Assembly: GCA_020881915.1 (NCBI GenBank)
Contig: JAJFPB010000005.1
Span: 124,001-188,000 of the forward strand
Source of the DNA: Paramyrothecium sp. XJ0827
Taxonomy: Eukaryota; Ascomycota; Sordariomycetes; Hypocreales; Stachybotryaceae
DNA: 64,000 nucleotides
Direction of reading: 5' to 3'
Shown: piece after piece, positions 1 to 64,000 of the stretch
Layout of the letters: each line of letters opens with the position of its first letter
Position numbering within the stretch: position 1 is the first letter of the stretch
The notes under the pieces: model-generated
Database searches by the model: none
The model's input: only the letters and a program-made list of their open reading frames with translations
Told to the model about the DNA's origin: nothing
Position numbers and translations under genes: made by a program

Positions 1-1169
1 GACACCCATCCTTCAGAGCGGTGATATCCAAAATATGGTCCCGACCTCGTTTTTGTATGCAGGTATCTATCTCCACTCGTATCTCTCTGATAAGGCCCGG
101 TAGCGTATGCAGGAGCAACAAGGTCCAAAACGCCACCGGAGCCGTATTGACAAGAATGGCGATAGACCCACCAACCTCATAGCGTGCAATATCTGATTGT
201 GGAACCCCGTGGTCAACTTCAGCTTGGTACCGCTGTTTAGCAAGACCGGAGGCGGTCTCGATCCCCCCCGCCTGATAGTAATCTTCGAAAGCCTTGGCGA
301 CTTTGTTCCGAGCAGCGATAGGTTTCCGAGCTGTGATTGATGGCAGAATGCCGATCAAAATTGTCATGAGGCCAGCCTCGAATTCCCTATTTGCGCCGGG
401 TCAGACCCACCCGGCTGCAGTCTTGAAAGATTTATTGGTGCTCATTCGAACTCACCAGAATGCATCAGCAATAGCTTTGTCATCGTAAGGATTTTTTGGT
501 CCATACACTGATCGAGTTGTTGCAGTTGTAATGGCATCTCGAAGCCAGGTATACATACTAATCTTACAAGACGCACCTCGAGCTGGCTGCAAGGTATCGA
601 GGGAGTTTGTAATCTCCTGAAGCATTATACGATTCATATTATCAAGCTCGGGGCCTGCCTTAAGCGCATTGCGCATCGCAGAGTACGATTCCATAGAAAG
701 GCCGAAGTCGCCATCATCACCGTTGACATTGCGAGCCAAGATTTCTTGAGCCTTGGGGCCCACTCCACAGATTTTCGATGCAAATCTGGCCTCAATAGGA
801 GGAAATGCCAGCTATTTGTGAAGCTTTTGCACAGTCTGAATGAGCTCTGGTTTCGTGACGACATACATCTTCTGCCCGGGAAGCGACATGGTGAAAATGG
901 ATAGCCCCGTCTGCGTGCTAAAATGCTGTTAGCTTTGGACAAATCTATGAAGATAATGTGCGATACCTTAAATCAACATAATAGTTGAACTTACTTCGGG
1001 ACAGTCCCAGCATGTGGCCAACAAAGGGAATAGACTGAGGGGCCAGGGGTGGCTCCCGAGCATCATGACCAAGCATTTTACGAACAACGAGGTAAGACGC
1101 TGTTATAGCAGCTGTAAAGACAATCCCAACGATTGGGTCAGCAAGCGCAGAAGACATTGCACTTAACAA
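1..1169 (-). pseudogene. Cytochrome P450, 5' part, with in-frame stop
   Basis: This is the N-terminal half of a microsomal-type P450 that runs off the left edge of the window. Three exons join in frame: 967-1169, 456-917 and 1-386, with introns 918-966 and 387-455. The protein starts with a short hydrophobic anchor, then the proline-rich hinge and PFVGHMLGL typical of fungal P450s. Exon 3 carries the helix I region as NTAPVAFW instead of the usual AGxDTT, a pattern shared with CYP7/CYP8-like and related fungal P450s. The heme-binding cysteine lies outside the window. Codon TAG at 812-814 interrupts exon 2 just before LAFPPIEA. The only GT-AG segment that could remove it is 21 nt long, so a nonsense mutation is more likely. 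The reading frame is otherwise open, so the damage looks recent. P450 identity is strong; pseudogene status rests on one base. Confidence 0.75.
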
Positions 1170-1885
1170 GCGAACGTGCGAAAAAGGAGAAAATACTGAG
1201 GATAAAGACGAGGCTAAGTGAATGGAGAAAAACAGGTCTCAGGGCCAGTTATATTGATGATTAAAGGTTAGCTGACCAACAGACCCCAACTCAATTTGCA
1301 GGCAACACTCTCTACCCCTCTCTCGGGGTGGGACGGTGCGACCGGACAAATAGCTACCAACACCCTCCCTGTGCTTGAGCTTGTTTTCCTACCGAGAAGC
1401 ATTAATTCCCCGATTCCTGTAAAAAGCAGGCCCAGCTTATTGACTTCAGACTTCAGCGCTTCTTGATGCCAAACATTGGCAACCAGGGCGTGAACATAGT
1501 AATGAATCTCGATAAGAATACGTCGAAACGCGACATAGAGAGCTGCGACGCCAACATAGCTGCCTGGCCTCGGAAATAGCCTCAGACAGTGGCTTGAGTA
1601 GCTGTCGCGGGCTCTGACGCACGATCCGCACATGTTTCTCCTGAAGAGTGTCTGGTCACCGCTCCAGACTTCACAGACTAAGAGGCGAGCCCAATTTGAA
1701 GGTTGTACATGCCGCCTCCGCCACCTCGGCCTTTCGTACCCACCGATCTGTTTCTGTGTCCGACAATTGATCTCACTGCGTACGGATGTGCTGTCCCCAA
1801 TCATTACACATCCCCTTCAAAAGCTACAATTATCTCCAGACGAGGAGGAAGCATTGCAGTTTCGTAGCGCCAATATTCGGTTTAA
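1170..1885. other. Intergenic region
   Basis: The first part should hold the promoter of the minus-strand P450. The part after about 1810 holds an open frame that may be the displaced 5' coding end of the next gene. Nothing else is recognised. Confidence 0.4.
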
Positions 1886-3070
1886 AAATGCCCCCCCCAG
1901 CCTCGCTCCGGATCATTTTCTATCCTCGACGTCGAGCATTACAACACACTCAATAGAGCAATACGAAATGTCCTGTCGACTGATCTGGCGGAATTTACTT
2001 ATGCACAGATACTGGACGGATTGCCCACGATGGAGTATTTTCAGGACTCCTATGTCACTTTAGAGTCTCACCCAGTCTTTACTCTAGGACATTCAGAGCT
2101 TTGTGAAGGAGCATTGGATAAGGCCAGGGCGTATTGCTCCGGATTCCGAATGAGCAATCTTGGTTGTGAGTTTGAGGTAAGAATTAGCATGAAACCATTC
2201 TATCGGGGAACGAGCAACACTGATTATGATAAGACCCTCAAGGCTTTTCAAACAGCCATGCCTGGAACCAAACACTATTACTTACGTCTCATCGAATTTG
2301 TGGTTGTAACGTGCCATCAGATTGGTGCCTATCTATACGAGTTGGACGACGGATTTCACAAGCATGAGGTTCACCAACATTGGATAGAGCAACAGAGACA
2401 AAGGGCGAGCAACGGAGCAGGCCGTAAAGAGCCGGTCCTTCCGCCCTCGGCCTTTTTCCATACAGCATATGTATACCCCGAACAATATCCCAGAGGACTC
2501 GCCGACGTCGTAGGTTACTGGGCAGAAGGCAAGATATTTGGCGGCGTTGTTGTTTTCGACCGGGGAGAGAGTGAGAAAGAGGTTGGTGTCTTCATATCGC
2601 AGACGATCCAACCAATTTCTAACCAGTACCAGTGCAAGTCCATGTGGATTCATGGGGAATTCATCGGGGGCCCGAAAACATTGTACCCGCCAACAGAAGA
2701 TCAGTTTGAGGATATTGTTCGTTTTCTTCTGGCAACCCCTAGCAACGATGGCCCATGCCCACTTCATATTCGTGCGTCAAATGAGAATCGGCCGAGATGG
2801 GACCCATTTGAGTGCTTTGTATCACATCATATCTTCCGCGATAGATACGAAAGAGTAGTTCCGCATGGCGAATCGGGGTTGAAGGGGCATAGACAAAGCA
2901 ACCTTGACTGGCCGGAAATGAATGATTACTTCCTACTAGCACAACAGGCAATTGATGAGGCTGAAGGTCATCAGGTTAAGAAAGCGGAGAGGGAAGCGGC
3001 ACTACAACGATTAAGAGAAGTGACGCCTTCGTCGCCTCATTGGCGCCCAGGTGGATGGCAAAGTTATTGA
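1886..3070 (+). CDS. Hypothetical protein, 5' end uncertain or frameshifted
   Basis: I do not recognise this protein. The frame is open from 1886, the first ATG in it is at 2030, and it stops at 3068-3070 (346 codons from 2030). The protein is soluble, rich in aromatic residues, without signal peptide or membrane segment. It has a charged, helix-prone C-terminus (residues EAEGHQVKKAEREAALQRLRE). Reading upstream of 2030 gives protein-like sequence (VEHYNTLNRAIRNVL) with no start codon. In a different frame, residues of similar quality (SPDEEEALQFRSANIRFK) end near 1920. A loss of about one base near 1918-1925 would join the two, so the gene may be a young pseudogene, or translation may begin at 2030. 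No canonical intron resolves the junction. Confidence 0.5.
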   Translation, partial: KCPPQPRSGSFSILDVEHYNTLNRAIRNVLSTDLAEFTYAQILDGLPTMEYFQDSYVTLESHPVFTLGHSELCEGALDKARAYCSGFRMSNLGCEFEVRISMKPFYRGTSNTDYDKTLKAFQTAMPGTKHYYLRLIEFVVVTCHQIGAYLYELDDGFHKHEVHQHWIEQQRQRASNGAGRKEPVLPPSAFFHTAYVYPEQYPRGLADVVGYWAEGKIFGGVVVFDRGESEKEVGVFISQTIQPISNQYQCKSMWIHGEFIGGPKTLYPPTEDQFEDIVRFLLATPSNDGPCPLHIRASNENRPRWDPFECFVSHHIFRDRYERVVPHGESGLKGHRQSNLDWPEMNDYFLLAQQAIDEAEGHQVKKAEREAALQRLREVTPSSPHWRPGGWQSY

Positions 3071-3342
3071 TACTTATTCTTGAATGTTTATCAAATAATG
3101 GTTGCACAGAACCAGAAACACGCTCGTGATATCTGTATCTGAGATGAGCTAGCTGATGCAGTCAAGAAGCTCCATTTGTGTGAATGCTCTGGAATCGGGT
3201 CGACACGATGAGAATCAGTTGTTTCGGGTAAAGGCGAGGCTGTCAAAAGCGATGAAGCCGGTAAGAAGACTGCAGGAGGACGAGTCTGGTCCTCACATAT
3301 CCTTTGATACGCGTTTCAGCCTGTCGTTTGACGGCGGTATCA

Positions 3343-4098
3343 TTATACACCGCCATTAATCTCAACAATACTGCCATTCATGTACCGACTCCCAGGGCCA
3401 AACAAGAAGATGACTGCGTCCGCCACCTCCTCGGGTTGCCCGACACGTCTGAGAGCCACCCTGCTCGCAGCCGCCTCGAGAGCTTCACTGCCGGCTACAA
3501 CAGCGCAGTTGGTAGGAGTCTCAATATCTCCGGGCGCCACCACATTGGTTCGTATCCCGCGCGGGCCCAATTCCATAGCCATGGACTTTGAAAACCCTAT
3601 GATGGCGGCCTTTGTGGCCGAGTAGATAGCCGTGCCCGCCGAGGGCTTGATGCCGGCAATGGATGACACATTGACAAAAGAGGCGCCTGACTTGAGGTGC
3701 GGGATACAGGCACGCGTGATGTTAAAGGTGCCCTTGATGTTGGTGTTGACCAGCTTGGAGAAGTAGTCATCGGTTACCGACTCGAGGGCTACCTTGGTTG
3801 GGTTTACGCCGGCGCAGTTGAAGACGTGGTCGATGCGGCCAAATTGCTCGATGACAGTGGCAATGTAGGTATTGACATTGTCGCTGTTCGCAACATCCAG
3901 CTGGTGGTAAATGTGCTTTTGTTCAGGGAGCTTCTGTGTGCATTGCGCCGCCGTCTCCTCCAGCGATGTGGCGTTGATGTCCGCAAGTGCGAGTGAGGCA
4001 CCCAATGCCGCCAGTTTGATGCTGGTTGTGCGCCCAATCCCACTTCCGGCTCCAGTGATGAGAATCACTTGTTGTTGGAATGATGTTGACGTAGTCAT
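3343..4098 (-). CDS. Short-chain dehydrogenase/reductase (classical SDR)
   Basis: A single-exon NAD(P)-dependent oxidoreductase of 251 residues, the usual length for classical SDRs. The Rossmann nucleotide-binding motif TGAGSGIG is at residues 15-22, NCAG (a variant of NNAG) at 94-97, the catalytic serine in VSSIAG at about 145-146, and the YxxxK pair at Tyr159 and Lys163. APGDIETP follows the active site as in family members. The C-terminal segment ends in a GSIVEINGGV-like motif (consensus xxVDGG). An acidic residue after strand 2 (ADIN, about 40) favours NAD over NADP. The substrate cannot be inferred. The gene stands alone: the neighbouring hypothetical gene is convergent and the next 2.6 kb upstream has no clear gene. 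Confidence 0.9.
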   Translation of the reverse strand: MTTSTSFQQQVILITGAGSGIGRTTSIKLAALGASLALADINATSLEETAAQCTQKLPEQKHIYHQLDVANSDNVNTYIATVIEQFGRIDHVFNCAGVNPTKVALESVTDDYFSKLVNTNIKGTFNITRACIPHLKSGASFVNVSSIAGIKPSAGTAIYSATKAAIIGFSKSMAMELGPRGIRTNVVAPGDIETPTNCAVVAGSEALEAAASRVALRRVGQPEEVADAVIFLFGPGSRYMNGSIVEINGGV

Positions 4099-6793
4099 GG
4101 TCGAGAGCTGAAGAGATGCGGGGTGGTCCCGTAGCTAACGAGCAATGGGTGTGAAGGGATGGGCAATTTGTGGTAAGATTTATTGAATATCAAGACGGTA
4201 TGGGCACTCTGCCTACGCAACACCAATTATGCTTCAAGTTGGTAAGGCGTATCACATGTCAAAATTGCTTTCGATCTGGCAGGTCCCGATGAAGGAAATG
4301 TCGAAGGATGAGGTCATAACAAATCGCGGGGCGATTCCCGACCCCCATGCCGTCCACCGTCTGACTTCATTGGACCAGATTTGTTCATGGTGGGCCAATG
4401 AGCTCGAAATCGGCATACATGAATAACGTTGTCACCAGAGGACGAGGTTGCAGTCTACCCGTAAGGCTACCACTCTTCGACGCCCAACACTATTATGATC
4501 CCGCCTTTATGAATTATTAGGTTGCCTTTTGGCACATGCTAAAACGTCCACCATCGTTTTGCTTTCGTTATTTTATTAAGGCAACAGGATCACTCTGCTG
4601 GTAGGAGGGGGCTGTTTTGCAGAGCATTAGGCTTAGACTTCCAGTCCGAGTTGGCGTTCCACGAGATCTTTTCAGACGCTGTCATCACGAGAAAGCCAGG
4701 TATAGAGTGTTGTCTGGAGCATGTCTTCTGAGCTGTGCATTGAGCTGTGCATGGGGAAATGCAACCTGTATCATTTGCCGACCAGCCCATCGCCACCAAT
4801 TGCTCATCAAGATGGCAGGAAGCTTGAAGAGAAACGGCTTGTAAGGTCTAACGCTACCGTAAGGGCGCGACTCCTTGCGGCTTCTACATAAAAGGACGTG
4901 ATGCAAACGCTGTGCGTGAGTATGACACCTAGAGCTACGTTTGTTGACTCAAAAATTGGCGGCAGCATCAGACGCTCTTCTGGCCAGGCTAGAACCGGCA
5001 CTTTGTTGCAAGCTAAACCTACGGTCAACTCGACGCCAAAGCCCCGATCAGTGGGATTTTGACTCTTTGTTGCGTTGAGGTTTCTCCCTTAGCTATCCAA
5101 GTATCTTGGGGTGAACAGGTCATGGAGATTCTGAACATCCCGGTCCCTCCCAATCCTTGACACGGTACGGGGGCCTACCCGATACTGGACAAAAAGATAA
5201 ATTCTCGTAGCCACGACTTAGGCCAGGACTTTAGTACCTTATTCAACATGACCTTCTTCCTTTCCAGCACATTTTTCACTACACTACAACAACCTACGAC
5301 ATCCCGAATCTTTCTGGGAGAGAATTGTAGTTTTGGCCTTCCCAATCATTTGACAGCTAACAGAGCACTTCCCGTGTCAAAGATGGCTAGCCCAGCAGTT
5401 ACCCTTCACTGCCCAGGGCCCGACACGCTCTGCTCCACTTTATTATTGGCTGGATGAACAATCAAGCCATGCAAAGTGTCATGCCGAGAACATCCTGGAA
5501 CCCGACAAAGAAATGGTGACTAAGAGAGGTCAATGTATCATCCAAGAGATGCGTCACCACAAAGTTGACTTCTCAGCAAACTGGTCAACACGGCCCAGCT
5601 CCTGACCCTGGCCAAGGAGAACGTTTGTCATATCTCGATTTTGAGCTGCCACCATATCACTGTTGACGGTATCGGGAATCAGGTCCTTTTTCCCCACCTT
5701 AAGGAGACGTACGATGGCTGGCTCGACACAGGCGACACTCATGTTTTCCCAGAGTCCGCGGCTATCTCGAGGCAGCCGCGCAATATTGAGCAATGAGATC
5801 TGGACGAAACCTTCGCTTTGGGCTGGAACTGATGAAGCCACCGCCTTCGTCGCCGCTTTTGACACTGTCACTGCGGGCAAGGTCAAGATACCACAGTTAA
5901 GATCAGCCTTAACAGATCCCTCAACACCCTTATTCGCTGATTCCGCCTCTGCTGGCGCGTGGCTCCTGTTCAACTGCACGCAGCAGCTACCTTAGGGTGC
6001 TTCTCACCCACTACATGAACTTCCAGGTCGAATGTCTGTGGCTTGGTGCGCCGCAAAGACGCCAGCGTCGGTGTGCGGCCCAGGTTTATTCTTGAATTTT
6101 TTTTCCCCGCGCACAGGACGCCGGGAATGCAATGACCTATCATTTCGATTGAAGGTGCCTGGCTAATTAGCCAGTACACTGACCGTGCCCAATTTCCCAG
6201 TAAAAGCCCCCATCGAACCACCTGAGCCGCCGCCGCACAATTTCCCATAATAACCGCCTCCCCTTTTCTGTCCAGGTTAGCCCATTCGGTAGTAGTCCCC
6301 CCTGCTATTCTGTCCTAGTGTAAGCCACCAGCAGGGGCTAGGGAAGTAGTGTAACCCTCGTATCCCCTTTTGCTGGCGGTTGCAGGGCCCAATCCATGCA
6401 TAACCTGGAGGTTCGGCACCCAATACCCCATTCCCCAGACACGAAGAAGTCGAACCCATGTTCTGACTGAGCGCAGCGAACGGCCTAGACCGCCATGCCA
6501 GAAGATCCTCGGTTGTATTGGCCTGTGGGGTCAGATTTCTCCTGCACGGGTTTATTATTGGCTCAGGTGGTCCCCATTAGCGGCCACTTCCCTCAGGTGA
6601 CGTGACTCGAGCCGGGCGTATTACTGATCTGGCAGACTCAGGGGCGTCATGCGAGGTAGATGGGATACGAGGCTTATTAAAAAACAGGACAGGCCCCGAG
6701 CTTAAAGGGTATGGAATCCTTCTTAAGGGTCGAAGGGGCCTGCGTGAGCTTGACATCTGTCACGAGCGGTTGAGCTGTTAATTGCTTCCGACC
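4099..6793. other. Gene-poor region
   Basis: About 2.7 kb with no gene I can support. A minus-strand open frame at 5554-5979 (141 codons) is faintly protein-like in its C-terminal half (SLLNIARLPRDSRGLWENM, possibly a helical-repeat remnant), but it overlaps a plus-strand open frame and shows no family motif. The end of the region should hold the tyrosinase promoter. Confidence 0.4.
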
Positions 6794-8821
6794 ATGCTAC
6801 GGCTATCTCTCCTCGTCTGGGTCCTGTGCGCTCTCAGCACACTAGCCACAGCACAGGCGAACTACCCGATTACCGGCATAAAGGTGGCCAAGGGCAGCGC
6901 CGTGCCACTGCGGAAAAATATCAACACTCTTCAAGCCAATGGAGGGGCTCAGTGGTAGGTCGTCTAGCACACACATTCTGGCAGTAATTGTCTTTGGCTT
7001 ACCAACCCACACAGGGATCTCTATATTCGAGCTTTGGTAGATCTGTATGCTCAGGACGCCAAGAATCAGCTTTCCTTCTTCCAGGTTGCCGGTATGTCTC
7101 CCCGTTATTTTCAGAGCCCCCTCCCCCGAAAAAAAAAAAAAGAGATCTAATAGCGGTCTCAAGGAATTCACGGCAGGCCCTACGTGGAATGGAACGGTGC
7201 CGGCAAGAGGACATCAAATGGATGGCTAGGCTACTGCCCCCATGGTGTAAGTAATTTGACTCAACGTGGATGAGGAAAAAAAAATCTAACCTACGTTTAG
7301 GAGAAGCTTTTTCTCACATGGCACCGGCCATACATTGTGCTCTTTGAGGTATGATGCTGCTTCCAGTCCACACTATTGTCGAAACATTCAGCTGATTCTA
7401 TAAAGCAACGCCTGGTCGAAACTGCCACTAAACTCGCCAAGCAATACCCAGCAAAGTATCGAGATCAATATGTCAAGGCAGCTCAGGCTCTCCGCTCTCC
7501 GTACTGGGATTGGGCGTCTGGCTCCGCCGTGCCACCAGCAACAGTCCCGGCGAAGTTGACGGTCAAGGTCCCCAACGGCAATGATCTCAAGTCCATCACA
7601 GTCGATAATCCACTCCGTTACTACCGTTTCCCCAAAAGCGCACTCAATGGTCAGTTTGGTGCGTTCAGTAAAGAACCTCAGATCAACAAGTGCCGAAGCC
7701 CGCAGAGCTATCCAAACTCCGCCAACCAAGCCATGGCGAGACGCCCCTACAGGCAGTGGGTAGTGAGTCGCCCCTTCCATACGCCGGTTGTATATCAAGT
7801 TACTGACCGCAGCAGTACGACCTCTTCACCAGGGCACAAGATTTCACTCAATTTTCCTCAACTGGTAGCTCCGGCAGCAGTCTGGAGATGATCCACAACG
7901 CTGTCCACTGGGATGGCTCGTGTGGCCAACAGTTCCTCGATGCAGACTACTCGGCATTTGATCCTCTTTTGTATGTCTTGCAGGAAGGAGCAACGAAAGG
8001 GTAATAACTGATTTATCTAGTATGTTGCATCACACGAACATCGATCGTCTGTGGGCGTATTGGCAGTTTATGAAACCGAAACACGCCACCTTCGCCAAGT
8101 CCTATTCCGGAGGAGCCCGTTTCTCCTCGCCTGGGGGAACCTCGATCGGCCCCAACAGTCCCCTCAAGCCTTTTTTCTCCGCGCCAGGCAAGTTCCACAC
8201 GTCTGACTCTGTGAAGAGCATCAAGAGTTTTGGGTACACATACGAGAGTCTCGAATACTGGAAGAAATCAGACCAGCAGCTGCAGAAGGATGCCACCGCC
8301 CTGATCAACAGACTATACGCGCCCAAATCGTCCCGACAGCGTAAGAGAAGCGGCGATACCAATACACGTTACTTTGCTCAACTTACAGTTGATGTCGAGC
8401 AACTGGCGCGGCCGTGTTCAATCGACATCTACACAAATGCAACAAATGTCGGAAGCTTCATTGTTCTGAAGCAGCCTGCTACTGGGTCCTTCAACGGAGA
8501 GTTTACTCTCGATAGAGTCGCCCTTCCGGTGGAGGCAAAGGTTAAAGAAACTCAGGAGGTTATTGATGATTTATTATCGAGTCTGCGAGTCGAAATTAAA
8601 AAGGTATGTTTGTCAATCCTGGCCTAAGAATTTGGAGCTAACTACTTTTCTTTCCTCTATAGCATGACGGCACAGTAATTCCTCTTGATTTAGTAACTAG
8701 CTTGAAGATGAAGATTGAGAACAGTGAGGTAATTCCTCCTACTACTGCAACTGAGCTTCCCAAGATTGTAGACTCAGAGGAACATATAATCCCAAAGGAA
8801 GATATAGGTCTTTTGAATTAG
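6794..8821 (+). CDS. Secreted tyrosinase (type 3 copper enzyme)
   Basis: Tyrosinases oxidise phenols to quinones in pigment formation, cuticle or host-phenol chemistry. The model has exons 6794-6954, 7015-7091, 7164-7246, 7301-7348, 7367-7759, 7816-7970, 8021-8603 and 8663-8821, giving 552 residues. A signal peptide (hydrophobic residues 2-20, ATAQA) precedes the mature protein. Copper site A is seen as IHGRPYVEW, YCPHG and FLTWHRPY; copper site B as IHNAVHWDG and MLHHTNIDRLW. YWDWAS between them is also typical. The problem is 7349-7366: read through, it contains an in-frame TGA at 7352-7354 directly after HRPYIVLFE. It has GT and AG ends and is a multiple of three, but an 18-nt intron would be exceptionally short. 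Either it is a micro-intron or the gene carries a nonsense codon. The other introns are conventional. It converges with the GH30 gene. Confidence 0.85.
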
Positions 8822-8964
8822 GTTTAGGGAACAATCTTGTTAAAGTAAATATTTAAATAGCTTATCGTCTATTCTGGCACTAGACTAATAATTATAATTC
8901 TTATTCGCTAGCTGCCCCTCATCTCAATACTTGACTGATTCATATGAGCACTCTTCTTATTGTC

Positions 8965-10666
<1,702 letters not shown>

Positions 10667-11667
10667 GATGAAGCTTGGTGGTTGAGGTGACAAGCAGGAC
10701 TTTCTCCACAGGGGGCTACTACCATATAAAAGCATTTGCTCAACATGTCCTCTCCCTACAAACACTCACTGTGGCCGGCATACAAGCACCCGAGCCAACC
10801 CAATCGGCAAAGTTACGATGATGGAAAGACGGAGATGATCCATCACTTTGCTCCGCATAACCACGCTAGTTGACGGCACGTCTACCCCCGCTTTCTTCAT
10901 TAATTTCCTTGCATGAAATCTGGAGGATGATCAAAGGAGGACAGACTAGGAAGGCAATGAACTTGAATGAGACTGGTAGCATAACAGTGCATGAGTGGCT
11001 TCGTTTCATGGACTGTGTCGCTCCGGGGGACTATTTCAACAAAAGGACCGATCAAGACTGCACTTCGAAGGGTAATCTAGGGAGAAGGCTTGGGAATCTT
11101 GGAAAGCTAGCAAGCGAACAGGAAGCGTGCTCGGCATTTCATATCTCCGATCAATATGTCACATCTCCTCCTTCAGCCTAAACAAGCAAGTGTACAATAA
11201 ACTATGAAGGATTCAAACAAGTTCATCACCGGGAATGGCCGTGGAAGCGTCATGATCGATCAGCGATATAATCTGCGATGCATGCCTACGTGGTATCCTT
11301 CAAGCCAGGCGAGGACCGATACTGAGGTCTACCTACAGAGCAGGATGCTACATGGATCACAATGGTATCACAAACCATTTATCGTAAGACATGCCGGAAT
11401 GAATTGCTGCCCCAGAACAGCTCACGAACAAACAAAGACATTGGATCATCTGTCATCTTTGCTGAATACGTAAACCTAAGCACTCTTTGCTATGGAATAA
11501 CGAATTTGTTGTCCAATCATCCCCTCTAGTAACGAGTTGACAAGGGAGCCGTCAAGTAAAGGTTAGTTGACTTGAATAGCCGCTATTCTTCCTCCCCCAT
11601 CTCTTTCACTACGCAAGCCGCTCCGGGGCCCCACCAACTGGTGAAACAAGCTAAAACACCACCCGAC
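10667..11667. other. Intergenic region
   Basis: Contains the promoter side of the GH30 gene. Two open frames of about 90-100 codons (10870-11181 and 11204-11473, plus strand) have no recognisable motif or splice partners, so I do not call them genes. Confidence 0.4.
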
Positions 11668-11669
11668 TA

Positions 11670-11711
11670 ACGTACATGATAAGCGAGTCGGTCAGACAAG
11701 CGAGTCGGTCA
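11670..11711 (+). repeat. Left TIR of transposon copy 1
   Basis: A 42-bp inverted repeat beginning ACGTACATGAT and containing two AAGCGAGTCGGTCA units spaced by GAC. It matches 13490-13531 in inverted orientation except at base 6 (C here, T at the other end). The repeated units are likely transposase binding sites (inference). Confidence 0.93.
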
Positions 11712-11767
11712 AAAATCCCTCATCCTACATCTCAATCAATTGATCAAATGATTCACCACAACTAGCC

Positions 11768-13425
11768 ATGTCACACTCAATTCAAGAGGCTAATATTATT
11801 CTTGCACTTCAAGCCATTCAAAAGGACCCAAAATTAAGCCTGCGACGCGCTGCAAAGGCCTACCAGATTCCATATAGTACTCTGCTTGATCGTAAGCACG
11901 GCAGACAATCCCGACGCGATATTATGGCCAATTCGCGTAAACTACGGTATCTGATCTTGAGGAACAGACAATAGTTCAATATATCCTTGATCTAGATATG
12001 CGAGGGTTTTCACCCCGGCTTTGTGGTGTTGAAGAAATGGCCAATCGACTGCTTGCTGAGCGCGAGATGCCTCCTGTTGGTCAACGCTGGGCTTCGAATT
12101 TTATCAGGCGCCAACCAGAGCTCAAGACGCGTTTCTTTCGCAGATATGATTACCAGAGGGCCAAATGCGAAGATCCAATCGCAATAAACGCGTGGTTTTT
12201 GCTCGTGGAGAACATAATCGCGAAGTACGGTATAAGATCAGATGATCAGTACAACTTTGATGAGACTGGCTTTATGATGGGCGTGATTATGAGCGGTATG
12301 GTGGTTACAGGCTCAGAAAGGCGTGCAAACCCTAAAAGGTTCAGCCCGGAAACCGTGAATGGGTCACCGTAATTGAATCGATCAATGCCGAAGGGTGGGC
12401 GCTGCCGCCGTTCATCATTGTTGCAGGCCAATATCACCTCTCTAGCTGGTATCGCGAAAGCAACCTCCCCCGATTGGGCTATTACAACCACTAAAAATGG
12501 CTGGACCGACAACGAGACGGGCCTCGAGTGGCTAAAACACTTCAATCGGCATACAATCAAAAGATCAAATGGTGCCTATCGTCTCCTGATCCTTGACGGG
12601 CATGAGAGCCACCATTCGGTCGCTTTTGAGGATTTCTGCAAGGAGAATAAGATTATCACGCTCTGTATGCCGCCTCATTCATCTCATCTACTCCAGCCGC
12701 TAGATGTGGGCTGCTTTGGGCCGCTGAAGAAGGCTTATGGTCGAGAAATAGAGCATTTGATCAAGTGCTCTATAACACACATTTCCAAGACCGAGTTCTT
12801 TCCCGCCTTCCACGCCGCACATCTAGCCACGATGACTAAGAACAATATTCGGGGAGGGTTCAAAGGCGCCGGACTTGCTCCTTTAGATGCGAACTATGTG
12901 ATCTCGAAGCTTGATATTCGGTTACGAACTCCAACGCCTATTATCGATGAGCCGGAGCTTCCTGCCCCTTGGACTTCAAGGACCCCAAAGACAGTCAGGG
13001 AAACTGAATCTCAATCTGAATACCTAAGAAGACGAATTAGAAGACATAAAAGTAGCTCCCCAGCATCAATTATTGATGCCTTGAATTCATTTTCTAAGAG
13101 TTTACTTGCAAATCAGCATAAGATGGCACTACTAGAGGCTGAGAACCGCGATCTTCGAGAGGCAAATGAGATACTAAGCCGGCGCCGGAGGGAAAAAAAG
13201 AAACGCCTACGGGATGGAGGGACAATGACTGTAGGGGAAGGTCAGGCATCAATTGATCAAATAGATGTAGATACGCAGGTAGTGGCCGAATCGTCGAGGC
13301 GAGGTGGTCAAGGAAGGTCAGGGCAACCAACCCAACGGCGATGTGGTGTATGCGGCAAGCCCGGCCATAATGTACGAACATGTCAGGCAGAGATAGAGGT
13401 ATCTGGACAAGAGTATAGCGATTAG
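11768..13425 (+). pseudogene. Transposase, frameshifted (HTH/CENP-B-like, DDE, zinc knuckle)
   Basis: The coding sequence starts at ATG 11768 and ends at 13425 but is split over frames. Comparison with copy 2 points to a 5-nt insertion near 11945-11949, a 1-nt loss near 12338 and a 2-nt loss near 12468. Domains in order: an N-terminal helix-turn-helix (SLRRAAKAYQIPYSTL), a Tc5/CENP-B-like segment (PPVGQRWASNFIRR), and the DDE catalytic core. The core has FDETGF (Asp at 12259), LILDGHESHH (Asp at 12595) and LQPLDVGCFGPLK (Asp at 12703). A coiled-coil-like stretch follows, then a C-terminal CCHC zinc knuckle CGVCGKPGHNVRTC. LQPLDVGxFGPLK is characteristic of the Fot1/pogo group. Unlike copy 2 it has few stop codons, so indels rather than RIP disabled it. 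Confidence 0.88.
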
Positions 13426-13489
13426 TTCTAATTGATCAAATGATCTGTGGTGTTTTAATTGAGGTTCCTGCCTTGAGGGTTGAGATTAG

Positions 13490-13531
13490 TGACCGACTCG
13501 CTTGTCTGACCGACTCGCTTATCATATACGT
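13490..13531 (-). repeat. Right TIR of transposon copy 1
   Basis: Inverted partner of 11670-11711, again with two AAGCGAGTCGGTCA units on the minus strand, followed by the TA target duplication. Confidence 0.93.
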
Positions 13532-13772
13532 TATACGGATGTAAAACTCGGCATAACCCATTGGAAGATCCGTGTTAAGTCGGATGTAAACCTACTGCCT
13601 TATTTGTGATTGGACTATGAGTGTTGAGCGGAATGAAATCTTATTTATTGGGAATACCTGTCTGAATATCTTTTGTAGATGGTGTGAAACTTCCTGGGTA
13701 TTCCACCAATAGCATACTCATCCGACTTCTTCGTCATTTATACCTATCGCAAGCATCTTACTTTTCGTGGCC

Positions 13773-14515
13773 ATGGACCTGCCCAAATCTCTTCATATCG
13801 GAGTATACCTCCCTCAACCCGACGGCACACAGCTGCTGGACTTGGCTGCTGTGGATGTCTTAGCAATGTTGGATCATGGCTATCTGGAGCCTTTCATGGA
13901 ACTTGGCGCCCTTGAGCGGGAGGCCTTGGCTCTTGCTCCCAAAATCAAGATATCCTACATTCATGGCAGTCGTCTTCCTGAGGGCGAACTTTTGGCCGCG
14001 ACTGCAGGACTCCGCCTCGCGACCACTCACCACTTGCATGACGACGAGGTAGCCCCTGGCAAGCTGGACATTCTCATGGTGCCTGGACCAGATCCCACCA
14101 AAGATGTGGACGATGATTCGCTAAACATGTTGCGGAAGCATGCTTCATGCCCCACAACTGACATTCTCAGCATTTGTACTGGCGCGGTCGTATGCGCCGC
14201 CTCTGGCATCTTGGATGGCCATCCTGCCTGCGGCCCGAAAGGCTTCCAGACCATGTTCAAGGGGAAGTGGCCTGCAGTCAAATGGGTTGGTGACAGGCAA
14301 CGCTGGGTGAAGGATGGTAACATCTGGTCCGGAGGTCAGCTTATATTCCGTTACATAGCTTGGCCACAAGCTCGGCTAACAAGAACACAGGCGGGGTGAC
14401 AAATGGGAACGACGTTGCTGCTGCATATGCGAGGGAATCGGGTCGATTCTCCTTGCCACTGGTGGAATTCGCACTTGATCTTGCAGAGGTTGGCGATCGA
14501 CCACAATTTTATTGA
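13773..14515 (+). CDS. DJ-1/PfpI (ThiJ) family protein
   Basis: A member of the DJ-1/PfpI class I glutamine amidotransferase-like superfamily. Two exons, 13773-14334 and 14391-14515, with a GT-AG intron (14335-14390) join in phase to give 228 residues, a normal length. The nucleophile elbow is seen as LSICTGAVVCA, with Cys as the presumed active-site residue, and the strand before it as LDILMVPGP. C-terminal residues GVTNGNDVAAAYAR match family members. The ATG at 13773 is used because the frame upstream has no other ATG nearby. Members act as glyoxalases, isonitrile hydratase-like enzymes or stress proteins; which applies is unclear. It lies just downstream of transposon copy 1, which may affect its promoter. 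Confidence 0.87.
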
Positions 14516-14893
14516 TGGGTGACATCAGAGGGGTTGCTCTGCAAGCAATGGCATCTAAGATGGCATTGCTCACGCGCGTGCCCTCAAAAATTAAAATTTA
14601 TATAGTCTTAACATAATTTAAAATGTGTTATACCGTAATTAGTCAATAACTGGATCCAGCCTGTTGTGTGGTCAACCATACCGAAGTTGAATATACCAAT
14701 ATCAATCGAACATGACCACTTGATCTTGAGTTCGCTTTTTGGTTTACTATATATCTGTAGTTCTATTAGCCGTATTTGGCAGCCTGCTTCCTAGGCAGGA
14801 GACAGCGTAATCTTGTAAATATCCATACAAATAGTTTAGATCAGAGGTAAGGAAGGTTTTATGATCTTTAAAAGAGTGAGATGGTATTCTGCT
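14516..14893. other. AT-rich intergenic region
   Basis: Short region between two convergent genes, presumably holding both 3' ends. No gene or repeat is recognised. Confidence 0.4.
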
Positions 14894-17029
14894 TTATCTT
14901 ATACTACTAGTTAACATATTTGTTCTAATGCTCTCAACAAATTCATAGATTTCTGTTTTCGGCTCTAGCAGTAATGGCGGCCCACATTGCACGTGTACAT
15001 CACCTAAGGCGACTTTTCCGCATATCACATTAACCGTCCATTTCGTCAGGCCCCCGAAGGTAGCAAGCTGCTTAGTTCCTCCTTTAAGTTCGTCCGAAAA
15101 TGCAGACTCTTCAGGAATGCGGTCATATGTGATCGTCACAGGAAGAACCACAAAGTGTGCTCCAGTTGACTGGAGACTTCGTAGGACTCCGCGTTTTCCT
15201 GGCAGTATGTCGCCAGTCCGGCTCCGTTGTCCCTCAACGAAGAACATGAAGCTGTCCCCGTGGTTCACAAGCTCTTTAAGCTGTGTGTCAAGTTGCTCGT
15301 CAGGCTTGCCTGTTCCTCTTACGACGAAAATTGTCCTGAATTGACGACACAGCCAGCCTACAACAGGGATCCGCGAGAATTCCTCGCTTGCCAGGACTCT
15401 TGGTAGTGGAATATTGAGCTCGGGTCGACTAAAGAAAAGGTAAGAGCATACAACTGAGTCCATATAGCTCCTGTGCGTAGGCACAATCACAATGTGTGTT
15501 TCGTCGCCAGGCAAAGCGCCCACGGCGTTTAGAAAAGAGTGTTCGTCGAAAGTTGCTTTGTCGAAAACTTTGCCAAACGTTTTCTTTACTATTTTTGCTG
15601 CTGCAACAGTCACCACATTAGTGGCGGGTCGTTGTCGTGACCATCGCAGATCTCCGCTCGTGTCTTGTGCTTGGCTGCCAGCAAAGACTGACTTTGTCGC
15701 ATCTCGTTGCAGCAGATACACGCGCACACCTCGACATATCACTCGTAAATACGCGGCTGCATGGAAATCAGGGTCGAGACATGGCTTGGCTGCCTGGAAG
15801 TCGTAAGTGTGGTGTGTAAAATGTTCGAATACTGCGTTTGCATTTCTCTCCATATTGCTCGCCTTTTCGACGCGGCGCAACTGAATTTCGTCTTGCTGAA
15901 TTTTGGCCAAACCCTTGGCCAAAGTTCGTGGAATTCGATGATGAATCATATCATGAAGTCGATAACGCAAGGCTCTTTTGTTGCCGACATGCCGTATCTT
16001 AGGTTCACGGAGCACTGGATGCTGAGTAAAGTAGTCCTGAGTTATGGAACACGAAGTAGAAACTCTCATCCCGTGCTTGATGCCTGAGACAACATGGACA
16101 AATCGAGGCTCCTTGCAAGAGGCAGAAAACAACAAAGCTTCGTCGATAAGTCGATTCGCCACAATGTCGACTGGTACCACATCCAAAATGGTATTTGGGT
16201 CGGCATTGAGAACTCGTACGCAGCCTGTACTGACCCCCGCAACAAGGCCTGCAAAAGCGGCAAAGCTATCAATCCAGCCAGGAAAGGGGTACTTCAAACT
16301 TGCTGAGATGATGCTTGGGCGAACGATTGCCAGTGGCACCGTTCCCTTGTGCTTCACAAGGAGGTGTTCAGCTAGCCATTTCGCCAGCGTGTAGAGGTTG
16401 GGATGACCAGAATCTTTCAAGATCTCATCGACAGGCGTCTTACCCTCTTCTAACAATGCGCAGATACCATTGACTGAGTCGGAGGGATGTAAAAGCTCCT
16501 CAATGGGATTATTGGAGTGTGGTGTTGCATAGGCTGTTGATGTATGGACCAACTGCTGCAACCCCGGGCATGACCGTGCCAGCTCCAGTACATTCAATGT
16601 GCTGGTGATGTTGTCTGAGATTGTTTCATGGGCAGCTGACGGCGAGAAGGCAACTGAGCCAGCGCAGTGAATAATGTGTGTCGTCCGGAGCCGCAGATCA
16701 TCGTAGATGGATGCGTTAATGCCACAGTGCCCCTTGCTAAGGTCGGCAGAGATAACATCTAGTGTAGATGCCCAGTCTTTCGGCAAGCGGGAGAAGCATA
16801 GCGATGGAGCCACATTTTGGAGAAACCTCTCTTCTGCAGTACACTTTTCTTGAGGACGAATCAGAACCGCAATCCTTTCAAAGAAGAGGGAGTCCTGGCG
16901 GCGAAGCAGTTCTTCGAGGACGACCTTGCCTAAGAAGCCCGTCACTCCCGTGACCAAGACGGTGCCGTTCATTGCCCCTGGTGACTTTCCCTGATATGTG
17001 CTTAGGGATAGACTGTTAATGAAGGGCAC
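14894..17029 (-). CDS. Fatty acyl-CoA reductase fused to GPAT/DHAPAT-type acyltransferase
   Basis: An uninterrupted 711-residue bifunctional protein. Residues about 20-410 are an alcohol-forming fatty acyl-CoA reductase of the Male-sterility/NAD_binding_4 type: TGVTGFLG (27-34), HCAGSVAFSP (121-130), and the active-site Tyr213 and Lys217 in YTLAK, then IVRPSI. Residues about 480-711 are a PlsB/GNPAT-type acyltransferase with all four motifs: HRSYMD (519-524), IFVVRG (567-572), FVEGQRSR (597-604) and PVTITYDR (630-637). The motifs resemble DHAP acyltransferase more than PlsC. Expected activities are acyl-CoA to fatty alcohol, and acylation of DHAP or glycerol-3-phosphate. The next gene on the same strand, 407 nt upstream, is an alkyl-DHAP synthase, which uses exactly these two products. 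The C-terminus SIR is not a standard peroxisomal PTS1. Met20 is an alternative start. Confidence 0.92.
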   Translation of the reverse strand: MPFINSLSLSTYQGKSPGAMNGTVLVTGVTGFLGKVVLEELLRRQDSLFFERIAVLIRPQEKCTAEERFLQNVAPSLCFSRLPKDWASTLDVISADLSKGHCGINASIYDDLRLRTTHIIHCAGSVAFSPSAAHETISDNITSTLNVLELARSCPGLQQLVHTSTAYATPHSNNPIEELLHPSDSVNGICALLEEGKTPVDEILKDSGHPNLYTLAKWLAEHLLVKHKGTVPLAIVRPSIISASLKYPFPGWIDSFAAFAGLVAGVSTGCVRVLNADPNTILDVVPVDIVANRLIDEALLFSASCKEPRFVHVVSGIKHGMRVSTSCSITQDYFTQHPVLREPKIRHVGNKRALRYRLHDMIHHRIPRTLAKGLAKIQQDEIQLRRVEKASNMERNANAVFEHFTHHTYDFQAAKPCLDPDFHAAAYLRVICRGVRVYLLQRDATKSVFAGSQAQDTSGDLRWSRQRPATNVVTVAAAKIVKKTFGKVFDKATFDEHSFLNAVGALPGDETHIVIVPTHRSYMDSVVCSYLFFSRPELNIPLPRVLASEEFSRIPVVGWLCRQFRTIFVVRGTGKPDEQLDTQLKELVNHGDSFMFFVEGQRSRTGDILPGKRGVLRSLQSTGAHFVVLPVTITYDRIPEESAFSDELKGGTKQLATFGGLTKWTVNVICGKVALGDVHVQCGPPLLLEPKTEIYEFVESIRTNMLTSSIR

Positions 17030-17436
17030 GAGCTATAATCGACGGTAGGTGGCGCTTCATCGATCCAGGGCCCGGGGTGTTGATTTGAGAACTAGACAAG
17101 GACTCTGAAGTTCGTCTACGTGGCACACTTTTGTCTTTCTCGATGAGCACCTCGAGCTAGGCTTCAAGATTGAGTGCACAGCTGATCTTGGGCCCGCAAT
17201 AATAATTTGAATGTGTACCAATACTGGATAGTCCGCAGTTGACGGTGCAAAGTATGACCGTGTTCTTACGCAATCAAACAGTCTCCCAAAAAGGCATCGT
17301 ATCCTTTTTGGGCAAGTCTGGCCCCAGACCTCCCCTATCATTCACGAATGTACTGTACAAAGACCCCTGTCCCCATGTGGTAGCTTCACCGTTAGGCCCA
17401 ATATCTACCGTGAGCTGAGCCCATGTCAGCATGGTC

Positions 17437-19284
17437 TCAGTGCAGGGCTCCAGTTCCAGACTCAGCGCTTGCACCAGGAAAGATATTGCGTGGATCCTGG
17501 ACAGATTTGGCTCGCTCGCGGTATTCTTGTGCGGCTGGCGACAGGACCCTTGGCAAAAATTCGCGACGCAGGGTGCCAACTCCGTGGTGGTGGGATACCG
17601 AGCCTCCGCAAAGCAAGATCTCGTCGCGTGCCGCTTCTTCCAGGGTCGAGTATGTCTTGGTCGCCTCCTTGTTGTCTGTATCGCCCGCGAAGATGGCCAG
17701 ATAGAAGTAAATGCAGACGCCTGTGTGATAGACCTGGCTGATCCTCGAACTAATAAACGGCTTGCCCGGCAAGTTCCGGGCGACATGCTCGTCAAGGCAG
17801 CGCTGCTTGACCCTGCGGATCAGCTCGGGTGCCGCGGTCCAAGTACACGACGTCTCAAAGGACTCGGCGAGTATGCCAAGCGTCATGGCAAAATCCCGAA
17901 TGTAAGCAATCGCAAACGTCATCTCGTAGCCTCGCTGGCCATTTGCGCCTCCAGCATTCATGCCACCATGGCGGCTCATGTGCCTATTGGTGATCTTCTG
18001 TTGTTCGCGCACTTGATTGACAGTACCCTCAAACACGAGCGTGCAAGCGACCATCTTCTCAGGGTTGAACTTGCGAATCTTCGTTACGTACGCCTTCTCG
18101 AGACGGCCCTTCAAAGCTTTGAGTCCCGTTGACGGCGGCTTGAGGGCCATGCTGAACTGGAACTGCGTATTGTCGACGAGTCTCACGCTGGCTGGCAGAG
18201 TATCGCCGCTTCGCGCGAGGTCGTTGACGAAGGCGTACCCAGCCTCGAATGATGGGAACAGAATTGAGCCGTAGCGCTGAACTTCGGGCAGGGGAAACAC
18301 TTTGACGACGGCAGATGTAATGATCCCCATCGATCCTTCAGAACCAAAGACTGAAAATCTCATGTCGGTGCCCACGCTCTCGCGCGGCGGCGTAGCATCC
18401 ACAGCACGAGTGAAGACGCCATCCAAAGTGACCACCTCGACATCAAGAACGATGTCCTCAATGTTGCCATATTTGTTCTTCTTCATTCCACTCGCCTTGG
18501 TTGCAATCCACCCTCCGAGTGTTGAGAACTCGACGCTGTCCGGCTCATGGCCGAGCATCAAGCCATGCTCAGCCAAAGCCGTGACAATGTGTCTTCCTAC
18601 TGCGCCAGCCTCAATGCGCGCTTGCTGATTTGCCTTGTCAACCCATAAAACACGGTTCATTCGGCGCGTGCTCACGGCCGCTATGGCTCGCTTCTCGTTC
18701 ACCGGGCAGGTAAGAGCGCGGCTGACATTTGTTCCGCCACCATAGGGTAACAGGGCAACGTCAAACTCGCGCGCTGCCTGGACAATAGCCTGGACTTGCT
18801 CTGCAGAGTTGGGATACAGGACAAGATCCGGAATGCGACCGATGGAGGTGCCGTAGTTGACCTCACACATGTCTTGCAATGAATGGCCATGACCGCACCG
18901 AAGTCTTTGTTCGGGATCGAGGACGATCTGGTCATCAGCTAGAGTCTTGTTTATCGAGCTCATGAACGCTTCGTTGCGAATAGCTGGCGGTAATTCCAAC
19001 AGTGCCGGACGTGTGGGTTTTCGCTGCACTTTTGGAAACTTGATATTCATATGGCTCTCAAACCATGGCAAGACGAAGGGTAGTTTCTGGCCACTCGTGC
19101 CGTACCGCTTGCCTGATATCTCAAGCTGCCCATCTTCGTTGAGGATATAATCCGTGTCGGTAAAACCCCAAGTGTAGAGGTTCTCTACGCCGTCGTCGTG
19201 AGCTTGGCCCTTGGGGACGATCCTGGAGCTTGTGTCTAGCTCGGATGAAACGTCGCTGGTACAGGTGGTGATTGACTTTGTCAT
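17437..19284 (-). CDS. Alkyldihydroxyacetonephosphate synthase (alkyl-DHAP synthase)
   Basis: A single-exon flavoenzyme of 615 residues that replaces the acyl chain of acyl-DHAP by a fatty alcohol, forming the ether bond of ether lipids. The FAD-binding (PCMH/VAO-type) domain has PDLVLYPNS, PYGGGTNVSRAL (180-191) and a GHEPDSVEFSTLGGWIATKA segment. KNKYGNIEDIVLDVEVVT (269-286) and the active-site stretch YHTGVCIYFYLA (519-530) match animal AGPS closely, as does the histidine motif SVSHHHGVG (562-570). These are hallmarks separating AGPS from D-lactate dehydrogenases and glycolate oxidases. No PTS2 or standard PTS1 is visible, so peroxisomal location is not shown. It is on the same strand as the reductase-acyltransferase fusion and divergent from the aminotransferase, consistent with a cluster. 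Alkyl-DHAP synthases are uncommon in ascomycetes. Confidence 0.93.
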   Translation of the reverse strand: MTKSITTCTSDVSSELDTSSRIVPKGQAHDDGVENLYTWGFTDTDYILNEDGQLEISGKRYGTSGQKLPFVLPWFESHMNIKFPKVQRKPTRPALLELPPAIRNEAFMSSINKTLADDQIVLDPEQRLRCGHGHSLQDMCEVNYGTSIGRIPDLVLYPNSAEQVQAIVQAAREFDVALLPYGGGTNVSRALTCPVNEKRAIAAVSTRRMNRVLWVDKANQQARIEAGAVGRHIVTALAEHGLMLGHEPDSVEFSTLGGWIATKASGMKKNKYGNIEDIVLDVEVVTLDGVFTRAVDATPPRESVGTDMRFSVFGSEGSMGIITSAVVKVFPLPEVQRYGSILFPSFEAGYAFVNDLARSGDTLPASVRLVDNTQFQFSMALKPPSTGLKALKGRLEKAYVTKIRKFNPEKMVACTLVFEGTVNQVREQQKITNRHMSRHGGMNAGGANGQRGYEMTFAIAYIRDFAMTLGILAESFETSCTWTAAPELIRRVKQRCLDEHVARNLPGKPFISSRISQVYHTGVCIYFYLAIFAGDTDNKEATKTYSTLEEAARDEILLCGGSVSHHHGVGTLRREFLPRVLSPAAQEYRERAKSVQDPRNIFPGASAESGTGALH

Positions 19285-19776
19285 CGTGCCTCGTGTTACT
19301 ACTTTTCAGTGTTCAATAGGAATTTAGAGGAATTTGCTCTGCAAACATCGTCAACTCCTGAGCAAGATTTGCTCTCCTGTCACCTAATACTGAAAAACTA
19401 GTGCTTCAAGCGCCACGAAGTACTGTACAAGCCAGGCCCCTGGCCAACGGTCAGCCCGCATGAATCTATAAGGACCCTGCATCCAGCTGCTGGGGCTCTT
19501 GACCAAATACGGGTATGTCATCAAATAATTCCAGGCCGATACGGGTTTCAGTGTAATTTCGGGCGGAAGGAGTTCTCCTGAATGGATATCAAGGACGGAC
19601 TTGTATGACATTGAATCATGCACTGGCCGTATCGTATTGATTGATAACGTCAGAGCATTAAATGCTACGCGAGACCGACAAGGCTTTCTTGCCGCATCTA
19701 TTGATTATCATCTTAGGTCATATCAGCAGCTGCGGATCAGATTATCCCCACAATCAAACTTGGCATTCTCATCACG
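19285..19776. promoter_or_regulatory. Shared divergent promoter region of AGPS and aminotransferase genes
   Basis: This 492-nt gap separates the head-to-head alkyl-DHAP synthase (minus) and DegT-type aminotransferase (plus), so both promoters must lie here and co-regulation is possible. A minus-strand open frame of 79 codons (19384-19623) ends in SWMQGPYRFMRADRWPGAW but has no recognisable family; it could be a small gene or chance. No specific binding site was identified. Confidence 0.5.
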
Positions 19777-21063
19777 ATGCCCCGACCAAGCCTTGTCTAT
19801 GCTCGAAAACACTTCGACATAAGATGGAATGATCTTATTCGCGGTGGCCTCTATGCCCTCCGCTCCAAGAGACCTCATGCAGAGGGAGCAGCTGAGCAGG
19901 GTTTTGATGAGGTCTGGGCTCCTTCACAAACTCTTGTAACTTTGTCAGTGCGATCGGCATTTGACCTGCTATTACAAGCATGTGCCTTTCCTGCGGGGAG
20001 TGAGATTATCATCTCGGCCGTTACAATCCCGCATATGGTTGCTATTGTCAAAGCGCATGGACTCGTTCCAGTGCCCGTTGACCTGCAAGAGTCAGATGCG
20101 AGCATCTTGGCAAGGGATGTGGAAGCGCTCATCACTCCACGAACCAAAGCTATACTTATCGCGCAGCTGTTTGGTTTCCGCCATTCACTCACGTCCATCT
20201 CGATCATTGCACAGAAGAATGGCATTTTGCTGATAGAAGACTGCGCCCAGGCTTTCTGTGGCATCAACTTCACTGGGAGTCCAGAGGCTGCGGTCTCCAT
20301 GTTTAGCTTCGGGCCAATCAAGACCTGCACTTCCCTTGCGGGCAGCATCTCAACGGTGCGTGTAGCGAGCCTTCTGAGTCAGATGAAGGACTTGCAAGCA
20401 GGGTATACTTTGCAAAAACAAAGCACTTTTTTGAAGAAGACGGTAAAGTATACTGCGTTCAAGGGCATCACGCAAAGCCGGCACTGCTACGGCACTTTGA
20501 TATGGACTCTTCGACGTGGTGGAAGAGATCACCATGCAGCCATCACCAAACTCAGCCACAGTCTGGCTGCGGACGTGGATCTTTTGCAACAGATCCGGTT
20601 CAGGCCATCGGTTGCACTTATTGAGTTGATGCGACACCGTATCTGGCACTTCGATCCTCAAGCTCTGCAGCATCGCAGAAGCCGTGTTGCGGACATTGCC
20701 GACAGACTCCCCACTCATCTTCAGCCGATTGGCTATGGAAAGACTTCAGTTGAGAAACAACTTGCATGTCATTATTGGATATGTCCGGTTCGAGTCAGCA
20801 ATCCTGCTTTAGTCTTGGATCGCCTCTTAGAAGCCGGATTCGACGCCGCGGCTGGAAACGCAAGTCTCACTGTTGTACCCGCACCTAATTCCGACTCCTC
20901 GCATTCTAAAACCGGCAAGTCACAGTCTATAAATGGCCCCAAGCGAGCGGAGCGTATGATGGAGGAAGTTATTTACCTGCCAATCGACAACAAGTTGGAT
21001 AACCGGGCAGTTGACAAGATTGTACGAGTACTGTTAGACACCCAGCCGAAAGTGGTTGAGTGA
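19777..21063 (+). CDS. DegT/DnrJ/EryC1/StrS-type PLP aminotransferase
   Basis: A single-exon protein of 428 residues in the DegT aminotransferase superfamily, which usually transaminates a ketone on a sugar or cyclitol using PLP. Visible features are SVRSAFDLLLQA near the N-terminus, AGSEIIISAVTIPHMV (73-88), VPVPVDL, TPRTKAILIAQLFG (120-133), LIEDCAQAF with the PLP-binding Asp155, and SMFSFGPIKT with the Schiff-base Lys182. The C-terminus EEVIYLPIDNKLDNRAVDKI is also typical. Both catalytic residues are present, so it should be active. The gene is divergent from alkyl-DHAP synthase with a shared promoter region, suggesting joint function. No sugar-nucleotide genes are near. Its ketone substrate could therefore be a lipid precursor such as (alkyl-)DHAP, which is inference only. 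Confidence 0.85.
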   Translation: MPRPSLVYARKHFDIRWNDLIRGGLYALRSKRPHAEGAAEQGFDEVWAPSQTLVTLSVRSAFDLLLQACAFPAGSEIIISAVTIPHMVAIVKAHGLVPVPVDLQESDASILARDVEALITPRTKAILIAQLFGFRHSLTSISIIAQKNGILLIEDCAQAFCGINFTGSPEAAVSMFSFGPIKTCTSLAGSISTVRVASLLSQMKDLQAGYTLQKQSTFLKKTVKYTAFKGITQSRHCYGTLIWTLRRGGRDHHAAITKLSHSLAADVDLLQQIRFRPSVALIELMRHRIWHFDPQALQHRRSRVADIADRLPTHLQPIGYGKTSVEKQLACHYWICPVRVSNPALVLDRLLEAGFDAAAGNASLTVVPAPNSDSSHSKTGKSQSINGPKRAERMMEEVIYLPIDNKLDNRAVDKIVRVLLDTQPKVVE

Positions 21064-22620
21064 TCCTGATTTACTGTTGGAATATATCTGGTGGCCGTGA
21101 GAGGATAGTCAGCCGATCTGTACAGTTCACAATGGATCTTGACCTCATGGGTGGTGTGCTCTGCATGATGCAGTATGGATGCCTCACCTTTTTAAATGAG
21201 TGAATCACCTAGGGTGTGGCCGACGAATAGGGTGGGTGGTGGGAAGTTGGATGTTGCACACGCTTGATCTTTATAAACAGATATCCACCTCGTCTGCTGC
21301 CCTGTAATACAGGAAATTTCTCCAGCAAGTCGCCGCCGATATCCTACACTAAATACTTTACCAAGTTTCAGGCCTGACGTATCGTAGCCGTAGGGAAGGA
21401 TTCGTGATCTGTATATCTTTGGGCGGGAAGTCGCGTACTTAGACATTGTCAATCATCGAAGATTCCCAGGAGTCCAGCGCATGGCTACCGAGACTAGGTA
21501 ATGTGATGATACTTGGGACATTGATCTAAACTGGGAGACCAAACGGCAGCAGGGGAGTCTTACTCAACATCGGCGCTATTTTGGTCTTCACGCAGTGGTT
21601 TTACGCCATCCAATCAGCAACTGAACCAATACCGAACCTAGGTAGTTGCCTGCGCGGAAGGAGGATACTTCCGCCCCAGGAAACGTGATTCCGATCGAGA
21701 TAATAGGGCATATGGAGCGTTTCTTTGACACCAATGACCGAAGAACAGGGCTTACGGCGACGCATGCCAACTCTAGATCGTCCAGTACGGTCGTGTTCAG
21801 ACCACTATGGGGGCAAGTACCGCCTTAATTTGCCGATTAATTTTAGATTCGACGTCTGATGCGGAGCAAGAAGGTCGTAGCACTCACTTGTGCCTCAAGC
21901 AGTCGGGTGTGCTCCGAATGCTTCCGGTGAGCACCCTCGTTTGGATACTCTACTCATTCGTAAAACACGTCCCAGATCATCAGTTGTGTGTTCCTCATAA
22001 TTTGGCCGTTTGTATTTTATCTCCTCATGGCTGTGAAGCTACAGTAGGCATGGCTAGCTCACGATACCCGTGATCAAGCCTGTATAGGATCTTCGAAGAC
22101 ATCGTTGTTTGATCATAAATCTGCACGAGGCACTTCCACTGAATCAGTAAAGTATAGCAGGAAAAAGGGGTATAATATTAGTTCCTTCGGCTGTCCTATT
22201 TGCAGGCATCTAAGCAACGTAACACGATCCAAACAATGCCAGCTGAAAGATACAGATTCAAGTACTCTCGAGCATCCGTTCTCAGACATCGCTCAATCGG
22301 GTATTGAAGCCAGATCAAGCAATACAAAGCGTCCCGTTTCTCTAGCCTTACTTCATACACAGCCATTCTCTAGGGTTAACGAACTGAAAAACTTGCCGCC
22401 GGCCGGACGTAAACAATCGGGGTCATGGGGACCATGAGAAAACCACTCATAACAATCTAGCTCTTTCAGATCACTCCTTGGCATGGCGCATCCTCTACCA
22501 AGTCTCCAAGCTGTACGCAGGTCGTTTTCTTTCCGGTCCCGGCTAGATGTCAAAACCGTGAGCTTAAATGTCCTTCACGTGTGGAGTAACATTACTTCTT
22601 CAAGATACTTCCAGAATGCT
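21064..22620. other. Intergenic region
   Basis: About 1.5 kb with short scattered open frames on both strands and no protein motif or RNA gene that I can recognise. It separates the ether-lipid-like genes from the IlvD/Edd dehydratase. Confidence 0.4.
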
Positions 22621-24549
22621 CTAGTGGTTATCTCGAGGAAGAGGGAATGCTTGAGCTACACGCTGAAATTGAACAGCACGCTTCAAGACCATACCCCCAC
22701 TTAGTCCACCAGTCTCTCGTCGGAACAGGTCTTGCCATGGGGTGTGGCTGGGAGGAATCTTATATCCTCCTTCACTCTCGAGTTTTTGTCGACGAGATGC
22801 AAGCTCATCTTCTGCAACAAGCACATCAACTCTTCGCTTGTCCAGGTCGATGCGTAGCCTGTCACCGTCTCGGATGAGAGCGAGATTCCCTCCATCGGCA
22901 GCCTCGGGGGTTGCATTCAAGATAGATGGCGACCCGGAAGTGCCGGATTGTCGGCCGTCTCCAATGCAAGGCAGCTCCGTAATACCTTGTTGAAGCAATC
23001 TCGTTGGGGCATGCATGTTAACAACCTCGGCTGCTCCTGGGTAGCCCAATGGCCCAACACCACGCATAACGAGAATAGTCCTGCTGTCGATGCTGGCGCT
23101 GTCCAATCGCTCCTCATAGTCCTCTGGCCCATCGAAAACCACGAGCGGTCCCTCGAATGCATTCAGATCGTTCGGGTCCTCGAGGAAACGTCTCCGGAAA
23201 TCTGATGAAATCACAGAAGCTTTCATGACAGCGGAGTCAAACAAGGTCCCTTTCATGTGCAAGAACCCTGCGTTCTCTTTGAGGGGTTCAGAGACAGTCC
23301 TAATCGTCCGGCGGTCCCAAGTGTTCTTGCCTCTCACATTTTCCTCAACTCGTAGGCCGTTGCATGTCAAAACTTCAGGATGTGGTAAGAGTCCGGCGTC
23401 GAGAAGCTCTGCCATGACTGCCGGAAGCCCACCCGCACGATAGTACTCTTCCGCCAGCATCTCACCTGCTGGCTGCATATTCACCAAAAGCGGCACCCTG
23501 TAACCGATGTTGTCCCAGTCATCAAGATCAAGAGGCACACCGATGTGTTTCGCAATGGCGTTGAGGTGGATGGGGGCGTTTGTGCTGCCACCGATGGCAC
23601 TGTTCACCACGATAGCGTTCTCGAAAGCCTGCCGTGTCATAATGTCGGATGGCTTGCGGTCGTTGTGCACCATTTCCACGATGCGAACACCCGTTTCGTA
23701 AGACATCTGCGACCGTTGCCGGTAAGGAGCTGGAATAGCTGCTGAGCCTGGTAGCGCCATGCCTAATGCTTCCGCAAGAGCGTTCATGGTAGAAGCGGTA
23801 CCCATAGTGTTGCAATGCCCTACAGAGAGCACGCCACTTGTAATCATCTCTGACAACTCCTCTTCCGTGATTTCGCCTGAGGCGTGCAAGTCTCTGGCCT
23901 TCCAGAGGACACTGCCACTTCCTGCCCGCTCCCCTTTCCACCATCCATTCATCATTGGCCCTACGTTGAGGCAGATGGCCGGGATGTTCATGGTAGCAGC
24001 CGCCATTAAGCATGCTGGAGTTGTCTTGTCACAACCTGTGAGTAGTACCACGCCGTCAAAAGGGTAAGCATACAAGAGCTCCACGAGTGAGAGATATGAT
24101 AGGTTCCTGTCCAAGGTGGCAGTTGGTCGTTGCGCTGTCTCTTGAATCGGATGCGTGGGAAACTCCAAGGCTATGCCACCGGCCGTTCGGATGCCCTCAC
24201 GGACTCGCTTTGCGAGTTCAATGTGATGCCTGTTGCATGGCGCAATATCTGAACCGGACTGCGCGATGCCGATGATCGGCTTTCCTGAAGTCAACTCCTC
24301 CATGGTAAGACCGTAATTGAGGAAGCGGTCGAAGTAGGCATTTCGGATGCCATGATCATCGGTACGTCTGAACCAATTTGCTGAACGAAATTGTTTGCTC
24401 TTCTCCTGTGAGGCTTTTGATATTTTCTCCTCCAGTATCTTTGTTCTCGCTCGTAGCGTGGCCAGCTCGGCCTGGTAGTCCTCGATGTCACTAACGCGTC
24501 CGGATTCGCAGGTCTTGCTGCAACCCTCGCATGGTGCTTCGCAGCTCAT
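22621..24549 (-). CDS. IlvD/Edd family dehydratase with N-terminal Cys cluster
   Basis: A single-exon, 642-residue iron-sulfur dehydratase of the dihydroxy-acid/sugar-acid dehydratase family. The three cysteines of the family cluster site are seen as APCNRHH (C105), [10 protein letters not shown] (C173) and [11 protein letters not shown] (C246). Later motifs [38 protein letters not shown] and [11 protein letters not shown] also fit. The sequence around [16 protein letters not shown] resembles sugar-acid (arabonate/xylonate-like) dehydratases rather than branched-chain amino acid IlvD, and no mitochondrial presequence is seen. An unusual N-terminal extension carries C3, C7, C10 and C14, followed by a likely coiled coil (residues 21-50). 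The likely role is sugar-acid catabolism. It is 1.6 kb from the aminotransferase and on the opposite strand, so membership of that cluster is doubtful. Confidence 0.88.
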
Positions 24550-26434
24550 GGTGACACTAGGCGGCGTTGTTGATCAAATGCAGGTCTCGGCACAAAATTT
24601 GCCAAAAGCAGATCGGCGGATGGAAAGCGACGAGCAGGACGCCGACCGGTCCGACCTTTTTAACTCCGCATTTCGGCTATCTTCCCAGGACTTGGCCCGA
24701 TGATCTTAGCTCGTGGAGCTGTGCTAACGACGACTGATAACATTTGTGGGCCACGTCATTGGTTGATAGGAGCTTTTATCTCCATACTTCTCTAGCCGAT
24801 TGCGCTGACCATCACCATGTACGTAGTTGGAGCCACTGGAAACATTACTTTTCCTTTACTGAGCGGCAGCACCTCTTCCTTCGCTCTAAAGACAGAATCA
24901 GACGGTAATGAACATCATGTAGTAGGGACTCTGTAATAAACATTCGGACGAGAGATATCAAAGCTGTTCTTGACAGCCTTCGGGATAGAACATTCTGACT
25001 CTCATCTTCTATCTTGTACTGTTTTGTTGTGACGAACATCGCGCCAACAGGAAGTATTATCTTAGGAAATTGTAAAATCAAGGTGCCGAAAAAGCAGCGG
25101 GCAAAAAATAAGCACGCGTAAGATCGTGTGCAAGATAATCAGATAATGCTGCTCGCGGGTTGCTCTCATACCACTCGGCTACAAGGACATATCACATGGT
25201 TTTGCCACCATGGCACGTTAGCATGAGGATTGTAATTTCTGAAAGCCTAACACGAGGAAGCAATTTTGCAGGGCGGGGGCATATTAATGAGAGCGCATTC
25301 AACTCCGAGTCCATTGTCACAAATTGCGACTTAGTCACGGAGGGACAAGCGAATGTCTTTACCCAGAACCTCGTTGACTACCACTCGGACACCATAGGCT
25401 TCTAAAAGGCATCAATGAATACTATCAGGGCATGCAGAACACGTGCTTCAAGTCTTTAGCTAGGCCCATGTGGATGTTGAGCTGGTTTGATGCCCGGATC
25501 CGCTAGCTCTGGTGGAATCTTTTCGTTTGCCATGCACGGTGGCTGTGCAGGTGGCTTGGAGACAGACGAAAAGAGTCTTGATAGACTACTGTCAGACAAT
25601 TGAACGAAGCTGTTAAAGAAACGGGAAGTTGTGACTGGAGCGCGAGGACGGCTGGTACATATTCTGGGGGGCGACAAGTAACCGGTAATGTTGGAATGGA
25701 ATCGTTTTGCCAATTGCTCGGAAAGCCGGTTCCAGACTTGGCGTCTCCGTCTTTCAACAAAGGCAGGAGCTCCTTGAGCAGAATACGAAGGAAACGACCA
25801 AGAATCTTGTAAGGAGTGCCGTGTGAAATTTGGGCCTTTGCTGCATTGCAATCGTTGCAATGTTTCTGAGTTCCTGGCGCTGTAAATGATGCAAATAGAC
25901 TAATGGTGATCTTTCGATGCGAACGACTTCACATTAGAGACTGCATCGTTCATGTTTTGCCGGCACTTTCGACGCCGCAATTCGACGAGTGTAAGATCCT
26001 GAAGGATTTACTCAGGAGGGAAAACGAAATACTACTGATACTCCCACCAATGGATCACTCACCCTTAGCGCTTGTCGTTTTTGCTGATTTATCAACCCCT
26101 GTTGCATCGAGTATTTTGCATACGCCGATCTGGCATGTGCTTGATCCGTTGTAGCCGAATTGCAGCCAAAAACTGCCGTCCCCTCTGCTCTCGCTAGCTT
26201 CGGAACAAACTGCCGGGTCGCAAAAGTGTCAAAAAGCCTCAGTAGCAGTCTAGTCTCGCTCCATCTTATATAGGCAGGTGGTTGGTACTTCGGTCAACGA
26301 AAACACAACCAGGCCCACAGCTCAGATAACATTCTTAAACATATAAGCGGCTGTCTCTTTGCCAATATGAGGATGTGTGTGTAGTCTTTCTGCCCGTAGA
26401 TGTGAGTCCTTGTCGAGGCATCTCCAAGGAAGCC
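24550..26434. other. Intergenic region with RNase T2 promoter
   Basis: About 1.9 kb. A minus-strand open frame of 134 codons at 25456-25860 has no family motif. The last 170 nt hold the likely core promoter and leader of the RNase T2 gene, including a five-codon upstream ORF at 26367-26384. Confidence 0.45.
26267..26273 (+). promoter_or_regulatory. TATA-like box for RNase T2 gene
   Basis: The sequence TATATAG lies 162 nt upstream of the chosen start codon, leaving room for a leader of about 130 nt. It is assigned by sequence and position only. Confidence 0.45.
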
Positions 26435-27736
26435 ATGCTTTTCGTATTATCCCTTATGGTGCTGCCTTTGGCTAGCGCTGAGTCTTTGCTGTTCCAACGT
26501 CAGGCGGCCTGCTCAGTTAATGCTGGAAGTTGCGCAAGCTCAACTGCGAGCAGCTGCTGCGTCAACAAACCAGGCGGTTTATTTGTCCAGACCCAATTCT
26601 GGGACACGAACCCGGTAGTCGGCCCTTCCGACTCATGGACTATTCATGGTCTCTGGCCAGATAACTGTGACGGGACCTACGACTCAAGTTGCGACCCGTC
26701 CCGAGCATACACAAGCATCACCAACATCTTGCAGAGCTTCGGCAAGAGTGCGCTCGTCACCTACATGAGGACATATTGGCAGGCGAACAACAGGTCTCCT
26801 GAGGATTTTTGGCAGCACGAGTGGTCGTCTCACGGCACATGTGTGAGCACGTTGGACCCCAAGTGCTACACTGGTTACTCCAAGGGCGAGGAGGCCGCCG
26901 ATTACTTCCAAGTGACCGTGGATCTATTCAAGAAATTGAACACGTATCAGGTTAGTTGGGTTTGTATAACCAAAGAATCATCTGCCGGGTTTGCTAAGAA
27001 GCACAGGCTTTGGCCAATGCCGGCATCACTCCTTCTACCGGCAAGACATACACCTCGTCGGCCATTATCGCTGCCTTGACCAAAGTCACTGGCAAGGCGC
27101 CAATAATTCTCTGCAAGAGCGGCGAGTTCTATCAGGTCTACTACGGATTCCATACTAATGGCCCCTTAACCAATACAAACTTCGTGGCCACTACCGTCGC
27201 CGGGACCTCGTCCAACTGCCCAGCCTCTGGTGTCAAATACCTCCCCAAGGTGGGAGCGAGCCCTGGGGGACCGAGTGCTCCTCCTTCTGCACCCACCTCG
27301 ACCGTCCTTGAGCCGCCGCCAACTGCAACTGGCAGCTTCTCGGGCTCGGGATATCTTAATGCCTACTATAACGGAAAAGCCGATGGATGCCTGATTAGCG
27401 GTGGCACTTGGTACACTACTGGAAGCTGCGCTACGTATAGTGCGGCACCCTCAGGCTCGGGTTTTACTTTGAGGTCCTCCAAGGGTACGTGTGGCTTTGA
27501 AAGCGGAGTTTTCCGTTGCGCATCTGGGGTAACAGCCAGTTTATTCACGGTATGTGCCATCAAACTGCTGTCTTGATGAAGAGGACACTGATAATTCTTA
27601 GGCATCGGGCGGATTACTAGCTTTGAACGGACAAACTACGTTCTATTCATCTGTCAAGCCATCTGGAACCACCCAGGGGACGATTTACGCAAGCTCAAAT
27701 GCATTCCCCGTTTCTTTCCAGTGGAAAAGCGTTTAG
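26435..27736 (+). CDS. Secreted ribonuclease T2 with C-terminal extension
   Basis: An acid endoribonuclease of the T2 family, cutting single-stranded RNA outside the cell or in the vacuole. Exons 26435-26950, 27007-27549 and 27602-27736 give 397 residues; both introns are GT-AG. Residues 1-15 form a signal peptide. The two catalytic segments are SWTIHGLWPDN (His71) and DFWQHEWSSHGTC (His128, Glu129, His133), with the expected cysteines. After the catalytic domain comes a proline/serine/threonine-rich linker and a C-terminal domain of about 110 residues (from GSGYLNAYYNG), as in fungal Rny1-like enzymes. The leader contains a short upstream ORF (26367-26384) that might lower translation. The start at 26435 is chosen because it begins the signal peptide. 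No gene partner is obvious. Confidence 0.92.
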
Positions 27737-29470
27737 CTTTGGAATGTAGCAAAGAAAAATTTAATGAATTTCGTTTCATCATAGTTATCTCTCCCGTAAA
27801 CTATGCCACCAAGCGTAAAAAAAGAATGGAAGGCGAGCTTGCTAGGTAGGTCTTAGGTGCTTCGTGATATAAAGAGGCTAATTAGATAGCCAGCAAATAG
27901 CTATAGACGCACAAAAATCCTAAATATTTGCAGCAGTATCCTTAAAATCTCTCGCCAACCTGCAGGACTCTAGAGCGCTCCGGTCACTAATAATAGCTGT
28001 TTCATTGTTGCTACCTTGCTCAAAACGTCCCCAGATCAGATCATACAACGCCTAAATCATTTTGTGGGTCTGTCACGAAAGATGGATACTACAAGAGTCT
28101 CCATTGACTTCTGTATCTAGCACGAGGCAGTAATGAAGTGATTAGAGAACAAGTTTTAATTGTGGCCCCAAATTCGCATTCGTGCAAGCCATGACATTAG
28201 CTGAGGGCTCTTAAAGATCTGGACAGGCGTAGTTCCGTTGGTGGGTACGCGTTAGCCGACGGATGTGTAAACTGTGACTCACATGACTTGAGGGCCAAGG
28301 ACTTTGTTGTCACATTCCTAGTCTATCGGACATCTCCGATCAAGTAACATTTTATGCAGTCTAGTCACGCAGCTTAAATGCATGCGTCTTTTTCAAACCC
28401 GACTAAAACTTTTTTATCGCGATTAGGTCGTCCCTATCAATGCAACGTGACACGGCCAAACCCCTATTAAGAAGGTCCGGGAAATTCGGCCAACAGACAA
28501 TCGCAGAACAGCAGAGATATCATATTTACAGTAGCTCTTGCTATTTTGGACTTGGTGCGATGCCTAGCACGCCATGTCTGGCCAGTCCTTGTCCAAATGA
28601 TCCATCTACGGCGCTTGTGTGTGAGTGGAGAGGGCTCAAGGTGTCTTTACTAGCTACCCATCAGCGTTTTGGTGGTATCGCGGCCTCACTGAAAGTCGCA
28701 GTGCGTAGCTTATTTTACCACCGAAGCATCATAATCGAAGCCCTCATCTCGGCACATTGAATTTCCGCATATCCTCAAGGCATGGGAATACCAAGGCATG
28801 AAGGCTGTCCCGTCTGTCAGTTCGCACTGCATTTAGGAATCAAGGCGCCTTTGGAACAGCTGCCAGCATACTGATACAGTCACCCTGGATCTTTGCGGTT
28901 TTAACCGTATGCAAGCCAGCACACGAACATCAGAAGAATCTTATACGAATTTGAAACTCCTTACCTCTGGGCGCTTGAGCATCACGACGGATTGCTCTTC
29001 AAAGCGCTCCAAGATCCACCGACAAACGAATCAGTACTTCCATCCATGAAGCATCGATGTTCATGAATCTTGGCTGTACTATCTAGCGCGTTATTCTGTT
29101 GTCTTTTGTGGCTTCTGGCTAACAGGTTGTGAACATGTGAGCCATAGACATTTGTACAAGAAATACTCATGTGCACTGCTGAAATCCACAATAAATCTTT
29201 CCTTCCCAAAGCGTAGACTTTGGAGCGAAAAGCCTCAGGAAAAATGGATGATGTATTTAACGGCAAAGGTCGTGTCGATGATGCTAGTCTAGGTTTGTAA
29301 TCAACCTCGAAGATACAAACATATGGAGAAGTCTCAACCCTTTGCACGTCATCATTGGTATTGTATCTTCTAGCAACCGAGGTTGATTCGCTACTTGCAA
29401 GTCCAGACGACCGCCGCATGTATGACAGAGCCAGAGGAGCCTATTCCATCATTCCTCGTCCCTTCTATTC
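27737..29470. other. Intergenic region
   Basis: About 1.7 kb, AT-rich just after the RNase T2 gene. Open frames at 28440-28760 (plus) and 28982-29419 (minus) have no recognisable motif. Nothing else is seen. Confidence 0.4.
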
Positions 29471-30385
29471 TCACAGCAGAGTCAAATCTCCCACAACTGC
29501 CCGATGATCGCTGACAATAATGTCGTTCAGGACGTTGGTCTTTATCTCAATTTGTCCAGCCTTGTAATGACTTGCCGCGTTCGGCCCTAACCAGACAAAG
29601 TCAATGCGGCTCTTCCCCGTGGTAGTGAAGCCAGTGTATGTCAACTGATTCGGGCCAATGTGCGGAGCGACATTCCACAAATCCTCCATATACTTGAGCC
29701 CTACTAGAGTCTGATACGCATCGCCGTTAGGGTCGGAATTAAAGTCGCCTGTTAAGGTCACTCCCAATGGACCATAAGAGTTTTGAACAGCTTTGATTCT
29801 TTCAATGACCACTTGGATTCCCTTGGTACGAGCTTCTGAGCTCACGTTATCGAGGTGGGTGTTGGCGTGAATGAAGCGTTTTCGTGAAACTTTGTGCTCA
29901 AAGACTCCAATAGTGACAATCCTTCGGCTCCCTGCGTTCCAACCGAACGAAGCAACATTGGGGGTTGGGGAGAGCCACTTTGTTTCGCTGTAAACCACAT
30001 TCAATACGTTGGACTGGTATATGATGGGGCAGTATTCCCCTGACTTCGAGCCATCATCCCGAGCCACCCCAATGTGAGCCCAATTTGACCCCAAGCCTGT
30101 CTTGATATCGCTCAATTGGTTATCCAAAACCTCCTGCAATCCAAAAATGACAGCAGCATCACCCGGAGCACTCGTGGCAATCTTAGAAATGTGCTCAATT
30201 GCATGAGGCTGGCGGCAACTGCTCTTCGCCAAGCCGCAAAAGAGACTCCACCAAGGCTTTTCGTTGGTCTCCAGAGAGGTCGCAGCATAGCGGACGTTGA
30301 AAGCCGTTATTCTTAGAGGGAGAGTGGCTCCAATGACTTGGCTTGCAGCCAGTAAAGGTAACAAAAGTAAAGACAGGAAAAACAT
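29471..30385 (-). CDS. Secreted endonuclease/exonuclease/phosphatase family protein
   Basis: A single-exon protein of 304 residues in the metal-dependent EEP superfamily (DNase I, sphingomyelinase and inositol phosphatase relatives). A strong signal peptide spans residues 1-19. The ordered active-site motifs are all present: ITAFNVRY, FGLQEVLDNQ (metal-binding Glu), HANTHLDN (His), TLTGDFNSDPNG (Asp and Asn), SRIDFVW and the final VSDHRAV (catalytic His). Length and motif spacing fit a compact single-domain secreted enzyme. Fungal relatives of this size are often annotated only as EEP domain proteins, so nuclease versus phosphodiesterase activity is open. It is about 1.7 kb from the RNase T2 gene and points toward it, so the two form a loose group of secreted nucleic-acid- or phosphoester-cleaving enzymes. 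Confidence 0.9.
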   Translation of the reverse strand: MFFLSLLLLPLLAASQVIGATLPLRITAFNVRYAATSLETNEKPWWSLFCGLAKSSCRQPHAIEHISKIATSAPGDAAVIFGLQEVLDNQLSDIKTGLGSNWAHIGVARDDGSKSGEYCPIIYQSNVLNVVYSETKWLSPTPNVASFGWNAGSRRIVTIGVFEHKVSRKRFIHANTHLDNVSSEARTKGIQVVIERIKAVQNSYGPLGVTLTGDFNSDPNGDAYQTLVGLKYMEDLWNVAPHIGPNQLTYTGFTTTGKSRIDFVWLGPNAASHYKAGQIEIKTNVLNDIIVSDHRAVVGDLTLL

Positions 30386-32975
30386 GTTGCAAGATTTGGA
30401 GGTGGCGGAAAGTACCGATCAAGGTAATGCGTCCGTGACGGGGATTCCTTTCATTTAAAGAAGGTAAACCCTGGGATGGAGGATGTCCTTACTGTCGTAT
30501 TCGGTCTTAATATCTCAATTATGGTCCACAATTCGGTCGATCTCTCGATAATGACTATCAACCCTTAGATTGCTACCACACACACTAACACGTGCGTGGC
30601 ATTGTATCCACAACACCAATTTCGGAATTATGCCGATGCCCAGCAATTTGCCTGTGCGGGAAAACCAGACCCCGCCACTGAGTTCTCTTCAATGTAACGT
30701 CGCCATGAGGAATGTCTCGAGGGCCAGCTATTGGCATGCGGGTCCAAATCCAGATCTATAGTATATTGAAACGCTGCACATACTTCGGTTCTAGATTGTG
30801 GAGGATCATACAAGCAGGTCAAATCAGACTATGTATCTGAAATCATTCAGAAGAAACATCCTGTTCTCAATCAATTAAAACATCGGCTCGAAAAAGGCAT
30901 GGAACGCAGAGTCACAATATGACTACCTGTGATGATCTAGTCTCTAGATTAGGACGCTAAGCAGACGAGGTCGACTCTTGCGAAGCCTAATATTATTGTT
31001 CGCCACAACCCCAACACCCTATGTGCCTTCACGAGAACTCTTAAGCTATGTCTATCTTGCTTTGCTTCCTTTTTGTGATCGTAGGTATAGGTTAATCAAA
31101 ATACCTAGAGCCCAAACTTTGTTCTACCAAAATTGGATTAAACAAATTGTGACCATTGCTGCAGGCCTGATCTTTAGAACAGGCTTTGGAACATTAGCTA
31201 CTATGACACTTAACCTTTCATAGAGCCCTCGACCCAGTCAAGATACACCGATGACTAGTATAAGTCTCTGATCATAACAAGTGTAGTGTAGATCAAAGTA
31301 CCGACAGAGAGAGAACACCCAAACAGTAGAAGCAAACTCGATGGGTTCAAGCATTGCGTCAGCCAATGCACGGCAGACCGTTTTCTCTGTTGTGCCATTC
31401 GACCCAAAACAGATAGACTTGTCAACTCTGGATCTGGCTTAGATACAATGATTTGACCATGAACTTCGACACTGAATCGACAAGGCCCTCACCAGATATG
31501 CTTGTTCCTTGTATATCAGCTATCTTTTCTAACTGAGTTTGAGACAAATACTCATGAAGCGGAATTTATCCCTCCTACCACGCCTAAATGGGTTATTCCT
31601 GTAACAGACGTTTCCGCACTGCACATTTCGCATTCTGCTTTCCAGTTCCCTGAATCTGTGAGTCTGTACGGCCTGTAAAACATCACGAGACCTTTCACTG
31701 ATACCCAAGAGAAGCCTGGGCCAGTGAAAATTGCTGATGCTAAGTGAAATCGTTGATCTCGCATCCGATGCCTGACCTAAGTCAACTCTGTAACAAAGTT
31801 GTGAGCCCAAAGCCCTGCATGGTAGATAGAGCCTATGCTGTATTGAGCAATGGTTGCCATTCTAGAGACGGCTGCTTATCCTCTGCTATTGTCAAACTGC
31901 GTCCTGAATATTGTTCCACCGCATTTTGCCAAAATCAATGTGCTTTCTGATGTGTATCCAAATTGCTCGCAGGGTTTCGTTGGTTTGGTTCCAGCATTCG
32001 TGGCAGATAATGTATTCACACGTAACTCGCCCGTTGCATGTCCAACGTAACTCTTTGGGGGCGAAAGAAATCTGCCTTGGATTAGTGCCCAAGACTCGTT
32101 TGAGCCACCTACCCTGCAACTTTCAGGGTTTGCCAGTTCATTCGGGTTCAGACGCCAGGCCGGGCGAGGAGACAGAACGACAATCCATGAGTGCATCCTC
32201 TTAACTCGCCACGCACTGGTTTCCACTTATGTGCTAGGACAATGGCAGCCCAGTGACCAACTTTTCCATGATATGAATTTGTTGGCACTCCGGATGGCCG
32301 CCTGCGGCTTCCTTGGTGGACTAGTTACCCATTGAACAAACATCAAACATGATGGGTCTTCTCGTGTAGTAGTGTTATTTTTCTATGCTAGCGTATAAAG
32401 GACGAGGCCAATGTAGGATCGAAAGATCCTAGCTCTTACTTCCAGACCAGGTGCGGCACACTAACTACTGTCCCGGCCTCATTACCCGAGCCCAATATTA
32501 CATCGTAATTTATCCGAACTCATTTTCAGCTTTGACAAGCCATTCAAGCCACGTTTAGAAAACAATCGGTCCACGAGGGTCGATTGGAATGCAGAGACAT
32601 GGTTCACCCTCCAGACCGCTAAAAGAACCCTTGTCTGGGCGACGAGCCGAAAGTGAGGTGGCGCACGGAAGACACCGCGATTGGATGAATGAACAGGCCA
32701 GGCTTCCCATGACCTCTACACTCGTCAGCTCTCTGTGCATTCGCGAGATGGTAAGACACGTTCGATTTAGAATCGAGCGCCTTGAATGTCGAGAATCGAA
32801 GGGCTGACCGGAATGTTCCGGTGTCTTAGGCTGGGGCTGAATGGGTCTGACCTTGAAGTCATGGCGGAGAGAAAGCATAAATAGAGTCGAAGTCCCAAGC
32901 CTTAGACAAATCTAAACATCATTAATTCCAGTGATAAGATCCACTACACTACAACTCACTAGAACTTACCTTGCC
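30386..32975. other. Long gene-poor region
   Basis: About 2.6 kb without a supportable gene. Minus-strand stretches around 31552-31764 and 31892-32119 are mildly protein-like (FSWVSVKG; CNGRVTCEYIICHECW) and may be pieces of one decayed or unusual gene, but I could not join them with splice sites. Confidence 0.35.
32877..32884 (+). promoter_or_regulatory. TATA-like box of cysteine-rich secreted protein gene
   Basis: ATAAATAG lies 92 nt upstream of the ATG at 32976, a common distance for compact fungal effector-type genes. It is called from position and sequence only. Confidence 0.4.
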
Positions 32976-33467
32976 ATGCTTCCCAAAATTCTGTTGTTGA
33001 CGGTGGGCCTCGCCCTCGGCGTCACGGCCACCACGGTTCCTCGCCAGTACCTTCCACCAACCAAAGAGGTTGGTGAGGAAGAAGAGAGCGCTTACGGCCG
33101 CTCATGCGGGCTCAAAATTGCACCGTGTCCAGAAGACATGACATGCACACCAAACGAACCGTCTTGCAAGGATACGAACCGCTGCCTCGGCTACTGCACC
33201 TTCAAAAACAAATACCCAGACTGCGGAGGCTTCCGGATAAACCCTCCAAAGTGCCCTAAGAAAACGACCTGTGTTGATGACCCGCGTATGCCGTTCAGCT
33301 GTGGCATGGCTTGCGATATGCCGGGCATTTGTCTTCCTGATAAGCTAAAGCAATGCGGAGGGATTGCAGGCTTCCAGTGTCCAAAGGGCAAATATTGTTA
33401 TGATGTACCCAATGACGGGTGCGACCAAAGGAATGGAGGTGCAGACTGTATGGGCATTTGTTTGTAG
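32976..33467 (+). CDS. Secreted cysteine-rich protein with three related modules
   Basis: A single-exon protein of 163 residues with a signal peptide (about residues 1-18, ending GVTAT). A KEVGEEEESAYGR linker follows; a dibasic site is not obvious. The rest consists of three cysteine modules of the pattern CG-x(n)-CP-x4-C-x(n)-C-x(n)-C-x-G-x-C. They begin SCGLKIAPCPEDMTC, DCGGFRINPPKCPKKTTC and QCGGIAGFQCPKGKYC and end with GYC, GIC and GIC respectively. The last module, ending DCMGICL, is of a kind seen in many secreted fungal proteins. Function is unknown; size, secretion and cysteines fit an effector or wall-associated protein. An in-frame ATG at 32931 would extend the N-terminus ahead of the signal peptide, so 32976 is preferred. 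Confidence 0.85.
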   Translation: MLPKILLLTVGLALGVTATTVPRQYLPPTKEVGEEEESAYGRSCGLKIAPCPEDMTCTPNEPSCKDTNRCLGYCTFKNKYPDCGGFRINPPKCPKKTTCVDDPRMPFSCGMACDMPGICLPDKLKQCGGIAGFQCPKGKYCYDVPNDGCDQRNGGADCMGICL

Positions 33468-34252
33468 GCAGACGAAGGTACAACGGGTCCCACGATATTT
33501 AAAATTTTGCCGTTTTAAGACTCCATGCAGGTTTCGCTTCCATGTTGAGCGTGACACCCAAAATGTGGGCGAAGTTCCACGGATACTGGAGGAGTCACTT
33601 AGGCGGCAGCATGCTTGTTTCGTCGCTCGAACTCACCACTTTATGGAATCTTAGAGAGATTGCACGAATGAAAAACGTTTCCACGCCTTGAACCTATCGT
33701 ATTCATACCGCGAAGTGACACCTGTGTATTCCCAGAATAGTCACCGTAACATTGTAGCTTGTTCCATCATCACACGTGTTTTGTCCGTGTTTTCCACCCC
33801 CAAACAATTTTTGCTCAGGTTTTGTGCGCCCAAGTTTGCAATCAAGTCGGTATACGGTAATTTCAGCACTCAAACAGAACTGTTCGAGCTGTTGTTCAGG
33901 AATTACATAGCGCGGGCCATCCAATTAGATGTGTTTTGGAGCATTACTGGTTTCGAAAGAGGACATGTTCCTGAATGTGGGCTGGGAGGGTTGGCAATTG
34001 GCCTCCCAGCCTAAGATGTAGGGATCTGGAACAGCTAGGACGCCAGTCAGAATGGCTTATTTGGAGAATTCCTGAATTTGACCCAATCAACTACCTTGTT
34101 GATGTCATCAAATGCCGCTCGGTGTAACACTATCCAGGCAGCAGTGCGGAGCGATTGACGTACAGGAAGAAGAGCAAAAAAGAATCATAAGCTCAAACGG
34201 ACATTCCATCACTCTCATTCACCATTATTGCAAACCCCAGCAACAAGTCACC
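33468..34252. other. Intergenic region
   Basis: Holds the 3' end of the cysteine-rich gene and the leader of the F-box-like gene. A plus-strand open frame at 33688-34014 has no motif and is not called. Confidence 0.4.
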
Positions 34253-34972
34253 ATGTCCTCACCAGTTCATCCCGCCTTGTCAGTTACAGAAGTGGTGGAG
34301 AGTATCATGCTCCAATGCGACATGAAGACTCTTTTGGTTTCGATACAAAGGGTGTGCCGTAGCTGGTATGCCATTGCTCAAGGACCGGCTGTCCAGAGGT
34401 ATCTCTTCTTTGAGGAAGATCCCCATCAAAAGACCCCCCTGAGGAACCCCCTTCTGAGCGAGGCTTTTCCACCCTGGTTTCCAGGGGAAGAAGCTACAAG
34501 TAACATTATCACCTCTGACGATCTTTCATCACTTCCGGCTGTTCAAACTGAACGAATAAATGCCTTTAAGTACGAGAATTCAAGCTGGCGACGAATGCTT
34601 ATACAACAGCCCCCCATTACATCATTCGTGCGTTGGGTAGAGAAATGGTGGCTTCGTGGGAAGTCGTCCAGTGCCTACTCTGTTCCACACGGGGACGAGG
34701 TCAATGTTACCCCTGAAGAATTAAATAAGATCAACAGGGAGAATTGGGGTTTGCCCGACTTGGACAAAAGCCCACCCATGCGGATGGAGGCGTTTTACCA
34801 ACTAGTATCGACGGAAGGGGGTCCTGTGTGGGCTCAAATGTTTATCTGGAATCATACGCATGGCCTGGATATAGAGATTGGCACTCGTCTCTTACTCTTA
34901 CATAGTGGACAGTTGCGCATTCTACAAGAATTCTTAAAGAGGGACGGGCTGGTCTTCCTCCAGTGCGTGTGA
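34253..34972 (+). CDS. F-box-like domain protein
   Basis: A single-exon protein of 239 residues starting at the Met of MSSPVHPAL. Residues about 8-50 look like an F-box: an ALSVTEVVESIML helix, the CDMKTLL loop, then VQRVCRSW-like IQRVCRSWYAIA, and a following LQRYLFF-type strand (VQRYLFFEED). In fungal proteins of this class the F-box is followed by a poorly conserved region with tryptophans, as here (WWLRGKSS, ENWGLPDL). F-box proteins recruit substrates to SCF ubiquitin ligases through Skp1, but many short fungal members are uncharacterised. The open frame extends upstream to 34112, but that stretch lacks F-box relevance and the ATG at 34253 has CACC before it, a good fungal context. Confidence 0.7.
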   Translation: MSSPVHPALSVTEVVESIMLQCDMKTLLVSIQRVCRSWYAIAQGPAVQRYLFFEEDPHQKTPLRNPLLSEAFPPWFPGEEATSNIITSDDLSSLPAVQTERINAFKYENSSWRRMLIQQPPITSFVRWVEKWWLRGKSSSAYSVPHGDEVNVTPEELNKINRENWGLPDLDKSPPMRMEAFYQLVSTEGGPVWAQMFIWNHTHGLDIEIGTRLLLLHSGQLRILQEFLKRDGLVFLQCV

Positions 34973-36152
34973 ATTCAATGCCGCCCTGAAAGAAACCACT
35001 GGAGGCTCGATCCGAAGTACATGCTCTGAAATTCATAGCAAACGATACAACTATATTGGCTCACAGAAATTATGATGACGTATCGACGCATTATAAAATG
35101 GTGTTCCTGATCATGAATCGTACCACAGTGCAGTGGGTTGACCCAGTATGTCTGATGTTAGTTGAAACTGATGGCAGTTGTCACTCTTTTCAAATCAAAT
35201 TACTGTGAAAATTTAGTACCATGTCTTTCTAATCCAAATATCCTTACTAGCTTCATAATTCTAACGATGGATTGGTGCTCCATCTATCCCGTAACTTCCA
35301 GTCTATAGCCTAATGATCACACTTCATATCACATACCCCATACGACTACCATAGTCTAACCAGAGAGGCTAAGGTGAACTGGAAAGCTAAGATGCACCGA
35401 TCAGCATCCACGGTACAATCACTACCAATCGCGATTTGAGGCTGCCACACAATTTATGGTAGTAAAGCTAACCCCGTCCTGAAGTAGGAGCTATCAATTC
35501 CATGATCAGCCTGAACTGATCTTTTCTAGAGCTGCTGAGATCCTAGATCATGACTAATTTGCTTCTTTAGAAAACATAGTTAGTACGTTGCGATTCAAGA
35601 CATCAAACATCCAATGCGAAGAACATGGGTCCATTCAATATTCACATCGGGTAACGAGAAGAAATCGCGGAAACGAATCTTGATGTGAAAGTAATGAGGT
35701 CTCAAGGGGGAACGCAGTCGTTTTAAGAAGTATTTTCCTTGTCCTTGTTTGATGCAAAATGGTGCAAAAAGAATCAAGGATGGACAAGAATAGTCCTTGA
35801 CTTTATGACATTAGCTCCGGCACGATATTCTTGATCTACATGATGGGATCAGCAATTCCTACAACCAATTCATTACCAGTTTCTCCGGTTAATCATAGGT
35901 AAATAGAGTAGAATATATGAGCATATCGAAGGATCGTATTGGCAGCAACGGTGTGGTGGCAACGCACGTAACCATGGTTACTCTGCCGGCAAAAGAATCA
36001 AAAGACTCTCCGCTTTGCTACATTACGACTCTATTTAACCGATGCGCGTCGTATGTGCGGGGACCCAAATGGCCAGAAGTTGCACCTTATTTAAGAATGG
36101 GATCTTCCACTTCAAAATACCACATGAAAATTTGCTTCTCCATTCGCTAAAA
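34973..36152. other. AT-rich intergenic region
   Basis: About 1.2 kb with many stops in all frames and no recognised gene. Its last 150 nt should contain the GH43 promoter. Confidence 0.4.
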
Positions 36153-38358
<2,206 letters not shown>

Positions 38359-40566
38359 GAGGTATATCATCTTGAAATATGCATGGCGTAACCTTGTCTT
38401 CAAGATGAGGCATTCAGGTACAACGGCCACACGCATGATTGTTTTCATCACACTTAACACGGTGGACTGTATCCATTGCAGTGTTTCTCGAAATGATTAT
38501 AGCACGAATGGCTGTGAGTATGTATTTCTGGAACTCTTTGTATTTCGCAAGTATGAACGCGGTCTGCCCTCTACATTCCATATTATTTTCATCCATGACC
38601 TTGTTGGTAGCATGGGGCACCAACCTACCCTACCGCGCCCATTTCGCGTTCTTGCTTCATCACTAGGCGAGCGCGTTCAGTTTACCTTGCTGTGTGAACG
38701 TCACTTGTACGTAAACTCTTTAATGCGATCGCCATGTCGGTGTACAGGATGATGCTCATGGGAAAAAGTAGGCCACTGCAATCCACAAATTCCGCTCTCA
38801 TGCGGAACAGCTGGAACACAAAGCCATCTGGGAATGTACTTGTAAAAACACGAGCCATTTCACTGACACGCTTGCTGACATGAAGATCTAGCATGAGGTT
38901 GAGCATGTGCCCGAAAGTAGCCGTAGTTAAGCGTCGGTATGTGACCGGGCTAACAAGGATACGAAGGAGGGTGTGAAAGGATCGGAAGAAACCCTATTGG
39001 CCATGGGGACCGCGGAAGAGCATGTGAAGGGCGAGTCGGAGGTGCGGCGGCCTCCCAGTCAAAGGATTCTAAGAGCACACCAGACTGATGAAGAGCTGGG
39101 ATATTTACAACGACCCGCAAGTCTAGGAACACAAAACTGCAGTAAGCACAGCCTTGCAGCACCTTGTCCTGGTCCCCGTGCCCAACAACTGGCGACAGGG
39201 TTGCCATTGTTGCCTCAGGCGATGAGATTCCTGAAGCGTTTGTCGCTGTGCTGGGCAATGTTGGAAACTTGATTGCTGGCCCGAAGCTCGTACGAGATCA
39301 AAGTTCCAGTCTTGACAGCCTGGGCTTCCGCGGCAGGGTTCTGTCCGTTTCAGACCCAGATAATTTGGCAATGAAGGAGACAAAGCTGACATTGGGAATC
39401 CAGTGGAATTGAGTGCCCGCCGAGTGGTTTATCCTAGCAATACTACAAGTAGTCTGAATCCCTGCTGATGCTGTCTAGGACGGGCTGGACACTAACCGTG
39501 CCACTGCAACTCACGATTCCTTCGAATGCACAAACCAACCAACTCCACAGCTTATGCCTGTTATGACAATGGGCTTACTGCTTAGGCGGATCTCAAGTTG
39601 TTCTACCATGATGAAAGTATGATTAGTCTCCGATCCGACGCAATTTCGGTTGTGTAATCACTAAAATACCTCTCATCAACCAAGGATCATGTGCAAGTAT
39701 TGATCAGTGCATGTTTCGTCCCACGTAGACCAATTCACCACATCACAGTCAAAATCCATATCGAGGAAAAATGTCAATCCAAGGACGCTGTTGATTTCAA
39801 GGCCCAATTAAGAACTTCACTCCCAAATAGTGTAACATAACCCTACCAGTACTGCAAGCGTCCTGAAACTCTAGCGGGCGCCCGAGATCGATAAACTTAA
39901 GCTCTCGATGATATCGTTTCCTTTCCAGGAAGACGCAAATAAGCGCTAAGCCCAGCATTCTTGACCGCTGTTTAGCCCTGTTTCTCCAAGGAGTCTTCTG
40001 GGAAGACAATATCCCTGCCTGTCCGGGGAATCAAAGAATGATGACCCGTTCATTCGTCACACCCTACCGATCCTGCATAAGCCACAAGCTTGGCCTCATC
40101 CCTACCGGGCCTAGAATTAGTTATGTAAATATTGGACATTTGCGACCAATAGGCAACATCTACAGCAATGCAGCGGCGAAGCCCTTGACCATGCGTTTGC
40201 GATTAGACACGCACCATTGGTGGACGGTCCAAGCCTCGTCTTAGCTGAAAAACCAGGTGGTGAGATGTAAGCCTCGTTCAACCCCTGCTTCGGAAAGCAT
40301 CCTGGTCGAGCCGAGCCGGAACTGCTCCCCGCCCAGGAAAGTATGGGTGGGACAGTTCGGCTGGTCGAGGAGATCTCGGATCCTCGGTTAGCCAGCATCA
40401 CTGCAGCAAAGCAAATGGATCGGTTTCGCACAGTTCACACAGTTGATGAATCATGCTCCGGATTCGAATATAAAATCCAGGCCACTTCCGTTTCTTGTTT
40501 CGTAGCAGACCATCTTCTTTTCACCATCATTCTATTCTCCAAATCAAAGCTACTACTTCCACCATC
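38359..40566. other. Gene-poor region
   Basis: About 2.2 kb. Overlapping open frames at 38950-39412 on both strands include a faintly protein-like plus-strand end (RGRVLSVSDPDNLAMKETK), perhaps a gene relic, but no domain is recognisable. The end holds the promoter of the small secreted protein gene. Confidence 0.4.
40469..40475 (+). promoter_or_regulatory. TATA box of small secreted protein gene
   Basis: A consensus TATAAAA sits 92 nt upstream of the ATG at 40567, the same spacing as the TATA-like site of the other cysteine-rich gene at 32976. Confidence 0.5.
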
Positions 40567-40866
40567 ATGCCTTCATCTACGCTCTTCAAACTCGTTGCTC
40601 TTCTCACTCTTGCCGCTGGAGCAATGGCCGGCCCAGCGAATAAATGCCCGGCATCTAGCTGCTACCGGGATGACATTACACCTCAGTGTGAGCCGGGACA
40701 GCCATGCCTTGATCAGCCCATAGCTGCAACCGCCTGCCCTTGGCAGTGCGAGAAGCAGGTCCCCAAAGGATGCCAGCCACGTTGCAAGCCTTGCAGGGCG
40801 GAAGTTTGTCCACTTATCTGCCAATGCGAGGCCATTTGCACTTCGGGTCCTTGCTTCGCCGCATAA
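40567..40866 (+). CDS. Small secreted cysteine-rich protein
   Basis: A single-exon protein of 99 residues. Residues 1-21 form a clear signal peptide ending AMAG. The mature part of about 78 residues has 14 cysteines, an even number that could form seven disulfides, and many prolines (CKPC, QPRCKPC, GPCFAA). The frame is open upstream to 40495, but the ATG at 40567 gives the signal peptide and lies in a CATC leader. I recognise no family. The pattern is that of fungal small secreted cysteine-rich proteins, which include effectors and antimicrobial peptides; which one cannot be said. A consensus TATA box supports expression. Confidence 0.8.
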   Translation: MPSSTLFKLVALLTLAAGAMAGPANKCPASSCYRDDITPQCEPGQPCLDQPIAATACPWQCEKQVPKGCQPRCKPCRAEVCPLICQCEAICTSGPCFAA

Positions 40867-41776
40867 CGAAGTGGAGATCTTAAAAATCAATGATTGAGGA
40901 TGATGTTCACGGTAGGATTGTCATACACAAGTCCTGCAGAAAGATGCTAATACTTTGCTAGACTACGACCAGGCCCCTTCAAGGTATTGGTGCGATCAGC
41001 ACCTCGAAAAGTTTATATTACATTTCTTCCATAGAACCGACGTGATTGGGGGTCCATTTACACAAGGGAAACCACAGCACGGAGTGCTCTACATGTCTGA
41101 TGCTTATTTTATCGGGTTGAAACATCCTATTATATAACTCAGGCAAATTTATTTATGACAACACAGAAAGACATTCTCGTCCTGTTACAAAGTGCCTGAA
41201 TGACCTTCAATGTCGCAAAACCCTGTACCTAGCAGGAAAATGTCAGAAGCGCTCATCTGTGGTTCTTTGTCCTCTTGAAAGTCTTCATTTTGTTAAATTT
41301 CACGAATTATCATGGGGAAAACTGGCGCGGTATGACTTTAAACTCGTCATGTTCCGTGCCCATCTCTTCTGCAGCTCCACGAGCTACCCTATACATGATC
41401 TCCTTAAGAAGTCATTTGTCATTCCGCTCGCAAAGCTTTATGCCTGCCACATGACCCCCGAGTGAAGACAGGGTTGGGATATCCCTCTATTGCATCGAAC
41501 ACCCTACTGAATCAGCTGATCTGAGTATGAATTTCTTCAGGAACGTTTGAGAGCCACACTGTCGGCTGCGGTCCCAAGAAGAAACTGTCGACTGTGGTGG
41601 CTTAGCAACGAGGCGGTGCAAATTTGACGCCCAGCTTACTGCTCCTCTTTTTCTTTTGATGAAACCTCTTCCATGACCTTTGTTTTTCTTTTTAGCAAGA
41701 CGCAGACGGTTACCCTCACCCATAAAAGTGGACTATTATACTCGGCTTTATTCTACACTTTACCCGTGTACCTACA
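40867..41776. other. Intergenic region
   Basis: About 0.9 kb with short open frames only; it contains the 3' end of the small secreted protein gene and the promoter of the HET gene (a CATAAAAG sequence at 41721-41728). Confidence 0.4.
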
Positions 41777-43694
41777 ATGGATCAGAATGCACACCTACGC
41801 CAGCGATACGATACCCTATCAGACGGCTGCATCAGACTACTATTACTCCAGCCTTCAGCTGATCGTAGGGCACGGATCAATTGTACGCTTGCGGCAGCCA
41901 AAATCACAGACCGGCCTTACGAGGCTCTCTCCTACGTTTGGGGTCAAGAAGAACCCAGCCACACTATCCTCGTCAATGGAGAGGAAGTGCTGGTGCGATC
42001 CAACCTTCATGATGCGTTAGAAGAGCTACGCTTGGCAAATCAGCAACGAACTCTGTGGGTCGACTCGATTTGCATCAACCAGTCAGATATCAGCGAGCGG
42101 AATTCCCAAGTCAAGCAGATGGGACTCATTTTCTCTTCGGCGACAAACGTACTCATCTGGCTGGGCCAAGGGAACAGCGACACAGAGGCGGCAATTGACT
42201 TCATACAAGGCCTATCGAAGCTTGATCCCACCACGGCTACGTCTATTGATAACAACGTCCTGCAACTGCAAGACCGCAAGAAGGTGTTCCGAGCGCTGGG
42301 CATGGTGCATGGGCTTGACAACTATGACGAGGTGGTCGGAGGACTAGTCAAGTTGATGGACAATGCCTGGTGGAAGAGGATCTGGACAGTGCAAGAGATC
42401 GTTCTCTCCAAATCTGCGAAATTAGTTTGTGGGACTAAATCCGCTTCCTGGAGCGACCTCAGCAAGCTGTCTGCGTTTGCCCTCCAAGTCTCTCATCACA
42501 ACGATGTGACTCCGTTTGGAAGGCCCATGGTCGAGGCAATCTTTGATGAGATTACTGGCCAAGTCCTTAAGCTCTACGTCGCAGTTGCAGTCCTTGACGA
42601 TCTATCATACGTGATCCTCAATGGATCGGACATCAGTCTCGAGCAGATATCTTGGCCTCAGCTGCTTTCTCGGCAGGCAACGGACCCGCGAGATATGATA
42701 TACGCTCTTCTAGGGCTATCGACGGAGAGAAATATCATTAATATTGACTACAACCAAAGCAAGAAGCAAGTATACATTAGCGCGATGAAAACCATGCTCC
42801 AATTTCATCACAAAGGGCTAGGCCCACTCCATTTCCTGCAAGAATGCTCGCATGAGCGAGATCCTGGTCTCCCTTCCTGGGTACCTGACTTCGGCATCAT
42901 TCACTCCAACAAGACAACCAACCTGGCTGTGAGTGGCATTGGAGCATCTTTGGTTATGAAGTCTTTATACAATGCGTCGCTTGGGGATACAAACTTTTGC
43001 CCGCCAAAATTTCATGAAGATGATGCGGTACTAGAGTTGGAAGGTGTGCTGGTAGACCAGGTTCAGAGTTTGGGTGCGATATGCCCTCGTTTCCCTCAGG
43101 ATTGGGCGAGACGGGACGCCCAGCTTCGGAATGTCCTCGACCAGTGGCTGGAGATAATTCCGAACGGAGATAAGGATTGTGTCGGTGGAGTATCATTCAG
43201 AGAAGCGTTCTGGAGGACGGTGACTTTTGATCTATCACTGACCGACAGAGACTATTTAGCTGGGAACCCGGATCGAAGAGACAGAAGACTTCCAAAAGGC
43301 TCACCTGGAATGCCCCCTACCACAGCAGAACAGGAAGCGGAATTGCGAGCAGGCATACTTGACGCCCCAGTTCCCAAGACTGTGCTTGAAAAGCTGGGCG
43401 GGAGACGGTTATTCGTCACGCGGCAAGGTTACGTCGGGCTAGGGCCGGCATCGTTGCAGGCTGGCGACGTTACCTGTGTTCTACGCGGTGGCCTCTTCCC
43501 CACCGTTGTGCGGGCGTTGAACAACAATCGCTACACTATGGTTGGAGAATGGTAAGCTCCACGAGATTCATTGTCATTTTCAGTTTGAGCTAATCGAGTT
43601 CGCCACTAGCTTTGTCTATGGAATCATGGATGGCGAAATAGTTGAAAGGATCAATAAAGGGGACTCTTCGTGGCAGTCTTTCTTTTTCGTCTAA
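41777..43694 (+). CDS. HET (heterokaryon incompatibility) domain protein
   Basis: Two exons, 41777-43551 and 43610-43694, give 619 residues. The HET domain occupies roughly residues 40-210, with YEALSYVWG, then LWVDSICINQ, RNSQVKQMGLIFSSATNVLIWLG and WWKRIWTVQEIVL. These blocks are diagnostic. The middle part contains SRQATDPRDMIYALLGL and LPSWVPDFG, which usually follow the HET domain, and the C-terminus has GECFVYGIMDGEI, completed by exon 2. HET proteins can trigger cell death after fusion of incompatible strains and are thought of as fungal innate-immunity-like factors; the trigger of this one is unknown. The intron (43552-43609) restores a C-terminus that would otherwise stop at MVGEW. 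Confidence 0.94.
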
Positions 43695-44642
43695 AAGGTA
43701 TCATCGTCGACATGGAGACTATATTGACAGGAGAAAGTCAAAGCAAGCTGTAAGGCGATGACTGCTACTGAGGTCATTCTGGTCGATGTTATGAGTTAAT
43801 GAAAGGACTGCTTATAAGACTGGGTATGGCCAGACCAGCCAAGCGTGATGTGCACGTAAACGTCCAGACCTGGCATTTTGGAAGCTGCCTGGTTGGCTGA
43901 TAGCCAATGAATGCTAGGTTTGGAGGGCAGCAACAGGCTTCTACATGGCACTTGAAAGAACCCAAATGATTTACCGAGTCATTTAATGCATGCCCAACAG
44001 CTCCCACACTCAGTAAATCCATTTCAACCTGCTGCCCGTGCCGTCCGTCATGGTTGCCGGAGCCATCACAGAAAAGATAAGCAATTACAAGTCGGAGTAC
44101 CTTGGCGGGGTTGCACTTGTGGCCATCGGCATCGGGCTATTGACCTTCGAAGAGGGCTCCCCCAATGCTGTCGGGTTTTCTTCCACATCATCTCCGCAAT
44201 GAGACTCAGTATGCTCAGGATTGCAATGCTTTCCGCCATTCCAGGTGCCTTGATAAAAGAGCATAACGCCGATACATGCCTGTTTATACATTCCTCCCAA
44301 ATTTCGGGGGAATCAGGGTCATCGGTAGACAATGCACCGGGAGGGATGAGATATTTGCCATCGGATGGAAACAACATTCGCTGTTTTTGACTGAATTGTG
44401 ACATTCCGAGAACTCTCCGTTGATTGTTTTACGCAAGTTTTGGAACGAATTAGATACGGAGCTCGTACTTGCAGCCTCGCAATGATTTTACCAAATACGA
44501 ATCAACATGCCTCACCATCATCGCCTTCCATATAAATTCAATCTCCAGGATTCCCACATTATGACCCGTGACTATATAACTCAAAATGAATGAGGCACGG
44601 TAGTCACCACTGTCGGTCCCACAGAGACGACAACAGTATTTC
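43695..44642. other. Intergenic region
   Basis: About 0.95 kb. A possible 50-codon plus-strand ORF at 44050-44202 encodes one hydrophobic segment (GGVALVAIGIGLLTF), opposite a minus-strand frame; neither is convincing. Confidence 0.35.
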
Positions 44643-45399
44643 TTAGTTACACATGATGACATGCTTGTTATCAAACTCACTGCCCTTCTTTCCCGTTGCT
44701 ACGTCGATAATCCAGTAGGCGGCGCTCTCACGGGTTATTTTAAAGCTTGTCGGCGACTCGGTCGGTGCGAAAGTTTTGACAGGGTCATTGCCAGCGTCTC
44801 CTAGGCCCACGGGCAATGGCACGGTCCAAGTGATCTCCCCGCCGCAGTTGGACTCAATCTCACGGTCCACCAAGTCGTGATCCTTGAATGCCCGCGAGAG
44901 GCTGGTACAGGCTATGAAAGCTCGAAAAGCCCATGGTAAAACCTGGTAGCTTTCGCCGGATCCTGCTGTATTCATCGGAACCAGGCGGGGCTTGCGCCCA
45001 TCAGGTAGTGGTTGGCGAGCCTGCTGTTCTTTGAGTGCCCGAGCGAGGTTTGCGACTGAATCCGCCAGAAGCCGCGGAGGCGTATTGGAATGGGTCCAGA
45101 GAGGCAGTGAACCGGGTGGCGCGTTGAGAAAGCTGACCGCGGCCTCCACCGGCTTGCCTCTAGCACGGAACGCTCGATCCATGTCTTCTGAGGAGAGTAC
45201 ATCGCCTTGGACAATGGTCAGGTTTGGGTGCTCTTGCAGGGCATCAGCCCTTCGGACGACGACTGTTACTTCATGTCCTACTATTGTGTCAGCCAGCCAA
45301 TTCAAACCAAGTCGCATGGGGGAACAGACCCTGCTCAAGTGCATACTTGAGACCATATGCACCGGACTTTCCAGTCGCTCCTAAAATGAGGAGATGCAT
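44643..45399 (-). CDS. NmrA-like NAD(P)-binding protein
   Basis: An atypical SDR / NmrA-like Rossmann protein of 234 residues. Exon 1 (45330-45399) encodes the start of the nucleotide-binding fold with GATGKSG at residues 7-13, and exon 2 (44643-45277) continues with HEVTVVVRRADALQEHPNLTIVQGDVL, the second and third strands of the fold. The 52-nt intron has GT-AG ends and joins in phase. The C-terminal half contains ITWTVPLPVGLGD-type sequence typical of NAD(P)H-binding (PF13460-like) proteins. Members are oxidoreductases or redox sensors without a fixed substrate; no catalytic Tyr-Lys pair is obvious. Without the intron the reading would start at unrelated residues, so the two-exon model is preferred. 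It has no evident partner. Confidence 0.85.
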
Positions 45400-46527
45400 T
45401 GTGCTCCGTGGGGGTAGATTGAAGCGATGAGGCGGATGACGAAGGTGGGGAAAGCCTAATGTGGTTGGATGGATTCTAGAGCCCATTCATTAATGCTTTG
45501 TAAGCTATTTCATCATTTTGTCTCAGCTTCTACTGGCTTCACTATTAGTTACGGTTCGCGTTCGGCCTCGTCGCCATTGGCGGTGCCGTACAATTGTCGG
45601 ATGGAGAAGAGTGCGGACCAACCCTGCTCTTCAAATCCAAGAACACAATGTACGGCGACTCCTTATCTCTGATGATAACCTTGTCACTACGTAGCCACCA
45701 TTCAACTGCACAGCAGATAATCACCCTCCCTGTTTGTGACCATCCTACCTAACAGCCACTCTACTGCGTCTCCCATTGATTGTCGAAAACATTGCTTCTC
45801 CTGGAGATAAATAGGGTCCATCATCTTATTATAGTGAGGCACAGAAACCAAGGCCCTGAACCAGACAGCTACTGAAATCCCTTTCCGAAGTTTAGGCACC
45901 AGGCCAGATTTTCTGTCTAAAGTAGAACAATCGCCGCCCAAGGAGGAAATTGACTGCCGCTAGCCAGCACTTTATCTTACACGGATCGTCACTTTCGTTG
46001 GTCGGTCCCCTTCCTGGCTCAGGTTTGGACGATAACAAGTGCCGTGTTTTTGGTCACGCAACGCAGTGGCATTCGCGAAATACGGATCTCCACACAAATC
46101 CCACCACAACGCGGATTTTCCCAAAAATTACCGAAGCTATGGCTTAATCCTTCGGGCCCAGCCTTTGCACGTCTTGATGATAGCATCCGCAGCCGGAAGG
46201 TCCATTCTAGCAGGAGCTGCCGGCTTTGGTGATTGTATAAAACCGCACATGGCGCTTCCTCTGCCCACCTTCCAGACTTGGTATCTCCACTCCACCCAGC
46301 GATGGCTGTACACTATCTGATTGGCTGCCTCGTATTTGACTGGCTCGGCATATGCATGATGTCGCTGGGCGTTCAAGTAGCAATTCCGCGATAGTCTTAT
46401 TTAATGAGGATTGCGTGTCGATCAGTTGAGAGTTCATGTATATATAATTGCTCTGCCACGTACTAGATAACTGAGATGTACCGAGCGACGGAATAAATTT
46501 GCTCATTCTTTAATTGCCCTCCATACA
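45400..46527. other. Intergenic region
   Basis: About 1.1 kb between divergent genes (NmrA-like, minus; metalloprotease, plus), holding both promoters. No further gene is recognised. Confidence 0.4.
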
Positions 46528-47593
46528 ATGACGTTCATTCTTCTTGGGTCCCTGGCAGCTCTACTCCACGTGGGGTCTTGCGTGTGCACGCCTGACCACG
46601 AGATACCCAAGCCTTGGAGGGCTTCCATTCCTAAGGCTTGGGACAGCGCCAATACTCGATCCCGGCTCATGTTTGGGACGGATGTAGCAAGCCAGGACAT
46701 CTGGGCATTGGACCAAATCATGGACGGTGAAGGGTACACAGCTGCTTGAAGATTCCTGCTACAACCTCCGCTGACAATCTCTTCCAGCACTTTGAACCTG
46801 TGTATGCGCTGGGGTGCGAATCGAACTCTGCCCGAAGCTGAGCGCCGTCACATTGAGGCAGTACATGAAAGGCAATTCACGGAATGGCTACAGTGGTTGC
46901 CATATTTCGACAACTTCCCCTATGAAGAAATCAAGTTGAATGTTGTTGGATGGGCGGTACACGATAGAGCTCTGCTGCAAGGGACCACGGATGGACTTGA
47001 CATCTACACTGGCTTCATAGACGATGTGTTCGAGTTCCCAACGTGCAACCCCGGCTGCTCACGAGATAAACACTTAGATGGCAATTACACCGATTGTCCC
47101 GGTGGGCCTGATCGCCGCTTTCACCAATACCTCCTCATTGATCCTTCCTGGGGCGAATTCAACATGGGTGCTGCGAGTGGCGCCGGCGTCTCGGTTAGTC
47201 TGCATGGGTGGGAAACAGTGGGCAGTAAAGAACCAGCCTGGCCTTTGTTGACTCATGAGCTTGTGAGTGCAAATGGTCTGTTGCATTACAGGACAAGAGT
47301 CACTCATCATTTCATCACAGGGCCATACGTTCGGCTTCCCCGATTACCTCGATCCATTAACCAACAAGACGTATTCAACCTGCTCGGTGTTCTGGCGGCC
47401 GGATAACTCCCCCACAAAATTTGTCATGCAGCCGGGAAATGGAGGATTTGACATGTCAAAGCAGCTAACAGACATGGAAGGTTGGATGTTGCGTCATTTT
47501 TGGTCCAGATTCTCACGGTTACGAGGGTGGCAGCAAGATCGAGTCTCATGGCCGGAGCCTGAACATTGCGACGAGCTCGAAGTCAGGCCCTAG
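46528..47593 (+). CDS. Secreted zinc metalloprotease (HExxHxxGxxD type)
   Basis: Three exons, 46528-46733, 46788-47262 and 47321-47593, give 317 residues. A signal peptide covers about residues 1-18. The zinc-binding motif HELGHTFGFPD (H225, E226, H229, D235) appears only after splicing: intron 47263-47320 falls between L227 and G228. The HExxHxxGxxD form, with Asp as the third ligand, is that of snapalysin-like metzincins rather than the commoner three-His form. Upstream is a conserved-looking domain (LNLCMRWGAN, LNVVGWAVHDRALLQ) and a cysteine-rich segment CNPGCSRDKHLDGNYTDC. After the motif comes CSVFWRPDN, which could supply the Met-turn region, though no clear methionine turn is seen. 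The exact MEROPS family is not assigned. Likely role: extracellular protein degradation. Confidence 0.75.
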
Positions 47594-48360
47594 TGTCACT
47601 CTCTAAAAGACACATTTCAGCTTGAGGCACGGGACATGAGGGTGGGGGAGCGATCGGTTGGGATGGGCGATTATGAATCCGAGAATGCTAAGCAGAGGCA
47701 CAAACATCGACGTCGAAAGGTTACAAATATTTTTGAACCCTAATTGAGGTCGTCAATATCCGAAATATACAGTGCTTCTCATTTTATATCATGGCCGTCC
47801 CCTGTTGAATCACTCTCACGGGATTCCATGCAGAATAAGTTACATTTCAGGGTGTCCATGGAAGAACATGCTGCTGATGGTGTGAGGTGCGCTTATCGAG
47901 ATTTCCATACTAATTCGTCTTTTCAAAGCAAAGTTAAAATTCTGGCAGCAGGGATTCGGCAGAAAATCCGCCAAGTCGATGATATTGCGTCGAACTTCTC
48001 GTGTTCTTAGACAACGCAAACTGGAATGAACCTTACGTCGGGGAACTACATGGACAAGTCCGACGCAGATTCTTCCTAAGTTCATCCCCGCGATTTTTCC
48101 CCAATAACCAAGGGGTCCTTTTGTTTGAGTTGCCAGTTATTAGTTCATGGACAATGCCATTTCCCTGGGCTACCCAGTTCGCATTCAGCGATTGCACCCG
48201 CCAGCAAGATTTCTCGCTCGGAAACGAGGACTCCTGGAGTGCTTGTGCCCCTAGTAAACCTGTACATAACGTCCACACGTGACTGAACGGGCCGTGTTTG
48301 CCAAGTCAGACTAGTAACGTTAAAAGGCCGCTGGAAGTTAAGATAAGAACACCTAGACTA
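47594..48360. other. Intergenic region
   Basis: About 0.77 kb between the metalloprotease gene and transposon copy 2; no gene is recognised. The TA at 48359-48360 is the transposon target site. Confidence 0.4.
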
Positions 48361-48410
48361 ACGTGCATAATAAGCGAATGTCCCAGACAAGCGAATGTCC
48401 CAAAAATCCC
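48361..48410 (+). repeat. Left TIR of transposon copy 2
   Basis: A 50-bp inverted repeat beginning ACGTGCATAAT, with two AAGCGAATGTCCCA units separated by GAC. It pairs with 50171-50220, with one difference at base 9. Confidence 0.92.
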
Positions 48411-48458
48411 TCACCTTACATCCTAACCATTTAATCAATTAATTCTTAACAATTCAAT

Positions 48459-50114
48459 ATGCCAAACTCAAATAATAAGGCTAATATAATCCTTGCACTT
48501 CAGGCCCTTCAATTAAACCCAAAATTAAGCCTTCAACGCACTGCAGATATATATGGCATTTGCAGAAAGAAGCTAGGCCGTCATTAGCAAGGCATGCCTT
48601 TTCGACAGGATATTATAGCTAATTCGCGTAAACTATCTGATCTTGAGGAACAGATAATAGTTAAATATATCCTTGACCTAGATACATGAGGGTTTTCCCC
48701 CCGGCTTTGTGGTATTGAAGATATGGCCAATTAACTGCTTGCTAATCGCAATGCACCTCCTGTTGGAACGCGCTGGGCTTCAAACTTCATCAGGCAGCAA
48801 CCACAGCTCACAACACATTTCTTTCGCAGATATAACTATCAGAGAGCTAAATGCGAAGATCCAGTCGCAATAAACGCGTGGTTCTCGCTTGTAGAGAACA
48901 CAATCGCAAAGTACAGCATAAGATCAAATAATTAATATAACTTTAATAAGACAGGCTTTACAATAGGCGTTATTGCAAGTAGTATAGTTATTACAGGCAC
49001 AGAAAGGCATACAAATCCTAAAAGGGTTCAGCCTAGAAACCATAAGTAGGTTACAACAATTCAATCAATCAATACCAAAGGGTAGGCACTGCCGCCATTC
49101 ATTATCGTTGCAGGCCAATATCACCTCTCTAGCTAGTATTGCGAAAGTAACCTCCCGGCCAATTAGGCTATTGCAACTACTAAAAATAGCTAGACCAACA
49201 ACGAGACGGGCCTTGAGTAGCTAAAGCACTTCAATTGGTATATAATCAAAAGATCAAATAGTACCTATCGTCTCCTGATCCTTAACGGGCATAAGAGCCA
49301 TCATTCGGTCGCTTTTAAGGATTTTTACAAGGAGAACAAGATTATTACGCTCTATATACCGCCTCATTTATCTCATCTACTCCAGCCACTAGATATGGGC
49401 TGCTTTAGGCCGCTTAAGAAGGCTTATGGTCAAGAAATAGAGCATTTAATCAAATGCTCTATAACACACATTTCCAAGACCGAGTTCTTTCCCACCTTCC
49501 ATGCCACACACCAAGCCACTATAACCAAATTAAATATTCAGGGAGGCTTTAAGGGCACTAGACTTATTCCTTTAGATGCGAACCATATGATCTTGAAGCT
49601 TAATATTCGGTTACAAACTCCAACGCCTCCTATCGATGAGCCTAAGCTTCCTACCCCTTAGACTTTAAGAACCCCAAAGACAGTTAGAGAAACTAAATCT
49701 TAGTCCAAATACCTAAGAAGACAAATCAAAAGATATAAAAGTAGCTCTCCAGCATCAATTATTAATACCTTAAATTCATTTTCTAAGAGTTTACTTGCAA
49801 ATCAGCATAAGATGGCTTTACTAGAGGCTAAGGTCCAGGATCTTCAAGAGGCAAATAAGATACTAAGCCAGCGCCACAGGGAAAAAAAGAAACGCCTACG
49901 CAATAGAGGGACAATAACTGTAGAGGAAGGCCAAGTATCAATTAATTAAACGGATATAAATATACAGATAGCGGCCAAATTATCGAGGAGAGGTGGTTAA
50001 GGAAGGTCAGCGCAACCGAGGGAAAGGCGCTATGGTATTTGCAGTAAGCCCGGGCATAATACAAGAACATATAAGGCAGATATTCTAGCTGCTGGAGATA
50101 AGTATAGTAGTTAG
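48459..50114 (+). pseudogene. Transposase remnant, RIP-mutated
   Basis: The counterpart of the copy 1 transposase, from the ATG at 48459 (MPNSNNKANIIL) to about the TAG at 50112-50114. Many codons are changed to stops. Two catalytic aspartates are altered by G-to-A changes: FDETGF reads FNKTGF, and LILDGHESHH reads LILNGHKSHH, while the third (LQPLDMGCF) is kept. Even with the stops ignored it would be inactive. The longest intact stretch is 49395-49661 (88 codons). It lacks the indels of copy 1, so it shows the original frame. Confidence 0.88.
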
Positions 50115-50170
50115 TTTTAAAGGATTAAATGGTCTATTGTGTTTTTATTGAAGTTCCTGCCTTGGGGGTT

Positions 50171-50220
50171 GGGATTTTTGGGACATTCGCTTGTCTGGGA
50201 CATTCGCTTATCATGCACGT
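50171..50220 (-). repeat. Right TIR of transposon copy 2
   Basis: Inverted partner of 48361-48410, with the two AAGCGAATGTCCCA units on the minus strand. Confidence 0.92.
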
Positions 50221-50615
50221 TACCTTACCTAGGCTAAAAGTAAGATAGCTAGCTATACTGAACGTAGTAGAGTTTACTAGCTATTATTGAGCACTAAGGT
50301 AAGTATGACGCTTTATATTAAGGCGGCAGTGACCCCCTTATTCCCTAAAATTCTACAAGCATTCTTTTTTTATACTTTCTCTCACACTCCATAGGTATAT
50401 TTGCATCATTCAGCAACGCATGTCTCGACATGCAAAGACTGCGACACGGACTGAGCTGTGTTGACATGCATGGCTTGAGCGCATCTCCCTACCTCCCCCA
50501 CCACGAATAAGCTGCAGTCCCAGCAAGCCTTGGAGCTCGAAGTGCTCATGGCGCAGACCGGCCAAAATGGACGTGGTGCGGGGCAACTCCCTGTGGACAA
50601 TCACGAGGGCGATAG
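50221..50615. other. Intergenic region, possible missing first exon
   Basis: About 0.4 kb after the transposon. The zinc-finger gene downstream has no in-frame ATG, so its first exon may lie here. One candidate start is the ATG at 50548 (MAQTGQNGRGAG), but no intron that joins it in phase was found. Confidence 0.4.
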
Positions 50616-52346
50616 CGAGTCTTTCACCTCCAAACAAGAAACACAATCTGGACGCGTATCGCTAATCGCTCGAAAGCAGTCCTGACTTTCTCAGAATGCG
50701 ACCTTGCGCGACTTGGGCTTCTCCTGGAGCCGGGTGAAGCCAAGAACCCAATCGAACATCACGAACAACCCCACAAACAGATCCAAGACGAATACCCAGA
50801 CGCAACGGACCAGTCATTTCTACCTTTTCAATTGCCAAATGCTACCGAGTCGGCGCATGTATATGACTTTGGCCCTTCTCACGGGAGCGACCTGAATGCG
50901 TATCTCGATCGGGCATGGGCCTGGCAGGCTCTATCAACTTCACCAGAGAGAAATGCAGCCGCCGACGGCTCTTGGCTGCAAACGAACAGACCGGCATATA
51001 AGTTTGTACCAGTGGATGAGAACCAACAGCTAGGCCTTCCTCGGCGAAGGAGTCGGTACCTCCGAAGCCCCATTCAAACAACAAGCATAGAACCGATAGA
51101 TATAGCGGCACCAACCTCGAGCGGTTATCCAGAAAACCTATCACATCCGATGCTGAGATGGCGAGAATCGCCACCCGAAACCGAAGCGGCTTCACTATCT
51201 GATATCGCCCAGGCCTTGAGATCAGCATTGCCTACGCGAGTATCCGGCAACTCCTTCAGCAACCAGCCGACAACCAGCCGGCCTGCTTCAACTATCAGCT
51301 ATGGTAGTGGTACAAGCTACTCCTCGAGTTCTGCTGGATCTGCCGGCTCATCAAATTACCGAAGTACAACCCGTCGGCGAGTATCGAAACAGAGTCGGCC
51401 GGCCCCTCCAAGGTGGAAATCTGTGGTCAACGAAAGGAAGTTTCCTTGCACATTTTGCTGTGACTCTTTCAAGACCAAGTACGACTGGTCACGACATGAA
51501 CAGTCACTGCATTTGAATCTTCAAGGCTGGCGATGCACGCCATTCGGTGGCACGGTTATATCGTCTGAGGCCGGGGTGATCCGCTGTGCCTATTGCCAAG
51601 TTGTTGATCCAACGTCGGCGCACCTTGAGCTGCATGCTCACGGCGCTTGTCGGAGTCAGACCCAAATATACTCGCGAAAGGACCACCTCGTTCAGCACCT
51701 GACACGCTTTCACCATGCAGAGGATCTATCCGCGATAGATTCGTGGAAAATCGAAACTCCAGTGATTTCATCAAGATGCGGCTTTTGCGATGCTCGCATG
51801 GGCACGTGGCAAGAGCGCGTAGACCATTTGGCCGCGCATTTTCGAAAGGGTTCGACGATGAAGAACTGGAAAGGTGGCCATGGATTTACCGCGGAGATCG
51901 CCTCTCGTGTCACCGACGCAATCCCACCGTATGTTATCTCGCATGAATTGGAGAGCTACACACCATTCTCCGCGACCGACAGGACTACCGCAGAACATGT
52001 ATATCAAATGAAGGTATCTTCTGATCGGCTTATGCAAGAATGGAAACTCCCCGACACCGTGCTTCAGTCAGCCGCACACCCCGAGCCCCCAGGTTCCTGT
52101 GGGGCCGAAGAACTTGCAACAATGAATTTTTCTGAGTTTATAGCTTTCCACCTCGGTCGCTATGCGCAGCATCAAATACAGCTTGGTATCATTCCGACAG
52201 ATAGGATGTTCCAGGACGAGGCTAGGCGACTGCAGTTCGGCACGACAGATCCTTGGGAACGTACAATAGCCGACAACGAGGACTGGCTGTCGACTTTTCG
52301 ACGTCTTCATGTCCAGGAAACCAGACACTGCACAAGCGACGGATGA
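50616..52346 (+). CDS. C2H2 zinc-finger protein, 5' end unresolved
   Basis: The frame is open from 50616 to the stop at 52344-52346, about 576 codons, with no ATG before the zinc fingers, so a 5' exon is missing from the model. The N-terminal third is low-complexity and Ser/Pro-rich (SYGSGTSYSSSSAGSAGSS), then a basic RRRVSKQSR stretch. The zinc-binding part begins CTFCCDSFKTKYDWSRHEQSLH, a proper C2H2 finger, followed by CAYCQVVDPTSAHLELHAHGAC, a KDHLVQHLTRFHH segment and CGFCDARMGTWQERVDHLAAHF. This arrangement is common in fungal C2H2 regulators with a long C-terminal region. It is likely a nuclear DNA-binding protein; targets are unknown. It begins only about 400 nt from transposon copy 2, so the insertion could have damaged its 5' end. 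Confidence 0.75.
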   Translation, partial: RVFHLQTRNTIWTRIANRSKAVLTFSECDLARLGLLLEPGEAKNPIEHHEQPHKQIQDEYPDATDQSFLPFQLPNATESAHVYDFGPSHGSDLNAYLDRAWAWQALSTSPERNAAADGSWLQTNRPAYKFVPVDENQQLGLPRRRSRYLRSPIQTTSIEPIDIAAPTSSGYPENLSHPMLRWRESPPETEAASLSDIAQALRSALPTRVSGNSFSNQPTTSRPASTISYGSGTSYSSSSAGSAGSSNYRSTTRRRVSKQSRPAPPRWKSVVNERKFPCTFCCDSFKTKYDWSRHEQSLHLNLQGWRCTPFGGTVISSEAGVIRCAYCQVVDPTSAHLELHAHGACRSQTQIYSRKDHLVQHLTRFHHAEDLSAIDSWKIETPVISSRCGFCDARMGTWQERVDHLAAHFRKGSTMKNWKGGHGFTAEIASRVTDAIPPYVISHELESYTPFSATDRTTAEHVYQMKVSSDRLMQEWKLPDTVLQSAAHPEPPGSCGAEELATMNFSEFIAFHLGRYAQHQIQLGIIPTDRMFQDEARRLQFGTTDPWERTIADNEDWLSTFRRLHVQETRHCTSDG

Positions 52347-52849
52347 TGCGGAACATGACGTTGACACGCGATGCATTGGAAAGGAGATCTGAGGTGGGCC
52401 ATTCTATCTTCTTGTATCTTGATCAGAGCTCAGCTCGGGCGCCGACGAAAAGAGTGAAACACAGAATTTATCAACCGGTCTGCTTCCATCTGACCACAAT
52501 GTTGCCGGCTTCCGGCTGGTGGAAACTTCAATTTTCAGGATATTTCATTTATCATTATCAGGCCGTTGACGAACAAAGTAGGTTCTGGGAACCGAAAGTG
52601 AAAGTTATCAACGATCCATTTCTGAGTAATTGGAGCTTAGGCTTGAAAAAAGACATCGATCCGCAGTATCCGGCGGCATTTCGCACCTACATCTACAGTC
52701 TATCTACTTTTGTTTCCGCCGCTAATGCTTTTCAGCTCATAGCTATACAAGGCTTTCCCTCCCAGTAGATCCGGGGTAGTGAATAGTCGAAAACATTGCC
52801 TCGAAATGGTTGACATAACACTGGGAGTTTTCCATGACTTCAAATATCT
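52347..52849. other. Intergenic region
   Basis: About 0.5 kb between convergent genes. An overlapping plus-strand open frame (52253-52768, 171 codons) starts inside the zinc-finger gene and has no known motif; it is not called. Confidence 0.4.
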
Positions 52850-53923
52850 TTATATACTAGATGTCTGATCGTAATGTCGGCGGATAGCCTCGATGAGCCC
52901 GTCGATATCAGAGCAGTTGTGTGAGAAAGAGGTAACAAAACGAACAACCCCGGGACCCCAACGATTGTGATAAAACTTGTAACCTTCTGCAAGAAGTCCA
53001 TCTGTCACCTCTTGCGACAATCGACAGAAAAGAATGTTTGCTTCAGGTTTTGCTTCGAGTTGCGGCCCCGAGATCCGCGAAAGTCCGGCGCCCAATCGAG
53101 CAGCCATCTCGTTAGCTTGACGGGCATTACGAAGCCACAAGCCGTCCGTAAGTAAGGCATCAATCTGTGAAGTGTGGAAACGCATTTTTGACGCAAGATG
53201 ACCCGCACGCTTCCTGCGGAATGCAATTTCGGAAGCAAGGTGAGAATCGAAAGAGACTATCGCGTCGACGGTCATGGCGCCATTCTTGGTCAAGCCAAAA
53301 GATAAGATGTCAACACCAGCCTTCCATGTCATTTCTGCCGGGCTGACACCCAAATGGTCTACAGCATTTGCAAAACGCGCACCATCCATGTGAACCCGAA
53401 GACCAGCAGATTTTGCTATTTGAGAAATTTCTCGTATTTCATCAAGGGTGTAGACGGAGCCGCTCTCCGTCGGTTGGCTGATGCTCACCACAGCTGGCTG
53501 GACACTATGGACGTCTCCACGTTTGCGTTGAACAGCAACTTTAAGCGCCTCAAGATCAAGTTTGCTGCCTTTCCCCTGAATAACGACGAGCTTCGCACCG
53601 CCAGCGAGAGCTTCTGGTGCCCCACATTCATCGTTGTTGATATGGCTGTCTTGGTGGCACAGAACACTGCCCCAGGGGGGCAACAAGGCCGCCAATCCTA
53701 GAGAGTTTGCAGCTGTTCCGGTGGACACTGGAAAAACATCAACGTCTCGTTCGAAGATGTTGTGCAGCTTCTGATTGGCGCGGTTCGTGTACTCATCATT
53801 ACCATACGGCGGACAGTGTCCGGTGGCGGCACTCAGAATGGCTTGCGTGACCTCTGGAGAGGAGCCAGCCATGTTGTCGCTCATGAAGGCGCGGTTAGGT
53901 GGAATAAGACCTGGAGAAGGCAT
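52850..53923 (-). CDS. Threonine aldolase-like PLP enzyme
   Basis: A single-exon, 357-residue beta-eliminating-lyase family protein resembling low-specificity L-threonine aldolase (threonine to glycine and acetaldehyde). Features are FMSDNMAGSSPEV near the N-terminus, PYGNDEYTNRANQKL, the PLP-pocket stretch VSTGTAANSLGLAAL, HMDGARFANAV with the PLP-binding Asp, and SFGLTKNGAM with the Schiff-base Lys. TESGSVYTLDEIREI also fits. In classical threonine aldolases the Lys motif is similar (SLSKGLG-type); SFGLTKNGAM is the form seen in a branch of bacterial and fungal homologues, so substrate is less certain. The Met at 53923 (MPSPGLIPP) is preferred; an upstream in-frame ATG at 53950 adds nine residues. 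The enzyme is likely cytosolic. Confidence 0.88.
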   Translation of the reverse strand: MPSPGLIPPNRAFMSDNMAGSSPEVTQAILSAATGHCPPYGNDEYTNRANQKLHNIFERDVDVFPVSTGTAANSLGLAALLPPWGSVLCHQDSHINNDECGAPEALAGGAKLVVIQGKGSKLDLEALKVAVQRKRGDVHSVQPAVVSISQPTESGSVYTLDEIREISQIAKSAGLRVHMDGARFANAVDHLGVSPAEMTWKAGVDILSFGLTKNGAMTVDAIVSFDSHLASEIAFRRKRAGHLASKMRFHTSQIDALLTDGLWLRNARQANEMAARLGAGLSRISGPQLEAKPEANILFCRLSQEVTDGLLAEGYKFYHNRWGPGVVRFVTSFSHNCSDIDGLIEAIRRHYDQTSSI

Positions 53924-55512
53924 GATGGTACAAGTGCTTGAAGAACACAAAAAGATATGGATACGTGCGAGATAAGATCAAGAAGACTGTGCTACATGGA
54001 TTTTTTATACAAGTTGTCAAGTTGAATGGTTCCTCATCGGTATTCGTACTTTTGGTAATGATCTAACGGAACTGGACTGCATATCCTCTGACTTACATCT
54101 CCAATGGACCTAAATCGTGAACCGGCCGGCATGGCCATGACTTCAAACCCGCGTGGCCCCACTTGGCTTGAATCGGTGTGATCAACACAGGGCAAACGAC
54201 CAAGGTTACCTGCAGAGAGTGTGTGTGGTGAAGCCGAAACCGGCGGCATAGATTCCTCCGATGCATTCAAGAAAACATCAGAGAGCGTAGCTGTGTTCTT
54301 TCAATTCGACATGGTAGAAAACCGAGTTTAGAAGAGGTCCGTAACTACTAGATCCTGCAGATGAAATAATAGTTCCCTGTTTCGCCCGGATGTGCTGACT
54401 AATCCTTGATGACATAGAATTATGTCGATAACACAAAAACAAACCCTTAGGCAGGTTCTCTCTAGAACTCGCTGTACCACAATTCACATGGCTATTATAA
54501 TTGAAATGACTCGGACACGAATCTCTGGACACTTACGATTAGCTGGAAAACACGGACGTAATAAGAATCATGGCATTCCCCTTCTGGGATTGGCGTTAGG
54601 CAGGACGGGTGTTGGGCGGGGCGTATGGCGTATGGCGTAGGGCGTATGGCGCGGGTGTGTGGAGCATGGTGTGTGGAGTATGGCGTATGGCGTATGGCGT
54701 ATGGCGTGAGGCACTTTGGTGTTCATCAAGCTCTGACCTCTACATTATTAGTTCCCTCGACGGCAGCGTCAGGTTTCCAGTGTTTCGCGAGATGGAAGAA
54801 CTGGTAAATACGAGCGGTAGCTACCCAGCCAACAGTGTAATGATCAGTTTGAAGTCTCTGTACAAGGACGGCATAATATAAGTCTGCAACCACCCTTTTG
54901 GCATGGCTCCAGTAATCCAAATAGCAATGGGAAATGTTTTGATCAAGTTTGAGATGAGCTGCAGTCGCTAGTCTCGGGATGATGGACAGATCTTCTTAGC
55001 AAGGAAGCGCTGATCTGCACAAAAAGGATGGCCTGACACGCTTGCGAAGCAACGTGATCTGTTTGAGCATCAGAGGGCGCTGCGAGGCTTACTTCGTTGT
55101 CCATGTTTCTTAATCAGCCATGCTTTCCTTCCATGGAAAGCCGAATTGTTGTCTTCTACGATCACTGCGACTTTCTGTCAATGCGTGAGGCACGGTGACC
55201 AAGGCCGCATATTTCGGGCTGCAGATACAACAGTAGGGGGAAACAAGTGCTATTCAACGTGCAAGAGAAAGTTTACCTTCCTGCTTCTGCGAGAGCAACT
55301 CAGAGAAGAACCTTCCATTGATGGAGGGGAAAAGGTCCTCAGGTCGAGAGAGCGTGCTTTGTAAATAAAATGCTTTCTTACCCGGGTTCATGAACTCCCT
55401 CCATAACGGAAACACTTTGCCCTATCTTAAAGCCGATGAAAACCTTCCAACAACGTCCCGGATTTCCTCTTGACTTTCCGATCATTCCCATACATCTTAT
55501 CAGACGCCTTAT
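53924..55512. other. Gene-poor region with minisatellite
   Basis: About 1.6 kb with the promoter of the threonine aldolase-like gene, a GTATGGC minisatellite (separate entry) and no gene I can support. Confidence 0.4.
54620..54708 (+). repeat. GTATGGC minisatellite
   Basis: An imperfect tandem array based on the 7-mer GCGTATG (GTATGGC), with about six clean units in two blocks (54621-54651 and 54677-54706) separated by a diverged GTGTGTGGAGCATGG stretch. Arrays like this usually vary in copy number between strains. Confidence 0.85.
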
Positions 55513-56451
55513 TTACAACTCATCGGCGTGCCCGATTTGTTTGTGCCTGTAGTCGGCGAAAACAGCTGCTGTGCTGCCATTGATTGCCGCCTGCATTGCG
55601 CGTTGGGAAAACGACGTCTTTAACAGCCACGGGATGAACAGACTTAGAAAGGCACTGAAAAAGAGGGACTGAACAAAGCCCACAGCTGCCATGTACGACA
55701 CTCGATGTTCCGCCGGGATCACCACGAACCCAATCAGTGAGGCAAGTGGCTTAGTGGAGACGAGTGGGCTTATCGTGTTGAAGATGAGATGCTGGAGTTT
55801 TCATAATGGTTAGCATAAAGACAAGGAGACGCCTTTCGATGAATGTGCCGTTGAAGTAATGTCAGCGTAACACACCTTCCTCAGATTTTCCACGATCACT
55901 GTCCATTCATTTCTCCTCACGATACCGAGAGCTGTACAGTGGAGAGCTTCGTACAGTCCTCTGCCTACCGTCAGGTCGAGAATCCACTTGAAAAACGTGT
56001 TGCACCAGCTGACGCTTGATCTGCGTACTCTGCCCTGCTCAATCCAGCGTTCCACCACTTCCTCCTCCCTGCTGCTGTCGTCCTCAGCAAATGTATTTTC
56101 CTTTGTGTCTGGCCGGATCGTTACACCACGGCGCGGCCGCGTAGGCAGAATCCGCTCCAACGCGAGATTCCAATAGTACTCCAGCGGGGCCAGAACTGCG
56201 GCAACAAAAAGTCCTTGATACATAGATACCGAATAGTACCAGGGTCTATTTTCGCCCGCGGAGGATTCGGAAAATCCTGCAGTGTCACTTCTAGCGACGT
56301 CTTCGTGGACTTTGGCTGCTGCTGTGAAGTTCTTCCAAAGAGGATCGTCAAAGGTTGACATGTTCACCTTCAGCCATTCGACGGTAAGGTACTGTAATGC
56401 CAAGAAAATTGTGGTACAGAGGACTGTAATTTGCATTGAGGAGAGGGCCAT
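55513..56451 (-). CDS. Predicted multi-pass membrane protein
   Basis: I do not recognise the family. Exons 55876-56451 and 55513-55791, joined over an 84-nt GT-AG intron in phase, give 284 residues. Hydrophobic segments lie near residues 6-24, 82-98, 205-225 (weak) and 230-255 (SYMAAVGFVQSLFFSAFLSLFIPWLL). Between the second and third is a polar, charged loop with RPRRGVTIRPDTK and EDDSSREEEVVERW. The start at 56451 (MALSSMQITV) places a hydrophobic segment at the N-terminus; a more upstream in-frame ATG at 56598 would add 49 residues that look non-coding. There is no catalytic motif. It could be a small integral membrane protein of secondary metabolism or cell wall, but nothing in the neighbourhood decides this. 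Confidence 0.65.
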
Positions 56452-59400
56452 GATGGGCGAGGAGATGTCGGAATGCCGGTATACAGCAAGAGATTGAACG
56501 AGTATAGAAGGGGGGAAAATCCAAATGGAGTAGAGGGGAAGATGATTATGGCCTGGTCGTACTCTGTACTGCTGCAACCATAACCCCGAAATTAGCATAT
56601 CTGTCAGGCTGTGCCATAGGATTGCTACCGACAGGGACGAGGCGGCTCGGTGTGGGGGCTGGAATTAGGCAACAGAGGCAGTCATCCCAGAATTTACAAA
56701 GCCGAAGTGCTTCCAACCCAAGAGTTTAGTTTGAGAAGCTCCACTTGAATATGGAAGTCGGTTTCTTCTAGGCGAACTCGAATTATGCTTCGATGCCAGC
56801 ATCCTGTCGCAACCTTGTTTTCTTCAAGATTGCAGTCCCCAAAGCTCACATAAAGGATTGAAGCGTAGGGCGGGGAGGTAATCTTGGGGGTTTCATGAGG
56901 TAGCATCAACTGCTCGCCCAGGGAGACACAGCCACTCTACAAGGGTCCATCGATCCTTTGGGGTTTGATGACAGAGAGAATCTTTATTCTGTATAGTGCG
57001 ACTGAGGAATGATGTACCTAGGTACTATTACATGGATTGTAATTGCACGAGCGCAAGGTGATGCAGTTGTACAGTTTGCGTTCTAGACACAGAAAGGCTC
57101 AATGAATTATGTCCGTATTCCCTGAGTTCATGTATAACCCAGGCAGATCTCTGAGTTCGAAATCTATTGGCCATAGGCTTGTGTCAGTCAAAATAATCTG
57201 ATCCGCGTTGCATCTCAATCCTGTTCCTGGGAGCACGCATTGTCATAGTTCAACAGTCCCAACACCGTCCCTATTTTCGTACATCGTGGTTCCTGAGTTT
57301 CACGAGGTTTATGTTAGCCGAAAAATTTCACTGTTATCATTTGTTCTTGCACCAGTCAGTGCTATCGATCATCCCGCGTCCTGTTACGCCGTCATGCTGT
57401 TTACAAAGATTCTCTCGCTGACACATTTAGGCGTGGACAGAAGCTTGAAGATAGAGCATGCCAGAGCAAATAAGGCGGATCTTTGTGACAAATCAAGATA
57501 TTTGCAATCCAGCAACCTATTTTTGTACCACAAGCGACTTGATATGAGCGTCCGTGTGGCGAGTCCGACGCGTCTCAAAAGATTATCTTTGCGCGCCCGG
57601 CCATCCCATGGTATCTTATAATGGCACTTTCAACAGAGATAGTACCATCTAGTTGTGCTATGTCATTATTTCTTGTGGTGTTTGCGGTCTTTGGCGAAAG
57701 TGAAAGTCTTGTTGCAATCTGCCACCTCACAAATGAATGGGGATGGTGCCTGACGGGGGCCAGATAAGCTAAACGCGAGTTGGTATGCATTCATGGAGAC
57801 AGTAAAGATTGGAGAGCGTGGTAGGTCTAGGCATTCTACCCAAGCGCTTGTGGGCGAGCTGAAGAAAACGTCTGAAGTACTGGAAAGGCATCAACAGGCG
57901 CTGGACGGACTTCGATGTCATTTATTTGTGGTTTTGTTTATCGATCCGTAACAAGATCGGCAGGCAGTGTTCCAGCTCCTCCGATTTCTTTCCAGCCAAC
58001 AGGCTCCGCAAGCACCGTCTGCTAGCGATCATACTCCGGGAGAGGACCACCATTCGCAATTCGGGTCCAACGGGGTCGATGTGCTTTAGGGGTAAACGGT
58101 TGTGATATAGATGAATATTTTCAACCTCACATGTGGATAGCCCTGTGCTGAACAAGTGGAAAGGCACAAGAGTTGGAAATGCAATGCGCACCACAAATTC
58201 TGCGAGATAAATCTATATCAAAAGAACTCTACCAATACCAATCATTGGCGAGCCAATGTTGCTCGACCTGTAACTGACATTGAACTACCGCGGGCGAAGT
58301 CGCAGATGGTTCGTGGATTAATGGCCTGCCCTCGTTTTGTGTATTTGTGCTGCCGGAGTTTAGAGCACTTTCATGGGTCTCGGTATGCGCGTGTGAGTGC
58401 CACCTGCCTAGAGCTTAAGCTTGATGGAGTGGAAGTGCGTGTGCTCTTGTGATGCGTCAAGTTACTTGACTAGAGTGGAGAGAATTGGGTAACAGTGTAA
58501 GTAGCTGCCCTAAAGGCTAGTCGGTCCGAAGTGAAATTCAGCATAGCTCTTTCGTGGCCGCTTCAATGCTCTGTTGAGTATTCGTTCGCCTGATTCCATA
58601 TCCTATCTTTGCAAGAAATCCTGACAAATTCTGACATTTGAAATTCTGCAGATTCTCGTCTCTAATACCACAGAAATTTGCATTTATTCACGACTTTTGG
58701 CTGCTTATCGAGAGAGAAGTAGATCTTCATCAAAGTCGAGGCCTTTTTATGTCACGAAAAGCCTTGCCACGGTGGGAGCTTCTTGACGGTGTTCTGAACT
58801 TAGATCTTTGCTAGCACAGAGTTATCATCCGCTGCTAAACCATGCGGTTAATGCTAGGTTGCTTGTGATTTGCGTCAATGACACTGCAGAAGGCGATTCA
58901 TGGCTAGACATTCGATCATGTTTTGTAAGTTTCCGACCGTGCTTACGGAGCCTTGCAAGGCAATATTAGCTTCTTTCATGCTTTTCTATCTCAATCTAGT
59001 AAGCCGGGTCATCAAAGATTCATCTTCTGCACTTACAGCATACTGAGAGCTGCGTGAGCGCCCAGGTGACTTGAGTATCGACAGAATTGACAATGAGCGG
59101 GGTTGGGCTGACTCTGGGGCTTTGTCTCGGTGCGAGCTTCGTGGGGCAGCACACCGCTCTTAGCTCTGAGATGCAGATTCATAGTGGCACCTATTTTTCA
59201 ACTCAGGCCGGGCGAGACTGCCATCAAGATTGCCCGCAAGGACCTATACGCTGGTGTCTGACATGCATATTGTACACTGGTAGACCTCCGCGCAAATGAC
59301 TAGCACTGCAGCCCGGAGTTGAGTGCTGATTCACGAAGTCAAGAATAATTCCACTTCCACGTGTCACATGACCTTTCGAGCGTATCGGGCAGCAAGCCAA

Positions 59401-59575
59401 TGGCCATCATATAGCCATGATTCCCCCATCACCGTTCACTCAACATTCCCTGCTTCATCATCGTTCCATCACCAGAGTCTAGTCAGAAAAGAGACCGCCG
59501 ATGATAACAATTTCATCCTTCGTTCAGATCCTGTCACAGTGTCCATTTAGCTTCTGCTGCCAAAACTACGAAACT
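56452..59575. other. Long gene-poor region
   Basis: About 3.1 kb. The longest open frame (57208-57621, 137 codons, plus strand) has no motif, and the short frames at 58156-58452 and 59087-59299 are no better. The region contains the promoter of the amidase gene and possibly unannotated non-coding RNA; I see no tRNA. Confidence 0.4.
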
Positions 59576-61070
59576 ATGGGGGCCAGCGAACTGTACCGGC
59601 TGACGGCCAGTCAAGTCGCACAACTCGTTAGATCCAACGCGGTTGCCGTGGAAGATTATACCAGGTCATTGATGCGTCGATACGAAGCCCGCGATCGCGC
59701 GGTGGAGGCATGGACGTACATTGACTGGCAGAAAGTCCTGGAGCAAGCAAAACAATTGGACAGGCTCCCATCATCCGAACGTGGCCCGCTCCATGGCGTT
59801 GCGGTTGGGGTGAAGGATGTAATTACCACAAAGGGTACAAATAGGGCTTCCTTTGGCTGATTTTACACACTGACCATGTACTGGTAGATATGCCAACGGC
59901 ATACAATTCTCCTCTCCACAAAACAGACGAGCCGACATCGGATGCTGCATCTGTCGCGGTGTTGCGTCAGGCCGGAGCTCTGATTGTTGGTGAGTGCATT
60001 GTTCTCTCCCCGTTTGCTTGAACAGCAATGATTTTGACGAGGTAATAGGTAAAACCACCACGACCGAGTTCGCGGCTGTCAATATTGGTACCAAGACACA
60101 CAACCCTCACAACCTATCACACACCCCTGGAGGCTCCTCAGCAGGATCTGGAGCAGCTGTTGCTGATATGCAGGTTGCAGTGGGCTTAGGAACTCAGACA
60201 GGGGGTAGTGTCATCAGGCCAGCCTCTTTCAACGGGATATACGGCATCAAGCCCACATGGAACGCGATATCTCCTGAGGGGCAGAAACTCTTTGCTATAA
60301 GCCTTGATACGTTCGGCTTCATGGCACGCAGTATTGAGGATCTGGACCTCGTTGCTGGGGCCTTCGGTCTGGGTCTCAGTAGTGACCCTGTCGACGAACC
60401 AGTCACTTTGAATCAGTGTAGGTTTGCTTTTCTCAAGACGATGCAGTGGCCTGGCGCAGGACCAGGCACAATTGCGGCTATGGAAATCGCATCGAAAATC
60501 CTGAAGAATTCCGGAGCTACGGTGGAAGAATTGGAGCTGCCTTTCGAATTTGACAAGATGCCTGAGTGGGCAGATAAGATCCAAATCAAGGAAGGCAGTG
60601 TCTCGTTTCATAAAGAGTACACGTTCTCGAGAGATCAAATCACCGAAGAGCTAGCCCAGCTCGTTGAAGATGGAAGGAAGTGCACAATCTCGGAATATCA
60701 ATTAGCACTTGACGGTACTAGTTCACTTCGAGCAAAGTTTGACGATATTGCTGCAGGTTATACAGCAATCATCACTCCCAGCGCTCCAGATGAAGCGCCT
60801 GAAGGTCTAGGGTGGACTGGAAGTGTGGCTTTCAACTACATCTGGACCGTAAGTAAACTTGTATCCTTCAGCGGCTCCAGATAACGACTAACCAAGCAAT
60901 AGGCACTACACTGTCCTGTGATCAATCTTCCGGGATTCAAAGGAGAACATGGCTTGCCTATAGGGCTTTCATTGATTTCCGGTCGTGGGCGTGATGCCTA
61001 CCTTCTAAGGATCTCCAAGGTGGTGGATGAAGTATTTGCTACTCAGGGAGGCTGGAAGTCTGAGCTGTGA
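59576..61070 (+). CDS. Amidase (amidase signature family)
   Basis: Four exons, 59576-59834, 59888-59989, 60049-60848 and 60903-61070, give 442 residues. The Ser-cisSer-Lys triad of the amidase signature family is complete: Lys80 in GVAVGVKDVI, Ser150 in TPGGSSAGSGAAVA and Ser174 in GTQTGGSVIRP, with the usual 24-residue spacing between the two serines. FNGIYGIKPTW and the C-terminal CPVINLPGF with GLPIGLSLI also match. Such enzymes hydrolyse carboxamides, releasing ammonia or an amine; this one is of medium length, like fungal amidases of unknown substrate rather than GatA. It converges with a glutamine synthetase-like gene about 250 nt away, so the two may act on the same nitrogen compound (inference). 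No signal peptide is seen. Confidence 0.92.
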
Positions 61071-61318
61071 GGAGCAGTACAGCAGAGAAAATGAATGATT
61101 AATCTTTCTCAGAGGTTGCGTGCAGAAATATAGCAAACAAAAAGTCACGTTTTGTTTGCTGCTTTGAACATCCCTGTGCATATGCAATAGCATCAATCTG
61201 TTGAGAACGTGCTGGTATAGTCTTCCTTTTCCTTCTGCACAATCCACAACCTACATAGGGAAGATACAATCTGTAGGAGAAATCAGAAATTAATACACTT
61301 CAAGCTAGAGTATAAGAC

Positions 61319-62659
61319 TCAGAAGACGTCGAGATATTTCTGTCGCCGCTCATCATCTGTCATTTTGCTAAAAGCCGCAACCTCTCTCTCCTTTAGGTCG
61401 GTATATTGGGAGATAAGATCTTCCCCAACCCATTTGTGAATTGTGCCGTTGTTCCGCAGTGAAACCAACGTCTCTCTAAAAGTTTGTGGCATCTTTTGGT
61501 GTATCCCATACTCTTCTAGCTTTGCTGAACTGAGGTCGTTAGGCACGGCCCGGCAGTCTTTAAACGCCAACGGAAGCGACGCGTTAATCCCGGCTAAGCC
61601 TGCGCCGAGAATTGCGGCCACGGCAAGATACAAATTTGCTGTTGAATCGATGAAGCGGAATTCCCAATGGTCCAATCCTACCTTACGGATTGGAAGATCC
61701 CGATTTTCTGTGCCCCACCCAACATATAAACCTGCCCCGTCGCGCATTAAGCGGACAAAACTGTCGTAGTTGGCCATTCCAAATGCACAAAGAGACGGCA
61801 TTTCCTCCAGAATGCCAGCTATAAAGGAATTCGACAAGTCTGGTGAGGATCCGGAAAGTGACAGATGCATATGGCATCCATTCTTTGGCCCCACGAGTAC
61901 AGGTCTAGGTGCCATTGATGCCTTCAAATCATGCCGGATGAAAATTGTCCGTATCGTCTCTTGGGCGAGGACGCACGCATCAATCGCTTCTATCGGTGGG
62001 AGTGGAGCGAGGGCAATCTCCAGTTGGTCCGCCACCTCACAATGATAATGATAGACTTGGATATTCGAGGCCTCTAGTGCATCAATGACTTGCTCAATGA
62101 TTCTTAGGAGCACACCTCTGAGGCCCCCTGTGGATGAATATCCTGCGATTCGATCGATAGACGTGGAAAGTTCTCTCTGAGCATCTAAGAGAACGAACTC
62201 GATCTCGAAGCCAACGAGAATGCCAACTTTGAACTCTTGCCGTAATTGATGCACAATTCGCTGTGCAAGAGACCGAGGACACCTGCAGAATTTTTGATCC
62301 TCTACCAGTTCTTCATTGGAAACGGCACACATGATTGTTGCGTGGCTGGGGTCAAACCCACAAGTGTTAATTGAGGCCAAGTCCGGATAAAGTCCCCATA
62401 GCTGAGGACCTGGAGGCCAAAATTCGGGCCTCGAGGCGATCGGTGTTATCATGCAGTTTTGAGCCAGTGGATACTTTTCTGACATCAATTGAAGAAACCG
62501 AGCTTTTGGTACAATCCGCATCCTCAAGACTCCAGAGTAGTCTACCCAATGAAGGCGGACATATTTCCAGCTCGGGTTCAATGGCCTGGCACGACTCCCA
62601 GGATTTGAGGCCGCCTCGTCCTCAGGCACGTTGAAGCTACTGGTCGGTGTGCGATCCAT
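61319..62659 (-). CDS. Glutamine synthetase-like enzyme (FluG C-terminal/gamma-glutamyl-amine ligase type)
   Basis: A single-exon protein of 446 residues with the glutamine synthetase catalytic fold. The N-terminal beta-Grasp part has VRLHWVDYSGVLRMRIVP; the catalytic part has VGFEIEFVLLD (metal-binding Glu), YHYHCEVADQLEIAL, GPKNGCHMHLSLSG (His and metal ligands), and DHWEFRFIDSTANLYLAVAAILGAGLAGI. The arrangement matches the C-terminal domain of FluG and gamma-glutamylpolyamine or gamma-glutamylanilide ligases more than housekeeping fungal glutamine synthetase. The usual activity is ATP-dependent joining of glutamate to ammonia or an amine. The FluG amidohydrolase domain is absent. The Met at 62659 is preferred to 62794, whose extra 45 residues are not GS-like. 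Convergent with the amidase. Confidence 0.88.
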   Translation of the reverse strand: MDRTPTSSFNVPEDEAASNPGSRARPLNPSWKYVRLHWVDYSGVLRMRIVPKARFLQLMSEKYPLAQNCMITPIASRPEFWPPGPQLWGLYPDLASINTCGFDPSHATIMCAVSNEELVEDQKFCRCPRSLAQRIVHQLRQEFKVGILVGFEIEFVLLDAQRELSTSIDRIAGYSSTGGLRGVLLRIIEQVIDALEASNIQVYHYHCEVADQLEIALAPLPPIEAIDACVLAQETIRTIFIRHDLKASMAPRPVLVGPKNGCHMHLSLSGSSPDLSNSFIAGILEEMPSLCAFGMANYDSFVRLMRDGAGLYVGWGTENRDLPIRKVGLDHWEFRFIDSTANLYLAVAAILGAGLAGINASLPLAFKDCRAVPNDLSSAKLEEYGIHQKMPQTFRETLVSLRNNGTIHKWVGEDLISQYTDLKEREVAAFSKMTDDERRQKYLDVF

Positions 62660-63125
62660 GCTATGGAATTCGAGTAAGATGATTTGGGAATCAGGCTGCG
62701 ATCGCCCCCATTGCCCCCAGCAGCTCCAAAACGGTAGCCAGCAGCCGTTCTGCTGGGTGGGGTGTCTACTATATTTGCTGTAAGCCAGCCACAATCAGAT
62801 GTTACCCAGCGCTGCTACGTGTTGGTAAACAAGTGGCCTGACAGACATGGTCCTAGTGACAGTGAGGCTGATCTGCTGAACGTCGCAGCGAAAACGCCAT
62901 GCAGCGGCTGATGGGTACGTAGAGGACTTGTTAAAGAAATATTGACTGTATACGGAATATTCTAGTATGGAACATCCCACGATTACTTGAGGCATATAAA
63001 TCCTGTAATCCTGTTACTAGCATGAGTGGCGTTGAGAGCTGTTTTGTAATCCAGACACTTCTCAAAATTCTGCAGTCAAGCACATCATGTGGTTGCCGAA
63101 TGAAGTCGGCCACGAGCAGTGAATC
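62660..63125. other. Divergent promoter region
   Basis: About 0.47 kb between the head-to-head GS-like gene (minus) and the STAND-like gene (plus). Both promoters lie here. No specific element is recognised. Confidence 0.4.
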
Positions 63126-64000
63126 ATGTTTCGGTGCTGTGGCTCGGGTAGACCCCGTAAGTCTCGGCTTCACTCGGACAAAAAGGCTCAAATTGAGCTA
63201 CAGTCTACCTCAGATGAGGCGAGCATCCGAGTGGATGAGGGAGAGAATGCTCAGAAAAGTCAGTGGAGAGTGATCCATTTGGAGAAGGTTGAAGATTTGA
63301 AATCGTCAGACGGATTACCCGACACGTCCGACCTGGACCCGGAACAACTATCATTTGAGACCACTCTCACATATTTGAAAAGCCAGTATACGAAGCATGG
63401 CTTGGCTCAGGCCATACCACAAATCACCAAAATACTACAGTCTATTGCTCCATTCACGAATGCCATCACCACTCTCGCTCAGACTGAAACCACAGCTTCG
63501 TTGGTTTGGGGAAGTGTGCAGCTGCTTCTTCAGGCACGTAACATTGCTAGAACCCGTTCAGTGTGAGCAACTTCTGATGAATTGGTATCGAGTAGACTAT
63601 TTCAAGATTCGCAAGTTTATTTGAAGGCATAATGGACATGCTGGATAACCTCTCCAAGGAGCTTCCTCGGTTCCAGGCAACCGCGGACGTTTTACTCACA
63701 CCTCGCCTTCACAGTGCCCTTCGAACAGTGTACCACGAGTTTACAGAGTTTTGCATCGCCCTTTCAAAGTTCTTGCAAGCCAAGAAATATGGTAGGTTAC
63801 CATTCAGGCTTGAACGAGTGCAGAGCTTTGCCTAATCGATTTTGTGTAGAAATAATTATCAAGGCAGAATGGTCGTCAGTTGCTCGAAAATACCAACAAG
63901 CAACGACTGATCTTAATAAAGCGCGAGTGGACTTTGAGGCGGAGGTTGGGCTCGCGAACATTCAAGAACAGAGAAAGAGGCACGAGGAGCTGCTGTCACG
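63126..64000 (+). CDS. N-terminus of a fungal STAND/NLR-like protein, cut by window edge
   Basis: Exons 63126-63537, 63627-63791 and 63850 onward join in phase and run off the right edge. The sequence SLVWGSVQLLLQA, then DMLDNLSKELPRFQATADVLL and FTEFCIALSKFLQAKKY, matches the helical N-terminal domain that precedes NACHT or NB-ARC domains in many fungal STAND proteins. It is often annotated as a fungal NWD/STAND N-terminal or DUF7708-like domain. The final visible part is a charged helix (QEQRKRHEELLS), probably a coiled coil before the nucleotide-binding domain, which is not in the window. The start is MFRCCGSG, with two cysteines that could be lipid-modified (inference). These proteins are considered possible immune-like receptors of fungi. 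Confidence 0.72.

What the first reader, a model, noticed from the sequence alone, without database searches (positions are those of the whole stretch)
14894..21063. Candidate ether-lipid biosynthetic locus in an ascomycete
Seen: a fatty acyl-CoA reductase plus DHAPAT-type acyltransferase in one ORF, a full-length alkyl-DHAP synthase with the HHH and YFY active-site motifs on the same strand, and a divergent aminotransferase. Established: these are the enzymes that make fatty alcohol, acyl-DHAP and alkyl-DHAP, the committed steps of ether lipid synthesis in animals, Dictyostelium and myxobacteria. Inference: they form a working cluster. Ascomycetes are not generally known to make glycerol ether lipids, so either this lineage has an undescribed ether-lipid product or the set was gained by transfer.
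Basis: partly seen in the sequence, partly recalled or inferred. Interest (0 to 1): 0.88.

Follow-up and report, generated by a model that had tools for sequence, protein, structure and literature searches.

The report
Fungal amino-ether-lipid gene cluster
A fungus carries, side by side, single copies of three genes whose relatives also sit together in another fungus and in some bacteria; they are predicted to build a fat whose chain is held by an ether bond and which likely also bears an amino group, a kind of lipid that fungi are not generally known to make.

Summary
In detail: intact, single-copy, uninterrupted ORFs for a FAR+DHAPAT-type acyltransferase (FARAT), an alkyl-DHAP synthase (AGPS) and a divergently transcribed DegT aminotransferase. 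Conoideocrella has all three on consecutive locus tags; Paramyrothecium has all three on one contig; Chlorociboria has AGPS and DegT on consecutive tags. AGPS and FARAT match the core of a bacterial ether-lipid operon (Myxococcus MXAN_1676/1675) in domains and order. The fungal AGPS is closer to bacterial (55%) than to guinea-pig (42%) AGPS; bacterial origin is likely, not proved (grouping with the animal sequence was not rejected). New point, the third gene: in 33 bacterial loci, FARAT is followed by an SDR (MXAN_1674 type, presumed ketone reductase) in 26, by a DegT aminotransferase plus a PlsC-type acyltransferase in 3 (one related group), by neither in 4, by both in none. The fungi carry DegT. 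Best reading: the ketone of alkyl-DHAP is aminated rather than reduced, giving 1-O-alkyl-serinol phosphate. Ether-bond formation rests on strong sequence evidence; amination is inferred from gene context and untested. No canonical peroxisomal signal was found in the fungal proteins checked.

The parts
14894..16972 (-). FARAT: fatty acyl-CoA reductase fused to a PlsB/GNPAT-type acyltransferase, 692 aa from the ATG at 16972 (frame open to 17029); lacks the C-terminal extension of the ~900-aa bacterial forms
17437..19284 (-). AGPS: alkyl-DHAP (alkylglycerone phosphate) synthase, 615 aa, upstream of FARAT on the same strand
19285..19776 (.). 492-bp intergenic region between the divergently transcribed AGPS and DegT genes, presumably a shared promoter region (inferred; no unusual RNA folding)
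19777..21063 (+). DegT-family PLP-dependent aminotransferase, 428 aa; PLP lysine K182 and D155 invariant in 25 of 25 aligned members

Best explanation
The locus encodes three enzymes that are predicted to make an amino ether lipid: FARAT would supply a fatty alcohol and acyl-DHAP, AGPS would swap the acyl chain for the alcohol to give 1-O-alkyl-DHAP, and the DegT aminotransferase would likely convert the remaining C2 ketone to an amine, giving a 1-O-alkyl-serinol phosphate (2-amino-2-deoxy-1-O-alkyl-glycerol 3-phosphate). Shown: three intact genes with their active-site motifs, their linkage in other fungi, and a DegT gene plus a PlsC-type acyltransferase in place of an SDR after FARAT in three bacterial loci. 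Inferred from family knowledge: the chemistry of FARAT and AGPS. Inferred from gene context only: that the SDR is the alkyl-DHAP reductase, that DegT aminates alkyl-DHAP, and any later N-acylation, which in the fungus would need an enzyme encoded elsewhere. Also inferred: AGPS and FARAT came into fungi from bacteria as a unit. Estimates: about 0.85 for ether-bond formation, about 0.5 for DegT acting on alkyl-DHAP.
For: AGPS and FARAT motifs intact. All three genes on consecutive tags in Conoideocrella and on one contig in Paramyrothecium; AGPS+DegT on consecutive tags in Chlorociboria. Bacterial FARAT loci: SDR next in 26 of 33, DegT+PlsC-type in 3 of 33, neither in 4 of 33 (3 of them cut by the contig end), both in 0. 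The SDR form is the M. xanthus MXAN_1676-1674 operon (passages). AGPS or FARAT lies beside this DegT in 5 of 80 bacterial loci, on several separate branches of the DegT tree. The own genome has only a weak relative of the operon SDR (27% over about 200 residues, E 2e-7). DHAP to serinol phosphate by transamination is known for Cj1437 and RtxA (passages). DegT folds as a fold-type-I aminotransferase.
Against: No activity, product or expression data. 75 of 80 bacterial DegT relatives examined are not beside AGPS or FARAT. The 3 DegT-bearing FARAT loci are one related group, so the exclusion of SDR and DegT may be a single event in bacteria. MXAN_1674 has no proven function. Solved relatives of DegT act mostly on nucleotide sugars (names). 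FARAT is not among the 120 listed rows for Xylariales and Chlorociboria. A fungi+guinea-pig AGPS clade is not rejected (p-AU 0.40). No PlsC gene is in the fungal set.
Confidence: 0.5

Rival explanations
1. Ordinary ether glycerolipids: AGPS and FARAT make alkyl-DHAP, an unlinked fungal reductase makes alkyl-glycerol-3-phosphate, and DegT modifies the head group, for example by making an amino sugar for a glycolipid.
For: Solved DegT relatives are mostly sugar aminotransferases. Fungi have an acyl-DHAP reductase of their own (recalled). 75 of 80 bacterial DegT relatives are not beside AGPS or FARAT.
Against: No sugar-nucleotide gene was recognised next to the set among the window ORFs scanned (not every window gene was scanned). 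In bacteria DegT takes the position of the SDR in the AGPS-FARAT operon and none of 33 loci has both. Other members lie beside or overlap lipid acyltransferases.
Confidence: 0.3
2. The aminotransferase acts on the fatty aldehyde released by the reductase domain, giving a fatty amine, and the AGPS-FARAT pair is used for another lipid.
For: FAR enzymes pass through an aldehyde (recalled); ElbD was proposed to stop at the aldehyde (PMC9131029, passages).
Against: AGPS-DegT pairs without a recognised FARAT beside them exist (L034, L039). Bacterial DegT also pairs with or is fused to FAD enzymes without FARAT.
Confidence: 0.08
3. A decaying or silent horizontally acquired cluster without a present product.
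For: The window has a DDE_1 transposase ORF at 12373-13425 and a HET-domain gene, as accessory regions often do (recalled).
Against: All three frames are open and keep their motifs. The genes persist, with linkage, in named fungi whose AGPS are 54-78% identical to this one.
Confidence: 0.06

Closest known systems
Myxococcus xanthus MXAN_1676-1674 operon (AGPS / FAR1+GNPAT-like / NAD-dependent epimerase-dehydratase; PMC9131029, passages)
   Same: AGPS followed by a FAR+acyltransferase fusion on one strand; same domain order
   Different: Third gene is an SDR there and a DegT aminotransferase, divergently transcribed, here; the fungal FARAT is about 200 aa shorter; MXAN_1676 loss had only a minor effect on ether lipids
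Gemmatimonadota AGPS-FARAT-DegT-PlsC loci (L047/L192, L182; partly L048/L193)
   Same: Relatives of all three fungal genes in one cluster
   Different: Tandem operon with PlsC; its DegT is not one clade with the fungal DegT (p-AU 2.5e-62) and its AGPS and FARAT fall elsewhere in the trees
Dictyostelium FARAT (PMC7375469, passages)
   Same: N-terminal FAR, C-terminal acyltransferase; needed for an alkyl-ether storage lipid
   Different: Peroxisomal with C-terminal SKL; no such signal found here
Animal peroxisomal ether-lipid pathway (FAR1, GNPAT, AGPS, reductase)
   Same: Same predicted first three chemical steps (outline)
   Different: Separate FAR and GNPAT proteins, peroxisomal, ketone reduced rather than (predicted) aminated
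DHAP aminotransferases Cj1437 and RtxA N-terminal domain (passages)
   Same: Would be the same chemistry: amination of the C2 ketone of a DHAP backbone
   Different: Act on DHAP itself; sequence relation to this DegT was not tested
Serinol lipids of tunicates: didemniserinolipids, shishididemniols (PMC6264260, passages)
   Same: Natural lipids with a serinol unit
   Different: From animals, with other chains; that the serinol is ether-linked and that its biosynthesis is unknown are recalled, not read

Membership tests
Alkyl-DHAP synthase (AGPS) | FAD_binding_4 plus FAD-oxidase_C and full-length match to a solved AGPS | tested here: met
Alkyl-DHAP synthase (AGPS) | HHH and YFY active-site motifs (motif roles recalled) | tested here: met
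Alkyl-DHAP synthase (AGPS) | exchange of acyl for alkyl on acyl-DHAP | not testable with these tools
   needs an enzyme assay
FARAT / MXAN_1675 type | N-terminal FAR and C-terminal PlsB/GNPAT-type acyltransferase in one protein with catalytic motifs | tested here: met
FARAT / MXAN_1675 type | C-terminal extension of the ~900-aa bacterial forms | tested here: not met
   absent here, in Paramyrothecium and in Clonostachys; present in Conoideocrella; shorter bacterial forms are also common (length table)
MXAN_1676-1674 operon | AGPS followed by FARAT on the same strand | tested here: met
[quoted passage not shown]
   DegT instead; only a weak SDR relative in the own genome
DegT/DnrJ/EryC1/StrS aminotransferases | fold-type-I aminotransferase with PLP lysine and aspartate | tested here: met
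   K182 and D155 invariant in 25 of 25; model and structure matches; catalytic roles recalled
DegT/DnrJ/EryC1/StrS aminotransferases | nucleotide-sugar substrate of the characterised members | not testable with these tools
   needs an assay
DHAP-type aminotransferase | turnover of DHAP or alkyl-DHAP | not testable with these tools
   inferred from gene context
Peroxisomal ether-lipid pathway | PTS1 or PTS2 targeting signals | tested here: not met
   no pattern match in 14 AGPS, 5 FARAT and 8 DegT rows of the fungal groups, window included
Plasmalogen pathway | PEDS1/CarF desaturase (PF10520) in the genome | tested here: inconclusive
   no match, but the control genomes did not ring either

The most novel reading that the evidence does not exclude
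A third outcome for alkyl-DHAP in nature: instead of being reduced to a glycerol ether lipid it is aminated to O-alkyl-serinol phosphate, the base of an amide-bearing ether lipid shaped like ceramide phosphate. The pathway exists in several bacterial phyla as AGPS-DegT-PlsC clusters and has entered filamentous ascomycetes, where it is the route to a lipid class undescribed for fungi.
Probability: 0.42. Interest if true: 0.87.

Novelty: new variant of a known kind. Interest (0 to 1): 0.74.

Why it matters
Reviews state that plasmalogens typically do not occur in fungi, with some exceptions reported (PMC9092451 and PMC9131029, passages). A conserved fungal AGPS-FARAT pair predicts that some ascomycetes make ether lipids. 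An aminotransferase in place of the reductase predicts a definite new product, O-alkyl-serinol phosphate, with a mass that lipidomics can look for, and offers a candidate biosynthetic logic for serinol ether lipids in general. It also gives a testable function to a DegT subfamily whose members are often named perosamine synthetase by automatic annotation.

Tried and rejected
Gemmatimonadota as donor of the whole three-gene set: rejected for DegT (fungi plus L047/L048/L182 as one clade, p-AU 2.5e-62) and not supported by the AGPS and FARAT trees, where L047 falls elsewhere.

Vertical inheritance of AGPS with animals: disfavoured by scores (about 55% identity to the four bacterial-type rows compared, three of them named bacteria, 42% to guinea pig), but a tree holding the fungi and guinea pig together was NOT rejected (p-AU 0.40). 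With a single long animal branch this stays open, and unrooted trees do not show the direction of transfer.

A second AGPS or FARAT in the genome: other matches are far weaker. RNA structure in the divergent promoter: z -1.7, nothing. Viral contigs: two distant matches, 26% identity. Plasmalogen desaturase: inconclusive. I first read the 250-residue N-terminal part of L064 as a possible acyltransferase; it matches nothing else and is probably an over-long reading frame.
Full report
WHAT IS THERE. The window is part of a 51.8-Mb genome in 15 contigs. Three long open frames fill 14894-21063. FARAT (14894-16972, -) joins a fatty acyl-CoA reductase domain to a PlsB/GNPAT-type acyltransferase. AGPS (17437-19284, -) aligns over 569 columns with guinea-pig alkyl-DHAP synthase at 42% identity. 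DegT (19777-21063, +) is a PLP-dependent aminotransferase; its model (mean pLDDT 89.2) matches perosamine synthase, ArnB and KabA structures, the 50 rows shown being 14-19% identical. Each gene has a single close copy in the genome. Motifs are intact. FARAT most likely starts at the ATG at 16972.

THE SET RECURS IN FUNGI. Each search listed its best 120 rows. Paramyrothecium foliicola has all three on one contig (78, 65 and 66% identity to AGPS, FARAT and DegT). Conoideocrella luteorostrata has DegT, AGPS and FARAT on consecutive tags QQS21_010334, 335 and 336, the order seen here. Clonostachys/Bionectria records hold all three families, read from several species. Xylariales sp. PMI_506 (one contig) and Chlorociboria (consecutive tags B7494_g6732, g6733) have AGPS and DegT; their FARAT is not among the 120 listed rows, which does not show absence. 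Thozetella is listed for DegT alone. Four unnamed contigs (lengths 4167, 10605, 33977 and 261085) hold AGPS and DegT; equal contig length is the evidence that the two lie together. In the AGPS tree the 17-row group that holds all six named fungal rows has support 99/96; in the DegT tree the 15 rows that I labelled fungal group at 100/100.

THE BACTERIAL COUNTERPART. FARAT searches at 1e-40 matched 7 of 395 genomes in the phylum of L047 (Gemmatimonadota) and 38 of 377 in the phylum of L064. I took wider stretches for 33 genomes: loci L163-L193 plus L141 and L149. AGPS is seen in 30 of 33; in L149, L189 and L193 the contig ends inside FARAT, and the genome of L193 holds FARAT-N plus AGPS on another contig (L117). 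Beside the 3' end of FARAT lies an extended SDR in 26 of 33, a DegT followed by a PlsC-type acyltransferase in 3 of 33 (L182, L192, L193), neither in 4 of 33 (L186, L190 and L191 are cut at FARAT; L188 has another gene), and both in none. The SDR HMM was built from 16 of these same loci. L192 and L193 are the loci L047 and L048. The SDR form is the M. [quoted passage not shown] That it reduces alkyl-DHAP is my inference from its place and from the animal pathway, where a reductase follows AGPS. The three DegT loci are related to one another in DegT, and the two whose FARAT is in the tree are related in FARAT, so in bacteria this may be one event.

WHAT THE AMINOTRANSFERASE KEEPS COMPANY WITH. 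A scan of prokaryote genomes with the DegT alignment gave 178 relatives; the best 80 were kept. AGPS or FARAT lies beside DegT in 5 of 80 (L034, L039, L047, L048, L097); L034, L039, L047 and L048 also have a PlsC-type gene near (confirmed by Pfam for L034 and for L192, which is L047). In 7 of 80 (Acidobacteria) DegT is fused to a FAD_binding_4-type domain (Pfam on L069, the rest by similarity), and in 5 of 80 (planctomycetes) it follows a gene for the same kind of oxidase. In 3 of 80 (cyanobacteria L098, L103, L106) it overlaps PlsY, a glycerol-phosphate acyltransferase (name given from its sequence by eye). Of the other 60, two (L031, L070) have a weak PlsC-like neighbour (40 and 48 bits); for 58 of 80 I saw no such partner, many of them on short contigs. 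In Gemmatimonadota 7 of 395 genomes have this DegT at 1e-30; within 1.5 kb there is FARAT plus PlsC in 2 (L194, L195), AGPS in 1 (L196), a low-scoring PlsC-like gene in 2 (L197, L198; 27 and 22 bits), a doubtful 33-bit AGPS fragment in 1 (L199) and none in 1 (L200). The neighbours in L197 and L198 look by eye like a fatty-acid-type operon. One database protein (P0332, unnamed source) fuses an acyltransferase domain to DegT.

MECHANISM. Family knowledge (recalled; outline): FAR makes fatty alcohol, the acyltransferase makes acyl-DHAP, AGPS exchanges acyl for alcohol and keeps the C2 ketone. In the usual operon the ketone would then be reduced. In the fungi, as in the three gemmatimonad loci, a DegT enzyme goes with the pair instead. 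Transamination of DHAP to serinol phosphate is a known reaction (Cj1437, RtxA; PMC11800397 and PMC3222319, passages), so amination of alkyl-DHAP is chemically reasonable. The product would be 2-amino-2-deoxy-1-O-alkyl-glycerol 3-phosphate; in bacteria the adjacent PlsC could acylate it. None of this has been tested on these proteins.

WHERE. Dictyostelium FARAT is peroxisomal and ends in SKL (PMC7375469, passages). No PTS1 or PTS2 pattern was found in 14 AGPS, 5 FARAT and 8 DegT rows of the fungal groups, window included, so a cytosolic or ER-side pathway is more likely.

ORIGIN. In the careful AGPS tree the 17 fungal rows lie within a 24-row set (94/93) with P0093, P0017, P0011, P0012, P0010, P0014 and P0099. 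P0010, P0014 and P0099 share contig lengths with FARATs P0127, P0166 and P0126, and in the careful FARAT tree a split with support 100/98 puts the fungi, P0154 and a six-row group that holds these three on one side of the 23 other rows. That points to joint acquisition. Not congruent: P0108 lies outside the 24-row AGPS set while its contig mate P0214 lies in the six-row FARAT group. DegT has one origin in the fungi sampled, from an unresolved branch. Its pairing with AGPS appears on several branches of the DegT tree, so it either arose repeatedly or is old and often lost.

LITERATURE. Full-text searches found no paper with DegT and alkyldihydroxyacetonephosphate, with serinol, ether lipid and aminotransferase, or with alkylglycerone phosphate synthase and ascomycete. 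Three papers hold alkyldihydroxyacetonephosphate synthase, fungi and ether lipid (listing only); by title none is about fungal ether lipids. One holds alkylglycerone phosphate synthase and horizontal gene transfer (listing; on archaeal wax esters). A wider search gave 97 papers, of which I saw 10 in the listing. Most subscription papers are outside the library.

VERDICT. A real, conserved and probably working ether-lipid gene set in ascomycetes; a new variant of the bacterial AGPS-FARAT operon with an aminotransferase where a reductase is expected. Ether-bond formation about 0.85 likely, amination of alkyl-DHAP about 0.5. The mended counts did not change these odds.

Noticed in passing
L069, L073, L074, L081, L093, L105, L107 (fusions, ~880-920 aa); L030, L040, L055, L063, L075 (adjacent genes): The same DegT subfamily is fused to, or follows, a VAO-type FAD oxidase in Acidobacteria and planctomycetes: possibly an oxidise-then-aminate module of unknown substrate.
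   Followed up: partly
L098, L103, L106: In three cyanobacteria DegT overlaps a PlsY-like gene for glycerol-phosphate acylation.
   Followed up: no
L197, L198 with L202, L203: Two gemmatimonad genomes place DegT beside a weak PlsC-like gene and what looks like a ketosynthase/dehydratase lipid operon.
   Followed up: partly
window 11998-13425: A DDE_1-type transposase ORF (12373-13425) with an abutting upstream ORF (11998-12372, not scanned), about 1.5 kb from the cluster.
   Followed up: no
window 22621-24549 (-): Dihydroxy-acid/sugar-acid dehydratase (IlvD/Edd family; NCBIfam NF009560, 930 bits, over its cut-off) next to the cluster; no link to it is known.
   Followed up: no
window 41777-43555 (+): HET-domain gene, PF06985 E 8.2e-34.
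   Followed up: no
window 48001-50000: Local fall in G+C to 0.412 against about 0.49 for the window.
   Followed up: no
G000:C12:1058345-1059031 (own genome, outside the window): A reductase-type domain (PF07993) inside an open frame of 24,978 codons, the size of a giant peptide synthetase.
   Followed up: no
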